From NCBI GenBank assembly GCA_021647885.1, contig JAKITV010000007.1, forward strand, positions 16,758 to 80,757: a stretch of 64,000 nt of DNA, in the 5' to 3' direction. A program made the position numbers and the translations under genes. Below, piece by piece: positions 1 through 64,000 of the stretch. How positions within the stretch are numbered: position 1 is the stretch's first letter; each line of letters begins with the position of its first letter. The notes under the pieces were generated by a model. That model saw only the letters and a list, made by a program, of their open reading frames with translations. It was not told the origin of the DNA and ran no database searches. The DNA comes from Flavobacteriaceae bacterium. GTDB taxonomy: Bacteria; Bacteroidota; Bacteroidia; Flavobacteriales; Flavobacteriaceae.

Positions 1-72
1 CATCTATCAACTTAAAAAATAAAAATCTTTAGATGAAAGTAATTATTTATATTTGAAGTAAAACATAAATTC

Positions 73-1167
73 ATGATTGTTCAAGACGTTATAAATCATC
101 TCGAAGAGTTATCTCCTTTGGCATACGCAGAAGACTTTGATAATGTAGGTCTTCTTGTCGGCAACAAAAACACACAACTTACTGGCATTCTAGTCACTTT
201 AGATACGCTGGAAGCGGTTGTAGATGAAGCCATAGAAAACAATTGTAATCTTATAGTTAGCTTTCATCCTATTATTTTTAAAGGCCTAAAAAAATTAACT
301 GGTAAAAGCTATGTCGAACGTGTGGTTATGAAAGCCATAAAACACGACATTGCCATATTTGCAATGCATACAGCTTTGGATAATGCTTTACAAGGTGTAA
401 ACGATATGATTTGTGAGAAAATTGGGCTCATAAATAAACAAATCTTAATTCCTCAAACTGGGACTATAAAAAAGCTCACTACTTATGCTCCAAAAGAAGA
501 AGCCGATAAGCTTCGAGAAGCATTATTTAATGCAGGAGCTGGAAATATTGGTAATTATAACGAATGTAGTTTTAATGCTGAAGGCATTGGGACTTATAAA
601 GGAAATATTAACTCAAACCCAAGCAAAGGGAAAAAAGGAACATTACATTTTGAACCCGAAATCCAAATTTCGGTAACCTATGCTAAACATTTAGAGTCAA
701 AAATAATAAAAACACTTTTTAAAGTACATTCTTATGATGAAGTTGCTTACGAAATAACCACTTTAGAAAATAAAAATCAGCATATCGGAATGGGAATGAT
801 AGGAGAACTGGAAAAGCCAATGGAAGAAGCTTCTTTTTTAAATCACTTAAAATCTAAAATGAATACCAAATGTGTTAGACACTCGGGTTTGATAGGTAAA
901 CCAATACAAAAAGTTGCAGTTCTTGGAGGTTCAGGAAGTTTTGCAATAAATGAAGCAAAAGTAGCTAAAGCTGATGCTTTTATTACTGCCGACCTTAAAT
1001 ATCACGACTTTTTTGCTGCCGAAAATAGCATCCTTTTAGCCGATATCGGACACTATGAAAGTGAACAATTCACAAAAAATATTTTAGTAGCATTTCTTAT
1101 AAAAAAAATGCCTAATTTTGCAGTCGTTTTATCAAAGACAAATACCAATCCAGTAAAGTATTTATAA
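73..1167 (+). CDS. Nif3-like dinuclear metal center hexameric protein (DUF34/YbgI family)
   Basis: ORF; N-terminus MIVQDVINHLEELSPLAYAEDFDNVGLLVG and LADIGHYESEQF near the C-terminus are typical of the Nif3 family. Confidence 0.93.
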   Translation: MIVQDVINHLEELSPLAYAEDFDNVGLLVGNKNTQLTGILVTLDTLEAVVDEAIENNCNLIVSFHPIIFKGLKKLTGKSYVERVVMKAIKHDIAIFAMHTALDNALQGVNDMICEKIGLINKQILIPQTGTIKKLTTYAPKEEADKLREALFNAGAGNIGNYNECSFNAEGIGTYKGNINSNPSKGKKGTLHFEPEIQISVTYAKHLESKIIKTLFKVHSYDEVAYEITTLENKNQHIGMGMIGELEKPMEEASFLNHLKSKMNTKCVRHSGLIGKPIQKVAVLGGSGSFAINEAKVAKADAFITADLKYHDFFAAENSILLADIGHYESEQFTKNILVAFLIKKMPNFAVVLSKTNTNPVKYL

Positions 1168-1169
1168 AC

Positions 1170-1949
1170 ATGGCTAAAAAGAAAGAAGTTAGTGTAGAAG
1201 AAAGATTAAGAGCACTATATGATTTACAATTAATAGATTCTCGTATTGACGAAATTAGAAGTGTAAGAGGAGAACTTCCATTAGAAGTACGTGATCTAGA
1301 AGATGAAGTTGAAGGTTTAAAAACTAGACTTCAAAAATTAGACGAGAGTCTTGCTAATATAGAAGAGCAAATTAAAGCAAAAAAGAACCTTATGGAAGAG
1401 GCTAAAGCTTTAATTAAAAAATATAATGAACAACAAAAAAACGTTAGAAACAACCGAGAATTTAATTCTTTAACTAAAGAGGTTGAATTTCAAGAGTTAG
1501 AAATTCAGCTTGCAGAAAAGCACATTAAAGAATTTTTTGTTCAAATTGAACAAAAAAATGAGGTAATCAATACCACTAAAGAACGTTTAAAAGAACGAAG
1601 TAATCATTTAAAGCACAAAAAAGCAGAATTGGATACTATTCTTGCTGAAACTGAAAAAGAAGAAGAAACTTTAAATAAAAAATCTGAAAAGTATAAGCAC
1701 TTAATTGAAGAACGTTTAGTAACTGCTTATCATAGAATTCGTAAGAATGTTAAAAACGGATTAGCAGTTGTGCCGATTGAAAGAGGAGCTGCAGGTGGTT
1801 CTTATTTTACTATTCCACCACAAGTAATTGTGGAAATTGCTTCTCGTAAAAAAATAATTACAGATGAGCATAGTGGACGGATTTTAGTTGACGAAGTTCT
1901 TGCTACCGAACAAAAAGCAAAGATGCAAAAACTATTTGCTAAATTATAA
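1170..1949 (+). CDS. CdsZ/DUF164-like coiled-coil protein with a degenerate C-terminal zinc ribbon
   Basis: Long coiled coil plus IPPQ...RKKIITDEHSGRILVD; 2 nt after the Nif3 gene stop. Confidence 0.85.
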   Translation: MAKKKEVSVEERLRALYDLQLIDSRIDEIRSVRGELPLEVRDLEDEVEGLKTRLQKLDESLANIEEQIKAKKNLMEEAKALIKKYNEQQKNVRNNREFNSLTKEVEFQELEIQLAEKHIKEFFVQIEQKNEVINTTKERLKERSNHLKHKKAELDTILAETEKEEETLNKKSEKYKHLIEERLVTAYHRIRKNVKNGLAVVPIERGAAGGSYFTIPPQVIVEIASRKKIITDEHSGRILVDEVLATEQKAKMQKLFAKL

Positions 1950-1975
1950 TTCAGAATAACATCGTACAAATCTAA

Positions 1976-2010
1976 ACCTCTATTAAGAAATGATAGAGGT
2001 TTTTTTTGTT
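1976..2010 (+). terminator. Intrinsic terminator-like hairpin
   Basis: AACCTCTAttaagaaatgaTAGAGGTT followed by a T run. Confidence 0.8.
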
Positions 2011-2109
2011 ATAACAATAAAGTAATATTACGATAATAGATAATAAACATATTTGATTTAAGTTTCACACAAAAATATCGACTACTTAAAAACAATAAAT
2101 CATAGACAC

Positions 2110-2766
2110 ATGAAATCGTTAGTATTATCATTATCATTCATTCTTTTATTTAGCTGCCAAAACCATGCAAAAGAAAACAAAAAACAGGACGCAATACTAA
2201 AATTAAAACCCATTGAAGTTCCTTTACAAAACGGAAAAGCCAGAGCTTATTTTGCAAGCGGCTGTTTTTGGTGTGTAGAAGCTGTTTACGAAAGCGTTAA
2301 AGGCGTAGAAGAAGTTATTAATGGCTACTCTGGAGGTCATACTTTAAACCCAACATACGAAACAAGCAATACAGAAAAAACAGGTCATGCCGAAGCTGTA
2401 GAAGTTATTTATGACCCAAACATTGTAGATTTTTCAACTTTAGTTGATGTCTATTTTGGTTCACAAAATCCCACTCAATTTAATGGTCAAGGACCAGATA
2501 GAGGCTCACAATATCGCTCCATTATTTTTTATCAAAACGATACGCAAAAACAAATTATTTTAAAGAAAAAAGAAGCACTCGCAAAAAAACTAAATGCTAA
2601 AATCGCAGCCGAAGTTTATCCATTTCAAAAATTTTGGATTGCTGAAGATTACCACCAAAATTACGAAAGGCTACATCCTGAAAACAGATATATTCAAAAT
2701 GTATCTATTCCAAGATTAAATCGCTTTAAAAGTAAATTTCCTCACTTAATAAAAAGTAACCATTAG
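2110..2766 (+). CDS. msrA: Peptide-methionine (S)-S-oxide reductase MsrA, putative lipoprotein
   Basis: GCFWCVEAVYESVKGVEEVINGYSGG motif; lipobox-like FSCQ. Confidence 0.95.
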   Translation: MKSLVLSLSFILLFSCQNHAKENKKQDAILKLKPIEVPLQNGKARAYFASGCFWCVEAVYESVKGVEEVINGYSGGHTLNPTYETSNTEKTGHAEAVEVIYDPNIVDFSTLVDVYFGSQNPTQFNGQGPDRGSQYRSIIFYQNDTQKQIILKKKEALAKKLNAKIAAEVYPFQKFWIAEDYHQNYERLHPENRYIQNVSIPRLNRFKSKFPHLIKSNH

Positions 2767-2776
2767 TATAGAAACT

Positions 2777-2810
2777 AGACCTCACAGGTTTTTAAAACCT
2801 GTGAGGTCTT
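2777..2810. repeat. Repeat family D: 33-nt hairpin with 16-bp arms (copy 1)
   Basis: AGACCTCACAGGTTTT-t-AAAACCTGTGAGGTCT; further copies at 11311 and 58764. Confidence 0.85.
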
Positions 2811-2824
2811 ATAATAAAAAGACA

Positions 2825-3587
2825 TTAAATCTTGCTCGCTTTAAGAGTGAAAATTAAAGGATATAATTTATCTTTAGTTACATAATAACCCGTTTCAGTT
2901 TTTACTAAATCCGGTAAAACGTTATATGGACTTTCGTCAAATTCATTTAAGTATTCAATATGCAATCCAGCTTCTGTTAATGCAGATATAACGTCACCCA
3001 AACCATGATTCCAACAATATTCTCTGCTTATCATTTTTGATGATTCATCAGCATAAGTACCTTGATACTCTTCATAAATCTCATTTTCTTGCATATAACC
3101 ATATTTCATAATTGGCTTACCACTTAAATAATCAAACATCCAAACAATTGGGTGAAATTCAGCTATAAAAAAAGTGCCTCCTTTTTTTAAACGCTGAGCA
3201 ATCATTCTTCCCCAAGGCTTTAAATCTGGCAACCAACCAATCACACCATAACTGGTAAAAACAATATCAAAAGTATCTTTAATTATTCTTGTAATATCCA
3301 AAACATTACAACAAAAAAACTCAGCATCTAATGATAGTTCTTCATTTAACTGCTTCGCTAATTTTATACCTTCATCACTTAAATCTACTCCAACTCAATG
3401 TATCTTGCCCAAAATGACACTGTAAATGCAATAACGATTTTTGGTTCACATTTAATTCGTAAGCCATTAATGATGATTTACCTTGTTTAAAAGCATCCAA
3501 ATATTACATCTCACTCTTGGCATGTACTTTTACTTTCTCATTCCACGTAGCTTTATTAGTTTTAAAAAACTTTTCGTTTTTAGACAT
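2825..3587 (-). pseudogene. Decayed class I SAM-dependent methyltransferase
   Basis: Reverse strand reads MSKNEKFFKTNKATWNEKVKVHAKSEM*YLDAFKQGKSSLMAYELNVNQKSLLHLQCHFGQDTLSW, then a frame change into GVDLSDEGIKLAKQLNEELSLDAEFFCCNVLDITRI... Confidence 0.85.
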
Positions 3588-3658
3588 ATTAATTAGTTTC
3601 AACTTCTAATATAAAACTTTTTCTCAATGTTCCTTATATTTGGTAAAAATCACACCTT

Positions 3659-4327
3659 ATGAAGCACTTGATGTATATTCTTATTATTACTCTTTCCGTT
3701 TTATCTTGCAAACAAGAGATAAAGATTGGGGCAAAAGAAAAACCATTAACAATTGCACAAAAAATTGCTAATGCAAATGGTTATGAGCATTGGAATAAAG
3801 TTTCTAAAATAGATTTTACTTTTAATGTAGATAGAGATTCAAGCCATTTTGAACGCTCTTGGCAATGGGAACCAAAAACTAATGACGTTACTTTAATAAC
3901 TAAAAATAACACAATTTCTTATAACAGATCACAAATTGATAGTACAAATATAAAAGTAGATCAAGGTTTTATTAATGATAAATTTTGGCTGCTAATTCCA
4001 TTTCAATTGGTTTGGGATGAAGGTATTACAATTTCTAAACCAGTAGTAACTAAAGCACCAATAAGTAAAAAACAACTCAATAAAATTACGCTTACCTACT
4101 CAAGTAAAGGTGGCTACACACCTGGTGATGCTTACGATTTATTTTATGATGATAGTTATATAATTAGAGAATGGGTTTACAGAAAAGGCAATTCAGACGA
4201 ACCATCGCTAATCAACTCTTTTGAAAATTATCAAGATTTTAATGGTTTAAAAATAGCTTTAGAACACAAAAAACTAGAAGGCAATTGGAATCTAAATTTT
4301 ACTAACATAAAAGTAACCCTAGAATAA
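3659..4327 (+). CDS. Putative lipoprotein of unknown function (DUF6503-like)
   Basis: Signal peptide with lipobox LSCK; ANANGYEHWNKVSKIDFTF. Confidence 0.6.
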   Translation: MKHLMYILIITLSVLSCKQEIKIGAKEKPLTIAQKIANANGYEHWNKVSKIDFTFNVDRDSSHFERSWQWEPKTNDVTLITKNNTISYNRSQIDSTNIKVDQGFINDKFWLLIPFQLVWDEGITISKPVVTKAPISKKQLNKITLTYSSKGGYTPGDAYDLFYDDSYIIREWVYRKGNSDEPSLINSFENYQDFNGLKIALEHKKLEGNWNLNFTNIKVTLE

Positions 4328-4382
4328 ATCGTTTTAGTGTAAAAATCCCTATTTTTGAGTACAACCAAAATATCTTAAAAAA

Positions 4383-5654
4383 TTGTCCAAATATCAACTT
4401 GGTCTTGATTTCGCAAAACAGCAAGACTATTTAGACGAATTATCTGATTATAGGAATAAATTCCATATCCCAAAAGACAAAAACGGAAATGAATTAATCT
4501 ATCTTACAGGAAATTCACTTGGTTTACAACCAATATCTACAAAATCATACATTAATCAAGAACTTGAAGACTGGGCAAATCTTGGTGTAGAAGGACATGC
4601 TCATGCTAAAAATCCTTGGCTGTCTTATCACGAATTTTTAACCGATAGTATGGCTAAATTAGTAGGAGCAAAACCCATTGAAGTTGTTGTAATGAATACA
4701 CTTACTGCGAACCTTCATTTTATGATGGTCTCTTTTTATCAGCCAACTCAATCGCGTTATAAAATACTAATTGAAAGTGATGCCTTTCCATCAGATAAAT
4801 ATGCAGTAGAATCTCAATTACGTCATCATGGTTTCGATGATAAAGAAGGATTAATACTTTGGAAACCAAGAAAGAATGAAGAGTTATTACATTATGAAGA
4901 TTTAGAAGCTATTTTAGAATCTCAAGGCGATGAGATTGCTTTAATAATGATTGGAGGAGTTAACTATTATACAGGACAATATTTTGATTTAAAACGTATT
5001 ACAGATTTAGGCCATAAGTTTGATTGTTTTGTAGGTTTCGATTGTGCTCATGGAGCTGGAAATGTAGTATTAAATCTACATGATTCAGGAGCAGATTTTG
5101 CCGTTTGGTGCACCTATAAATATCTAAATTCTGGACCAGGAAGTCTCGCAGGTTGTTTTGTTCATGAACGTCATGCTCATAATAAAAATTTAAACCGATT
5201 TACAGGTTGGTGGAGCCATAACAAGCAAACACGCTTTAATATGAGACATGAATTTGATGTGCTTCCAGGAGCCGAAGGTTGGCAATTAAGCAATCCTCCT
5301 ATTCTATCTATGGCTGCCATTAAAGCTTCATTAGATTTGTTTAATGAAGTTGGAATTAAAAGGCTCACTAAAAAGTCCAGAAAATTAACTGGCTATTTTG
5401 AGTTTTTAATCAACAAATTAAATAATAAAGACATAAAAATCATTACGCCAACAAATCCTGAAGAACGTGGTTGTCAATTGTCAATTCAAGTAAAAAATGC
5501 AGATAAAAACCTACATGATAAATTGACTAAATCAGGAGTATTAAGCGACTGGAGAGAACCAGACGTGATTCGCTGTGCTCCTGTACCACTTTATAATACT
5601 TTTGAAGATGTATATTTTATAGTTGAAAAATTGAAGAATATTTTGAGTAAATAA
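4383..5654 (+). CDS. kynU: Kynureninase (TTG start)
   Basis: YLTGNSLGLQP, GFDCAHGAGN, WCTYKYLNSGPGSLAG (PLP lysine region). Confidence 0.96.
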   Translation: MSKYQLGLDFAKQQDYLDELSDYRNKFHIPKDKNGNELIYLTGNSLGLQPISTKSYINQELEDWANLGVEGHAHAKNPWLSYHEFLTDSMAKLVGAKPIEVVVMNTLTANLHFMMVSFYQPTQSRYKILIESDAFPSDKYAVESQLRHHGFDDKEGLILWKPRKNEELLHYEDLEAILESQGDEIALIMIGGVNYYTGQYFDLKRITDLGHKFDCFVGFDCAHGAGNVVLNLHDSGADFAVWCTYKYLNSGPGSLAGCFVHERHAHNKNLNRFTGWWSHNKQTRFNMRHEFDVLPGAEGWQLSNPPILSMAAIKASLDLFNEVGIKRLTKKSRKLTGYFEFLINKLNNKDIKIITPTNPEERGCQLSIQVKNADKNLHDKLTKSGVLSDWREPDVIRCAPVPLYNTFEDVYFIVEKLKNILSK

Positions 5655-5965
5655 AGTACCATTCTGAACGAAGTGAAGAATCTCATAAAAAATATTTCGA
5701 CAAGTTCAGTATGACAAAACATATAAAACAAAATCAATGCAGAGCATTGAAAAACGACCTCTTAAAAATTGTCGTAAAATTTAAATTGAAGAATTCGTTA
5801 AAAAGCTTCCGCTTGCTCGAATTCAGCTTTAGCTGAAAAGGTCGGAAGATTTAGGATTCAAAAGAAAAATTTAGACAACTTTTTAAACAGTTTAGATTTT
5901 TTGGTTATTTTTCATCAATGGAAAAAGAATATAAGAATAGATCAAGTTAAAATTAATGAGATTCC

Positions 5966-5983
5966 TTCCCGATAGCTATCGGG
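5966..5983. repeat. Repeat family A palindrome TCCCGATAGCTATCGGGA upstream of kmo
   Basis: Near-perfect palindrome; related copies at 7543, 13897, 15901 and 55118. Confidence 0.8.
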
Positions 5984-5999
5984 ATTAATAGGAAAAAAT

Positions 6000-7412
6000 A
6001 TGAAAAACAAACAAAACATCCTCATAATTGGCGCAGGACTTTGCGGTTCGTTATTGGCGTTACGATTAGGCCAACGAGGTTACAATGTTAATGTATTTGA
6101 AAAACGTCCAGATCTTCGAAAAGTTAACATAAGTGCAGGCAAATCAATCAATCTCGCTTTTTCAGATCGTGGAATTAAAGCCATGAAATTAGTCGGAATC
6201 CAAGATAAGGTTAAACCCCTTTGTATTCCCATGAATGGTCGTATGTTACACGATAAAGAAGGTAACACAAAGCTCTCAAATTATAGTGGTCGAAATCATG
6301 AATACATCAATTCAATTTCAAGAGGACAACTTACCGCTTTATTAATGGATGAAGCCGAAGCCTTAGATAATGTAACAATCCTTTTCAACAAAAAATGTAC
6401 ATCTGTAGATTTCGAAAAAACCACAGTAAGCTTTTATGATTATGAAACCAAGACTAGATTTATTGAAGATGCCGATGTTATAATTGGTACAGATGGAGCA
6501 GGTTCTGTTTTACGCCAAAACTATTATTTAAGCAAAAAGTTCTTGTTCAGCTTTTCACAAAATTATCTCACACATGGCTATAAAGAATTAAGTATCCTTC
6601 CTACAGAAACAGGAGGCTTTAAAACTTATAAAAATGCATTACATATTTGGCCAAGAGGTAATTTTATGCTTATTGCCTTGCCTAATTTAGATGGTAGTTT
6701 TACGGTAACGTTGTTTTTAAGTCATGATGAAGGCGAATACAATTTCAATAATCTAACAACTCCCGAAATCGTTATAGAATTCTTCCAAAAAGAATTTCCA
6801 GATGCATTAGAATTAATGCCAAATTTGATAGATGATTTTTTTGAAAACCCAACATCAGCATTAGGAACCGTTAAATGTTCGCCTTGGCATTACAAAGGAA
6901 ACACGTTGTTAATGGGAGATGCAGCACATGCTGTCGTGCCTTTTTACGGACAAGGAATGAATGCTTCTTTTGAAGATGTAGTAGAACTAGACCAAATATT
7001 AGATAAATATGAAGGCGATTGGGAAACTGTTTTTAAAGCCTACGAAAAAACACGTAAAAAAGATACAGATGCGATTGCAGATTTAGCGATTGATAACTTC
7101 TATGAAATGCGAGATCATGTAGCAAATCCTATATTCCAAGAAAAGCGTAAATTGGAAATGGATTTAGAACAGCATTTTCCAGATGAATATTCATCAAAAT
7201 ATTCGTTGGTAACTTTCAATGAAGACATTGGTTATAATGAAGCTATGACGAGAGGAAGAGCACAAGACAAAGCCATTTTAAATCTAATTGCTGATAAGGA
7301 CATCTCGACTGCGTTCGATGTGACAAAAGATGAGTTAAGAACAATTTTAGAAAAAGTAAAACAAGAAACTGAAGCAATTCTTGAAGATGATAGAATTGCT
7401 GGATTGAAATAA
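6000..7412 (+). CDS. kmo: Kynurenine 3-monooxygenase (FAD-dependent)
   Basis: GAGLCGSLLALRL, GRMLHDKEG, LLMGDAAHAVVPFYGQGMNASFEDV. Confidence 0.96.
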   Translation: MKNKQNILIIGAGLCGSLLALRLGQRGYNVNVFEKRPDLRKVNISAGKSINLAFSDRGIKAMKLVGIQDKVKPLCIPMNGRMLHDKEGNTKLSNYSGRNHEYINSISRGQLTALLMDEAEALDNVTILFNKKCTSVDFEKTTVSFYDYETKTRFIEDADVIIGTDGAGSVLRQNYYLSKKFLFSFSQNYLTHGYKELSILPTETGGFKTYKNALHIWPRGNFMLIALPNLDGSFTVTLFLSHDEGEYNFNNLTTPEIVIEFFQKEFPDALELMPNLIDDFFENPTSALGTVKCSPWHYKGNTLLMGDAAHAVVPFYGQGMNASFEDVVELDQILDKYEGDWETVFKAYEKTRKKDTDAIADLAIDNFYEMRDHVANPIFQEKRKLEMDLEQHFPDEYSSKYSLVTFNEDIGYNEAMTRGRAQDKAILNLIADKDISTAFDVTKDELRTILEKVKQETEAILEDDRIAGLK

Positions 7413-7513
7413 TATTTAGTCTATCCTGCAAGGTTTCAAAAACCTTGTAGGTTTTTAACAAAGAAAAATAAAAACTAACATTAATAAGATTTCCACTTTC
7501 GTGGGAAATAATT

Positions 7514-7963
7514 ATGAGTAACAAAAAAAATGAGATTCCTGCTCCCGATAATTATCGGGACGCAGGAAGTAAAGTAACACCAAGAGGAGCATACCCACAC
7601 ACCAAACGTGTAGGTGATTTTATTTTTGTATCAGGAACCAGCTCACGTCGTGCAGACAATAGTTTTGCAGGTGTTGAATTAGTTGACGAAATGGGGACAA
7701 AACGTTTAGATATTGCAACCCAAACAAGAGCAGTTTTAGACAATATTGCTGCAAATCTTGAAAAAGAAGGTGCTTCCTTAAGCGATGTGGTTGATGTCAC
7801 CACTTTTTTAGTAAATATGAACGATTTTGCAGGATATAATAAAGCCTATGCCGAATATTTTAATGCCGAAACAGGACCAGCAAGAACCACTGTTGCAGTA
7901 CACCAATTACCGCATCCTGATTTGGTGGTGGAAATTAAAGTGATGGCTTATAAAAAATTGTAA
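7514..7963 (+). CDS. 2-aminomuconate deaminase, RidA/YjgF family
   Basis: [27 protein letters not shown]...[26 protein letters not shown]; kynurenine operon context. Confidence 0.88.
7543..7560. repeat. Family A palindrome inside a CDS, nested in family C-like arms (7535-7568)
   Basis: ATTCCTGC-TCCCGATAATTATCGGGA-c-GCAGGAA within codons for [12 protein letters not shown]. Confidence 0.85.
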
Positions 7964-7964
7964 T

Positions 7965-8999
7965 TTGTTAGCTTATAAATATAGAGATGGAAATATAAAT
8001 AAGGTTGAAGGGCAAGATATTTCAAATTTTGAAAGGGATTTACGCTCAATTGAAAGAAATTATTTTTGGGGGACTTACTATAAAGATCTTAATGACCCTT
8101 GTGAAGGACTTATATCAAATAGGTTTACAAAACAATTAACAACTTTTATTCAGTTATTAGGAAAAAAAGAAACGAGAGAATCTAATAATTTGAGATACGC
8201 CTTTGAGAAATTCTTATTACAAATTGAGAAAATAGGAATTTATTCATTATCAAAAACCTATAAAGATGCATTATTATGGGCACATTATGGTAATTCACAC
8301 AAAGGTTTTTGTATTGAATATGATTTAGAATTGTTGTCTAAAAATTATAATCACAATTTTAATGTCAAATACAACAAAAACATTCCTGAAATAGGCATTG
8401 CTGATATTGCCAATAAAAGAAAAAGGGATAAGATTGTAAATAAAGCATTTGGTTACAAATATAGAGGATGGAGATTTGAACAAGAATATAGGTTAATAAC
8501 TAATGACCATGGAATAAATAATTATGATTTTAAGGCCTTAAAATCAATCTATTTTGGATTAAGGATGGATAATGAACAAAAAACCAAAATAATGAATAGT
8601 CTAAAAGGTCGAGGTATAAATTATTTTCAAGTTGAACGCGTAAAAAAATCTTATCATTTTGATGCAAAACCAATTAAAGACATTAATTGCACAGAGATAA
8701 CTTACCTAAAGCAAATTCCTTCTGAAATTACTGGTAATATTCCAATAAACTTTAAAATAATTAAACAAGATTATTGGGCGATAAGGGGTAAAGGAAATAT
8801 AGAAATTGAATTGGAAAAAGTTATCAATAAAAAAGAATTACTGTGGTTAGCCGAATTAATAAAAGAAAACTTATTTTTCAATGCTGAATTTGTTATAATG
8901 TTTCATTATATAAAAAATAAAGACAGAGGTATAGCTTGGGCTACTACTCATTATAAAGATGGTAAAATTGATATAAATATTAATGGCTTATTTGAATGA
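7965..8999 (+). CDS. DUF2971-like domain protein (TTG start)
   Basis: ALLWAHYGNSHKGFCIEYD and KYRGWRFEQEYRLI motifs; 1 nt after the upstream stop, ATGA overlap with the downstream gene. Confidence 0.75.
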   Translation: MLAYKYRDGNINKVEGQDISNFERDLRSIERNYFWGTYYKDLNDPCEGLISNRFTKQLTTFIQLLGKKETRESNNLRYAFEKFLLQIEKIGIYSLSKTYKDALLWAHYGNSHKGFCIEYDLELLSKNYNHNFNVKYNKNIPEIGIADIANKRKRDKIVNKAFGYKYRGWRFEQEYRLITNDHGINNYDFKALKSIYFGLRMDNEQKTKIMNSLKGRGINYFQVERVKKSYHFDAKPIKDINCTEITYLKQIPSEITGNIPINFKIIKQDYWAIRGKGNIEIELEKVINKKELLWLAELIKENLFFNAEFVIMFHYIKNKDRGIAWATTHYKDGKIDININGLFE

Positions 9000-10438
9000 A
9001 AACTATCCAAAACTACATAAACGGCAACTTTCACAATCCATTACAAGATAATTGGATAAACAATTATTGTCCTGCAAATGGGGAAATCTATGGACAAATT
9101 CCAAATTCTTCAAGCGAAGATATAGAAGTTGCATATATAGCTGCAAAAACAGCTTTTCCAATCTGGTCACAAACCACATTAGAAGAACGTAGTAGAATAC
9201 TCATCAAGATTTCAGAATTGCTCGAAGCCAACTTACAGCGCTTCGCAGAAGCCGAAAGTAAAGACAATGGTAAACCAATTAGTTTAGCAAAAGCAGTAGA
9301 TATACCAAGAGCAGCAAGTAATTTTCGTTTCTTTGGAAATGCCATTACACAATTTGCTAGTGAAAGCCATGAAAGTATTGGTCAAAACGCTATAAATTAT
9401 ACCTTACGTCAACCGATTGGTGTTGTTGGTTGTATTTCACCTTGGAATCTCCCACTCTACTTATTCACTTGGAAAATCGCTCCAGCCATTGCAGCAGGAA
9501 ATTGCGTAGTTGCCAAACCAAGCGAAGTAACACCAATGACAGCCTTTTTATTAGGCGAAATCTGTAACGAAGCTGGTTTACCAAAAGGCGTGTTAAATAT
9601 TGTTCATGGATTAGGCTCTTCAACAGGACAAGCTATTGTTGAGCATCCAAACATTAAAGCCATTTCGTTTACAGGAGGAACAACAACAGGAGCACATATA
9701 GCAAGAATTGCAGCACCAATGTTTAAAAAACTATCTTTAGAACTTGGTGGGAAAAATCCAAATATCATTTTTGCTGATTGTGATTATGATGACATGTTGG
9801 AAACAACAGTACGTTCATCGTTTGCTAATCAAGGTCAGATTTGTTTGTGTGGAAGTCGCATTTTTGTGGAAGCGTCTATTTATGATAAATTCAAAACTGA
9901 TTTTGTTGAACGTGTCAAAGACTTAAAAGTAGGTCATCCTTCAAATGATGAAACTGATATTGGAGCATTAGTTTCTAAATCTCATTTAGAAAAAGTGATG
10001 AGCTATATTAATATTGCCAAAGAAGAAAACGGAAAAATTCTTTGTGGTGGAAACAAAGTAACTGTTAAAGGTTACGAAAACGGTTATTATCTCGAACCAA
10101 CTATTATTGAAGTACAAACTGACCAATGTAGAGTAAACCAAGAAGAAATATTTGGTCCTGTAGTAACAATCATGCCTTTTAATACTGAAGATGAAGTTCT
10201 CGAAATGGCAAACAAAGTAAAATATGGATTATCAGCTACACTTTGGACAAACAACCTAAAACGAACTATGAGAATGAGCAACCAATTACAAACAGGAATT
10301 GTTTGGGTAAACACGTGGATGATGCGTGATTTACGAACACCTTTTGGAGGTGTAAAAGCTTCAGGAGTTGGTAGAGAAGGTGGATTTGAAGCCTTACGGT
10401 TTTTTACAGAAGCTAAAAATGTGTGTATAAAGTATTAA
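8996..10438 (+). CDS. 2-aminomuconic/2-hydroxymuconic semialdehyde dehydrogenase, ALDH family
   Basis: ALDH motifs FTGGTTTG, LELGGKNPNIIF, FANQGQICLCGSR; kynurenine operon. Confidence 0.9.
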   Translation: MKTIQNYINGNFHNPLQDNWINNYCPANGEIYGQIPNSSSEDIEVAYIAAKTAFPIWSQTTLEERSRILIKISELLEANLQRFAEAESKDNGKPISLAKAVDIPRAASNFRFFGNAITQFASESHESIGQNAINYTLRQPIGVVGCISPWNLPLYLFTWKIAPAIAAGNCVVAKPSEVTPMTAFLLGEICNEAGLPKGVLNIVHGLGSSTGQAIVEHPNIKAISFTGGTTTGAHIARIAAPMFKKLSLELGGKNPNIIFADCDYDDMLETTVRSSFANQGQICLCGSRIFVEASIYDKFKTDFVERVKDLKVGHPSNDETDIGALVSKSHLEKVMSYINIAKEENGKILCGGNKVTVKGYENGYYLEPTIIEVQTDQCRVNQEEIFGPVVTIMPFNTEDEVLEMANKVKYGLSATLWTNNLKRTMRMSNQLQTGIVWVNTWMMRDLRTPFGGVKASGVGREGGFEALRFFTEAKNVCIKY

Positions 10439-10522
10439 AAAGAACATAGACAAAAGATAAAAGAGGAAAGACCAAAAAGAAGAGTCTTTATTCTTCGTTC
10501 TCTTGTCTTTTATCTCAAAAAA

Positions 10523-11305
10523 ATGAACTTAAACTTAAACAACAAAAACGCTCTGGTGTGTGGAAGTACACAAGGCATTGGTAAAGCAACAGCAATGGCT
10601 CTCGCAGCAGAAGGCGTGAATATCACTTTAGTTGCAAGAAATGAAGCAAAATTAAAACAAGTTCTTGCCGAATTATCAAGTCATAGGAATCATAATTATA
10701 TAGTTGCCGATTTTTCTAATCCTAAAGATTTAAAAGAGAAAATCAAAAATTATATCAAAACAAATAACGGATTTCATATTCTTATTAATAATACAGGTGG
10801 TCCAAAAGGTGGTCCAGTATTTTCTGCAGCTATTGAAGATTTTGAAAGCGCTTTCACCCAACATTTAAAATGCAATCATATATTAGCTCAAGCAGTTGTG
10901 CCATTTATGAAATCTGAAGGATTTGGGAGGATTATAAATATTATATCGACTTCGGTCAAGCAACCTTTAGATGGTCTTGGCGTTAGCAATACCATTCGTG
11001 GTGCTGTGGCTAATTGGAGTAAAACTTTGGCTAACGAATTAGGTAGTTTCGGAATTACAGTAAATAACGTACTTCCTGGCGCTACCGAAACAGAACGTTT
11101 ATCGGAAATCATCAAAAATAAATCATTAAAAATTGGTGCTTCAGAAGAGAATGTATCTAATGCAATGAAAAATTCGATACCTGCAAAACGCTTTGCAAAA
11201 CCTGAAGAAACCGCCAATGCCATTACCTTTTTAGCAAGTGAAGCAGCAAGTTATATTAACGGAATTAATCTTCCTGTTGACGGTGGACGCACAAAAAGTT
11301 TATAA
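10523..11305 (+). CDS. SDR family oxidoreductase
   Basis: GSTQGIGKATA, NNTGGPKGG, C-terminal GINLPVDGGRTKSL. Confidence 0.9.
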   Translation: MNLNLNNKNALVCGSTQGIGKATAMALAAEGVNITLVARNEAKLKQVLAELSSHRNHNYIVADFSNPKDLKEKIKNYIKTNNGFHILINNTGGPKGGPVFSAAIEDFESAFTQHLKCNHILAQAVVPFMKSEGFGRIINIISTSVKQPLDGLGVSNTIRGAVANWSKTLANELGSFGITVNNVLPGATETERLSEIIKNKSLKIGASEENVSNAMKNSIPAKRFAKPEETANAITFLASEAASYINGINLPVDGGRTKSL

Positions 11306-11310
11306 AAATT

Positions 11311-11344
11311 AGACCTCACAGGTTTTTAAAACCTGTGAGGTCTT
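11311..11344. repeat. Repeat family D hairpin (copy 2)
   Basis: AGACCTCACAGGTTTTTAAAACCTGTGAGGTCTT, identical to 2777-2810. Confidence 0.85.
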
Positions 11345-11362
11345 GTATATTAGTAAAATAAT

Positions 11363-11490
11363 CGCGTGAAGGATTGAAGCGACATCCTTTTACGTCAGTT
11401 CGAGTGATGCGAAGCATCGTATCGAGAACACGTAAAAAGATATAGCGAAAAGCCTGACGACACTTTGATAAAAGTGTTGACACGCCCAAA
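11363..11490 (+). repeat. Conserved-ends intergenic element, copy 1 (repeat or possible structured RNA)
   Basis: GCGTGAAGGATTgaagcgACATCCTT...atAGCGAAAAGCCTGAC...cACGCCCAAA; same ends at 58803-58978. Confidence 0.6.
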
Positions 11491-11500
11491 ACATAAAACA

Positions 11501-12025
11501 ATGAGCAAACTAGTTTCACCTTTAAATTTTAAAGATTGGATTGAAGAAAACCGTCATTTATTAAAACCTCCTGTTGGAAATAAAGTGGTTTGGAAAAATG
11601 GTGATTATATTGTTATGGTAGTTGGTGGACCAAACAGTAGAAAAGATTATCATTATAACGAAACGCCTGAATTTTTCTACCAAGTGGAAGGTAATATGGT
11701 CTTAAAAATTATGAATAATGGTAAGCCTGAAGATGTACCAATAAATGAAGGAGAGATTTATATATTACCACCAAAAGTACCGCATTCACCTCAACGTGGT
11801 GCAAATACTATAGGTTTGGTTATTGAATATCCTCGAAAAAAGAAAATGAAAGATGCTTTAGAATGGTACTGTGAAAAATGTAATCATCAGCTATATAGAA
11901 AGAAATTCAAATTAGATGATATTGAAACCGATATGCCTGGAATTTTTGATAAGTTTTATGGTAATGAAAAGAAACGTACTTGTAAAAAATGTGGCACTGT
12001 AATGGAACCGCCTAAAGAATTATAA
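11501..12025 (+). CDS. 3-hydroxyanthranilate 3,4-dioxygenase (the ORF track extends to 11465)
   Basis: NWIEENRHLLKPPVGN-like N-terminus, cupin region DYHYNETPEFFYQVEG, C-terminal rubredoxin-like CEKCNHQ / CKKCGTVMEPP. Confidence 0.95.
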   Translation: MSKLVSPLNFKDWIEENRHLLKPPVGNKVVWKNGDYIVMVVGGPNSRKDYHYNETPEFFYQVEGNMVLKIMNNGKPEDVPINEGEIYILPPKVPHSPQRGANTIGLVIEYPRKKKMKDALEWYCEKCNHQLYRKKFKLDDIETDMPGIFDKFYGNEKKRTCKKCGTVMEPPKEL

Positions 12026-12138
12026 AGCCCTTTTGTCCTTTCGGACATTTTCCAAAAGGAAAAACGAATATGTTATATAATGATGAAAAATAAACAAATA
12101 AATCCTCTCCCTTTGGGAAAGTTAGAGAGAGCTTAAAT

Positions 12139-13227
12139 ATGGAAAAACGAAAACTGCGCATAAACGGTCACTCTCATTTACTGCCTTATCCAGAGGAAAT
12201 TCCTCAATTTATGAAGGATAAAGAGATTTTTTGGGTAGATAAAGACCGAAAATTCATGCTTCAAAAAGATTGGAGTCGTCCTGTAACCGATTCTAGTTTT
12301 TTTCTCAACGAAAAATTAGAATGGATGGAACGTTTCAATATAGATCATGCTGTAGTTTTAAATCTGTCGCAACTCTATGGAAACGGTTTACGTGTTGAAG
12401 AAATGAAACAAGCCTTACGCTTTCAAAATGATTTTAATGCTAAAGTACAGCGTGATAATCCCAGTAAATTTACCTGTGGCTTTGTAGTACATCCTGGTTT
12501 TGTAAAAGGTGCTTGTTGGGAAATTGAGCGTTGTGTTGAAGAATTAGGAATGCAATTACTATGTTTACCAACCCATTATATGGATACCATTGGAACTTGG
12601 CGTTGTATTTTTGACGAAGAAAACGAACCTATTTTTGAGTTGGCAAGTAAATACAATTTGGCAGTAGAGATTCATCCTTACGATGGTGAAAAATTTATAA
12701 ATCTTGAAAACACTTCTTGGAGATTTCACCTTATTTGGATGCTTGCGCAATGTGCTGATGCGTATCATTTCTTAACTTTAAATGGCTATCAAGAAAAATT
12801 TCCAAACATGAGAACCTGTTTTGCTCATGGTGGACAATTAGCACAAATTAATTTGGGCAGGCGCATACAAGGATTTGATGGAAGACCAGATTTATTTGAA
12901 GGGCAACACCATCCTAGAAAAGCAGTTGGACATAAAAACATTTTCTTCGACACTTTAGTTCACGATACTGGATCTTTAAAACTATTGGTGGAAAATCAAG
13001 GCTCTAAACAAGTACTTATGGGATTGGATGATCCTTATCCTTTGGGAGAAATGGAAAGCGATGCACAATCTTCTTATCCAGGAAAGATATTAGATTTAGC
13101 AATGGAGCGTGATATTATTAACCAAAATGAATATGATGCTATTTGGGAAGATAATGTGATACAGTGGTTATGTGGAAATGATGAAGCTGCCAAACAAAAA
13201 TTTATTTCACGAATCCAAGGGACTTAA
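12139..13227 (+). CDS. 2-amino-3-carboxymuconate-6-semialdehyde decarboxylase (ACMSD), amidohydrolase family
   Basis: INGHSHLLP, FAHGGQ, LMGLDDPYPLGE; adjacent to the 3-hydroxyanthranilate dioxygenase. Confidence 0.94.
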   Translation: MEKRKLRINGHSHLLPYPEEIPQFMKDKEIFWVDKDRKFMLQKDWSRPVTDSSFFLNEKLEWMERFNIDHAVVLNLSQLYGNGLRVEEMKQALRFQNDFNAKVQRDNPSKFTCGFVVHPGFVKGACWEIERCVEELGMQLLCLPTHYMDTIGTWRCIFDEENEPIFELASKYNLAVEIHPYDGEKFINLENTSWRFHLIWMLAQCADAYHFLTLNGYQEKFPNMRTCFAHGGQLAQINLGRRIQGFDGRPDLFEGQHHPRKAVGHKNIFFDTLVHDTGSLKLLVENQGSKQVLMGLDDPYPLGEMESDAQSSYPGKILDLAMERDIINQNEYDAIWEDNVIQWLCGNDEAAKQKFISRIQGT

Positions 13228-13236
13228 GTCCCTTGA
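13217..13236. repeat. 20-bp perfect palindrome containing the ACMSD stop codon
   Basis: CAAGGGACTTAAGTCCCTTG. Confidence 0.85.
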
Positions 13237-13251
13237 AAAACAAACTAAATA

Positions 13252-13893
13252 GTGCAATTTTTACCTGAAGAATTAGATGATTATGTTGTAAAACACAGCC
13301 AAGACGAACCAGAGTTATTAAAGCAGCTTAGCAGAGAAACATATCAAAAAATATTACAACCTCGAATGTTGAGTGGTCACTTTCAAGGTAGAGTATTGAG
13401 CATGATTTCTAAATTGATTAATCCTAAAAACATTCTCGAAATTGGCACTTACACAGGCTATTCGGCATTATGCTTAGCAGAAGGTATGCAAAGCAATGGA
13501 GAATTACATACTATAGATATTGATGAAGAACTCTTTGACTTTCAGCGTAAATATTTTGACAAATCTGGTTTTGGACAACAAATTCATCAGCATCTTGGAA
13601 ATGCATTAAAAATTATTCCAAAACTGAATAAAACTTTTGACCTTGTCTTTATTGATGCCGATAAAGAAAATTATTCAAACTACTTTAGTTGTATAATAGC
13701 TAAATTAAATTCTGGTGGAATTATACTTTCAGACAATGTGCTTTGGAGCGGTAAAGTAATTGAAGCTATACAACCTGATGACACTTCAACTAAAGCATTA
13801 ATAGAATATAATATGCTTTTAAAAGAAGATAAAAGAGTTGAAACCGTGTTATTGCCAATTCGTGACGGCTTAACAATTAGTAGAAAGAAATAG
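13252..13893 (+). CDS. Class I SAM O-methyltransferase, CCoAOMT-like (GTG start)
   Basis: ILEIGTYTGYSALCLAE, DLVFIDADKENY, LSDNVLWSGKV. Confidence 0.92.
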   Translation: MQFLPEELDDYVVKHSQDEPELLKQLSRETYQKILQPRMLSGHFQGRVLSMISKLINPKNILEIGTYTGYSALCLAEGMQSNGELHTIDIDEELFDFQRKYFDKSGFGQQIHQHLGNALKIIPKLNKTFDLVFIDADKENYSNYFSCIIAKLNSGGIILSDNVLWSGKVIEAIQPDDTSTKALIEYNMLLKEDKRVETVLLPIRDGLTISRKK

Positions 13894-13947
13894 ATTCCCT
13901 CCCGATAGTTATCGGGATTCAAGAGAATGACAAACTTCAATAAAAAA

Positions 13948-14235
13948 TTATAGCTTACGACTTACAGAGCCTGTAAAATCTTCAAATTCGTCTTTTACTT
14001 TATCTATTTCTTCTTTAATGTTCTTGGTAACATCTGTATCAATGCCATGCTTTTCGGCACTTTTAGTAATTTCGTGTTTAATATCGTTGGTGGCATTCTT
14101 AAGTGTTTTCATTCCTTTCCCAAGACCACGAGCTATTTCAGGAATTTTATCGGCACCAAATACCATCACTACTATAAATAGGATTACAGTAATTTCTGCG
14201 CCACTAATAAATAAAAATGTTGCTTGTTGTATCAC
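13948..14235 (-). CDS. tatA: Twin-arginine translocase TatA/TatE subunit
   Basis: N-terminal TM plus FGADKIPEIARGLGKGMKTLKNA. Confidence 0.92.
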   Translation of the reverse strand: MIQQATFLFISGAEITVILFIVVMVFGADKIPEIARGLGKGMKTLKNATNDIKHEITKSAEKHGIDTDVTKNIKEEIDKVKDEFEDFTGSVSRKL

Positions 14236-14287
14236 TTTACAAATATAGTGGGAATATAATTTAATTATTTAAAATTGTATTAAAAGT

Positions 14288-15085
14288 TTAATCTTCAATT
14301 ACATTAATAATTTGCTTATACTCGAAATACTTTTCTTTTAAAAACTCTAATATTTCCACATCACTTTTTTCTTTACAACGTTTATTAAAATTTTCGTCAT
14401 CTGAACAGAAATAAAAAAATTCCATCTGCAAATTATCCTTTAATGGATATACACTAAAAAAATCTTCAGATAATCTTGCTTTAATACTATACAACAATTT
14501 TTCATCGGCTTCTAATTTAACTCTTAATTTTAGCATTTTTGTACGACCAGTAATTCTATTTAAAATCTTATTGGTATTAATCATAAATCCAAGTCCATAA
14601 AAGTAAACGAACTTTCCAGCGTCTGCTTCAAAAACACGTCTTTCATTTTGCGTTTTAGGTTTACTAGTATTTCCTGGAATTCCTAAGTCATAAAAATTTA
14701 GAGGTCGTTCTAAATTGGAGTTGTCAATATCTAAATCTAAATTTCCCGAAAGCACTTTTCCTACTACAACTTCGTCCAACTCATAAATATTCTCAATTAA
14801 GTTTACAATAATGATTTTGGTTTCTATTATTTCTTTCGAAATTATTATGGCTTCTAATTTATATTGTATTGAAGAAAATACTAATGTGTCATTAAGTTTT
14901 GCTTGAATTACAAAAACCCCCTTATTGTTAGTAATAGTAAATTTTTGTGATGTTTTGTTTATAACATGGATACCTTCTACATCAGCATTAGCAATAATTA
15001 AACCATTTAATTTTACTGACTGTGAGGATATTATACTTGTAAAAAAAAGAGTTAAAAAAAGAATAGAAACTTTAATTTTTACCAC
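14288..15085 (-). CDS. Secreted protein with carboxypeptidase-regulatory-like N-terminal domain
   Basis: Signal peptide; GLIIANADVEGIHVINKTSQKFTITNNKGVFVIQAKLNDTLVFSSIQYK; paralogous to the adjacent ORF. Confidence 0.7.
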   Translation of the reverse strand: MVKIKVSILFLTLFFTSIISSQSVKLNGLIIANADVEGIHVINKTSQKFTITNNKGVFVIQAKLNDTLVFSSIQYKLEAIIISKEIIETKIIIVNLIENIYELDEVVVGKVLSGNLDLDIDNSNLERPLNFYDLGIPGNTSKPKTQNERRVFEADAGKFVYFYGLGFMINTNKILNRITGRTKMLKLRVKLEADEKLLYSIKARLSEDFFSVYPLKDNLQMEFFYFCSDDENFNKRCKEKSDVEILEFLKEKYFEYKQIINVIED

Positions 15086-15872
15086 TTTTACTTTTTTTAA
15101 ACGCTTTACTCTGACTAATTAAAAATTCTAAAAATTGTAATTCGTTTCCTTCTTCCATTAAGTTTTTATCAAATCCGTTGTCTTCAACAAAATGAATAAA
15201 CTCATCTATACTATCTTCAGGTATATTGAGGTTTTTTTGCAAATATGATAACGAATATTTTGTAGTCAAGTCTTTATAAGCATCAGAGTTATTGATAATA
15301 TCTTTCTTGTTAGATTTAAAAATCGGTTTCACTAAAAGCCCTATAATTTGAACAAAATCTGCTCCATTATAATAGCGCCCTTCTTCCATTGCCATGTTTA
15401 CAACTCCTGACTTATAATCGTCTGAAAACTCAAAATCATCCATATTTTGGATTCCAAAATAAATCGCATCTAAATCCGGATTAAATGTTTTTACACTTTC
15501 TATATCAACCGTGAGATTTCCAGAAAGCCCATAAGGCAGAATAACGACTTCGTCTAATTTATTTATTCTTTCAACCAAAAAGACAGTCATTATTTTATTA
15601 GAAATAATATCTTCATTAATTACTACAACAAATTTTTCAAATTGTAAAGCAGAAATTTCGAGCCTATCGTTAAGAGCAACTTCAATAGAAAATTTTCCAT
15701 CAATATCTGTAATAGCTCCTTTGTTGGAAGATGTATTGTAAACTGTAACACCTTCTACGTCTACACTATCTACAACAATTCTTCCAAATACTTCAATGCG
15801 ATCAATGTCTTGAGAAAATGCAAAAGAAACCGTAAAACATAAGATGATTAATATAAAGTAGTTTTTTTTCAT
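15072..15872 (-). CDS. Secreted protein with carboxypeptidase-regulatory-like N-terminal domain
   Basis: GRIVVDSVDVEGVTVYNTSSNKGAITDIDGKFSIEVALNDRLEISALQFEK; overlaps the following paralog by 14 bp. Confidence 0.7.
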   Translation of the reverse strand: MKKNYFILIILCFTVSFAFSQDIDRIEVFGRIVVDSVDVEGVTVYNTSSNKGAITDIDGKFSIEVALNDRLEISALQFEKFVVVINEDIISNKIMTVFLVERINKLDEVVILPYGLSGNLTVDIESVKTFNPDLDAIYFGIQNMDDFEFSDDYKSGVVNMAMEEGRYYNGADFVQIIGLLVKPIFKSNKKDIINNSDAYKDLTTKYSLSYLQKNLNIPEDSIDEFIHFVEDNGFDKNLMEEGNELQFLEFLISQSKAFKKSKSGKN

Positions 15873-16131
15873 GTGTTAGTTTTTATTGTTTTTAATGGTC
15901 ATCCCAATAACTATCGGGACTGTTCGCCTGTCTGCCGCAGGCATGGCTATTAATCACTCCTTTTTGTGAGAAAGATTTTAACATGCTCATTTCATAGGTT
16001 AAAGAAAGGAATTTATAATCTTAATAAAATGTAAAGAGCTTCTAAACTTTTGTTAAATGATGTATTTATCTAAATTTACAAAAAAGAAAGCAATCTTTAA
16101 ATTTTATTCTTACAAATAATAGCTAAAATTA

Positions 16132-16839
16132 ATGAAAAACATAATAATTGCAAGTACATCTACAATTCATGGTAGTGGGTTTTTAGAATATCTATTAGAA
16201 GATTTAATACAACATTTTAAAGGCACCAATTCTATTTTATTTATTCCTTATGCTAGACCAAGTGGAATATCTCATGAAGCTTATACCAAAAAAACCCAAA
16301 TTGCATTTTCTAAAATTGGGAAAACAGTAAAAGGAATACATGAATTTAATGATCCTATAAAAGCTGTTGAAGATGCAAAAGGAATATTTATTGGTGGTGG
16401 CAATACCTTTGTTTTGGTAAACCAATTGTATAAACATAATCTTATCACTACACTCCAAGATGCTGTAAAAAAAGGAACTCCATATCTTGGTACAAGTGCA
16501 GGGAGCAATATTTGCGGTCTTACCTTATGTACTACAAACGATATGCCTATTGTATATCCACCTAGTTTTAAAACTTTGTCTTTAGTGCCTTTTAATATAA
16601 ATCCCCATTATTTAGATCCCGATCCAACAAGTAAACATATGGGAGAAACACGAGAAACACGCATACAAGAATTTCATAATTTTAACACACAACCAGTTGT
16701 TGGCTTAAGAGAAGGGAGTTATTTACACGTTTTTAATAATGATATTTTGCTTAAAGGAGAGCTAACTGCACGTGTATTTGAATACAATAAAACACCTTAT
16801 GAAATTGAACCTAATTCAGCTTTAAATACTTTAAAATAG
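16132..16839 (+). CDS. pepE: Dipeptidase E (peptidase family S51)
   Basis: GIFIGGGNTFVLVNQLYK, YLGTSAGSNICG, NPHYLDPDP. Confidence 0.93.
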   Translation: MKNIIIASTSTIHGSGFLEYLLEDLIQHFKGTNSILFIPYARPSGISHEAYTKKTQIAFSKIGKTVKGIHEFNDPIKAVEDAKGIFIGGGNTFVLVNQLYKHNLITTLQDAVKKGTPYLGTSAGSNICGLTLCTTNDMPIVYPPSFKTLSLVPFNINPHYLDPDPTSKHMGETRETRIQEFHNFNTQPVVGLREGSYLHVFNNDILLKGELTARVFEYNKTPYEIEPNSALNTLK

Positions 16840-16851
16840 AAATTTTAAAAA

Positions 16852-17277
16852 TTATAGTTTCTTGAAAAAATGATATCCTAAAATTTCGAATCCTTCATTA
16901 TAATAAAATTTATGTGAAGGATAATTTTGAACATAAGTATTTAACTCTACCGATTTACATCCTCTTTGTTTTGCATAATCGTAAATCCATTTAAAAAACT
17001 GTTTTCCTAAACCTTTTCCTCTGTAACTATCATCAATATAAACGTGATCTACTTCTATGCTTTTTCCTGAATAGTGACGTGTACAAAACCACATTCCTGA
17101 AATACCTATTAATTTTTCTCCATCAAAAATGCCTGCACACTCATAATTTTGAGTTACCATTTCTGCAAATCGCTGCTTTAAAATAGCTTCAGACTGTTTA
17201 TTATCATTAAGCTTTTGAACTAATGGAATAATACTGTTAATATTATTGTTTTCAATTATTCTAAAAGTATAAGACAT
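16852..17277 (-). CDS. GNAT family N-acetyltransferase (the ORF track extends to 17358)
   Basis: VDHVYIDDSYRGKGLGKQFFKWIYDYAKQRGCKSVELNT. Confidence 0.9.
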   Translation of the reverse strand: MSYTFRIIENNNINSIIPLVQKLNDNKQSEAILKQRFAEMVTQNYECAGIFDGEKLIGISGMWFCTRHYSGKSIEVDHVYIDDSYRGKGLGKQFFKWIYDYAKQRGCKSVELNTYVQNYPSHKFYYNEGFEILGYHFFKKL

Positions 17278-17431
17278 CTGTAAAATTTTAAAATTCAATA
17301 TTTGCAAATTAATGCAAAAAGTATCTTTTATAAAAACAAGTGTCCATTTAACTAACAAAAGACTCTGTTTATACTATTCTTATAAATTTTTATAACAAAC
17401 TTTTGTATTTTTAATACTACAAAATTAATGC

Positions 17432-18223
17432 ATGAGAAGAGGGAGTAATAAAGTTAGATTATTAATAGGTGCAGCAATAATTCTTTTTGCAGTTATAAAA
17501 TACTGCTCTAGTGCAGAGACAAATCCATATACAGGGAAAGAACAGCATATTACAATTACTGAAGATCAAGAAATTGCTATTGGATTGCAGAGTGCTCCAT
17601 ATATGGCACAGCAATATGGTGGTTTATATCCAGATGAGAGTTATCAATATTTTGTTGACCAGATTGGGCAAAGATTGGTTGAAAATAGTATTGCCAAAAA
17701 AACAGGTTACAAGTATGACTTTCATTTATTAGCAGATGCAAAAACTATAAATGCTTTTGCATTACCTGGTGGGCAAATATTTATTACTTATGCTCTTTTT
17801 TCAAAATTGGTAGATGAAAATGGCAGATTAGATAAAGACAAAGTCGCTGGAGTATTAGGTCATGAAATTGGTCATGTGGTAGGACGGCATTCGGCAGATA
17901 GAATGTCAAAACAAGGATTAACTCAAGGTATACTAAGTGGTGTTGCTGTTGGATTTGACCCAAGTACCGCTCAAGGTGCAGCAGCAATTGCTAATGTTAT
18001 AAACATGAAGTATGGTAGAGAGGATGAACTGGAGAGTGACGATCTTGGAATACGATTTATGATTAACGCTGGATACAATGCCGAAGAAATGATTAGTGTA
18101 ATGCAAATTTTAAAAACTGCAGCAGGATCAAATCGAGCACCAGAATTTCAAAGCACACATCCGGATCCAGAAAATAGAATAGAAAAAATTAAAGAAGCTA
18201 TTGAAAAGTATAAAAACTTATAG
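17432..18223 (+). CDS. M48 family metallopeptidase (LoiP-like)
   Basis: VLGHEIGHVVGRHSADRMSKQ (HExxH), ESDDLGIRFM. Confidence 0.95.
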   Translation: MRRGSNKVRLLIGAAIILFAVIKYCSSAETNPYTGKEQHITITEDQEIAIGLQSAPYMAQQYGGLYPDESYQYFVDQIGQRLVENSIAKKTGYKYDFHLLADAKTINAFALPGGQIFITYALFSKLVDENGRLDKDKVAGVLGHEIGHVVGRHSADRMSKQGLTQGILSGVAVGFDPSTAQGAAAIANVINMKYGREDELESDDLGIRFMINAGYNAEEMISVMQILKTAAGSNRAPEFQSTHPDPENRIEKIKEAIEKYKNL

Positions 18224-18249
18224 CTTAATTTTACAACATATTCATTTGT

Positions 18250-18278
18250 AAATCCTGCTGTTTAGCAGGATTTTGTTT
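18250..18278 (+). terminator. Intrinsic terminator-like hairpin
   Basis: AATCCTGCTgtttAGCAGGATTttgttttt. Confidence 0.85.
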
Positions 18279-18303
18279 TTATCTTTGAATATAATTTTAA
18301 CCT

Positions 18304-19824
18304 ATGAACAAAAAAGTCATCTTAATGATCCTTGATGGTTGGGGGAAATCTCCTAATCCCAAAGTCTCTGCAATAGATTATGCCAACACGCCTTTTATAG
18401 ATTCACTTTACACAAATTATCCTAATGCATCTTTAAGAACAGACGGTTTACATGTTGGTTTGCCAGAAGGACAAATGGGAAACAGCGAAGTTGGACACAT
18501 GAATCTTGGTGCAGGCAGAATTGTATATCAAGACTTGGTAAAAGTAAATTTGGCTGTTGAAAATAAAACTTTAGCTCATGAGCAAGTTTTAGTAGATGCA
18601 TTTAACTATGCCAAAAACAACAACAAAAATGTTCATTTTTTAGGCTTGTTAAGCGATGGTGGTGTGCATTCACATATTAATCATTTATTCGGATTGTTAG
18701 ATGCTGCTAATAATTTTGGTTTGCCTAATTTTTTTGTTCATGCGTTTACAGATGGTCGTGATGTGGATCCTAAATCTGGATTTGGTTTTATTACAGAACT
18801 TGAAGAACACCTAAAAAACACCAACGGCAAACTTGCTACAATTACAGGTCGCTACTATGCTATGGATAGAGATAACCGTTGGGAACGTATTAAATTAGCT
18901 TATGATGCTTTGGTAAATGGTAAAGGCGAAAAATCTACCAATGCTACTGCATCCATTCAAAAAAGTTATGATGATAATATTACTGACGAATTCATCAAAC
19001 CAATTGTAATGGTAAATAAAAACAATCAGCCTATAGCAACTATTAAGGATGATGATGTGGTTATCTTTTTTAATTTCAGAACAGATCGTGGCAGACAACT
19101 CACTCAAGTATTAACTCAAAAAGATTTTCATGAGCAAAATATGCATAAACTGAATTTATACTATGTAACCATGACCAATTATGATGATGCTTTTGAAGGT
19201 ATCAATATAATTTTCAAAAAAGAAAATCTTTCTGATACTTTAGGCGAAGTTTTAGAAAAACACAATAAGAACCAAATTCGTATTGCTGAAACCGAAAAAT
19301 ATCCTCACGTTACTTTTTTCTTTTCAGGAGGACGTGAAACACCTTTTATTGGTGAAACCCGAATTTTACGAAACTCTCCTAAAGTTGCAACTTACGATCT
19401 AAAACCAGAAATGAGTGCTTTCGAATTACGTGATGCACTTATTCCTGAACTTCAAAAAGGCAAAGTGGATTTTGTGTGTCTTAACTTTGCCAATGGCGAT
19501 ATGGTTGGACATACTGGAGTTATGGAAGCTGCCATAAAAGCATGTGAAGCAGTTGATAAATGTGTAAAAGATGTTGTAACAACTGCTCTAGAAAACAATT
19601 ACACTACTATTCTTATTGCAGATCATGGCAACTGTGAAACCATGATAAATCCAGATGGTTCACCCAATACAGCACACACCACAAATCCAGTACCAATTAT
19701 TTTAATCGATAAAGATTTAAAATCAATACATAATGGTATTTTAGGAGATATTGCACCTACAATTCTTAAACTTATGGGAATAGAACAACCTAAAGCAATG
19801 ACCCAAAATTCTTTGTTAGATTAA
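18304..19824 (+). CDS. gpmI: 2,3-bisphosphoglycerate-independent phosphoglycerate mutase
   Basis: LMILDGWGKSPNP, GQMGNSEVGHMNLGAGR, ADHGNCETM. Confidence 0.97.
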   Translation: MNKKVILMILDGWGKSPNPKVSAIDYANTPFIDSLYTNYPNASLRTDGLHVGLPEGQMGNSEVGHMNLGAGRIVYQDLVKVNLAVENKTLAHEQVLVDAFNYAKNNNKNVHFLGLLSDGGVHSHINHLFGLLDAANNFGLPNFFVHAFTDGRDVDPKSGFGFITELEEHLKNTNGKLATITGRYYAMDRDNRWERIKLAYDALVNGKGEKSTNATASIQKSYDDNITDEFIKPIVMVNKNNQPIATIKDDDVVIFFNFRTDRGRQLTQVLTQKDFHEQNMHKLNLYYVTMTNYDDAFEGINIIFKKENLSDTLGEVLEKHNKNQIRIAETEKYPHVTFFFSGGRETPFIGETRILRNSPKVATYDLKPEMSAFELRDALIPELQKGKVDFVCLNFANGDMVGHTGVMEAAIKACEAVDKCVKDVVTTALENNYTTILIADHGNCETMINPDGSPNTAHTTNPVPIILIDKDLKSIHNGILGDIAPTILKLMGIEQPKAMTQNSLLD

Positions 19825-19869
19825 AAAAATGTAGATATATTGTACATCTATAAGCATTAAAATGAATTT

Positions 19870-20280
19870 ATGAATTTTCACGACAAATTAATTATTGCTG
19901 TTGACTTTGATGGCACCATTGTAGAGGATGAATATCCAGACATTGGTAAGCCTAGGATTTTTGCATTTGAAACCTTAAAAAAACTACAGGAAAATGGGCA
20001 TCGATTAATTTTATGGACTTACAGAAGCGGAATTAGGTTAAGTGAAGCTGTTGCCTTTTGTAAGAAAAATGGTATTGAGTTTTATGCTGTAAACAAAAGC
20101 TTTGAAGAAGAACAATTCGATTATTCTAAAAGTAGAAAAATTTATGCCGATTTATTTATAGACGATAGAAATATTGGAGGGGTTTTAGGTTGGGGAGAAA
20201 TCTATCAAATGATTACCAACGAAATCCCAAATATGAATGTCCAAAAAAAGAAAAAAGGATTCTTCGGTCTTTTTAAATAA
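19870..20280 (+). CDS. HAD-like hydrolase (BT0820 type)
   Basis: IIAVDFDGTIVEDEYPDIGKP; LFIDDRNIGG. Confidence 0.85.
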   Translation: MNFHDKLIIAVDFDGTIVEDEYPDIGKPRIFAFETLKKLQENGHRLILWTYRSGIRLSEAVAFCKKNGIEFYAVNKSFEEEQFDYSKSRKIYADLFIDDRNIGGVLGWGEIYQMITNEIPNMNVQKKKKGFFGLFK

Positions 20281-20282
20281 TC

Positions 20283-21554
20283 TTAACTTCGTATTAAATT
20301 AAAATATTCTTTATCTATAATCCCTCTATGGTCTGGATGTGCAATATTTACTAAAGCTTTTACACGTTCTTTTATGGTTTTTCCATATAAATTAGCAATA
20401 CCATATTCGGTTATAACATAATGTACGTGTGCCCTTGTTGTTACCACTCCTGCACCTGGTTTTAAACTTGGTACAATCCTGCTAATCCCATTTTTAGTTA
20501 CAGATGGCAACGCAATTATGGCTTTCCCACCTTCACTTAAAGACGCACCACGAATAAAATCCATTTGTCCTCCAACTCCAGAATACAATCGTGTACCTAT
20601 AGAATCTGCACAAACCTGCCCTGTTAAATCAACTTCTATTGCTGAATTAATTGATACCATTCTTGGGTTTTGCTTTATAACAGACACATCATTTACATAG
20701 TCTGATTCACGCATTTCCACAAATGGATTGTCATCTACATAATCGTAAAGTCGTTTCGAACCCATTAAAAAGGTAGCCAAAGCTCTTCCTTTATTTACAC
20801 CTTTGTAGTTGCTGTTTATAACATCTTTTAATATTAAATCTATAACACCATCCGAAAACATCTCGGTATGTAAACCTAAATCTTTATGATTAGTAAGACG
20901 TGAAAGCACAGCGTTAGGAATTGTACCAATTCCCATTTGCAATGTGCTTTTATCTTCAATTAAACTCGCAACATAATCACCAATTTTGCTTTCTGTTTCG
21001 GTAGGTTCAGGCATGAGATGAACAGGCAAAGGCTCATCACATTCTACAAACAAATCTATTTCAGAAACATGGATTATTCCGTCACCATGAGTTCTAGGCA
21101 TTTGTTTATTTACTTGTGCTATTACATAATTTGCATTATCAATAGCAGCAAGAGTAGCCTCAACAGATACTCCTAATGAACAATAACCGTGTTTGTCTGG
21201 TACTGAAACATGAATTAATACAACATCTAAATCAACTATATTTCTTTTAAAAAGCAAAGGTACTTCACTCAAAAAAACCGGAGTATAAGAACCATTACCA
21301 GCTTTTAGAGTGTGTCTTACATTTTTTCCAATAAAAAAAGAATTAACATGAAAACTGTCTATAAACTCTGGATTCGCATAAGGTGCTTCACCTTCGGTAT
21401 GTAATTGACATATTTCAACATTTCTAAGCTCTTCATGTCTTGCAGACATTGCTTTTACTAAAACCTGTGGTGCAGCTGCAGCTGCCTGAATATAAACCCT
21501 ATTATTCGATTTTATTACTTTTACAGCATCTTCTGCACTTACCGCTTTATACAT
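20283..21554 (-). CDS. Acetyl-CoA hydrolase / CoA transferase family protein (4-hydroxybutyrate CoA-transferase-like)
   Basis: LQMGIGTIPNAVL, GGQMDFIRGASLSEGGKAIIALPS, VHYVITEYGIANL. Confidence 0.93.
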   Translation of the reverse strand: MYKAVSAEDAVKVIKSNNRVYIQAAAAAPQVLVKAMSARHEELRNVEICQLHTEGEAPYANPEFIDSFHVNSFFIGKNVRHTLKAGNGSYTPVFLSEVPLLFKRNIVDLDVVLIHVSVPDKHGYCSLGVSVEATLAAIDNANYVIAQVNKQMPRTHGDGIIHVSEIDLFVECDEPLPVHLMPEPTETESKIGDYVASLIEDKSTLQMGIGTIPNAVLSRLTNHKDLGLHTEMFSDGVIDLILKDVINSNYKGVNKGRALATFLMGSKRLYDYVDDNPFVEMRESDYVNDVSVIKQNPRMVSINSAIEVDLTGQVCADSIGTRLYSGVGGQMDFIRGASLSEGGKAIIALPSVTKNGISRIVPSLKPGAGVVTTRAHVHYVITEYGIANLYGKTIKERVKALVNIAHPDHRGIIDKEYFNLIRS

Positions 21555-21676
21555 AAATTTTCATTTTAGACTACAAAATTATAAAAAAACAAACTATAAA
21601 AAACTATCAAAAGTCATATTCCAATAAAAATTAACACAAGCTTAATTTTGATTATCTTTGCCAATATTTTTTATGG

Positions 21677-22495
21677 ATGATTATAGTTAAAACCAAAGAA
21701 GAAATAGAGTTAATGCGCGAAAGTGCTTTAGTGGTTTCCAAAACTTTAGGCATAATTGCAAAAGAAGTAAAACCAGGCGTTAGCACTTTGCAATTAGATA
21801 AAATTGCCGAAGAATGTATAAGAGATCAAGGTGCAGTTCCAGGATTTTTAGGATTGTATGATTTCCCTAATACATTGTGTATGAGTCCGAACTCACAAGT
21901 AGTTCATGGTATTCCTAATAAAGAACCTTTAATTGAAGGTGATATTATATCAATTGATTGTGGTGCAATTAAAAATGGTTTTTATGGCGATCATGCTTAT
22001 ACGTTTGCTATAGGTGAAATAGATACAGAAACTGAAAAATTATTGCAGATAACCAAAGAGTCTTTATACGTTGGAATTAGAGAATTTAAATTAAATAATC
22101 GTGTTGGCGATGTTGGCTTTGCCATTCAACAGTATTGTGAAGCTCATGGTTATGGTGTGGTTCGCGAATTGGTTGGTCATGGCTTAGGACGTAAAATGCA
22201 CGAAGATCCCGAAATGCCAAATTATGGAAAACGAGGACGTGGCAAGAAATTTATTGAAGGTATGGTTGTCGCCATCGAGCCAATGATAAATATGGGAACT
22301 CATCGTATTAAACAACATAAAGACGGTTGGACAATTACAACACAAGACAATAAACCTTCTGCACATTTTGAGCATGATGTCGCTTTAGTAAATGGTAAAC
22401 CCGAATTGCTTTCAACATTTGCTTATATTTATGAAGCTTTAGGGATTGTGAGTGATGAGGAAGATGAGTTTAGACAAAAAACTTTCGTTTTATAA
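21677..22495 (+). CDS. map: Type I methionyl aminopeptidase
   Basis: SIDCGAIKNGFYGDHAYTF, GHGLGRKMHEDPEMPNYG. Confidence 0.96.
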   Translation: MIIVKTKEEIELMRESALVVSKTLGIIAKEVKPGVSTLQLDKIAEECIRDQGAVPGFLGLYDFPNTLCMSPNSQVVHGIPNKEPLIEGDIISIDCGAIKNGFYGDHAYTFAIGEIDTETEKLLQITKESLYVGIREFKLNNRVGDVGFAIQQYCEAHGYGVVRELVGHGLGRKMHEDPEMPNYGKRGRGKKFIEGMVVAIEPMINMGTHRIKQHKDGWTITTQDNKPSAHFEHDVALVNGKPELLSTFAYIYEALGIVSDEEDEFRQKTFVL

Positions 22496-22708
22496 CTGTT
22501 TCGCAGAGATTCACAGAGAAACACAAAGCTTCACAGAGAAAAAAATACTAAATTGACTGAAAATTTATGAAGACATATTACAATTTATTATAGCACTTTA
22601 ATGAATCACAAACTGCTTTGTGAATCTCTGCGAAAAAGTCTGCGTATCTTTGTGAAATAACAAAATTCCTTAATCAAGCTTTTACTTAAAAACTATTATA
22701 CAGAGAAA

Positions 22709-23092
22709 ATGGATAATAAACTAACTGAAAAAATTATTGGAGCTGCAATTGAAGTACATCGTACTCTTGGGCCTGGCTTGTTAGAATCTGCGTATCAAGA
22801 ATGTTTACTTTTTGAGTTAACATCAAAAGGATTTAAAGTTGAAAAAGAATTAGCATTACCAATAGTATATAAAGACATCAAATTAGACCATGGTTATAGA
22901 ATTGATTTGCTAGTAGAAGATCAAATTGTTATTGAACTGAAAACTGTTGAATATCTTACAGACGTTCATACTGCTCAAATTCTTACTTATTTAAAATTAG
23001 GAAACTATCCTTTGGGTTTACTAATTAACTTTCATACTACTTTATTAAAAAATGGTTTAAAAAGATATATCAACAATGTCAAAAAAAAGTAA
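22709..23092 (+). CDS. GxxExxY protein (PD-(D/E)XK nuclease-like, TIGR04256/PF13366 type)
   Basis: GPGLLESAYQECL; RIDLLVEDQIVIELKTVE. Confidence 0.93.
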   Translation: MDNKLTEKIIGAAIEVHRTLGPGLLESAYQECLLFELTSKGFKVEKELALPIVYKDIKLDHGYRIDLLVEDQIVIELKTVEYLTDVHTAQILTYLKLGNYPLGLLINFHTTLLKNGLKRYINNVKKK

Positions 23093-23148
23093 AAAAATAA
23101 CTCTCAGTGAATCTCTGTGAGAACTCTGTGTAACTCTGTGTAATAACC

Positions 23149-23913
23149 TTGAAAAAACTCTTCAAAATAATCCTAAATATTATTCCTAGACCTTTCTTAA
23201 TAAGGCTAAGTTATATTGCGCGACCCTTTTTATCCTTCCTATTAAAAGGAGATAGATTTACAGACCCAATTGATGGAAAATCATTCAGAAATTTTTTACC
23301 TTATGGTTATGGCAAACAACGTGATAACGCCTTATCACCTTCAACATTATCGTTAGAGCGCCATCGTTTGCTTTGGTTGTATTTAAAAAATGAAACTGTT
23401 TTCTTTTCTGCTAAAAAAAAGGTTCTTCATTTTGCTCCTGAACAAGCGTTTTATAAACGATTTAGAAAACTAAAAAATCTTGATTATACTACTACCGATT
23501 TATATTCTCCTTTAGCAGATGTAAAAGCAGATATTTGTGATTTACCATTTGGTGATAACGAATTTGACATCATTTTTTGCAATCATGTGTTAGAGCATAT
23601 TCCTGATGATACCAAAGCAATGCAAGAATTGTATCGTGTTTTAAAAGTTGGAGGAATGGGGATTTTTCAAATTCCGCAAGACTTATCTCGTGAAACTACT
23701 TTTGAAGACGATAGTATCATAGACAAAAAGGAACGTGCAAAAATCTTTGGACAGTACGATCATGTTCGAGTTTATGGTCGTGATTATTTTGACAAACTCA
23801 GAAGTATTGGCTTTAAGGTAGATGAGATTGATTATACTGCAATACTTTCAGTAGATGATATTACAAGATATTGTTTGGCAAAAGGCGAGATTATTCCTGT
23901 GTGTTATAAATAA
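23149..23913 (+). CDS. Class I SAM-dependent methyltransferase (TTG start)
   Basis: FNEFDIIFCNHVLEHIPDDTKAMQELYRVLKVGG-type methyltransferase motif. Confidence 0.88.
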   Translation: MKKLFKIILNIIPRPFLIRLSYIARPFLSFLLKGDRFTDPIDGKSFRNFLPYGYGKQRDNALSPSTLSLERHRLLWLYLKNETVFFSAKKKVLHFAPEQAFYKRFRKLKNLDYTTTDLYSPLADVKADICDLPFGDNEFDIIFCNHVLEHIPDDTKAMQELYRVLKVGGMGIFQIPQDLSRETTFEDDSIIDKKERAKIFGQYDHVRVYGRDYFDKLRSIGFKVDEIDYTAILSVDDITRYCLAKGEIIPVCYK

Positions 23914-23915
23914 TT

Positions 23916-23992
23916 GTCTTTCCTGCGAAGGCAGGAATCTTTACCATTGAAACTGAATTGAAAATGGATTCCTGCCTTCGCAGGAATGACAG
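23916..23992. repeat. Two inverted family C repeats between convergent genes
   Basis: TTCCTGCGAAGGCAGGAATC ... GGATTCCTGCCTTCGCAGGAATGACA. Confidence 0.85.
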
Positions 23993-23994
23993 AG

Positions 23995-24978
23995 TTACTC
24001 ATCAGGAAACCCATTTAAAGACAAAGTTTCCAATTCATTTTCTTCATTTTCAAAAATCAAAAACACTTTTAATTCTGAATGGTCTTTTAAAAAAACTTTA
24101 ATTTTCTCAATTCCCATAGCTTTAAAAGCTGTTGCATACGCATCTGCTGTCATGCAATCTTTTGCAATTACAGATATACTTAACAAATTTGTTTTACTAG
24201 GATAGCCTGTTTTAGTATCGATTATATGAGAATATCTATTACCATCTTCATCAATTTTAAACTTACGATACGTTCCTGATGTTGCCATAGCTTCATCTTG
24301 TAGTGTAATGGCTTTTAGTATAGATTGCTCTCCATCAAAATTCGGGTTTTCAACACCAATTTTCCAAGTAGATTGTTTTTCAAGATTTATACCTTTTGCT
24401 CGTATCTCTCCTCCAATTTCCACCAAATAGTTTTCTATATTTTGATGTTCTAAAAACTCGGCAATTACATCTACACCATAACCTTTGGCTATTGCATTAA
24501 AATCTAAAAAAGTTCCTTTAGGTTTATCGACGGAATTATTAATTAGGTTTACTTTATTTAAACCAACAAACTGCATTAAACTATCAATTTTTAAGCTATC
24601 TAAATTGGCTATTTTTTGGTCTGGTCCAAAATCCCAAGCGTTAACTAAAACACCAATAGTTGGATCGAAAGCGCCTTTTGTTTGCTTATAAATTTCCTGC
24701 GAAGCTTCTAAAACCTTTATAAAATGCTCATCTACTATTACTGCTTCATTTCTATTAAGTTTTGAAATATTTGAATTGACTTGATAGGTTGACATCGATG
24801 TATTAATCACATAAAACAAACTATCAAACTGAGTTTCAAAATTGAGATTGCTTTTAGAATAATATTGAACTGAATAAGATGTGCCAAAAACTAATCCATA
24901 AACTTTTGAATTCTTTATTTCTTGTTTATCCGAAACTAATAATAATGCGATGAGTATGAATGATAGCCTTTTTTTCAT
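23995..24978 (-). CDS. apbE: FAD:protein FMN transferase
   Basis: DFNAIAKGYGVDVIAEFL, YSHIIDTKTGYPSKT, MTADAYATAFKAMG. Confidence 0.94.
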   Translation of the reverse strand: MKKRLSFILIALLLVSDKQEIKNSKVYGLVFGTSYSVQYYSKSNLNFETQFDSLFYVINTSMSTYQVNSNISKLNRNEAVIVDEHFIKVLEASQEIYKQTKGAFDPTIGVLVNAWDFGPDQKIANLDSLKIDSLMQFVGLNKVNLINNSVDKPKGTFLDFNAIAKGYGVDVIAEFLEHQNIENYLVEIGGEIRAKGINLEKQSTWKIGVENPNFDGEQSILKAITLQDEAMATSGTYRKFKIDEDGNRYSHIIDTKTGYPSKTNLLSISVIAKDCMTADAYATAFKAMGIEKIKVFLKDHSELKVFLIFENEENELETLSLNGFPDE

Positions 24979-25089
24979 TTCTTAGTGTTCTGAAAGTGCA
25001 TTCTTTGCTGTGCAAAATTACTACTATAATCTATTTGAAGAAAATTTGTTTAACTTTAAAAATGCTAACTAACTATTTTTTACTACTCA

Positions 25090-25863
25090 ATGATAAAATT
25101 CTTTAGAAAAATACGCCAAAACATGATAAAAGAAAATCGAACAAGTAAATACATGCTTTACGCCATTGGTGAAATTTTACTTGTGGTTATTGGAATACTC
25201 ATTGCATTAAGTATCAATAATTGGAATGAGAATAAGAAAAACCTAAATCAAGCAAATAGTCATTTATCCACCATAAAATTAAATCTTGAAGATGATATAA
25301 AACAAGCCGAAGATTTACTTTCAATTTCACAAACAAGTATTGAATACGCCAATATTTTTTTAGATCAATTTAAAACCTTAAAACCAGTTGATGTAAACGT
25401 ACAGATGTATATTATTTCTTTGATGCTAGAACATAATATCGAAGTCAATAAAAGTGGTATTGACGCACTTACCAGTTCCAGTGGTATGTCTAACATTAAT
25501 AAGAGTCTTCAGGTTAAAATACTAAACTATTATAGGCATATTGAACAATTAAAAAGCCGTGAGGATATTTCTAGTTCAGATATTAAGGCTTTGTATGAAC
25601 CATATGTAAAAGAAAACTACAATTGGATTTACAACAAGACAAACCCTTGGCCTAGACAAACAGAATTTTACAAAAATGATCCAAGACCTCCAATAAAAAT
25701 TGATGAGAAAAGTTTACTAGCCGACAAGCAACTTGAAATTATGGTCTTTGGAAGACGATGGCAATACATAAATCTACTTGGTTTATATACCAAAACAATA
25801 ACGCTTGCTCAAGAAATAATTTCTGATATTGAAAACAGCAACACTACAACTTACCATGATTAA
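25090..25863 (+). CDS. DUF6090 family protein
   Basis: MIKFFRKIRQNMIKENRTSKYMLYAIGEILLVVIGILIALSINNWNE. Confidence 0.85.
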   Translation: MIKFFRKIRQNMIKENRTSKYMLYAIGEILLVVIGILIALSINNWNENKKNLNQANSHLSTIKLNLEDDIKQAEDLLSISQTSIEYANIFLDQFKTLKPVDVNVQMYIISLMLEHNIEVNKSGIDALTSSSGMSNINKSLQVKILNYYRHIEQLKSREDISSSDIKALYEPYVKENYNWIYNKTNPWPRQTEFYKNDPRPPIKIDEKSLLADKQLEIMVFGRRWQYINLLGLYTKTITLAQEIISDIENSNTTTYHD

Positions 25864-26029
25864 ATTCTTTCGAAAAATAAGATACAACCTAATTGAAAAC
25901 CTAACAAATTGTGTTGGGTTTTGCTATTTTTTCTTTAATCATTGTAAGCAAAAAACTGACGAAGTAATCTTTAATATTGAAACTCTAATTAAACAGATTG
26001 TCACAGCAAATAAATTTGCTTTGCAATGA
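25859..26029 (+). pseudogene. Truncated second DUF6090 N-terminus
   Basis: ATGATTAA overlap with the preceding stop; MIKFFRKIRYNLIENL then diverges at a hairpin AACCTAACaaattgtGTTGGGTTtt. Confidence 0.6.
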
Positions 26030-26058
26030 CGTTTCTTTTGCCAAAAGACGATTATCGC

Positions 26059-27369
26059 CTAGCCTCCAAAATCATCAAATCTAATATTCTCATCAGGAAT
26101 ACCAAAGTCTTCTCCCATTTTTTGTACCGCTTGGTTCATTAATGGAGGTCCACAAAAATAAAGTTCGATATCTTCAGGAGCATCGTGTTTAGATAAGTAT
26201 TGGTCGATTACAACTTGATGAATAAAGCCTACAAATCCGTCACCCTTTTCATCGTTAATATCTGTTTTAACTTTCCAGTTATCTGCTTCAGCAGGATCAG
26301 ATAATGCGATAAAGAATTTAAAATTTGGGAAGTTCTTTTCTAAGTGCCTGAAATGTTCAACATAGAATAACTCAGCTTTAGATCGTCCACCATACCAATA
26401 AGTTACTTTACGATCTGTTTTTAAAGTTTCAAACAATTGATATAAATGCGAACGCATTGGTGCCATACCTGCTCCACCACCAACATATAACATTTCAGCA
26501 TCAGATTCATTAATAAAGAATTCACCATAAGGTCCTGAAATGGTTACTTTGTCACCTGGTTTTTGATTAAAGATATAAGATGATGCGATTCCTGGATTTA
26601 CATCCATCCAACCGTTTTTAGCACGATCCCAAGGTGGTGTTGCAATACGAACATTAAGCATGATTTTTCGTCCTTCGGCTGGATAAGAAGCCATAGAGTA
26701 AGCTCTTTCAACGGTTTCATCATTCTTCATTACCAAAGGCCAAAGACCAAATTTATCCCATTCGGCCTGGAACTTATCTGGTGTTTCGTGTTCGTCTGGA
26801 TGTGCAGTAATATCAATATCGGTATACTTAACTTCACATTCAGGAATTTCAATTTGTATATATCCTCCTGCTTTATAACCCATATCTTCTGGGATTTCTA
26901 CTACAAACTCTTTAATAAATGAGGCTACATTATAATTACTAACTACAGTAGCTTCCCATTTTTTGATACCAAAAACTTCTTCTGGAATTGTAATTTCCAT
27001 GTCTTGTTTAACTTTAACTTGACATGCTAAACGAATTCCTTCTTTTAACTCTTTACGTGTAAAATGAGGCGTTTCTGTTGGTAGTGCTTCTCCTCCACCT
27101 TTTAGCACATGGCATTCGCACTGAACACATGTTCCTCCACCACCACAAGCCGATGGTAAGAATATTTTTTGTGCGCTTAATGTAGTTAACAAATTATCTC
27201 CCGAAGCGACTTGAATTTCTCTTTCTCCATTAATTTTAATAGTTACAGGACCAGATGGTGATAATTTCTGTTTTACAACTAATAACAACGCGACTAATGC
27301 TAATGTTATAACCAAAAATGAAACAACTGTTGCTATAACTGTCCCTAATGTACTTGCTAATATTATCAT
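26059..27369 (-). CDS. nqrF: Na+-translocating NADH:quinone reductase subunit F
   Basis: 2Fe-2S motif [33 protein letters not shown]. Confidence 0.97.
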
Positions 27370-27370
27370 C

Positions 27371-28132
27371 CTACTCGATTACTTTTGTTGTGTTATCAGC
27401 TAATTCTTCTGTTTGCTTTTCATTCTCCTTCTCAACTGTTACAGAAGAAGTGAGACTATTATTATTTGTCTCTTTTAACATTACACTTGGTTCCTCTTTA
27501 GTTTCTTCTTCATCTCCTCCTGTAAGCATTCCTCCAAAACTCATAAACCCTATTGCCATTAATCCTGTAATGATAAATGTAATTCCTAACCCTCTTAAAG
27601 GTGGTGGAACATTAGAATATCTTATTTTTTCACGAATTGCAGCAATAGTTAAAATGGCTAAGAAAAAACCAATTCCTGAACCAATTCCATAAACTGTAGC
27701 TAAACCAAGTGTTGGAATTTCACGAGATTGCATAAATAATGAGCCTCCTAAAATAGCACAGTTTACAGCAATAAGTGGTAAGAAAATACCCAATGAATTA
27801 TATAATGAAGGTGCAAACTTTTCTACTACTATTTCTACCAATTGCACCATAGTTGCAATAGTTGCTATAAATAAGATAAATGATAGGAAACTTAAATCAT
27901 AATCGGCAAACTCTTCTCCTAACCAAGATAATGCTCCAGGCTGTAAAATGAACTGATCCAACAACCAGTTTAGTGGCACAGTAATAGCTAATACAAAAAT
28001 AACTGCAGCTCCAAGACCTACTGCTGTGGCTACTTTTTTAGATACTGCCAGATAAGAACACATTCCTAAAAATGTGGCAAATACCATGTTATCTATAAAT
28101 ATTGATTTGAAAAATAATTCTAAATATTCCAT
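27371..28132 (-). CDS. nqrE: Na+-translocating NADH:quinone reductase subunit E
   Basis: Nqr order; [37 protein letters not shown]; extended charged C-terminus. Confidence 0.96.
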
Positions 28133-28209
28133 TGTTTTTATTGAGTTTTCAGTCTTTAGTCTCAGCTAACAGTAATTACTGTACACTGCGACTGCAAACT
28201 GCTTACTAA

Positions 28210-28857
28210 CTAATTATCTTCTATTAATGCCTCATTTCCACTTCGCTGTACCCAAATAATAATTCCTACAACTATTAATGCCATTGGTGCCAGCAACATA
28301 AATCCATTATTTTCATATCCAAATGCATATGCTCCAGTCTTTTCTATTGGGTCTCCTAATACTTGAATTCCCAGCAAAGTTCCAGATCCTAACAATTCTC
28401 TAAAGAAACCTACAATTATTAAAATAATGGCATAACCAAAAGCGTTTCCAATTCCGTCTAGGAATGAACGCCAAGGCCCGTTTGCTAAAGCAAAAGCTTC
28501 AAAACGTCCCATAATGATACAGTTTGTAATAATTAATCCTACAAAAACAGATAGTGTTTTACTTAATTCGTAAGCAAAAGCTTTCAGTACTAAATCGACA
28601 ATAATTACTAAAGCAGCAACTACTGTTAATTGCACAATAATTCTAATTTTAGAAGGAATAATATTTCGTATTAATGAAATAATAACATTACCAAATCCCA
28701 TTACAAACAAAACTGAAATTGACATTACAATAGATGCTTCTAACTCTGCAGTAATTGCCAGAGCCGAACAAATACCAAGTACTTGAATGGTAATTGGGTT
28801 ATTGTCGAATAAAGGATCTTTGATTAATGCGATATCTTTTTTAGATAAAAGCCCCAT
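28210..28857 (-). CDS. nqrD: Na+-translocating NADH:quinone reductase subunit D
   Basis: VLGICSALAITAELEASIVM, GLIITNCIIMGRFEAFALAN. Confidence 0.96.
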   Translation of the reverse strand: MGLLSKKDIALIKDPLFDNNPITIQVLGICSALAITAELEASIVMSISVLFVMGFGNVIISLIRNIIPSKIRIIVQLTVVAALVIIVDLVLKAFAYELSKTLSVFVGLIITNCIIMGRFEAFALANGPWRSFLDGIGNAFGYAIILIIVGFFRELLGSGTLLGIQVLGDPIEKTGAYAFGYENNGFMLLAPMALIVVGIIIWVQRSGNEALIEDN

Positions 28858-28860
28858 AAG

Positions 28861-29616
28861 TTATTTTTTTAAATTTTTAAAATAAGGTAGGTACAATTTC
28901 AATTCGGATTTTAGCATTGCGGAAACACCATCTCCAGTAATTGTCGATCCTGCAATAGCATCTACTTCATTATCTGTTTTATCAATGTTTTTTGGATCTG
29001 CATTACTTTTTGAAATTGTAATGCCTTTAAATTTCCCTGAAGCATCTAATAGGTGTTCTCCTGTAAAATCGTCCATAAAGAAACGTTGGTTAATATTTGA
29101 TCCTAAACCTGCTGTTTCCCCTTTATGGTCAAAAAACACACCTTGTACAACCATTTCGGTATCCATGGCTACATATGCCCAAATAGCATCCCAAAGTCCT
29201 TTACCTCTAATCGGAGCAATGTAAAATGTTTTTCCATCTTTCTCTCCTATGAATAATGGCAATTGTCTTTTATAAGATTTATCTTTAGCCAATGATTGTT
29301 CTTTTTTAATATCAATCAAGTATGCATTAGCATCTTCGGTTACATTGTCTCCTTGTATTACCAATTGTTTTGTAATGTATTTTGAAAATTCTTCTCCAAC
29401 TATATCTTTAGAAACAAAGCTCATGCTACGACCTTCGTTTTCATTTACTCCCATGGCATACAAAATGTTTAGCTGCTTTTCTATACGCTTATTCTCATCT
29501 ATTCTTTCTTTTAATCCTGCTGCAGAAAAAGCCAATAGTGAACCTACAATTATTACCATTGCAATGGCAAATAATATGGTATATGAATTTTTATCTGTTC
29601 TCTTTTCCATTGTCAT
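28861..29616 (-). CDS. nqrC: Na+-translocating NADH:quinone reductase subunit C
   Basis: FMN site region VDAIAGSTITGDGVSAML; Nqr order. Confidence 0.96.
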   Translation of the reverse strand: MTMEKRTDKNSYTILFAIAMVIIVGSLLAFSAAGLKERIDENKRIEKQLNILYAMGVNENEGRSMSFVSKDIVGEEFSKYITKQLVIQGDNVTEDANAYLIDIKKEQSLAKDKSYKRQLPLFIGEKDGKTFYIAPIRGKGLWDAIWAYVAMDTEMVVQGVFFDHKGETAGLGSNINQRFFMDDFTGEHLLDASGKFKGITISKSNADPKNIDKTDNEVDAIAGSTITGDGVSAMLKSELKLYLPYFKNLKK

Positions 29617-30839
29617 GCCTTTTTAACTTTGAGACGTTTTAATCTTTGTTTCACATTACCTTGTACGATATAATGATCGATAGTTGGTGCAAACACATTC
29701 ATTAATAAAATAGCTAACATAACACCCTCTGGATACGCTGGATTAAATACACGAATCATTATAGAAATAAAACCAATAAAAAATCCGTAAATCCATTTAC
29801 CCTTATTAGTTTGTGATGCTGTTACTGGATCGGTTGCCATAAATACAATACCAAATGCCAAACCACCAATAAGTAAGTGATGCCAAAACGTTGTATCCAT
29901 TAAACCATAAAACTTACTGCCTTCATTTATCCAACCTACATCAACAACGCCATTAAAAATGAGTCCCATTACTAATGCTCCTATAACTGATGATAACATG
30001 ATTCTCCAGCTTCCTATTTTGGTAAAGATTAAGAATAGACCTCCTAATAATATGAGTAATGCTGATGTTTCGCCAACCGAACCGGGAACAAATCCGTAGA
30101 ACATATCCATTACCGAAAAAGCAACATCATTATTTTGTGCGAGACTCCCTAATATGGTTTCGCCCGAAATAGCGTCAAGGTTAGCTCCTTCTGCAATTTC
30201 TTGAGTTCTTTTTACAGCACCTTCTACCCAAACTTTATCTCCACTCATCCAAGTTGGATATGCGAAGAATAAAAATGCGCGAATAGTTAAGGCAGGATTT
30301 AAAATATTCATTCCTGTACCACCAAATACTTCTTTACCAATTACAACACCAAATATTACTGCAACAGCTAACATCCAGAGTGGAATATCGATAGGAACAA
30401 TAAGTGGCACTAACATTCCTGTTACCAGATATCCTTCTTCTACTTCGTGTTTTTTAATAGTAGCAAATAAAACTTCTATCCCTAATCCTACAACGTAAGA
30501 AACAATAATTAAAGGGAGTATTTTCCAGAAACCAACTGTAAAATTAGCTATTGTCCAGAATTCACTGCTAAAAAACCCACCAGTTACTGCTTGAATATCT
30601 CCAAATGCTAAATGATGCTGATAACCAGTATTGAACATCCCAAAGATTAAACACGGAATAAGTGATATAATCACAGTGTTCATAGTACGTTTTAGATCGT
30701 CCGCAACTTTTATATGTGTTCCACCATGAGTGGTTTCGTTTGGCAAATATAAAAACGTATGCAATGCATTAAATGCAGGCTCCATTTTGGTGTCTTTATA
30801 CTTTTCTTTTAAGTTATGTAATGTACTTTTTAAACCCAT
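29613..30839 (-). CDS. nqrB: Na+-translocating NADH:quinone reductase subunit B
   Basis: DAISGETILGSLAQ; MATDPVTASQTNKGKWIYG. Confidence 0.96.
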   Translation of the reverse strand: MGLKSTLHNLKEKYKDTKMEPAFNALHTFLYLPNETTHGGTHIKVADDLKRTMNTVIISLIPCLIFGMFNTGYQHHLAFGDIQAVTGGFFSSEFWTIANFTVGFWKILPLIIVSYVVGLGIEVLFATIKKHEVEEGYLVTGMLVPLIVPIDIPLWMLAVAVIFGVVIGKEVFGGTGMNILNPALTIRAFLFFAYPTWMSGDKVWVEGAVKRTQEIAEGANLDAISGETILGSLAQNNDVAFSVMDMFYGFVPGSVGETSALLILLGGLFLIFTKIGSWRIMLSSVIGALVMGLIFNGVVDVGWINEGSKFYGLMDTTFWHHLLIGGLAFGIVFMATDPVTASQTNKGKWIYGFFIGFISIMIRVFNPAYPEGVMLAILLMNVFAPTIDHYIVQGNVKQRLKRLKVKKA

Positions 30840-30915
30840 TTATTTAATATTTTTCATTTTTCTGTGTAAAATGAATAAAAAAACTATTTTTCATTTCGCT
30901 TTGCTCAATGAATAA

Positions 30916-32271
30916 TTATCCTATTTCTTTTAGCATTAAGTCTAAACCTTTTCTAATAATTTCCTGATGTGGTTGTTTAGACACACACACAAATTCTGTT
31001 AGTGCAAAATCTTCAGGTGCAACTTCATACATTCCTAATGCTTCCATTTCGTCAAGATCTTTATACATACATGATTTTAGGATTTGCATTGGATAAATAT
31101 CTAACGGAAACACTTCTTCGTAAGTTCCTGTAGTTACAAAAGCACGATGTTCTCCATTTGTATTAGTATTTAAATCGAATTTTTTCTTTGGAAACATCCA
31201 AGAAAATGTTAATGCTCTAGATACTGATATTTTATTGAAAACAGGTGTTGTCCAACCAAGGAATTCGTATTCGTCACCTTCTGGGATTACTGTAATAATA
31301 TTGCTATAATAGTCAAGATGTCCATCTGGTTGTATCTGCTTTCCGCTTAAAACATTACCTGAAATAATACGAACGTTGGCTTCTTTTTCAATTCCATAAT
31401 CGTAAATCATAGTAGCAACTTCGCTTCCTATTTTTGTAACAAAATATCTTGGCTTTTTAATTGAAGAACCTGCTAAAGCAACAATACGTTCGGCATTGAA
31501 TTTACCAGTTAATAATAATTCTCCAATAATGACTAGGTCTTGCGGATTAACCGTCCAAACCACTTCGCCTTTATTAACAGGGTCTATTTTATTGATTTGT
31601 GTTCCAACATTTCCTGAAGGATGTGGACCTGAAACTTTATGTAATGTAATTCCAGTTAATCCAGCTAAAGGTGAATTAGAGTTTGCACCAACCGAAACAT
31701 GTACTTGTCCTTCGGTAAGTTTGCCTAAAGCTGTAATTGCTGCTTGTAATTCGAGCTCTTTTCCTTGCAATACATAATCTAAATCTGCAGATAAAGGTGC
31801 ACTTGCATAAGCCGAAACAAAAATAGATTTAGGTGTTTTATCAGGATTTGCTATAACATCGTAAGGTCGTTGCTTAATAAATGGCCAACAACCTGAAGCT
31901 AATAATTGTTTTTTAATTTCTTCAGAAGATGCAGAATCAACATTAACTGTATTATTTTCTTGAAAGGTTTGTTCTTTATCTGCTTGAATTTTAATCGCTA
32001 ATATTTTACGCTTTTCACCACGAGTTATTTCTATGATTTCTCCAGAAACAGGAGAAACAAATTTAACAGCTTCATTAGATTTATCATAAAACACAGGCTC
32101 TCCTGCTTTTAATTTTGAACCCTCTTTTGCAATAAGTTTTGGAATAACACTATGGAAATCTTCGGGTCTAATGGTATAGAAGTTGCTTATTATCGCTTTT
32201 TCTGTAGCTTTTTCGGCTTTACCTTTAAGTTTAATGTCTAGACCCTTTTTAATACGAATGTCGTTGGACAT
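30916..32271 (-). CDS. nqrA: Na+-translocating NADH:quinone reductase subunit A
   Basis: IKKGLDIKLKGKAEK; Nqr order. Confidence 0.96.
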   Translation of the reverse strand: MSNDIRIKKGLDIKLKGKAEKATEKAIISNFYTIRPEDFHSVIPKLIAKEGSKLKAGEPVFYDKSNEAVKFVSPVSGEIIEITRGEKRKILAIKIQADKEQTFQENNTVNVDSASSEEIKKQLLASGCWPFIKQRPYDVIANPDKTPKSIFVSAYASAPLSADLDYVLQGKELELQAAITALGKLTEGQVHVSVGANSNSPLAGLTGITLHKVSGPHPSGNVGTQINKIDPVNKGEVVWTVNPQDLVIIGELLLTGKFNAERIVALAGSSIKKPRYFVTKIGSEVATMIYDYGIEKEANVRIISGNVLSGKQIQPDGHLDYYSNIITVIPEGDEYEFLGWTTPVFNKISVSRALTFSWMFPKKKFDLNTNTNGEHRAFVTTGTYEEVFPLDIYPMQILKSCMYKDLDEMEALGMYEVAPEDFALTEFVCVSKQPHQEIIRKGLDLMLKEIG

Positions 32272-32427
32272 ATTATAATAATTGAATTTAATTATCTAAA
32301 AATCGATGCAAATTTACGAATTTAAAATACAGTTTTCATAATAAATTGAATAGAAATTCAACAACCAAAAACTCATACATTTTTTAGGCACAAAATTTGT
32401 TTATCTTTACGCTTAAATAGCATTTTA

Positions 32428-33675
32428 ATGACACTAATTATTAAATCATTTTTAGTATTATTTTTATTTTCTACAATAACTTTTGGTCAAGTTAAAGAGA
32501 TAAATCCGCCAGACTATATAAAAACAATTACGTTTAAAAGCAATACTAACCAAAGCCAATTACCAATCTTAAAGCTTCGAGAACGTTTGCTTTTAGAATT
32601 TGATGTTTTAAATGGTGATGAACCCGATTTCTATTACACCATAACACATTATAATTTTGATTGGACACCTTCTAACTTAATAAAATCCGAATATCTTCAA
32701 GGATTAGATAACTTGCGGATTATTAATTACGAAAATTCTTTTAACACCTATCAAATCTACTCGCATTATAAATTACAAATTCCCAATCAGCAAACACGAT
32801 TAAAACTATCTGGAAATTATATGATTAATATTTATAACGACTATGATGAATTAATGTTTAGTCGAAAATTCATGATTTATGAAGACATTGCTAATGTAGG
32901 TGTAGCAATTAAGCGTTCTCGAGATGTAAAATATGTGCAACAAAAACAATCTGTAGATATAAATGTGTCTTCGCGTTCAACGCATTTTAACAATCCAAGT
33001 CGAACCATTAAAGTTGTGGTTATTCAAAATAATAATTTAAACACTGCAATCACTAATTTAAAACCATTATATACTATTGGTCGCGAACTTATCTACAAAT
33101 ACGATACAGAATCCAGTTTTTGGGGAGGCAACGAATATTTATTTTTCGAAAATAAAGATGTTAGAGGTGCAAATGTTGGCGTACAATTTATAGATTTAAA
33201 AGATCTTTATCACAACTATTTATTTACAGATATTGTTAGAGCCGAAAGACCTTATACTTACAATCCGGATATTAATGGCAATTTCTTGATTACTGCTTTA
33301 GATGCAGATAATGTAGATATTGAAGCCGATTATACTGTTATTCATTTCTCATTATCACATCCAGAACTATTAAATGGTAAGAGCATTCATGTGTATGGCA
33401 ATTTCAATAATTACGTTATTGATGATACTACTAAAATGACTTTTAATTCTAGAACTGGTTACTACAAAACACAATTACGGTTAAAACAAGGATTTTATAA
33501 TTATAAATATGTTATTGTTGATGAAAACGGTAAATTAGAAGAAGGTGCAATTAGTGGAAATTTTGACCAAACCGAAAACAACTATAAAGTGTTAGTATAT
33601 TACCGAGATTTAGGAGCGCGCTACGATAAAATTATTGGATTTGGTGAAGGCTCTTCGGTTAATATTTCTAATTAA
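32428..33675 (+). CDS. DUF5103 / type IX secretion system plug-like protein
   Basis: DFYYTITHYNFDWTPSNLIKSEYLQG; C-terminal KQGFYNYKYV domain. Confidence 0.82.
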   Translation: MTLIIKSFLVLFLFSTITFGQVKEINPPDYIKTITFKSNTNQSQLPILKLRERLLLEFDVLNGDEPDFYYTITHYNFDWTPSNLIKSEYLQGLDNLRIINYENSFNTYQIYSHYKLQIPNQQTRLKLSGNYMINIYNDYDELMFSRKFMIYEDIANVGVAIKRSRDVKYVQQKQSVDINVSSRSTHFNNPSRTIKVVVIQNNNLNTAITNLKPLYTIGRELIYKYDTESSFWGGNEYLFFENKDVRGANVGVQFIDLKDLYHNYLFTDIVRAERPYTYNPDINGNFLITALDADNVDIEADYTVIHFSLSHPELLNGKSIHVYGNFNNYVIDDTTKMTFNSRTGYYKTQLRLKQGFYNYKYVIVDENGKLEEGAISGNFDQTENNYKVLVYYRDLGARYDKIIGFGEGSSVNISN

Positions 33676-33783
33676 TTTGAGATTTTCAACGGTTTTTTAC
33701 GTCAAAGACCTTAATAATTAATAACAAGCGTCGAATTTTTACTATTTTAGCATTTCACATTTTACTTAACATAAGTTGATTGC

Positions 33784-34170
33784 ATGGTTCAACAAGTAAC
33801 AAGAGGCATAAAAATTTCTGTCGAAACAAATTTTGAAGGCACATTTTATAAAAATTATAAAGTGCACTTTGCGTTTGGATATAAAGTTACTATCGAAAAC
33901 CAAAGTAAGGATTCTGTTCAATTAAACTCAAGGCACTGGATAATTCTTGATGCCCTTAATAATATTGAAGTGATTGATGGCGAAGGTGTTATTGGCAAAA
34001 AACCTGTGTTAAAACCTGGGGAATCACACACTTACAATTCTGGTTGTTTATTAGCATCGCCTTTTGGAGCAATGCAAGGTCATTACAATATGGTTAATTT
34101 TACAACGACCAAAAAGTTTAAAGTCGCAATTCCTACCTTTAAATTAAGTGCAGTTTTTGCAATGAATTAA
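33784..34170 (+). CDS. apaG: ApaG domain protein
   Basis: GIKISVETNFEG...HYNMVNFTTTKKFKVAIPTFKL. Confidence 0.93.
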   Translation: MVQQVTRGIKISVETNFEGTFYKNYKVHFAFGYKVTIENQSKDSVQLNSRHWIILDALNNIEVIDGEGVIGKKPVLKPGESHTYNSGCLLASPFGAMQGHYNMVNFTTTKKFKVAIPTFKLSAVFAMN

Positions 34171-35165
34171 TTCACGAATTTCCTGTCAAATCTAAATACC
34201 ATATCATTTTGTTCTACATGAAAGAACTTACAGTTTGAGTAATGCACAAAATTAAAATCTTCATGGTAGTTAAACGCAGTATCGTTTACCACAAAAACGT
34301 CATTCACATTTATATGTCCACAAGGCGCAATTTTTCTGTAATTATATTCTGTATCCCTATCCGTTTTATGCAGTTCGAACCAAGCTCCTGCTCCAACACC
34401 TCCAAGCCATTGCGCTTTTTTGTGAACACCATCAACAAATTTTGGAAGTTGATTCCCTATTAAACTAGGCTCGTAATCTTTTAATCTATCGAGAAAACAT
34501 CTAATATTTTCTTTTTTAACTGAAGATGTAAATTCAGTTATTTCTCCCTCACCAGAAACTTCATAAATATAGTTTTCTGTATCTGCAATAACAACATTAC
34601 CTACAGTACTTGGTGTAAATCGTGTAGATTTAATCAGCTTCTTTTTTATACTTGCATCTGTTACAGAAGCGATTAATGTTGTGGTTACAAAACGCGAACA
34701 ATTACTTGCCTCTTTAATAAAAACACCATAACGAATAAAATGACGTTGCTGCATCTTGGTTATATAATTTCTTGCTTTTACATAATCTATTTCATCGCAA
34801 ACCGAAGCCACCATTTTTCCTTCTCCATGAATTAATTTTGGATTGGTAGCCAAAAACTTAAGAATCTCGTCCAAATTTTTAATTTTCCCATCTTCAATCT
34901 GTGCTTTTAGAGCAAAATCCAATTCATTATCTGTATCTTTTCCTCGTACTCTCCCCATAGATTGCGTAGTGATATAGCGACCAAAATCATGATATTCTAT
35001 AATTCCCGTTTGTTTATCAATAAGCACTAAACCTGCATGACCAGCTTTAACATAATTTTTTTTACCAATTCCAATAAATCTTAAAAACGGAGAAAACCAT
35101 TCGTCTGAAATTCTAACAACAGTTTCGGGATAAGCCAATGTTATTATAAATCCAGAATTATTCAT
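34167..35165 (-). CDS. Conserved hypothetical protein (DUF6695-like)
   Basis: MNNSGFIITLAYPETVVRISDEWFSPFLRFIGIG; NCSRFVTTTLI. Confidence 0.6.
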   Translation of the reverse strand: MNNSGFIITLAYPETVVRISDEWFSPFLRFIGIGKKNYVKAGHAGLVLIDKQTGIIEYHDFGRYITTQSMGRVRGKDTDNELDFALKAQIEDGKIKNLDEILKFLATNPKLIHGEGKMVASVCDEIDYVKARNYITKMQQRHFIRYGVFIKEASNCSRFVTTTLIASVTDASIKKKLIKSTRFTPSTVGNVVIADTENYIYEVSGEGEITEFTSSVKKENIRCFLDRLKDYEPSLIGNQLPKFVDGVHKKAQWLGGVGAGAWFELHKTDRDTEYNYRKIAPCGHINVNDVFVVNDTAFNYHEDFNFVHYSNCKFFHVEQNDMVFRFDRKFVN

Positions 35166-35883
35166 TTACAGGCTGCTGAAGTTTCAATGTTTTTACTGAA
35201 GTGTTTTTACTTTGAAGATTATTAAACCGCATTTCTACAACATCTTCCTTTTTTTCTACTTGAGTAATACTAGTGGTTTTTACAAAATCGCGATCCATAA
35301 TTACGCCATAATCTTTATTATCGTATCCAGCGGTTTTATGAAAATTCATAATTGAAGCTGAATGCAATTCATTGGCAATTTTAAAATCTTTAAACCATTG
35401 TAAACGTTCTTTTTTCATGGCTTTAGAATATAACGTAGAAGACGACCAAATTTTAGGCTCAAGTGCCAATGCTGAAAAATGTTTTTGTTGACCATCCCAA
35501 ACCAGTTCAAAAAGCTTCAAACTAATATTCCAATCAACAATAACCAAAGTAAATGGTTCAATATCAATAAGATTATAATCTTCAATTGAAGCCACTACAT
35601 CTTCAGAAGCTAATAAATCGCTAACAACCACACCACGACTCATTCTATAATCTGCTTTTCGCTCATGGCAAATAAATCCACCATTCAATAAACAAATCAA
35701 TCTGTTTTTTTCACTTACTCCAATCCAAGTGCCTCCAGCAAGTTCATCTTTAGGGAACATCATTTTTGTGCCTTCAACTAAATAAATATCTGGAGCTAAC
35801 GAAGTCCTGTTAGGAGATTCATCACGATTAGACGTTAACACAAAGTCGTTTTTCCCTTTCGGAATTATAGTAACTGTACACAT
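35158..35883 (-). CDS. NRDE/TANGO2 family protein (the ORF track extends to 35976)
   Basis: MCTVTIIPKGKNDFVLTSNRDESPNR; GGTWIGVSEKNRLICLLNGG. Confidence 0.88.
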   Translation of the reverse strand: MCTVTIIPKGKNDFVLTSNRDESPNRTSLAPDIYLVEGTKMMFPKDELAGGTWIGVSEKNRLICLLNGGFICHERKADYRMSRGVVVSDLLASEDVVASIEDYNLIDIEPFTLVIVDWNISLKLFELVWDGQQKHFSALALEPKIWSSSTLYSKAMKKERLQWFKDFKIANELHSASIMNFHKTAGYDNKDYGVIMDRDFVKTTSITQVEKKEDVVEMRFNNLQSKNTSVKTLKLQQPVNE

Positions 35884-35984
35884 AAAAATTGTAGTCTTTA
35901 AACGATACAGCAACTTACAAAAAATAAGCAATATTTTAAGGTGGCTTTTACAATCCTTCAAATAAAAAATCATCAAAAAAGTTG

Positions 35985-35992
35985 TAACTTTG
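35985..35992 (+). promoter_or_regulatory. Putative Bacteroidota -7 box upstream of pruA
   Basis: TAACTTTG fits TAnnTTTG; the -33 element is unclear. Confidence 0.45.
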
Positions 35993-36030
35993 CACTTAAT
36001 TTTTAATAAATAATTAAACCAAAATAAATC

Positions 36031-37665
36031 ATGGCAACAGGATTTTATAATGTACCAAAAGCAGTTAACGAACCTGTAAAATCGTATGCACCAAACAGTC
36101 CAGAACGCAATGAGTTACTAGCAACTTATAAAAAAATGTATAACGAAACTGTTGACATTCCTTTTTATATTAATGGTAAAGAAATAAGAACAGGTAATAC
36201 TGTTTCCATTCATCCTCCTCATGACCATAAGCATACCGTTGGCAATTATCATTTAGCAGAAAAAGAACATATAGAAGATGCTGTAACTACTGCAATGGAC
36301 GCAAGGAAAAAATGGGCTGCAACACCTTGGCAAGATCGTGCTGCTATATTTTTAAAGTGTGCCGAATTATTAGCAGGTCCTTACAGAGCAAGAATGAATG
36401 CTGCCACAATGATTGCACAATCTAAAAATGTATTTCAAGCCGAAATTGATGCTGCTTGTGAATTGATAGATTTCTTTAGGTTTAATGTTGAATTTATGAC
36501 CGAAATCTATGCAAATCAACCTATTTCTTCTCCAGGAATTTGGAACCGAATGGAATACCGAGCTTTAGAAGGTTTTGTATATGCCATAACGCCATTTAAC
36601 TTTACATCAATCGCTGCAAATTTACCAGCAGCCCCAGCAATGATGGGCAATGTGGTTGTTTGGAAACCTGCACGTACGCAAGTATATTCGGCTCAAATAA
36701 TTATGGATTTGTTTAAAGAAGCAGGACTGCCTGATGGAGTAATTAATATGGTTACCGGAAACTCTGCGATGATTACCGAAGTATTGTTGGACAGCAAGCA
36801 TTTTTCAGGGATTCACTTTACAGGATCTACTGGAGTTTTTAATAGTTTTTGGGAACAGATTGGAAGAAATGTAAATCAGGGAAAATACATTTCATATCCA
36901 AGAATTGTTGGAGAAACAGGTGGCAAGGATTTTGTTTGGATGCATCCTTCGGCTGATGCAAAACAAGTAGCAACAGCATTAACACGTGGATCGTTTGAAT
37001 ATCAAGGACAAAAATGTTCGGCAGCATCTAGAGCTTACATTCCTAAAAGCAAATGGAATGCCGTTAAAAAATATTTACAAGCCGATTTACAATCGATGAA
37101 AATGGGTAATCCTGATGATACTTCAAATTTTATCAATGCTGTAATAGATGATCGTGCTTTTGATAAATTATCCAAATATATCGACAATGCCAAAAACGAT
37201 GCAGATGCTGAAATTATAGCTGGTGGAAATTATGATAATTCCATAGGCTACTTTATTGAACCAACAGTTATTTTAGCTAAAGATCCAAAATATGCAACAA
37301 TGTGTACCGAACTTTTTGGGCCAATCTTAACTATTTATGTTTATGAAGATGAAGCTTGGGAAGACACATTAACTTTGGTTGATGAAACCTCTCCTTACGC
37401 CTTAACAGGAGCTATTTTTAGTGCAGACCGTTATGTCATTGATATTGCCACAAACGCATTAGAAAATGCTGCGGGTAACTTTTATATTAACGACAAACCA
37501 ACAGGAGCTGTTGTTGGGCAACAACCATTTGGTGGAGCAAGAGGCTCAGGAACTAATGATAAAGCAGGTTCGGTATGGAACTTATTGCGTTGGGTTTCTA
37601 ACCGAACCATTAAAGAAACATTTGTGCCAGCAACAGATTATCGTTATCCGTTTTTGGAAGAGTAA
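36031..37665 (+). CDS. pruA: L-glutamate gamma-semialdehyde (delta-1-pyrroline-5-carboxylate) dehydrogenase
   Basis: IVGETGGKDFVWMHPSAD, RGSFEYQGQKCSAASR, QQPFGGARGSGTNDKAG. Confidence 0.96.
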   Translation: MATGFYNVPKAVNEPVKSYAPNSPERNELLATYKKMYNETVDIPFYINGKEIRTGNTVSIHPPHDHKHTVGNYHLAEKEHIEDAVTTAMDARKKWAATPWQDRAAIFLKCAELLAGPYRARMNAATMIAQSKNVFQAEIDAACELIDFFRFNVEFMTEIYANQPISSPGIWNRMEYRALEGFVYAITPFNFTSIAANLPAAPAMMGNVVVWKPARTQVYSAQIIMDLFKEAGLPDGVINMVTGNSAMITEVLLDSKHFSGIHFTGSTGVFNSFWEQIGRNVNQGKYISYPRIVGETGGKDFVWMHPSADAKQVATALTRGSFEYQGQKCSAASRAYIPKSKWNAVKKYLQADLQSMKMGNPDDTSNFINAVIDDRAFDKLSKYIDNAKNDADAEIIAGGNYDNSIGYFIEPTVILAKDPKYATMCTELFGPILTIYVYEDEAWEDTLTLVDETSPYALTGAIFSADRYVIDIATNALENAAGNFYINDKPTGAVVGQQPFGGARGSGTNDKAGSVWNLLRWVSNRTIKETFVPATDYRYPFLEE

Positions 37666-37691
37666 GAAATGTCATTTATATAATAGATTTT

Positions 37692-37726
37692 AACCTGTCT
37701 TTGTCTTAAAGATAGGTTTTTTTATT
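37692..37726 (+). terminator. Intrinsic terminator-like hairpin after pruA
   Basis: AACCTGTCTTTgtctTAAAGATAGGTTTTTTTA. Confidence 0.8.
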
Positions 37727-37892
37727 GATACATATAGGTTGTCTTTCTAATAAAAAAACCGCTACTTTCGTTTATCGAACGATATAGTTTATCCTGTGCT
37801 CAGCTAGATTGAGTATAAAACAGAACCATATCTTATCCATTAGGTTTCATGCGAAAAAAATCCCGAACCATGTATTTATTATTCTATATTTT

Positions 37893-38531
37893 TCAAACTC
37901 TATTACACAGCATCCATCCAAAAACGGATGTCAGTGTAATTACATAAATAACAAGTACATAAATCCATTTTCCTCCAAATTTAAGAGTTGGTATTGAAGA
38001 TAAGTTTAATGCTGACAGAAGCATTAAGATGACATAAATAAGTATTGAAAAAGTGGAATGCTCGAAGAAACGTTCAAATAAAAAGATAAAAGCCAGAATA
38101 AGCACATTATTATCAAGTGCCAGTCCCTTATATGTTTTACTGTCGATAAGGCCATAAATATTAAAGTAACTCAAACGGATAGCACTTGTAGCAATAATTA
38201 CAAAAGTTCCGGGTATAAACCATACATTATAATTTCCGTAGCTTAAAAGTATTAATGCAGGTAAAACTCCAAAACTTACAATATCAATCATTGAATCAAG
38301 TTGAGCTCCAAAAACACCTTGTGTTTTTGTCCTGCCTTTTAATTTTCGGGCAATAATCCCATCGTACCAATCGAACAGAACTGCCCAAAGTACTCCAATT
38401 ATTGCAGCCGGAAAATTTCCTTCTATTGCAAAGTAAATTCCTAATACAGCACTCAATAATCCTACTAAAGAACAAATATTTGGTAAATCTTTGGCAAAAG
38501 CAAGCATGCCGGGCTGCTGTTTGTCGTTCAT
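37893..38531 (-). CDS. CDP-alcohol phosphatidyltransferase family protein (PssA-like)
   Basis: DWYDGIIARKLKGRTKTQGVFGAQLDSMIDIVSFGVLPA. Confidence 0.9.
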   Translation of the reverse strand: MNDKQQPGMLAFAKDLPNICSLVGLLSAVLGIYFAIEGNFPAAIIGVLWAVLFDWYDGIIARKLKGRTKTQGVFGAQLDSMIDIVSFGVLPALILLSYGNYNVWFIPGTFVIIATSAIRLSYFNIYGLIDSKTYKGLALDNNVLILAFIFLFERFFEHSTFSILIYVILMLLSALNLSSIPTLKFGGKWIYVLVIYVITLTSVFGWMLCNRV

Positions 38532-38532
38532 G

Positions 38533-39666
38533 CTATTCGTGCTTTAAATACATAACATTTTTTAATGCTTCAATAAGTTTACTGTTTTCCTCATTGGTGC
38601 GACTTGCAATTCGAATATAGCGGTCGGCATCGGGTTGTGTTTTTCCAACACTATCTTTTATATAAATATTGTATTCAATAAAAAGGCGTTTTGTTACTTC
38701 CGGTCCGCTTAAGGCAGCATCGGGCAAACGACAAAAAATATAGTTTGCATCAGGTTTAAACACAGTCATCCCTTCAATCGCTGATAGCTTTTCACAGAAA
38801 ATATCCCTGTCTGATTTGACCCGTTCGCAGCTATCTTCAAATTCCTGTTTATACAGAGGCAAGATACGCAGAAATTCTTCGGCAAATCCATTGATATTCC
38901 AAATATGAATTTCATTTCGAACTTTTACTGCAAATTTCAGGTTAGCTGTTAGTAAATATCCAATTCTAAGTCCGCAAATTCCATAAGCTTTACTCATGCT
39001 TTTAAGAATAGCCATATTTGAGTATTTATCAATATCTTGCTCTAGTGTAATATTTTCTTTATTGTTGGCAAAATCAAGAAAAGATTCATCGATAATAAGC
39101 ATGCAATTATGCTTTTCCAGCTTTTGTGCAAGTCGAATTAAATCGGCTTTCGGCACCAACATCGACGTAGGGTTATTGGGTGTTACCACAACCGCCATGT
39201 CGGCTTTCGCTTTAATGGCTTCGGCAGCAAATTTATCTACATCCAGTTGAAAGGATGGAAAATCGAGCGGAAATTCAATTACATTTCCTTTAGGCGCTGC
39301 ATTTGCATATTCGTTAAATGAAGGTACCGGAACAATTATTTTTTTTGCTAAATGACCTGATAGTATTTTTATAATTTCAGCCGCACCATTTCCAACAACA
39401 ATTCTTTCGTTTGGCTGCTCTATTATTTCACCAATTAGCTCGGCAAGTGCATCTTGAGCCATAGGGTAATTCAAAACTAAGTTCTGAATGTTCTCTTTTA
39501 GGTGTGTAAATACCGCTTTAGGTGGAAAATAGAGATTGTATAAATAGGCATGGTCGGTAAAATTATACCGATAATAGCCGCCGTGTTGTTTTGATATATA
39601 TTCGTATTTCTCAGTTTGTGTTTTATACTTACTTACCATCCTATATTTATTTGAATCACTATGCAC
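38533..39666 (-). CDS. PLP-dependent aminotransferase/decarboxylase, fold type I (HisC/CobD-like; GTG start)
   Basis: VVTPNNPTSMLVPK, DESFLDF, AILKSMSKAYGICGLRIGYL. Confidence 0.9.
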   Translation of the reverse strand: MHSDSNKYRMVSKYKTQTEKYEYISKQHGGYYRYNFTDHAYLYNLYFPPKAVFTHLKENIQNLVLNYPMAQDALAELIGEIIEQPNERIVVGNGAAEIIKILSGHLAKKIIVPVPSFNEYANAAPKGNVIEFPLDFPSFQLDVDKFAAEAIKAKADMAVVVTPNNPTSMLVPKADLIRLAQKLEKHNCMLIIDESFLDFANNKENITLEQDIDKYSNMAILKSMSKAYGICGLRIGYLLTANLKFAVKVRNEIHIWNINGFAEEFLRILPLYKQEFEDSCERVKSDRDIFCEKLSAIEGMTVFKPDANYIFCRLPDAALSGPEVTKRLFIEYNIYIKDSVGKTQPDADRYIRIASRTNEENSKLIEALKNVMYLKHE

Positions 39667-40456
39667 AAGTCTTTTCTAACTTAAGCTCTATTTTCGATTC
39701 TACCGGGAAAAGTTTTTCTGCTTCGGCTAAATCATTTATAGTATCAATCTCGTACCACGGTTTTTGGTCGAATGAAACCGATTCAAACGACAGACTTTTA
39801 TCGGCAACCATTTCAGTAAAAACAGTTTCGTAGTAACAGTTAATGCTACCCACAGAAATATAGTAGTCTAACTTCTTAACAACTGCTTGCCATGATGAAA
39901 GCGAGAAGCTGTAAATATTAACAGTTTTATAACGAATATCAGTATATGTTTCGGTTGTTCCTTTATGGAACTCAGTTATCTGGTTTTGCCTATTAACAGA
40001 AACAGTAGTTCCATTTAACCAGGGTTCCATTTTAGCAACAGCTATTTTATCAGGAAAAACCATCTCATCGAGTAGAGATGTGTTTAAAACTAAATCGCTT
40101 TCAAGCAGAACAAAAGGTTCATTAATAATATTGCGAGCTATCCAAAGCGAATAAATGTTGTTAGTTGTGCGGTATAAAGGACTATGAATGTACTCAATGC
40201 TTAAGCCTCCTGAATTACTACCCAGAAAATCCATAATACATTCACTTTTATAGCCGGTAACAATTACAAGACGTTTAAACCCTTGTTTTTTCAAGTTATT
40301 GACAAGTCGCTCAAGAATTGACTTTTCATTTACAAGGGTTAGGCATTTGGGAGAATTTTTTGTTAAAGGGAAAAGACGAATACCCGTACCTGCCGCAAGA
40401 AGTAATGCAGTGGAAATACGATTGTCACCATAATAATTATCTGAATTAATATACAT
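39659..40456 (-). CDS. NTP transferase domain protein, LicC/PntC-like cytidylyltransferase
   Basis: ALLLAAGTGIRLFPLTKNSPKCLTLVNEKSILERL; YRTTNNIYSLWIARN. Confidence 0.88.
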   Translation of the reverse strand: MYINSDNYYGDNRISTALLLAAGTGIRLFPLTKNSPKCLTLVNEKSILERLVNNLKKQGFKRLVIVTGYKSECIMDFLGSNSGGLSIEYIHSPLYRTTNNIYSLWIARNIINEPFVLLESDLVLNTSLLDEMVFPDKIAVAKMEPWLNGTTVSVNRQNQITEFHKGTTETYTDIRYKTVNIYSFSLSSWQAVVKKLDYYISVGSINCYYETVFTEMVADKSLSFESVSFDQKPWYEIDTINDLAEAEKLFPVESKIELKLEKTCA

Positions 40457-40924
40457 ACTTTATTCAATTGGTGTCATCAAAAAAAACGTAAATGCTCGAT
40501 TAAAAGCTTTTAGGCGTACTAAATATTAATACTTTGATGGGTGGACTTATTACTGATAACTCAACTATAAGTATAAAGTTTGCGAATGCGATGAAAGATT
40601 GCTTAAAAAAGCACATCAACAAAAATGATAGTGAATATTTGATATCGAAAGATAAGGAATCCTTGCGCAAAGGTACTCTAATAATTCAGATTAACTAATG
40701 TTTATATTTTAGTACTTTTATCGAAATAATACAAACACATGATAAAAGCATAATTTGAATGACAATAATTTGAAAAAAAACACGAAAACCTAACAATGTA
40801 AATAAAAAAATAAGCGAGATAGTAGTAGCATCATGGCTTGTAGCCCGTTTCACCTTTCTTGTACGCAGAAAGATTTGTCCTTCGAAATCGCTTGATTTTC
40901 ATAGACTCACCGATAAACGAAACT

Positions 40925-42280
40925 TCAAAACATTAACTCCTTGACCTCCTCAAAATCCAAGCCTCCATAATTACCAGAACTCATAAGCAACAAAGCTTTA
41001 TTATTAAAATCCTGCGAGAATAAAAATTCTTTAAAATCGTCTGGATTAGTATAAATAATTAAATCATCCCTATCAAAAGCAGAAGCTATTTGTTCTTTAG
41101 TAACTTCTTCCAGTTTTTTGATTTCTACAGCATGAGGCGAATAAAATACCACAGCAACATCTGCTGCATCTAAAGCACCTTTGTATTCTTTTAAAAATTT
41201 AGCATTTAAACTACTATAGGTATGTAACTCTAAACAGGCAATCAATGTTCTGTCCTTATATTGTTCCTTTACTGCATTTGTGGTTGCTTCTACCTTACTT
41301 GGCGAATGTGCAAAATCTTTATAAGCAACACTGTTTTTACTTTCAACAATTTTTTCTAAACGTTTGTTTGCGCCTTTAAAAGTAACGATAGCTTCATAAA
41401 AATCGTCTTCGTCAATTCCCATATGTTGGCAAATCCATTTGGCTCCAGCGAGATTGTTTAGATTGTGTTTTCCAAAAACTTCAATTGGTAATAACCCTTC
41501 TGGAGTTTCTAATAGAGTTTCTCCATTAACCACTTCGTATTCAGGAGTATGATATGGCAATTTACGTATTGTGTTTTCTGAAGCTTCAACCACGCGCTTA
41601 ACTTCTAAATCTTCTTCGTTATACGTTATGCTTCCACCTTTTACAATAGAGTCTATAAAAATGCTGAATTGTTCTACATAGCCTTCATAAGTTGGAAACA
41701 CATTAATATGATCCCATGCAATTCCGCTTAACAAGGCAATATTGGGTTTGTATAAATGAAATTTTGGTCTTCTATCTATTGGAGAACTTAAATATTCGTC
41801 GCCTTCCAACACCATAAAATCGTTGTCTTTAGTAAGTTTTACCATAACATCAAAACCATCTAATTGTGCACCAACCATATAATCGACATCACGATTATGA
41901 TAATGCATGACATGAAGAATCATAGATGTAATTGTAGTTTTACCATGGCTTCCACCAATTACAACTCTTGTCTTGTGTTTGGATTGTTCGTATAAAAACT
42001 CTGGATACGAATATATTTTTAAATCTAATTCTTGCGCTTTTAATAATTCTGGATTATCTGTTTTGGCATGCATTCCTAAAACAACCGCATCTAAATTTTG
42101 TGTTATCTTTTCAGGAAACCAACCAAAGGTTTCTGGCAATAACCCTTTTGCTTCTAAACGAGATTTTGAAGGCTCAAAAATCGTATCATCACTTCCTGTG
42201 ACTTTATATCCTTTATTATGTAATGCAATAGCAAGATTGTGCATGGCACTTCCACCAATGGCTATAAAATGTACATTCAT
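40925..42280 (-). CDS. mpl: UDP-N-acetylmuramate:L-alanyl-gamma-D-glutamyl-meso-diaminopimelate ligase (Mpl)
   Basis: HFIAIGGSAMHNLAIALHNKGYKVTGSDD; GGSHGKTTITSMILHVM. Confidence 0.93.
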   Translation of the reverse strand: MNVHFIAIGGSAMHNLAIALHNKGYKVTGSDDTIFEPSKSRLEAKGLLPETFGWFPEKITQNLDAVVLGMHAKTDNPELLKAQELDLKIYSYPEFLYEQSKHKTRVVIGGSHGKTTITSMILHVMHYHNRDVDYMVGAQLDGFDVMVKLTKDNDFMVLEGDEYLSSPIDRRPKFHLYKPNIALLSGIAWDHINVFPTYEGYVEQFSIFIDSIVKGGSITYNEEDLEVKRVVEASENTIRKLPYHTPEYEVVNGETLLETPEGLLPIEVFGKHNLNNLAGAKWICQHMGIDEDDFYEAIVTFKGANKRLEKIVESKNSVAYKDFAHSPSKVEATTNAVKEQYKDRTLIACLELHTYSSLNAKFLKEYKGALDAADVAVVFYSPHAVEIKKLEEVTKEQIASAFDRDDLIIYTNPDDFKEFLFSQDFNNKALLLMSSGNYGGLDFEEVKELMF

Positions 42281-42342
42281 TTGTTTGTAATGTGAATGGT
42301 AAATATAAGTATTGATTTGCTAAACTAAATGCAATGACATTT

Positions 42343-42876
42343 CTACTTATTTTCTGGAGGATACTTGATAAGCACTTTTTCTACAATAGCTTTCATCGTT
42401 GCTTCCCTCTTTTCTGGCGATGCTTTAGGATTATAACTGCTTTCGCTAACAGCTTGCCAAAATAATCCGCCTTTATTTTCATCTATAAAATCTATATTGA
42501 TGCGCCTATTGATATTAGATTGTCCAATTGGGATTCCTAAAGAAAGTCCTCCTCCAACATTATGTCCTCCTCCACCCAAACCAACTCCAACTGTATTACG
42601 TTGGTTGTTTTGATATTCGCTACTTTGAATATTTATAAAAAAATCTGGCGTTTCAGAAAGTATAAGTCCTTTAGATTGCAAATTAGCATCAATAGCAGCC
42701 AATAAACGTTTGGTGTCGAATTCATTCATACCAGTTTCTATATCCCGATAATAGTTATAGGTTTTATACTTGCTGAAGTCTGTTGTTTTTTCGTAATCGT
42801 AATTTACCCTGATTGAAGCACATGACGAAACTAAAAAAACTAATAAGATGATTTTAAGTGATTTCATAACTAACAA
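42343..42876 (-). CDS. DUF4136 family putative lipoprotein
   Basis: VSSCASIRVNYDYEKTTDFSKYKTYNY. Confidence 0.85.
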   Translation of the reverse strand: MLVMKSLKIILLVFLVSSCASIRVNYDYEKTTDFSKYKTYNYYRDIETGMNEFDTKRLLAAIDANLQSKGLILSETPDFFINIQSSEYQNNQRNTVGVGLGGGGHNVGGGLSLGIPIGQSNINRRINIDFIDENKGGLFWQAVSESSYNPKASPEKREATMKAIVEKVLIKYPPENK

Positions 42877-42932
42877 TTTTTTATAAAGTTAATCAAAAAT
42901 CATTCATTTAATAGTTCATAAGAAGATTTACA

Positions 42933-43931
42933 CTAATTATTCAACATTTTCCACAACTTATCTTTAAGTTCGGTAATGCCTTGTTGGGCTATCGAAGAAA
43001 TAAAAATATAATCTATAGGAAGTGAATTATCGAGTTCGATTTTAAGTTCTGCTTTAAGCTCATCGTCTAACAAGTCACATTTTGTAATAGCAATCAACCT
43101 GTCTTTATCCAGCATTTCAGGATTGTAACGACGTAATTCATCTAACAAAATATCGTACTGCTTTTTAATATCGTTAACATCTGCAGGGATTAAAAACAGT
43201 AAGGTCGAATTACGTTCTATATGACGTAAAAAATAGTGTCCAAGTCCTTTGCCTTCGGCTGCTCCTTCTATAATCCCAGGAATATCTGCCATTACAAAGG
43301 TTTGAAAATCGCGATATTTTACAATACCCAAATTGGGTTTTAAAGTGGTAAATTCGTAATCGGCAATTTTTGGTTTTGCTGAAGTTATTACAGATAAAAG
43401 TGTCGATTTTCCAGCATTGGGAAATCCAACCAATCCAACATCTGCCAACACTTTAAGCTCTAAAGTAATTCGTTTTTCCTCATGCGGAATTCCAGGTTGT
43501 GCATATCGAGGCGTTTGGTTTGTTGAGCTTTTAAAATGCCAATTGCCACGCCCTCCCATTCCTCCTTCACAAACTATTTTTTCTTCGTTCTCTTCGGTAA
43601 TTTCAAAAATGATTTCGTTGGTTTCTGTATCTCTAATTACAGTTCCTAAAGGTACATCTATATAAACATCTGTTCCATCTGCTCCTGTACTTCTTCCTTT
43701 GCTGCCATGACTGCCATGTTCGGCTTTAATATGGCGTTTAAATTTAAGATGCAATAATGTCCAGAGATTTTTTTTACCTCTAATTATAACATGACCACCA
43801 CGACCACCATCTCCACCATCTGGTCCTCCTTTGGTAATATATTTTTCACGATGTAAATGCACAGAGCCTTTACCTCCATTTCCAGAAGTAGCTACTATTT
43901 TTACATAATCTACAAAATTACCTTCGGTCAT
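42933..43931 (-). CDS. obgE: GTPase Obg
   Basis: [54 protein letters not shown]. Confidence 0.97.
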
Positions 43932-44043
43932 ATTTTTTTTCCCACGAAAGTGGAAATCTTTTAAATTGAAACTAAAATGAATATAGATTCCTGCCTTGCT
44001 CCTCTGCTAAAGCTTCGGTGACACGCAGACGCAGGAATGACAA

Positions 44044-45153
44044 CTATAACGAATCTATTACTTTGCTCAAACGCTCAGCAATTTCTTGAATGCTACCTAC
44101 ACCATCTACACCAAAATATTTGTCTTGGCTAGAATAGTAATCTTTTAAAATAGCTGTTTTTGTATAATATTCTTTAATTCTATTTCTAATAATAGATTCG
44201 TTTGCATCGTCTGGTCTTCCACTGGTTTTTCCTCTTTTAAGTAAACGCTCTACTAACACTTCGTCATCTACTTCTAAAGCAATCATTGCATTTATATTAG
44301 AATCTTTAGTTTCCATGAGTTTATCTAAAGCTTCCGCTTGTGCATTAGTACGCGGAAATCCATCAAAAATAAAACCTTGAGCATCTGCATTTCTATCTAC
44401 TTCTGCATTAAGCATTTTTATGGTAACCTCATCTGGCACTAAATCGCCTTTATCCATATACGATTTAGCTAAAGTACCAAGTGCTGTTTCATTTTTTATA
44501 TTATAGCGAAATACATCTCCTGTGGAAATATGAACCAAATTATATTTATCCTTTAAAAATTCTGCTTGTGTACCTTTTCCTGCTCCTGGAGGTCCAAACA
44601 AAACTATATTTGTCATCTTTTGTGTGGTACAAATTTGATATACTTCTGGAATATCTCTACCTAAACCATTATAATCCAAACCGTAACCAACGATAAACTT
44701 TTTAGGGATTTCAATACCTTTATAATGAATTTTAAAATCTTTCTTATAAGCTTCTGGTTTATAAAAAAGCGTTGCTATTTTAAGTGCTTTTACGCCTTCA
44801 TTCTTAAATATTCTATGTATTTCATGTAGTGTATTTCCTGTATCGATAATATCTTCTAAAATCACTACTGTTCTTCCGGATAAATCTTGTGTAAGACCAA
44901 TTAATCGTTGAATATCTTCGGTAGATTTTACGCCTTCATAAGACGCTAATTTTATAAAAGTGACCTCGCATGGTTTAGGATACTTCTTTACAAAATCGCT
45001 TACTACCATAAAAGATCCATTTAAAATACCTATAAATACAGGTATTTCGTCACCAATATCTTTTGAGATTTCGTTCGCTAGTTTTGAAATTGCAGCATCA
45101 ATTTCTTGTGCAGATATAAATGGTTTAAAATATTTATCATGAAGTTTAATCAT
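44044..45153 (-). CDS. adk: Fusion: hypoxanthine phosphoribosyltransferase plus adenylate kinase
   Basis: N-terminal VVILEDIIDTGNTLHEI (PRPP loop); C-terminal MTNIVLFGPPGAGKGTQAEF ... FDGFPRTNAQAEAL. Confidence 0.95.
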   Translation of the reverse strand: MIKLHDKYFKPFISAQEIDAAISKLANEISKDIGDEIPVFIGILNGSFMVVSDFVKKYPKPCEVTFIKLASYEGVKSTEDIQRLIGLTQDLSGRTVVILEDIIDTGNTLHEIHRIFKNEGVKALKIATLFYKPEAYKKDFKIHYKGIEIPKKFIVGYGLDYNGLGRDIPEVYQICTTQKMTNIVLFGPPGAGKGTQAEFLKDKYNLVHISTGDVFRYNIKNETALGTLAKSYMDKGDLVPDEVTIKMLNAEVDRNADAQGFIFDGFPRTNAQAEALDKLMETKDSNINAMIALEVDDEVLVERLLKRGKTSGRPDDANESIIRNRIKEYYTKTAILKDYYSSQDKYFGVDGVGSIQEIAERLSKVIDSL

Positions 45154-45316
45154 GTTGTCCTTTTTTAGAAAGATGCAAAGATAATGAATTGATTAAGGAT
45201 TTACGGTTTTTGAATTATGATTTTGAAATTGATTGAATATTAAAATGTATTTTTGTGATGTCGAAGCAGAAAATCAATATTAATTAAGATTAATAAGATT
45301 CCCACTTTAGTGGGTA

Positions 45317-46477
45317 ATGAATATGAATTACTTTTCTTCAAATTTTAAATTAGGCATACTTGGTGGAGGACAATTGGGCAAAATGCTACTAAACGATACC
45401 CGAAAATTCGATATATATACCTGTGTTTTAGATATAAGTGATGAAGCACCTTGTAAGATTGCTTCAAACGAGTTTTACAAAGGTGATTTAATGGACTTTA
45501 AAACCGTTTATAACTTTGGGAAAAAAGTAGATGTTTTAACCATTGAAATAGAAAACATAAATGTAGATGCTTTAGAAAAACTAGAACATGAAGGTGTTAA
45601 AGTTTATCCTTCTTCAAAAACATTAGGGATTATTCAAAATAAATCTAAACAGAAATTGTTTTACATAGATCATAATTTGCCTACAACTCCCTTTTCAAGA
45701 TTTGCTTATAAAGATGAGATTTTAACTGCAATAAAGCATGAAACATTGCGTTTTCCATTTGTTTGGAAAAGCGCTCAATTTGGATACGATGGCAATGGAG
45801 TTAAAGTTATTAGAACATTTTCAGACCTTGACGACTTACCAAAAGGAGAATGTATTACAGAAGAACTTGTAGATTTTAAAAATGAGCTTTCTGTAATTGT
45901 AGCACGAAATGTTTCGGGAGAAACTAAAGTTTATCCTGTTGTTGAAATGGAGTTTCATCCTCATGCCAACCAAGTAGAATATGTAATTTGTCCTGCAAGA
46001 ATTAGTAAAGAAATAGCATTAAAAGCAGAATTAACAGCGTTAAAAACTTCAGCAGCATTTAATCATGTTGGTCTGTTGGCTGTAGAAATGTTTCTAACAA
46101 AAGATGATGAAATTTTAATAAATGAAGTTGCACCAAGACCTCACAATTCAGGTCACCACACAATCGAAACAAGTTATACCTCTCAATTTGAACAACATCT
46201 TCGTGCTATTTTAAACTTACCTTTAGGAAAAACTGATAGTAAAGTTGGTGGAATTATGGTAAATTTGGTTGGTGAAGAAGGTTACAATGGAGATGTAGTT
46301 TACCAAAATATAGAGAGCATAATGGAAATGGATGGTGTAACTCCACATATTTATGGTAAAAAACAAACACGACCATTTCGTAAAATGGGACATGTAACTA
46401 TTATAAATGAAGATATTACTGAAGCACGAAAAATTGCCGAAAAAGTAAAAAGAACGATAAAAGTAATAAGTAAATAA
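45317..46477 (+). CDS. purK: 5-(carboxyamino)imidazole ribonucleotide synthase (start may be 45323)
   Basis: LGILGGGQLGKML; EVAPRPHNSGHHTIE. Confidence 0.96.
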   Translation: MNMNYFSSNFKLGILGGGQLGKMLLNDTRKFDIYTCVLDISDEAPCKIASNEFYKGDLMDFKTVYNFGKKVDVLTIEIENINVDALEKLEHEGVKVYPSSKTLGIIQNKSKQKLFYIDHNLPTTPFSRFAYKDEILTAIKHETLRFPFVWKSAQFGYDGNGVKVIRTFSDLDDLPKGECITEELVDFKNELSVIVARNVSGETKVYPVVEMEFHPHANQVEYVICPARISKEIALKAELTALKTSAAFNHVGLLAVEMFLTKDDEILINEVAPRPHNSGHHTIETSYTSQFEQHLRAILNLPLGKTDSKVGGIMVNLVGEEGYNGDVVYQNIESIMEMDGVTPHIYGKKQTRPFRKMGHVTIINEDITEARKIAEKVKRTIKVISK

Positions 46478-46480
46478 AAT

Positions 46481-46966
46481 ATGGCACAAGTAGGAATAAT
46501 TATGGGAAGCAATAGTGACCTTCCTGTTATGCAAGACGCTATAGATATTTTAAAAGGGTTTGATATTGATATTGAAGTGGATATCGTTTCTGCACATCGA
46601 ACACCAGATAAAATGTTTGAATATGGTAAAGAAGCTCATAAACGAGGTATAAAAGTCATTATTGCTGGTGCTGGTGGCGCAGCGCATTTACCAGGAATGA
46701 TAGCCTCTTTATCTCCGCTTCCAGTTATTGGAGTTCCTGTAAAATCAAGTAACTCTATAGATGGTTGGGATTCTGTACTATCTATTTTACAAATGCCTGG
46801 AGGTGTCCCAGTTGCAACGGTAGCGTTAAATGGCGCAAAAAATGCAGGTATATTAGCAGCACAAATTATTGGGACTTTCGACAATTGTGTTCAAGACAAA
46901 ATAGTAATCTATAAGGAAGGATTAAAAGCAAAAGTTTTAAAAACTTCAAAAGAAATAAAAAAATAA
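46481..46966 (+). CDS. purE: 5-(carboxyamino)imidazole ribonucleotide mutase
   Basis: IIMGSNSDLPVM; VSAHRTPDKMFEY; AGGAAHLPGM. Confidence 0.97.
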   Translation: MAQVGIIMGSNSDLPVMQDAIDILKGFDIDIEVDIVSAHRTPDKMFEYGKEAHKRGIKVIIAGAGGAAHLPGMIASLSPLPVIGVPVKSSNSIDGWDSVLSILQMPGGVPVATVALNGAKNAGILAAQIIGTFDNCVQDKIVIYKEGLKAKVLKTSKEIKK

Positions 46967-46994
46967 AACCTCGATTTTAACGAGGCTTTATAAT
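46966..46994 (+). terminator. Intrinsic terminator-like hairpin after purE
   Basis: CCTCGattttaaCGAGGcttt. Confidence 0.65.
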
Positions 46995-47191
46995 TGCTAT
47001 TAATTAATCTTTTATAAGGATGAAACTCCATGAAAAAATTATTGGCGAATGTAATAAAAATTTACTTATACAATCAACCTTTTTATAGTTAATATTCGAT
47101 AAATCAATCTGTTAGAAAGAAAATACTTACACAATTATAAAAATGTAATCCAAGTGTTTAAAATTACTTATTAAATCTCTTACAAATAAAA

Positions 47192-49225
47192 ATGAACAGT
47201 TTAAGTCACTACTTTTCAACACCATATAACACAGCTCCATTTTCTAAAATAAACAACAAAGATTTTCTTCCTGCTTTCAAAAAAGCAATTAAAAATGCTA
47301 AAGCTGAAATTGATGTTATAATAACCAATTTAGAAACTCCAACTTTTAAAAACACTATTGAAGTATTAGATTTTTCAGGAAAGCAATTGGATAGGATTTC
47401 GAGCATTTTCTTCAATTTAAACTCTGCCGAAACTAATGATGAAATTCAAAAAATAGCTCAAGAAGTTTCGCCTTTATTATCTGAATTCAGTAACGATATT
47501 GTTTTAAATGAAAAATTGTTTGATCGGATTAAAACAATTTATGAATCAAAAAATGAATTTGATTTAACTACTGAACAACAAACTTTACTTGATAAAAAAT
47601 ATAAAAGCTTTTCAAGAAATGGTGCAAATCTTCCTAAAGATAAAAAACAAAAACTGCGCAAAATCGATAAAGAATTAAGCCAACTAAAACTAAAATTTGG
47701 AGAAAACATATTAGCAGAAACCAATAAATTTGAAATGCTAATAACTAACGAAAGTGATCTGTCAGGTTTACCTGAAGGTGCAAAAGAAGCTGCAAAACTA
47801 CTTGCCGAATCTAAAGACAAAAAAGGTTGGTTAATTACACTAGATTATCCAAGCTACATTCCTTTTATGACCTATGCCAACAATCGCAAATTGCGTAAAA
47901 AACTGTCTGTTGCTTTTGGTAGCAAAGGATTTAAAAATGATGAACTTGACAACCAAGATATTGTTTTAAAAATTGCTAACCTTCGTTATAAACGTGCTAC
48001 GCTTTTAGGCTATAAAACACATGCTCATTTTGTTCTTGAAGAACGTATGGCAAAAACCCCTGAAAAAGTTTCAGAATTTTTAAATGAGCTTCTCGAAAAA
48101 GCAAAACCTGCAGCAGAACGTGAATTTGAAGAACTTCAAAATTTTGCAAAAGATTTAGATAAAATTGACAGACTTGAAAAATGGGATTCTGCTTATTATT
48201 CTGAAAAATTAAAGCAAAAACTATTCAGTCTCGACGACGAACTTCTTAAACCTTATTTTAAACTAGAAAATGTAATACAAGGTGTCTTTACAATAGCTAA
48301 CAAATTATACGATTTGCAGTTTGAAGAAATATTTACTATCGATAAATACCATGAAGATGTTTTAACTTATAAAGTAACTAACAAAAAAGGAGAACTTGTG
48401 TCTATTTTTTATGCCGATTTCTTCCCAAGGCAAGGCAAGCGTAATGGTGCTTGGATGACCTCTTTTAAACCACAATATATTGAAGATGGTGTTAATGAGC
48501 GTCCTCATATTTCTATAGTTTGCAATTTCACTAAACCTACCAAAAGTAAACCTTCATTGTTAACCTTTAATGAAGTCACTACTTTATTCCATGAGTTTGG
48601 TCATGCACTTCATGGCATGTTAGCAAACACAACATATCCTAGTTTGTCCGGAACAAGTGTGTATTGGGATTTTGTGGAATTGCCAAGTCAGATTTTAGAA
48701 AATTGGTGTTACGAAAAAGAAGCATTAGAGCTTTTTGCTAAACATTATAAAACTGGAGAAATAATTCCAATGGATTTGGTTAATAAAATTAAAGCATCTT
48801 CCAACTTTCATGAAGGTATGCAAACCTTAAGACAAATTAGTTTTGGATTGTTGGATATGAGTTGGCATGCTGGCGAGTCACCAGAGACAATAAAATCTGT
48901 AAAGCAGCATGAAAAAAATGCTTTTGGACATACGCAACTTTTTCCAGATGTAGCAAGAAATTGTATGAGCACCTCATTTTCTCATATCTTTCAAGGTGGA
49001 TATTCATCAGGTTACTACAGCTACAAATGGGCAGAAGTTTTAGATGCTGACGCTTTTGAATATTTTAAAGCAAAAGGCATCTTCAATAAAGAAATCGCCA
49101 AGAAATTTAAAGAAACTGTGTTAAGTAAAGGTGGAACGGAAGACCCAATGATTCTATATAAACGTTTTAGAGGAAAAGAACCAAAACCTGAAGCACTTCT
49201 TAAGAGAGCTGGATTAATTAAATGA
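47192..49225 (+). CDS. M3 family metallopeptidase (dipeptidyl carboxypeptidase/oligopeptidase-like)
   Basis: FHEFGHALHGMLANTTYPSLSGTSVYWDFVELPSQ. Confidence 0.95.
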   Translation: MNSLSHYFSTPYNTAPFSKINNKDFLPAFKKAIKNAKAEIDVIITNLETPTFKNTIEVLDFSGKQLDRISSIFFNLNSAETNDEIQKIAQEVSPLLSEFSNDIVLNEKLFDRIKTIYESKNEFDLTTEQQTLLDKKYKSFSRNGANLPKDKKQKLRKIDKELSQLKLKFGENILAETNKFEMLITNESDLSGLPEGAKEAAKLLAESKDKKGWLITLDYPSYIPFMTYANNRKLRKKLSVAFGSKGFKNDELDNQDIVLKIANLRYKRATLLGYKTHAHFVLEERMAKTPEKVSEFLNELLEKAKPAAEREFEELQNFAKDLDKIDRLEKWDSAYYSEKLKQKLFSLDDELLKPYFKLENVIQGVFTIANKLYDLQFEEIFTIDKYHEDVLTYKVTNKKGELVSIFYADFFPRQGKRNGAWMTSFKPQYIEDGVNERPHISIVCNFTKPTKSKPSLLTFNEVTTLFHEFGHALHGMLANTTYPSLSGTSVYWDFVELPSQILENWCYEKEALELFAKHYKTGEIIPMDLVNKIKASSNFHEGMQTLRQISFGLLDMSWHAGESPETIKSVKQHEKNAFGHTQLFPDVARNCMSTSFSHIFQGGYSSGYYSYKWAEVLDADAFEYFKAKGIFNKEIAKKFKETVLSKGGTEDPMILYKRFRGKEPKPEALLKRAGLIK

Positions 49226-49282
49226 TAAGATTATTCAAAATATTTACCCTATTTTTGATAAACAAAACACTAAAGTTTACAA

Positions 49283-49837
49283 ATGCCAAATCACCTAATA
49301 GATCCTAATAAGTGGATAGATTTATATTCCGATTATCTCTTTAACTATACTATAACTAGAGTTAAGGATAGAGATATTGCTCAAGATTTGGTGCAAGACA
49401 CTTTTTTTGCTGGATTAAAATCCATGAAAAATTTTAAGGGAGAAGCCAGCGAACGCACTTGGTTAATTTCTATTTTAAAACGTAAAATAATAGACCACTA
49501 TCGTAAAATAAATTCTAAAAAAGGTAAGGCTGAAATACGAATAAACTACAATAGCGACTCTGAAGATGAAGGCGATTGGCTAGAAGAACGTGTTGCAGAT
49601 CCTTTTGATAAAACAGCCGAAGACAATCTTGAAAATACTGAATTAGGCTTGGCAATCCATAACTGTATAAGAAGGCTACCTAAAAAACAGGCACAAGTTT
49701 TTAAAATGAAAACCATTTTAGGCTATGAAACTGAAGCTATTTGTAATGAATTAGACATCACAGCGTCTAATCTTTGGGTTATAATACACAGAGCCAGAAC
49801 AACAATGATAGCATGTTTAGAAAAAAATTGGTTTTGA
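49283..49837 (+). CDS. ECF-type RNA polymerase sigma factor
   Basis: DRDIAQDLVQDTFFAGLKSMKNFKGEASERTWLISILKRKIIDHYRK; region 4 LPKKQAQVFKMK. Confidence 0.93.
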   Translation: MPNHLIDPNKWIDLYSDYLFNYTITRVKDRDIAQDLVQDTFFAGLKSMKNFKGEASERTWLISILKRKIIDHYRKINSKKGKAEIRINYNSDSEDEGDWLEERVADPFDKTAEDNLENTELGLAIHNCIRRLPKKQAQVFKMKTILGYETEAICNELDITASNLWVIIHRARTTMIACLEKNWF

Positions 49838-49846
49838 TAATATACC

Positions 49847-50116
49847 ATGAGTAAAAAAAATAAAATATTTGTTACGTGTGAAGAAGCAAATCATAATTGC
49901 GACAAGGCACAATATAATGAAGCTACTTTTTGGGAAAAAGTGAAGCTTGTTATTCATATATTATATTGTAGAGCTTGTAGAAAACATTCTAGTGACAATG
50001 CTAAACTATCAAAAACCATCGCTAAATCTAAAGTAGATTGCCTAAAATTAAAAGATAAACAGAAAATGAAAGAGTGTTTTGAAAAAGTGTTAAAACAACA
50101 GCAACAACAGCCATAA
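49847..50116 (+). CDS. Small putative zinc-binding anti-sigma-like protein
   Basis: HILYCRAC fits Hx3Cx2C of ZAS-type anti-sigma factors; directly downstream of the ECF sigma gene. Confidence 0.65.
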   Translation: MSKKNKIFVTCEEANHNCDKAQYNEATFWEKVKLVIHILYCRACRKHSSDNAKLSKTIAKSKVDCLKLKDKQKMKECFEKVLKQQQQQP

Positions 50117-50917
50117 AATTGGGATTCCTTCCACCCAAAAGGAAGTATAATATTTTTTATAATATTCTTGCGAAAAGACTAAAAACAAAAGCGTTATACC
50201 CGTTATTATAATTAAAATCACAATCCTTTCAGAATTAATATTATCTTTTAAAAACTCCAATAAGAAAAACCCAACTAACAGTAATACTCCTATAAGTTTA
50301 GTTTTTTTTATACCTATTTGCTGCGGAATTGTAGAAAGCTTCAAATGATCAAACTGCATATCTCTAATTTCAAAAGGAAACATTAATACCATTACAAACA
50401 TAAAACGTTGCAAAGCTGTAATAACAACATCAAAATCAATTTGAAAGTCATTATTTATTAAAGGAATAAAAACAGTAACTCCAGCCCAAACCAAAGCAAT
50501 CACATAAATTTTTAACCCACTAATCCCTCTTAAATTTTGTTTTTTATCAATAAATAGACGTTTTGGTAAAAACGGAATTGCATACAAAAAAGTAATAATC
50601 CCAAATCCAGCAATGTATAGCAATGTTTTGTAACGAAGATTAAACGCATAGTAACATAATCCAAAAAAACTAATTAAAAAAAATATCTGAATCCACTTCA
50701 GCCAATTGGCTAAACGTCTATGATGATATTTCGCCAAACCAAAATACTTTACAAAATTGTAACCTGTTACAGATGCAAAAAAAATAAAAAACAGTACTTC
50801 TTTATCATAAGGAATATCAAACTCTAAAAGCGTAATCCAAGACAATGATAACACAGCCAAAGCCACATGAATACTACTGTTAATATAAAAATCCAACACT
50901 TGTTTAAAACAACGCAT
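50090..50917 (-). CDS. Multi-pass membrane protein, possibly UbiA-like
   Basis: Several hydrophobic segments; FPFEIRDMQFDHLKLSTIPQQIGIKKTKLIGVLLL is UbiA-like. Confidence 0.6.
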   Translation of the reverse strand: MRCFKQVLDFYINSSIHVALAVLSLSWITLLEFDIPYDKEVLFFIFFASVTGYNFVKYFGLAKYHHRRLANWLKWIQIFFLISFFGLCYYAFNLRYKTLLYIAGFGIITFLYAIPFLPKRLFIDKKQNLRGISGLKIYVIALVWAGVTVFIPLINNDFQIDFDVVITALQRFMFVMVLMFPFEIRDMQFDHLKLSTIPQQIGIKKTKLIGVLLLVGFFLLEFLKDNINSERIVILIIITGITLLFLVFSQEYYKKYYTSFWVEGIPILWLLLLLF

Positions 50918-51079
50918 AATACAAAAATAGTTAAACTGCCATTAATCTCTTTCTCTTATTAAAAACTTTCATTTTTGTGGAATAAAAACACTAAATATTT
51001 ATGTAATTTTGCACATTAAAAAGTATTCTCCAATCTTTATAGCTATTGAGACTTGAGAGAATTAAAAACTTAAATAAGA

Positions 51080-53929
51080 ATGAATACAGATTCTTTCGCA
51101 TTACGACATATTGGCCCAAGAGAAAATAACCACAAAGAAATGCTTAAAACCATTGGAGTTGATACATTAGAGCAGCTAATTAACCAAACAATTCCAGATA
51201 ATATTAAGTTGCAAAATGGTTTAAATTTAGACAAAGTTATGAGTGAACATGAGTTTTTATCTCATATTCAAGATGTATCTTTAAAAAACAAAGTGTTTAA
51301 ATCTTATATTGGTTTAGGATACCATCCATCAAATTTACCTGCTGTTATACAACGAAATATTCTGGAAAACCCAGGTTGGTACACGGCATATACACCTTAT
51401 CAAGCCGAAATTGCTCAAGGCAGATTAGAAGCACTTCTAAATTTTCAGACGATGATTACCGATCTTACTGGTATGGAAATAGCAAACGCTTCACTTTTAG
51501 ACGAAAGTACAGCTGCTGCTGAAGCTATGGCATTGCTTTTTGCTGTTCGTGAAAGACAGCAAAAGAAAGATGATGTTGTTAAGTTCTTTGTTTCGGATGA
51601 AGTTTTACCTCAAACATTATCATTACTACAAACTAGAGCAAATCCGTTAGGTGTAGAACTTATAGTTGGCAATCACGAATCGTTTAGTTTTTCAACTGAA
51701 TTCTTTGGTGCTTTACTACAGTATCCTGGGAAAACGGGACAAATTAATGATATTTCAAAGTTTATTTCTAAAGCAAACAATGCACAAATAAAAGTTGCTG
51801 TAGCAGCAGATATTTTAAGTTTAGTAAAGCTAGAAGCACCAGGAAAATTTGGTGCAGATGTGGTTGTTGGCACAACACAACGTTTCGGAATTCCGATGGG
51901 TTATGGTGGTCCTCATGCTGCTTACTTTGCTACAAAAGAAGCCTATAAAAGAAACATTCCGGGACGAATTATTGGCATTACTAAAGATACTGATGGTAAT
52001 CGTGCACTTCGTATGGCGCTGCAAACACGTGAGCAACATATTAAACGTGACAGAGCAACCTCAAATATTTGTACTGCACAAGTATTATTAGCTGTTATGG
52101 CAGGAATGTATGCCGTTTATCATGGTCCAAAAGGCTTAAAATATATTGCAGACAAAGTCCATAATGCTACTTCAAGTTTAGCTGAAGGATTACAACAATT
52201 AGGTTTTCAACAAACTAATTCATCTTACTTTGACACTCTTCAAATAAAGACTGAAGCTTCAAAAGTAAAAGCCATTGCAGAAGCTAATGAAATAAATTTC
52301 TATTATCCTGATACAAAAACCGTTTCTATTTCATTAAATGAAACCACTTCATTACAGGAAATCAATACAATTCTTTCTGTTTTTGCTGAAGCAATTGGGG
52401 AAAACGCAATCACAATATCTTCAATTAAAGAAAGCAACAATATTGATAAAATCGTTAAAAGAACAACGCCCTTTTTAGAAAATAAGATCTTTAATACCTT
52501 TCATTCTGAAACTGAATTAATGCGTTACATTAAATCTTTGGAACGTAAAGATCTTTCTTTAAATCACTCCATGATTTCTTTAGGATCTTGCACCATGAAA
52601 CTTAATGCAGCAGCAGAAATGCTACCATTAAGTTGGGCTAATTGGGGAAACATACATCCTTTTGCGCCTGTTAATCAAGTTGAAGGCTATCAATTTGTTT
52701 TAAAAAAATTAGAAGACCAACTTACTGAAATTACTGGTTTTGCAGGAACATCCTTACAACCCAATTCTGGAGCACAAGGCGAATTTGCTGGGCTCATGGT
52801 AATTAAAGCCTATCATGAATCTCGTAATGAAGGACATAGAAATATTTGTTTGATCCCATCATCTGCACATGGTACAAATCCTGCTAGTGCTGTTATGGCT
52901 GGAATGAAAGTGGTAGTTACCAAATCTACTGAAGAAGGCAATATTGATGTAGATGATTTACGCGAAAAAGCTGTTTTACACAAAGATAATCTTGCCGCAC
53001 TTATGGTAACTTATCCATCAACACATGGTGTATTTGAATCTGCAATTAAAGAGATTACAAAAATTATTCATGACAATGGTGGTCAAGTATATATGGATGG
53101 CGCAAACATGAATGCACAAGTAGGATTAACAAATCCAGGCAATATTGGAGCTGATGTTTGCCATCTTAACTTACACAAAACTTTTGCTATTCCTCATGGT
53201 GGAGGCGGTCCAGGAGTTGGACCAATTTGTGTTGCTAAACAATTGGTTCCGTTTTTACCAGGAAATCCTGTTGTAAAAGTTGGTGGAGAAAAAGCAATAA
53301 CAGCAATATCTGCTGCACCTTATGGTTCAGCTTTAGTTTGTTTGATTTCTTATGCTTATATCTGTATGCTTGGTGCAGATGGTTTAACAGAATCTACAAA
53401 AATCGCCATATTAAACGCTAATTATATAAAAGAACGTTTGCAAGGACACTTTGATACCTTATATTCTGGGGAAAGAGGAAGAGCAGCACATGAAATGATT
53501 GTAGATTGCAGACCTTTTAAAGAACATGGAATTGAAGTTGGCGACATTGCAAAACGACTTATGGACTATGGCTTTCATGCGCCAACAGTATCTTTTCCAG
53601 TCGCTGGAACATTAATGATTGAACCTACCGAAAGCGAACCGAAAGCCGAATTAGACCGTTTTTGTGATGCTATGATCTCTATCAGAAAAGAAATTGAAAA
53701 TACTTCAAGTGACAACCCAAATAATATTCTTAAAAATGCGCCTCATACCTTAGCTATGTTAACTGCTAGTGACTGGAATTTTCCATATTCAAGAGAAACT
53801 GCAGCATTTCCGTTAGATTATATTAAAGATAATAAATTCTGGCCAAGTGTAAGACGTGTTGATGATGCTTATGGTGATAGAAACCTAATTTGTACTTGTG
53901 CACCAATTGAAGACTTTATGGAAGTTTAA
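51080..53929 (+). CDS. gcvP: Aminomethyl-transferring glycine dehydrogenase (P protein)
   Basis: FALRHIGPRENNHKEML; LNLHKTFAIPHGGGGPGVGPICV. Confidence 0.98.
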   Translation: MNTDSFALRHIGPRENNHKEMLKTIGVDTLEQLINQTIPDNIKLQNGLNLDKVMSEHEFLSHIQDVSLKNKVFKSYIGLGYHPSNLPAVIQRNILENPGWYTAYTPYQAEIAQGRLEALLNFQTMITDLTGMEIANASLLDESTAAAEAMALLFAVRERQQKKDDVVKFFVSDEVLPQTLSLLQTRANPLGVELIVGNHESFSFSTEFFGALLQYPGKTGQINDISKFISKANNAQIKVAVAADILSLVKLEAPGKFGADVVVGTTQRFGIPMGYGGPHAAYFATKEAYKRNIPGRIIGITKDTDGNRALRMALQTREQHIKRDRATSNICTAQVLLAVMAGMYAVYHGPKGLKYIADKVHNATSSLAEGLQQLGFQQTNSSYFDTLQIKTEASKVKAIAEANEINFYYPDTKTVSISLNETTSLQEINTILSVFAEAIGENAITISSIKESNNIDKIVKRTTPFLENKIFNTFHSETELMRYIKSLERKDLSLNHSMISLGSCTMKLNAAAEMLPLSWANWGNIHPFAPVNQVEGYQFVLKKLEDQLTEITGFAGTSLQPNSGAQGEFAGLMVIKAYHESRNEGHRNICLIPSSAHGTNPASAVMAGMKVVVTKSTEEGNIDVDDLREKAVLHKDNLAALMVTYPSTHGVFESAIKEITKIIHDNGGQVYMDGANMNAQVGLTNPGNIGADVCHLNLHKTFAIPHGGGGPGVGPICVAKQLVPFLPGNPVVKVGGEKAITAISAAPYGSALVCLISYAYICMLGADGLTESTKIAILNANYIKERLQGHFDTLYSGERGRAAHEMIVDCRPFKEHGIEVGDIAKRLMDYGFHAPTVSFPVAGTLMIEPTESEPKAELDRFCDAMISIRKEIENTSSDNPNNILKNAPHTLAMLTASDWNFPYSRETAAFPLDYIKDNKFWPSVRRVDDAYGDRNLICTCAPIEDFMEV

Positions 53930-53963
53930 TTCATCTTTGAACATCGTATAATAAAACAAAAAC

Positions 53964-54025
53964 AAATTTGCTCTTAATTATTTGTAACTATATTTGTTAC
54001 TTTGTAAATAATTAAGAGCAAATTT
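53964..54025 (+). promoter_or_regulatory. 20-bp perfect inverted repeat flanking a Bacteroidota-type promoter upstream of the FabH-like gene
   Basis: Arms AAATTTGCTCTTAATTATTT (53964-53983) and AAATAATTAAGAGCAAATTT (54006-54025); TTTG (53967-53970) - N18 - TATATTTG (53989-53996). Confidence 0.75.
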
Positions 54026-54031
54026 CTTTTT

Positions 54032-55090
54032 ATGAATATTAAGATTACTGGCACAGGTAGCTACATTCCTGATGTTATTGAAAAAAACGAAAACTTTCAC
54101 CAACACAAATTTTTAAATGCCGACGGCTCAATAATTAATTCTTCTAACGAAGTCATTATAGAAAAGTTTAAAGCCATCACAGGTATTGGTGAACGACGCT
54201 ATGTTGATAAGTCTTTAAACAACTCAGATATTGCTTTTTATGCTGCGCAAAAAGCTATTGAAGATGCTAAAATTGACCAAGAAGAACTCGATTATTTAAT
54301 TGTAGCACATAACTATGGTGATGTGAAATACAATATAGATCAAAGTGATACAGTTCCTAGTATTGCATCAAGGGTAAAACACCTATTAGGAATTAAAAAC
54401 CCTAAATGCGTTGGATATGATATTCTTTTTGGTTGCCCAGGATGGATTGAAGCCGTAATTCAAGCCAATGCTTTTATAAAATCTGGAATGGCAAAAAAAT
54501 GTTTAGTCATTGGTGCAGAAACCCTATCGCGTGTTATTGATAAGTATGATAGAGATTCCATGATTTATAGTGATGGTGCTGGTGCTGTTATTGTTGAAGC
54601 CAGTAATGATGATGGTGGCATTATTACTCATGAAAGCGCTACTTATGCTTTAGATCAAGCACATTATATTTATTTTGGAGAAACCAACAATCCAGAGATA
54701 AGTGATAAACGAAGATATATTAAAATGTATGGTCGTAAGATTTATGAGTTCGCCTTAAACCATGTGCCTGTAGCTATGAAATCTTGTCTTGACAAAAGCG
54801 GTATTGCCATAACCGATGTTAAAAAAATACTCATTCATCAAGCCAATGAAAAAATGGACGAAGCTATTGTAAAGCGTTTTTATAAATTATATGGTATGAA
54901 AATGCCAGAAAACATTATGCCTATGACCATTAACAAACTTGGAAATTCCAGTGTTGCAACTGTGCCTACATTATACGACATGATATTAAAAGGAAAGATG
55001 AATGGTCATAGTATAAATAAAGGTGATATCATTCTTTTTGCAAGTGTTGGAGCAGGAATGAATATTAATGCTATTGTTTACAAGAATTAA
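54032..55090 (+). CDS. 3-oxoacyl-ACP synthase III (FabH)-like protein
   Basis: FGCPGWIEAVIQANAFIKSG, IHQANEKMDEAIVKRF, GNSSVATVPTLYD. Confidence 0.9.
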   Translation: MNIKITGTGSYIPDVIEKNENFHQHKFLNADGSIINSSNEVIIEKFKAITGIGERRYVDKSLNNSDIAFYAAQKAIEDAKIDQEELDYLIVAHNYGDVKYNIDQSDTVPSIASRVKHLLGIKNPKCVGYDILFGCPGWIEAVIQANAFIKSGMAKKCLVIGAETLSRVIDKYDRDSMIYSDGAGAVIVEASNDDGGIITHESATYALDQAHYIYFGETNNPEISDKRRYIKMYGRKIYEFALNHVPVAMKSCLDKSGIAITDVKKILIHQANEKMDEAIVKRFYKLYGMKMPENIMPMTINKLGNSSVATVPTLYDMILKGKMNGHSINKGDIILFASVGAGMNINAIVYKN

Positions 55091-55150
55091 TAATTAGATT
55101 TCAATTAAAAACATTTCTCCCGATAGCTATCGGGATTAGCGGGAAAAATT

Positions 55151-55681
55151 ATGTACGAAGGTAAATTTCCTCACAAAAGATATAAGCAAACTATTGATTT
55201 TTTGCAGAAATATGTTTCTCAATCTGAATCTATTTTGGATTTAGGGATAGAAAATCCTTTTTCTAAACTGATGCAAGAACAAGGATATTCTGTTGCCAAT
55301 ACTAAAGGCGAAGATTTAGACACAGACACTTCAGTTATTACAAATTCAGATGCTGTAGTCGTTACAGCTTTCGAAATTTTTGAACATCTTCTCTCTCCAT
55401 TTACTGTTTTAAAAGATATAAAAACAAACAAACTCCTTGCAAGTGTTCCATTAAAATTATGGTTTGCTTCAGCATACAGAAGCAAAACAGATATGCGTGA
55501 CAGACATTACCATGAATTTGAAGATTGGCAGTTTGATTGGCTACTGGAAAAATCTGGTTGGCAAGTAAAAGCAAGGAAAAAATGGACCAATCCAACCAAT
55601 AAGATTGGGTTTCGTCCAATTTTAAGATGGTTTACACCTAGATATTATATTGTTTATGCAGAGCGAAATTCCAATAATTAA
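55151..55681 (+). CDS. Methyltransferase-like protein
   Basis: SESILDLGIENPFSKLMQEQGYSVANTKGEDLDTD; VVTAFEIFEHLLSPFTVL. Confidence 0.75.
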   Translation: MYEGKFPHKRYKQTIDFLQKYVSQSESILDLGIENPFSKLMQEQGYSVANTKGEDLDTDTSVITNSDAVVVTAFEIFEHLLSPFTVLKDIKTNKLLASVPLKLWFASAYRSKTDMRDRHYHEFEDWQFDWLLEKSGWQVKARKKWTNPTNKIGFRPILRWFTPRYYIVYAERNSNN

Positions 55682-55741
55682 ATCCCAAATTCCAAAGTAA
55701 TCTATATATTGGTACATGGAATTTAATATTTGAAATTTTAG

Positions 55742-56590
55742 ATGAACATTTACATTGTTATTCCAGCACATAACGAGGAAGATTCAATAGGTTTAACACT
55801 CGATTCTTTAGTTATGCAATCCCTTTTACCAAAAAAGGTTGTTGTTGTAAATGATAATTCTACAGATAGTACTGAACAAATTATTGAAGCCTTTGCTACA
55901 AAATATTCTTGGATAACTTTAGTAAACTCCAACTCATCTAACGAGCATTTACCAGGAGCAAAAATCATTAATGCATTTTATAAAGGATTTGATACACTTG
56001 ATGATAATTATGATGTGATTTGCAAATATGATGCAGACCTTATTTTTCCTGAAAATTATTTAGAAACATTAGTCAATCATTTTAATGCCGACAAAAAATT
56101 AGGAATGGTAGCTGGACTTTGTTATATACGTAAGAATAAAGAATGGATTTTAGAAGATTTAACCACAAAAAAACATATAAGAGGTGCTCTTAAGGCTTAT
56201 AGAAAAGAGTGCTTTTTAGAAATAGGGAAATTAAAACCTGCAATGGGTTGGGATACTATTGATGAGCTTTTGGCACAATATTATGGTTGGACTTTTAAAA
56301 CTGACCAATCTTTAAAAGTGAAGCATTTAAAACCTACAGGAATAAGTTATGGTAAAGGTTCAAAGCATTTGCAAGGCGAAGCCTTGTACAAACTACGATA
56401 CGGATTTCCTTTAGCAATGCTTTCTTTCCTAAAACTCGCCTATAAAAAGAAAAGTTTTACGCTTTTTAAAAATTATGTTTCAGGTTATCTAAAGGCTTCA
56501 AAAGAAAATGTTGATTTCTTAATTACTGAAGATCAAGGTAAATTTATTAGAGAACTACGTTGGAAAAATATTTTTAAAAAATTCTTTTAA
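55742..56590 (+). CDS. Family 2 glycosyltransferase
   Basis: IYIVIPAHNEEDSIGLTLDSLVMQSLLPKKVVVVNDNSTDST; CKYDADLIFPENYLE. Confidence 0.93.
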   Translation: MNIYIVIPAHNEEDSIGLTLDSLVMQSLLPKKVVVVNDNSTDSTEQIIEAFATKYSWITLVNSNSSNEHLPGAKIINAFYKGFDTLDDNYDVICKYDADLIFPENYLETLVNHFNADKKLGMVAGLCYIRKNKEWILEDLTTKKHIRGALKAYRKECFLEIGKLKPAMGWDTIDELLAQYYGWTFKTDQSLKVKHLKPTGISYGKGSKHLQGEALYKLRYGFPLAMLSFLKLAYKKKSFTLFKNYVSGYLKASKENVDFLITEDQGKFIRELRWKNIFKKFF

Positions 56591-56600
56591 AGCATCTAAA

Positions 56601-58730
56601 TTAATAATGCAACAACTCATAAATCTTTGCCTTCACTTTTTCGGTTGAAGGAATCATCCTTTCTTCTAATGTAGAATTCAATGGTATTGCTGGCATATTC
56701 TCGCTACCAATAACCATAACAGGAGCGTCTAAAAATGTGAAACATTCTTCTTGGATTTTTCCAGCTAAAGCTCTGGCAAAACTATTATTTGAAGGCTCTT
56801 CGGTTACCACTAAACATTTTCCTGTTTTTTTAACTGACTTCATAATCGTGTCTTCATCTAAAGGATAAAGTGTTCGTAAATCAATAATTTCAACTTGGTC
56901 TCGTATTCCTTTTGCTGCATTAAAAGCCCAATGAACTCCCATTCCGTAAGTAATTATTGTCAATGTTTCTTTATTATCTTGAGACCAGATTTCCTGCAAT
57001 AACCAAGCTTTTCCTAATGGCAAAATATAATCTTCGGCAGGCTCAACAGATGTTGCGCCTTGAGTCCCTTTTACTTTACTCCAATATAAACCTTTATGTT
57101 CTAAAATTACAACTGGATTTGGGTCATAATATGCCGCTTTCATCAAGCCTTTTAAATCGGCTCCATTACTTGGATACGCAATTTTAATACCTCTAATATT
57201 AGTTAAAACACTCTCAACAGAAGACGAGTGATAAGGCCCTCCACTTCCATAAGCTCCAATTGGCACACGAAGAATCATACTTACAGGCCATTTCCCATTA
57301 GAGAGATAACAGCTTCTACTTACTTCGGTAAATAATTGATTAAGTCCTGGCCAAATATAATCGGCAAACTGAACCTCAACTATAGGCTTTAATCCAACAG
57401 CACTCATACCAACTGTAGAACCTACAATAAAAGCTTCTTGTATTGGTGTGTTAAACACTCGATCATCTCCAAACTTTTGTGCTAAAGTCGCTGCTTCTCT
57501 AAAGACACCTCCAAGTCGTCCACCAACATCTTGTCCATACAACAAACATTCTTTGTGTTTATGCATCAGTTCTTCAATAGCAAATAAGGCACAATCTACC
57601 ATTAAAACTCTATCGTTCTCATCAGGAGAACGCTCTCCTACTTCTTCGGTTATTGGAGTTGGTGCAAAATCGTGTGTAAACAAATCTTCTGGTTTTGGGT
57701 CATCGGCTTGTAATGCCTTTTGAAAATCTGATTTTACCTCTGCGTAGGCAGAGGCCTCTATCTCGTTTATCTCTTTCCTTGTAAATCCGTTATCAAATAA
57801 TTGTTGTTTTAAAACAGGATAAGGATCTCGAGAACGCGCTTCTTCTAAATCGTCTCGATACCATTCCATCCTCACTCCTGAAGTATGATGATTTAGTAAA
57901 GGTACTTTTGCGTGCACTAAAAATGGACGACGTTCTTTACGTATAGTTTTGATAACTTTTTCAATAGCTTCATAACTTTCAGTAAAATTTGCACCATCGA
58001 TAGAAATGGCTTCCAAACCTTTAAAACCTTGAGCGTATTCGAATGCATTTTGAGCTCTGATTTCTTTAGCTGTTGCTGAAATATCCCAACCATTATCTTG
58101 TACCAAATACAAAATAGGCATTTGTTTTAAGGCTGCCATTTGAAAGGCTTCGGCAATTTCACCTTCGGTTACTGATGCATCGCCTAGAGAGCATACTGTT
58201 ACTGGTAACTTCCCACGAAAGTGGGAATCTCTTAATGCTGAAAACGTATCATTCTCTGAAACTACATCAAGATTTTTGCTGTTTTTCATAAGATTCCTGC
58301 CTTCGCAGGAATTTTCAATGTACTGCATTCCCATAGCTACTCCTGTTGCTGGAATGGCTTGCATTCCTGTTGCTGAAGATTGATGAGGAATTTTAGGCTT
58401 GTCATCATCTTTTAAACTTGGATGACAATAATAGGTGCGACCACCAGAAAATGGATCGTCACGTTTTGCTAATAATTGCAACATTAAGTCATAAGGCTCT
58501 AAACCAAACGACAACAACATTGCATCATCTCGATAATACGGAAAGGCGTAATCTTGAGGCAACAATTGCATTCCTAAAGCTATTTGTACAGCTTCATGAC
58601 CTCTTGAGGTCGCATGAACATATTTTGAAACCTGCTTGAAATTAGCCTCGTACAATTCGGTCATTGCTTTGGCTGTGCAAAGCGTTGAAAATGCTTTTTT
58701 TAATATGTTTTTGTTTAATTTTTTAGTCAC
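56601..58730 (-). CDS. Alpha-ketoacid dehydrogenase E1, alpha/beta fusion (BCKDH-like)
   Basis: E1-alpha HATSRGHEAVQIALGMQL, GDASVTEGEIAEAFQMAALKQMPI; E1-beta LLYGQDVGGRLGGVFREAATL, GVHWAFNAAK. Confidence 0.94.
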   Translation of the reverse strand: MTKKLNKNILKKAFSTLCTAKAMTELYEANFKQVSKYVHATSRGHEAVQIALGMQLLPQDYAFPYYRDDAMLLSFGLEPYDLMLQLLAKRDDPFSGGRTYYCHPSLKDDDKPKIPHQSSATGMQAIPATGVAMGMQYIENSCEGRNLMKNSKNLDVVSENDTFSALRDSHFRGKLPVTVCSLGDASVTEGEIAEAFQMAALKQMPILYLVQDNGWDISATAKEIRAQNAFEYAQGFKGLEAISIDGANFTESYEAIEKVIKTIRKERRPFLVHAKVPLLNHHTSGVRMEWYRDDLEEARSRDPYPVLKQQLFDNGFTRKEINEIEASAYAEVKSDFQKALQADDPKPEDLFTHDFAPTPITEEVGERSPDENDRVLMVDCALFAIEELMHKHKECLLYGQDVGGRLGGVFREAATLAQKFGDDRVFNTPIQEAFIVGSTVGMSAVGLKPIVEVQFADYIWPGLNQLFTEVSRSCYLSNGKWPVSMILRVPIGAYGSGGPYHSSSVESVLTNIRGIKIAYPSNGADLKGLMKAAYYDPNPVVILEHKGLYWSKVKGTQGATSVEPAEDYILPLGKAWLLQEIWSQDNKETLTIITYGMGVHWAFNAAKGIRDQVEIIDLRTLYPLDEDTIMKSVKKTGKCLVVTEEPSNNSFARALAGKIQEECFTFLDAPVMVIGSENMPAIPLNSTLEERMIPSTEKVKAKIYELLHY
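57737..57754. repeat. Palindrome inside the E1 CDS
   Basis: CCTCTGC-gtag-GCAGAGG. Confidence 0.6.
58210..58227. repeat. Family B palindrome inside the E1 CDS
   Basis: TTCCCACgaaaGTGGGAA; same element upstream of amnD-like, purK, obgE and enoyl-CoA hydratase starts. Confidence 0.9.
58293..58312. repeat. Family C palindrome inside the E1 CDS
   Basis: ATTCCTGC-cttc-GCAGGAAT, same as 23967-23990. Confidence 0.9.
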
Positions 58731-58763
58731 GAATTCTTTAATCGTTTTAATTTATTTTTCTTT

Positions 58764-58797
58764 AGACCTCACAGGTTTTGAAAACCTATGAGGTCTT
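58764..58797. repeat. Repeat family D hairpin (copy 3, one-arm variants)
   Basis: AGACCTCACAGGTTTTGAAAACCTATGAGGTCTTTTTTT. Confidence 0.8.
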
Positions 58798-58802
58798 TTT
58801 TT

Positions 58803-58978
58803 GCGTTAAGGATTACTCATACATCCTTAAGGTTAAATACGAAATCGTGAATGCTTCGCATTTGAAGCTTTGTTGGAGCTCTTTTTATGGATTCCTGCCT
58901 ACACAGGAATGACAATAAAAAAGCGACTGCCGAAAGCCCTGACCCTCTTACACCAAAGGTTTTAGAGGGTAACGCCCA
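58803..58978 (+). repeat. Conserved-ends intergenic element, copy 2; 3' end overlaps the ilvE stop
   Basis: GCGTTAAGGATTactcatACATCCTT...AGCGactgcCGAAAGCCCTGAC...GTAACGCCCAAA; matches the ends of 11363-11490. Confidence 0.6.
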
Positions 58979-60038
58979 AATCGATTTCAATTTTAGTCAT
59001 CCAATTATGTTTATCTTCCAAATTCCCTGAACGAATACCATTTAAGGTATCTAAAACCATTTGAGCAACTGGATTTTCGTCTGATACATGTATCGTGGTC
59101 TCTTTATACCTAATCTCCTCTATCATGGCAATTCCTACTGCTGTTCCTGTACCAAAAGCTTCTTCTAAAGTCCCATTTTTAGAGGCTTCGATAATTTCTT
59201 TTATGGTAATTGGACGTTCTGTGACTTTAAAACATTTATCTTTCAATAATTCCATAACACTCATTCTTGTTATGCCACTTAAAATCGCACCATCTAAACT
59301 TGGTGTAATAATTTCTCTATTAATTTTAAAAAAGAGATTCATGGTTCCGGCTTCTTGTATGAAATTGAAATTATGAGCATCGAGCCATAATACTTGATCG
59401 TAGCCTTTGGCCTTAGCAATTTCGGAAGGTTTTATTGCTGCTGCATAATTTCCTGCGGCTTTGGCTTCTCCAGTTCCTCCTTTGGCTGCTCTTATATATT
59501 TGGTTTCGGCAAACAGTTTAATGGGTTTGCTAAAGTAAGGACCTGAAGGTGAAGCAATAATTATAAATTTATAATGAGTGGCTGCTCGCATACCAATAAA
59601 AAATTCGTCGGCATACATAAATGGTCTTAAATATAAACCAGATCCTTCTTGTGGTGGAATCCAGCTTTTATCTAATGCCACCAATTGTTTTAACCCTTCT
59701 ATAAATAAGTCTTCAGGGAAATCTGGCATTCCCATTCTGTTTGCACTAAAATTAAATCGTTTTGCGTTTTTTTCTGGTCTGAATAACATTGGTATTCCGT
59801 TTGCATCCATTGTTGCTTTCATACCTTCAAAAATTGCTTGTCCATAATGCAATGCCATTGCTGCTGGATGTGTTGGAATTAATCGTAATGGCTCAATTCT
59901 TGGGTTAATCCAATGTCCATGTTCGTAATCACAAATAAACATGTGATCTGTAAAGGTCTTTCCTAATGGAATGTTATTGAAGTCTAAAGTATCGACTTTA
60001 GAAGTTTCAATTTTGGTGATGTTAATGTTTTGAGACAT
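58962..60038 (-). CDS. ilvE: Branched-chain-amino-acid aminotransferase
   Basis: LHYGQAIFEGMKA, AKAAGNYAAAIKPSEIAKAKGYDQVLWLD. Confidence 0.95.
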   Translation of the reverse strand: MSQNINITKIETSKVDTLDFNNIPLGKTFTDHMFICDYEHGHWINPRIEPLRLIPTHPAAMALHYGQAIFEGMKATMDANGIPMLFRPEKNAKRFNFSANRMGMPDFPEDLFIEGLKQLVALDKSWIPPQEGSGLYLRPFMYADEFFIGMRAATHYKFIIIASPSGPYFSKPIKLFAETKYIRAAKGGTGEAKAAGNYAAAIKPSEIAKAKGYDQVLWLDAHNFNFIQEAGTMNLFFKINREIITPSLDGAILSGITRMSVMELLKDKCFKVTERPITIKEIIEASKNGTLEEAFGTGTAVGIAMIEEIRYKETTIHVSDENPVAQMVLDTLNGIRSGNLEDKHNWMTKIEIDLGVTL

Positions 60039-60042
60039 GTTT

Positions 60043-61327
60043 TTATATAATTTTGTTTTTATTGAATTGTTCTAGATAATCTGCTACACAACGTAAAAAT
60101 GAACCTCCTAAATGTCCATCAACAGCACGATGGTCGAAGGATAAGGATAAATACATCATGCTTCTAATTGCAATTTCATCGCCTTTTTTAGTTTCAATAA
60201 CTTCAGCACGTTTTTTTATGATTCCCATTGCTAAAATGGCGACTTCTGGCTGGTTGATTATTGGTGTTCCCATAAGGCTTCCAAAAGTTCCTACATTTGA
60301 GATTGTAAATGTTCCTCCTTTAATATCATCGGAGTTTAGATTATTTTCTCTTGCTTTTGATGATAGTTCGTTTACTTCTGCAGCTAATTGTACTACATCT
60401 TTTTTATCTGCATTTTTAACCACAGGAACTATTAAATTACCATTTGGCAATGCTGTTGCCATTCCTATATTAATATCTTCTTTTACAATAATATTTGTAC
60501 CATCAACCGATGCATTAATATTTGGAAAATCTTTTATTGCTTTTGCTACTGCTTCAACAAAAAGTGGTGTAAAGTAAGCTCTCTCCATATTTTTCTTGAA
60601 ATGCAGTTTTATTTGTGTTTCGCCAATTAACCATTTCGGTTAAATCGGCTTCTACATAAGCTGTAACATGAGGCGATGTGTGTTTGGAATACACCATGTG
60701 ATCAGCAATCATCTTACGCATTCTGTCCATCTTAACAATCTTACCTTTTCCTAAATCGAATTTTAATTGAGGTATCCTATAAACTGTTGGATTCTTCATT
60801 TCATTTGGTCGCACAAATTTGTATGGTCTTCCTTCCTTGATATATTGAAACAAATCGCTTTTTCTCAAGCGTCCTTTTTTACCTGTTACAGGAATTCTTG
60901 CTAATTCTTCAAAACTAATGTGATGTTGTTTTGCTATGGAGATGATTAATGGTGAGAAAAATGTGTTTGAAGTTGAAAATGAAGTCGAAATTGAAGATGA
61001 AGTTGGTGCAGATTTTGTTTTTAATGCTTGTGACTTTTCTGCTGAAAAGGTTGAAGCAATAGTAGCTTTCTTTTTGGGCGTTTTTTTGTCAGTTTTAATA
61101 ATAGCAATGGTTTCGCCAATTTTAATAACTGCATTGACCTTAAATAAGATTTCTTCAATAACACCTGAAACCGTTGAAGGCACTTCAGAATCTACTTTAT
61201 CTGTAGCTACTTCAAGTAGCATTTCATCTTCTTCAATAGTATCACCAACATTTTTAAACCATGATATTATGGTTGCCTCTGTAATACTTTCACCCAATTT
61301 GGGCATTTTAAATTTGTAACTCGACAT
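60043..61327 (-). pseudogene. 2-oxoacid dehydrogenase dihydrolipoamide acyltransferase (E2), split by one frameshift near 60580-60592
   Basis: 61327-60554 encodes lipoyl ([13 protein letters not shown]), E3-binding and early catalytic domains; 60588-60043 continues ([26 protein letters not shown] ... FDHRAVDGHLGG) in another frame. Confidence 0.85.
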
Positions 61328-61359
61328 TTAATTAACTAATGTTTGTTAGTTTATAAAAT

Positions 61360-61956
61360 TTACTTTTTCATAAAATCACGCAAAGTATCATAAAATGATT
61401 CTTGCAACTTCATATCTTTTGGCACTTCTCTTAAAGGCTCTACTTCTTTTAAACTCTCATGACAATCAGCAGGTAGTTGTTGATATAATTTTGTGCCCTT
61501 TGTTTTCCAATCTATCATCTCATCAGTGACTTGTTTTACAACCTTTGCAGGGTTTCCAACAACTAAACTTCGTTTTGGAATTATAGTTTCAGTCTTTACA
61601 AAAGCCATTGCTCCAATAATGCTGTCATCACCAATTTCGGCATCGTCCATAATAACTGTATTCATTCCTACCAATACATTTTTACCAATATTTGCACCAT
61701 GAATAATGGCTCCATGACCAATATGAGTGCTTTCTTTAAGTGTTATAGATTTTCCAGGGAACATGTGAATTGTACAGTTTTCCTGAATATTAACACCATC
61801 TTCCAAAATGATTTGTCCCCAATCTCCACGAATTGCAGCTCCTGGCCCAATGTAACAGTTTTTGCCAATAATGACATTTCCTGTTACTGCTGCCAATGGA
61901 TGCACAAAACTGCTTTTGTGTATAACTGGTATGTAGCCTTTGAAACTGTAAATCAT
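61360..61956 (-). CDS. Gamma-carbonic-anhydrase-like hexapeptide repeat protein (PaaY-like)
   Basis: GKNCYIGPGAAIRGDWGQIILEDGVNIQENCTIHMFPGKS; GHGAIIHGANIGKNVLVGMN. Confidence 0.85.
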   Translation of the reverse strand: MIYSFKGYIPVIHKSSFVHPLAAVTGNVIIGKNCYIGPGAAIRGDWGQIILEDGVNIQENCTIHMFPGKSITLKESTHIGHGAIIHGANIGKNVLVGMNTVIMDDAEIGDDSIIGAMAFVKTETIIPKRSLVVGNPAKVVKQVTDEMIDWKTKGTKLYQQLPADCHESLKEVEPLREVPKDMKLQESFYDTLRDFMKK

Positions 61957-62705
61957 TTAAATCCTTTTAATTTCTCTTTTGTAAACTCACTCAACACTAA
62001 TTTCCCACTAGTCTTTGCGCGCTCTAGCAATAAATCGTCCCAATCTTCAGTACCTTTCCAGAAGACTGTTTTCATTTCTCGCATTGCTTCAGGGTTGTAT
62101 TTACATAAATTTTCAGCAAAAGCTTTTACTGCTTCATCCAACATTTCTGTAGTTTCATAAACTTGTGTAAATAACCCTTTTTGTTTTGCCCATTCCGCTG
62201 GATAAAAACTGTTGGCATCAATAGCAATTTGCGACATAGCGCTTAATCCTATTTTACGTTCTATTGCTGGACCAACAACAAAAGGTCCAATACCGACATT
62301 GAGTTCGCTTAATTTAATAGCCGCAAACTCTGTTGCCATGCAATAATCGGTTGCTGAAGCAATACCTACTCCTCCTCCAACGGTTTTTCCTTGTATGCGA
62401 CCAATAATGAATTTCGGGCATTTGCGCATGGCATTGATTACATTGGCAAATCCAGAGAAAAATAGTTTTCCTTCTTCTTCATTATTAATATTAATAAGTT
62501 CTTTAAAACTTGCTCCAGCACAAAAGGTTCTATCTCCTCCACTTTTTAGAACAATCACTTTTATGTCATTATTATTTCCAGCATCTGTTATTGTTTGGAC
62601 TAATTTTGCTAACAGATTTGCTGGTAAGGAATTATGAGCAGGATGGAAAAATTCTATTGTTCCTACTTGGTTTTTTATATCTAATTTTATGTAAGGTTGT
62701 TTCAT
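61953..62705 (-). CDS. Enoyl-CoA hydratase/isomerase family protein (ATG at 62705; the ORF track starts at 62711)
   Basis: CAGASFKELININNEEEGKLFFSGFANVINAMRKCPKFIIGRIQGKTVGGGVGIASATDYCMAT. Confidence 0.93.
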   Translation of the reverse strand: MKQPYIKLDIKNQVGTIEFFHPAHNSLPANLLAKLVQTITDAGNNNDIKVIVLKSGGDRTFCAGASFKELININNEEEGKLFFSGFANVINAMRKCPKFIIGRIQGKTVGGGVGIASATDYCMATEFAAIKLSELNVGIGPFVVGPAIERKIGLSAMSQIAIDANSFYPAEWAKQKGLFTQVYETTEMLDEAVKAFAENLCKYNPEAMREMKTVFWKGTEDWDDLLLERAKTSGKLVLSEFTKEKLKGFK

Positions 62706-62788
62706 GTTCACTTCCCACGAAAGTGGGAATCTTATTAAATTAAACTTAATTTTTTTAATACCTACAAAGTTTTTGAAATCTTGCAGGA

Positions 62789-63073
62789 TTATAAATCGTT
62801 ATACAAATCCTTCCAATCAAGATTTACTTTTTCTATCAATTCGATTTTCCAAGCCCTATTCCATTTTTTCATTCTCTTTTCTCTTAATATTGCATTTTCT
62901 TCATTATCAAAATTTTCAAAATATACAAGTTTATCTAAATTATATCTCGCTGAAAATGTACTTGGATGTACTTTGTTTTTATGTTGATATATTCTCTTTT
63001 TTAATCTTTTTGTTGATCCTATATATAGTGCACCTTTTGGTTTGTTTGTTATAATATAAATACTCCAAATCAT
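62789..63073 (-). CDS. GIY-YIG nuclease family protein
   Basis: WSIYIITNKPKGALYIGSTKRLKKRIYQHKN. Confidence 0.92.
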   Translation of the reverse strand: MIWSIYIITNKPKGALYIGSTKRLKKRIYQHKNKVHPSTFSARYNLDKLVYFENFDNEENAILREKRMKKWNRAWKIELIEKVNLDWKDLYNDL

Positions 63074-63112
63074 AATTTAATTTTGATTTATGAGGCTCCC
63101 TTTTTCAAGGGA

Positions 63113-63162
63113 GTCATTTTAAACAATTTGATTTGCTATAGCAAATCAAATTGTTTAAAATG
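63113..63162. repeat. 50-bp perfect palindrome across the 3' end of the paaZ-like gene
   Basis: TCATTTTAAACAATTTGATTTGCTA / TAGCAAATCAAATTGTTTAAAATGA. Confidence 0.9.
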
Positions 63163-64000
63163 ATGATTCAAATGTTTACGTTCTAACAAATAACCTTCAA
63201 ATTTATTAAGTGTTCCGAACACAACATTCTTGGTTGTTGCTTCTGGGTTTTCTTTGAAAAATTCTAAATACTGCTCTCTTGATTCTAATAATTTTTCTTT
63301 TGCAATGTTTAAACTCTCATGCCTCAATTTCTCTAAATCTCCTTTTTTATGTAAAGGAAACGCATGACCTTCAGCCATAGGTTCATAATTATAAAGCATT
63401 TCTTGCGCTTTTTCTAAATATTTTTCTGGTGTTGCTACTTCAAAATCTTGGTTTTCTCCTGATGCAATTCTGTAGGTGAATTCTAAATGTTCAACCATGT
63501 GTTGTGGTGTTAAAATTCCCCATTTTGGTTTTGAATCTTCAGTCAATTTATTTAAACATTCTTCAATTCTTTCTGAAGTCATTTCAACAAAAACCGTTTG
63601 CTTTTTTTGTACCATTGTTAAAATTGTTGCAACTCCAACTAATTCATGTTCTGAATCAAAAATTTCAACATACCATTTTACAATTCCACTTGGAAGCACT
63701 TTTCCACGCTGGTCTCTATCAATTTTCTGCTTACATGTTAATCGTACATAAATGGTATCGTTATGATATAAAGGACGTAAAAAACGACAATCTTCCAGTC
63801 CATAATTTGCTGCAACTGGCCCTTTGTTTGGATGTACCAATAATCCTGCTGCTGCTGAAATAATAAAGTAACCATGAGCAGTTCGTTTTTCAAAAATACT
63901 GCCCTCTAAAGACGTGATATCTGTATGTGCATAAAAATGATCCCAAGTTAAATTGGCAAAATTTATAATGTCTGAATCTGTAATGGTTCGTTTGTGTGTT
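63136..64000 (-). CDS. 3' part of a PaaZ-like protein (MaoC-like hotdog plus DUF1569-like C-terminus), truncated by the window edge
   Basis: Reading continues upstream of the annotated start: KRTITDSDIINFANLTWDHFYAHTDITSLEGSIFEKRTAHGYFIISAAAGLLVHPNKGPVAANYGLEDCRF... Confidence 0.8.
   Translation of the reverse strand, partial: THKRTITDSDIINFANLTWDHFYAHTDITSLEGSIFEKRTAHGYFIISAAAGLLVHPNKGPVAANYGLEDCRFLRPLYHNDTIYVRLTCKQKIDRDQRGKVLPSGIVKWYVEIFDSEHELVGVATILTMVQKKQTVFVEMTSERIEECLNKLTEDSKPKWGILTPQHMVEHLEFTYRIASGENQDFEVATPEKYLEKAQEMLYNYEPMAEGHAFPLHKKGDLEKLRHESLNIAKEKLLESREQYLEFFKENPEATTKNVVFGTLNKFEGYLLERKHLNHHFKQFDLL

Follow-up and report, generated by a model that had tools for sequence, protein, structure and literature searches.

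Three closely packed genes on the minus strand of a Flavobacteriaceae contig, coding for a nucleotidyltransferase (NT), a PLP enzyme (PLP) and a CDP-alcohol phosphatidyltransferase (PT), raise the question of which compound such a set would produce. The genes lie in a stretch of 64,000 nucleotides of contig JAKITV010000007.1 (the window), which belongs to an assembly of 2.59 Mb in 67 contigs with an estimated completeness of 87%. The best explanation, to which a probability of about 0.6 is assigned from sequence comparison, is that the three genes constitute one transferable pathway that would turn phosphoserine into CDP-ethanolamine and attach phosphoethanolamine to lipid.

Organization and composition of the locus

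The NT gene (39659..40456, minus strand) is a 265-aa ORF of the LicC/PntC cytidylyltransferase class with a match to PF00483, and is followed by PLP (38533..39666, minus strand), a 377-aa ORF with a GTG start and a match to PF00155, assigned to the FrbH-type decarboxylases of CobD/HisC fold, and by PT (37893..38531, minus strand), a 212-aa ORF that matches PF01066 and codes for an integral membrane protein. All three Pfam scores were above cut-off, and an ORF check confirmed the layout given in the initial annotation, with an overlap of 8 nt between NT and PLP and a gap of 1 nt between PLP and PT. The PLP start may alternatively be Met10 (39639), since this residue fits several relatives better, in which case the overlap would become a 19-nt gap.

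The flanks, neither of which is assigned to a strand, had been described as long and poor in ORFs, an overstatement given their measured lengths of 468 and 227 bp. The upstream one (40457..40924), without any recognised gene or RNA family, is a spacer between the cassette and a gene called by eye as MurNAc-peptide-ligase-like, and the downstream one (37666..37892) ends at a convergent gene, by eye aldehyde-dehydrogenase-like (36031-37665). An RNA element at the locus was rejected, as the Rfam search of 36000-43000 returned no RNA family. Regarding codon composition, NT and PLP presented the highest GC3 values among the 57 ORFs of the window (0.293 and 0.291, about 2.4-2.5 SD over the mean), so that the claim of GC-rich codons stands for these two genes and is less marked for PT (0.244). 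Elsewhere in the window, a 369-aa minus-strand ORF (44044-45153) was recognised by eye as a hypoxanthine phosphoribosyltransferase fused to an adenylate kinase.

Conservation and distribution of the cassette

Relatives were gathered by searching four NT queries against a set holding a single genome for each of 85,462 species, and the best 80 of 265 loci were fetched. The order NT-PLP-PT was found in 70 of these best 80, and in one more locus (L121) the genes kept this order with three extra genes inserted between PLP and PT; contig ends interrupted seven loci, and the remaining two (L068 and L079) held NT without PLP and PT. Therefore, the triad is not a chance arrangement, since 71 of the 73 relatives with long enough contigs carry all three genes in the same order, which also substantiates the co-occurrence anticipated in the initial annotation. 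The median spacing in relatives was 17.5 nt for NT-PLP and 1 nt for PLP-PT, and the other genes of the neighbourhoods varied freely from locus to locus.

The titles of the host records covered about ten phyla (Bacteroidota, Chlorobiota, Calditrichota, Thermodesulfobacteriota, 'Deltaproteobacteria' shown under Myxococcota, Kiritimatiellota, Planctomycetota, Spirochaetota, Campylobacterota, Actinomycetota and Pseudomonadota), many hosts being metagenome bins, so that single phyla may be misbinned; cultivated bacteria are also among the carriers, such as Labilibaculum sp. K2S, Carboxylicivirga marina, Saccharicrinis aurantiacus and Flavivirga rizhaonensis. In a tree of the joined proteins (66 rows), the window was placed within bins of Bacteroidota and Chlorobiota with a support of 99, apart from the Flavobacteriaceae rows, and this placement, together with the GC3 of the cassette genes, supports the lateral acquisition proposed before. 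Moreover, NT, PLP and PT distances in the same 66-row set correlated with r of 0.81-0.83, as expected if the three proteins travel together. Carriage by phages was rejected, as no NT match was found in 50,697 phage records.

The nucleotidyltransferase and its pocket

The nearest solved structures to NT were LicC (1jyk) and then PntC (6pd1), in agreement with the class originally assigned; with these two ranking first and generic sugar models matching weakly, a sugar-1-phosphate nucleotidyltransferase is disfavoured. The catalytic residues R27, K37 and K177 were invariant in the relatives, and the pocket residues E119 and E210 were invariant in 82 of them. In Treponema denticola PntC, the residues touching the aminoethylphosphonate amine are Glu104 and Glu196, at whose positions LicC presents Asp105 and Asp192 (PMC6697681). 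Glu119 of NT aligned directly with PntC Glu104, and Glu210 aligned with LicC D192, counted by chain numbering, its match to PntC Glu196 being made only via D192. The NT pocket would thus carry Glu at both amine-contact positions, as in PntC, instead of the Asp pair of LicC, and NT is proposed to be a CTP:phosphoserine cytidylyltransferase.

The PLP enzyme and its relation to FrbH

PLP had been described as HisC/CobD-like, and its assignment to HisC was rejected. It scored 142.1 bits against the curated HisC model TIGR01141 (cut-off 276.55) and 180.8 bits against the CobD model TIGR01140 (cut-off 290.55), and the strain has a true hisC at L005, located between hisD-like and hisB-like genes and scoring 357 bits on the HisC model. 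The best structures by both profile and fold were 6oux (the decarboxylase SMUL_1544), 3ftb and CobD, the fold comparison being made with a predicted model of pLDDT 76, weak at the N-terminus. PLP, CobD and SMUL_1544 have in common a W-N-x-N motif, where the HisC of the strain, 23% identical to PLP and lacking W256, has Y. In the PLP tree, whose deeper forks have long branches and only moderate support, the cassette enzymes formed one clade (100/100) among homologues fused to NT or located in PEP-mutase clusters, apart from CobD, SMUL_1544 and HisC. SMUL_1544, a serine-O-phosphate decarboxylase of norcobamide synthesis, and CobD resemble PLP in fold and in presumed decarboxylation of a phospho-amino acid, but they are only about 30% identical to it and occupy a separate branch, whereas identity to the PLP part of NT-PLP fusions and to enzymes of PEP-mutase clusters is 38-42%. 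A cobamide role was also rejected, because no cobamide genes recurred in the surveyed neighbourhoods of the cassettes. Hence, the decarboxylase type was retained from the earlier description, and by sequence the closest relatives of PLP are decarboxylases of the FrbH type, with CobD and SMUL_1544 more distant.

As 2-amino-4-phosphonobutyrate, the substrate of FrbH, is the CH2-for-O isostere of phosphoserine, the FrbH product would correspond to CDP-ethanolamine. FrbH, a cytidylyltransferase-decarboxylase fusion of the FR-900098 pathway, cytidylylates this substrate and then decarboxylates the product (PMC8976061). The cassette would be analogous in combining NT with a PLP decarboxylase on a serine-phosphate-like substrate, and it has an N-terminal GGY(W/Y) motif in common with FrbH-type homologues. 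FrbH, however, is one fused polypeptide accompanied by phosphonate genes, whereas in the window and its relatives NT and PLP are separate genes, joined by PT and by no phosphonate gene, and the substrate is presumably a phosphate ester. FrbH itself was compared by description, via fused homologues, its connection to the cassette being drawn from the architecture and from the surroundings of a Priestia NT-PLP fusion, which adjoins DXR and AAC(3) genes. The stretch read of that plasmid (pBM700; L141, 841-8945) contained, besides the fusion, genes of the AAC(3) family and for DXR as well as two ATP-grasp genes, and resembles an FR-900098-related cluster, no PEP mutase being annotated in it.

Plasmid records provided full-length PLP homologues with 33-42% identity, many of them fused to an NT domain. 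For example, a CDP-alcohol PT lies 1 nt downstream of the fusion in Erwinia and Rahnella and overlaps it in A. vitis; other fusions were found in Sinorhizobium, M. mediterraneum, Fusobacterium and Gloeothece, the last one adjoining a methyltransferase and LicD.

The phosphatidyltransferase

The assignment of PT to the CDP-alcohol phosphatidyltransferases was corroborated by PF01066, by its fold and by the motif D54..D57G..A61R..G75...D79...D83, which follows the superfamily pattern D..DG..A(R)...G...D...D. Its nearest structure, fold included, was a phosphatidylserine synthase. Against the PssA model TIGR00473 it scored 75.2 (cut-off 107), but this test is a weak one, as the presumed PssA of the strain also fell short, with 100.1; the PT tree was too weakly supported for use. 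It is proposed that PT moves phosphoethanolamine onto a lipid hydroxyl.

Proposed pathway

In the proposed pathway, NT would join O-phospho-L-serine and CTP into CDP-serine, PLP would decarboxylate CDP-serine to CDP-ethanolamine and CO2, and PT would transfer the headgroup from CDP-ethanolamine to a lipid hydroxyl at the membrane, yielding lipid phosphoethanolamine and CMP. The reverse order, with phosphoserine decarboxylated to phosphoethanolamine before cytidylylation, is possible and was the one originally suggested; the enzyme classes of that suggestion were retained and the order was revised to NT first, since PLP belongs with the FrbH type, which makes cytidylylation before decarboxylation likelier, and a sister two-gene cassette described below points the same way.

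Phosphoserine is an ordinary intermediate of serine synthesis. With ordinary metabolites as inputs, apart from the lipid acceptor, and no kinase needed, three genes would suffice and could move between phyla; in fact, the neighbourhood survey found no kinase alongside the triad. The eukaryotic Kennedy (CDP-ethanolamine) pathway and the LicA-LicC routes are alike in using a CDP-amino-alcohol donor and a CDP-alcohol phosphotransferase, but they depend on a kinase acting on free ethanolamine or choline, whereas the cassette headgroup would be decarboxylated phosphoserine. The PssA/Psd route to phosphatidylethanolamine (PE) is alike in taking serine as headgroup source and in including a decarboxylation; there, however, decarboxylation takes place on the lipid and the lipid carries CDP, whereas in the cassette it would occur on a soluble compound and the headgroup would carry CDP. 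Three observations count against the pathway: the enzyme nearest to PT, phosphatidylserine synthase, takes CDP-DAG as donor, two loci hold NT without the other genes, and PE made by the cassette looks redundant given Psd.

Alternative substrates and acceptors

A route to PE alone does not explain the function, as the strain already carries CdsA-like, PssA-like and Psd genes. Psd was present in 30 of 31 cassette genomes, so that the cassette may use a lipid acceptor other than plain diacylglycerol; with PE makeable without the cassette, the latter may serve another acceptor or condition. The donor could accordingly be as proposed and the acceptor mainly a non-glycerolipid, such as a ceramide, a glycolipid, a polyprenol or a surface glycan, a reading that can be compatible with the best explanation and is less likely than not. 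The frequency of Psd speaks for it, as do the LicD or ATP-grasp ligase genes adjoining some cassettes and the location of the Fusobacterium NT-PLP fusion within a surface-glycan-like locus; the neighbourhood survey, in turn, found no common acceptor-synthesis gene nearby.

Another phospho-amino acid could enter the pathway, for instance phosphothreonine, which would lead via CDP-1-amino-2-propanol to an aminopropanol-bearing lipid. CobD, a fold relative of PLP, acts on phosphothreonine, and CDP-threonine has been proposed for the flagellar glycan of C. difficile (PMC10714395); phosphothreonine would, however, need a threonine kinase or phosphotransferase, none of which was found by the triad in the neighbourhood survey, and the FrbH substrate matches phosphoserine, which leaves this substrate rather unlikely. 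That PLP is an aminotransferase, converting, e.g., dihydroxyacetone phosphate into serinol phosphate for a serinol or similar headgroup, would agree with the fold it has in common with HisC and with the sub-threshold matches to both the CobD and HisC models, but both sequence and tree put it with decarboxylases and HisC is distant and lacks W256, making this very unlikely. An aminophosphonate version, from phosphonoalanine via CMP-2-aminoethylphosphonate to a phosphonolipid, does seem to exist on rhizobial plasmids, where homologous NT, PT and PLP genes are joined to a PEP mutase; PLP homologues in PEP-mutase clusters occurred in M. loti, Rhizobium sp. 007, S. meliloti AK83 and Bradyrhizobium sp. 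187. PntC, PntC-AEPT and these rhizobial PepM-AT-NT-PT-PLP clusters resemble the cassette in using CTP to activate a small primary amine that is then to be transferred to the cell surface, but PntC-AEPT has a class V aminotransferase, whereas the cassette has a CobD-fold decarboxylase and no PEP mutase. None of the cassette flanks contained a PEP mutase, and only 1 of 31 cassette genomes had one over cut-off; the window's genome, with a match of 20 bits, fell below it, in line with the absence reported initially, and for the cassette itself this version is most unlikely. The exception, a Spirochaetaceae bin (G125, the genome of locus L109), was also the sole sampled cassette genome without Psd.

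Novelty and implications

With the three proteins and the fused relatives tested, no curated NCBI model scored high enough to pass its cut-off. In the open-access literature searched, no account of the cassette was found under phosphoserine decarboxylase, CDP-serine or bacterial CDP-ethanolamine routes. A review of bacterial phospholipid pathways assigns CDP-ethanolamine to eukaryotes and PssA/Psd to E. coli (PMC8027125), and CDP-L-serine has been named as a reported prokaryotic compound (PMC10714395). The cassette probably encodes, in bacteria, an equivalent of the Kennedy pathway known from animals and plants. If so, bacteria would have, besides PssA/Psd, another way of making phosphoethanolamine-type headgroups, in which the headgroup is assembled from phosphoserine in solution. 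In at least some hundreds of species, genes that now carry the annotation 'phosphocholine cytidylyltransferase family' or 'histidinol-phosphate aminotransferase' would then receive a function. The cassette would also tie the phosphonate antibiotic chemistry of FrbH to membrane lipids and provide a compact enzyme set for CDP-ethanolamine production.

A sister two-gene cassette

In two congeners, an NT relative about 55% identical to that of the window was found with a distinct CDP-alcohol PT and without PLP (L042, 1634-3089, in G001; L043, 320-1774, in G002). In G001 only, this pair occupies the same locus as the window cassette, downstream of the same ligase-like gene, and a close PLP orthologue was absent from both genomes (best E-values of 1e-20 in G001 and 1e-14 in G002). 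Within the class, a sample of 242 genomes contained 7 with such a pair (L158-L164). The NTs of both cassettes agreed at every presumed active-site position, and only three columns separated them cleanly. If both kinds of NT do have one and the same pocket, they would be expected to use one substrate, which favours phosphoserine over phosphoethanolamine; alternatively, phosphoethanolamine could be supplied to the sister cassette from elsewhere. It can be suggested, only tentatively, that these are two exchangeable cassettes around one CTP:phosphoserine cytidylyltransferase, the three-gene version decarboxylating CDP-serine and putting ethanolamine phosphate on lipid, the two-gene version putting serine phosphate on it. 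Both would assemble the donor of the headgroup in soluble form and so invert the logic of PssA/Psd.

Accessory genes

Genes accompanying some cassettes hint at further modification. An ATP-grasp gene lies downstream of PT in nine loci (L090, L091, L096, L098, L099, L105, L116 as a fragment, L117 and L121); it resembles the amino-acid ligases LdmS, BesA and MfnD, all far below cut-off, and could aminoacylate the headgroup. In eight loci (L056, L081, L094, L095, L100, L104, L106 and L110), from both Bacteroidota and Desulfobacterota-type bins, a calcineurin-like phosphoesterase (metallophosphoesterase) adjoins the cassette on the opposite strand. The insertion between PLP and PT in L121 (7462-10415) comprises a class III aminotransferase, a 2-hydroxyacid dehydrogenase and a LicD-family gene, and a second LicD relative was found in L100 (1-427), which brings LicD to two loci overall.
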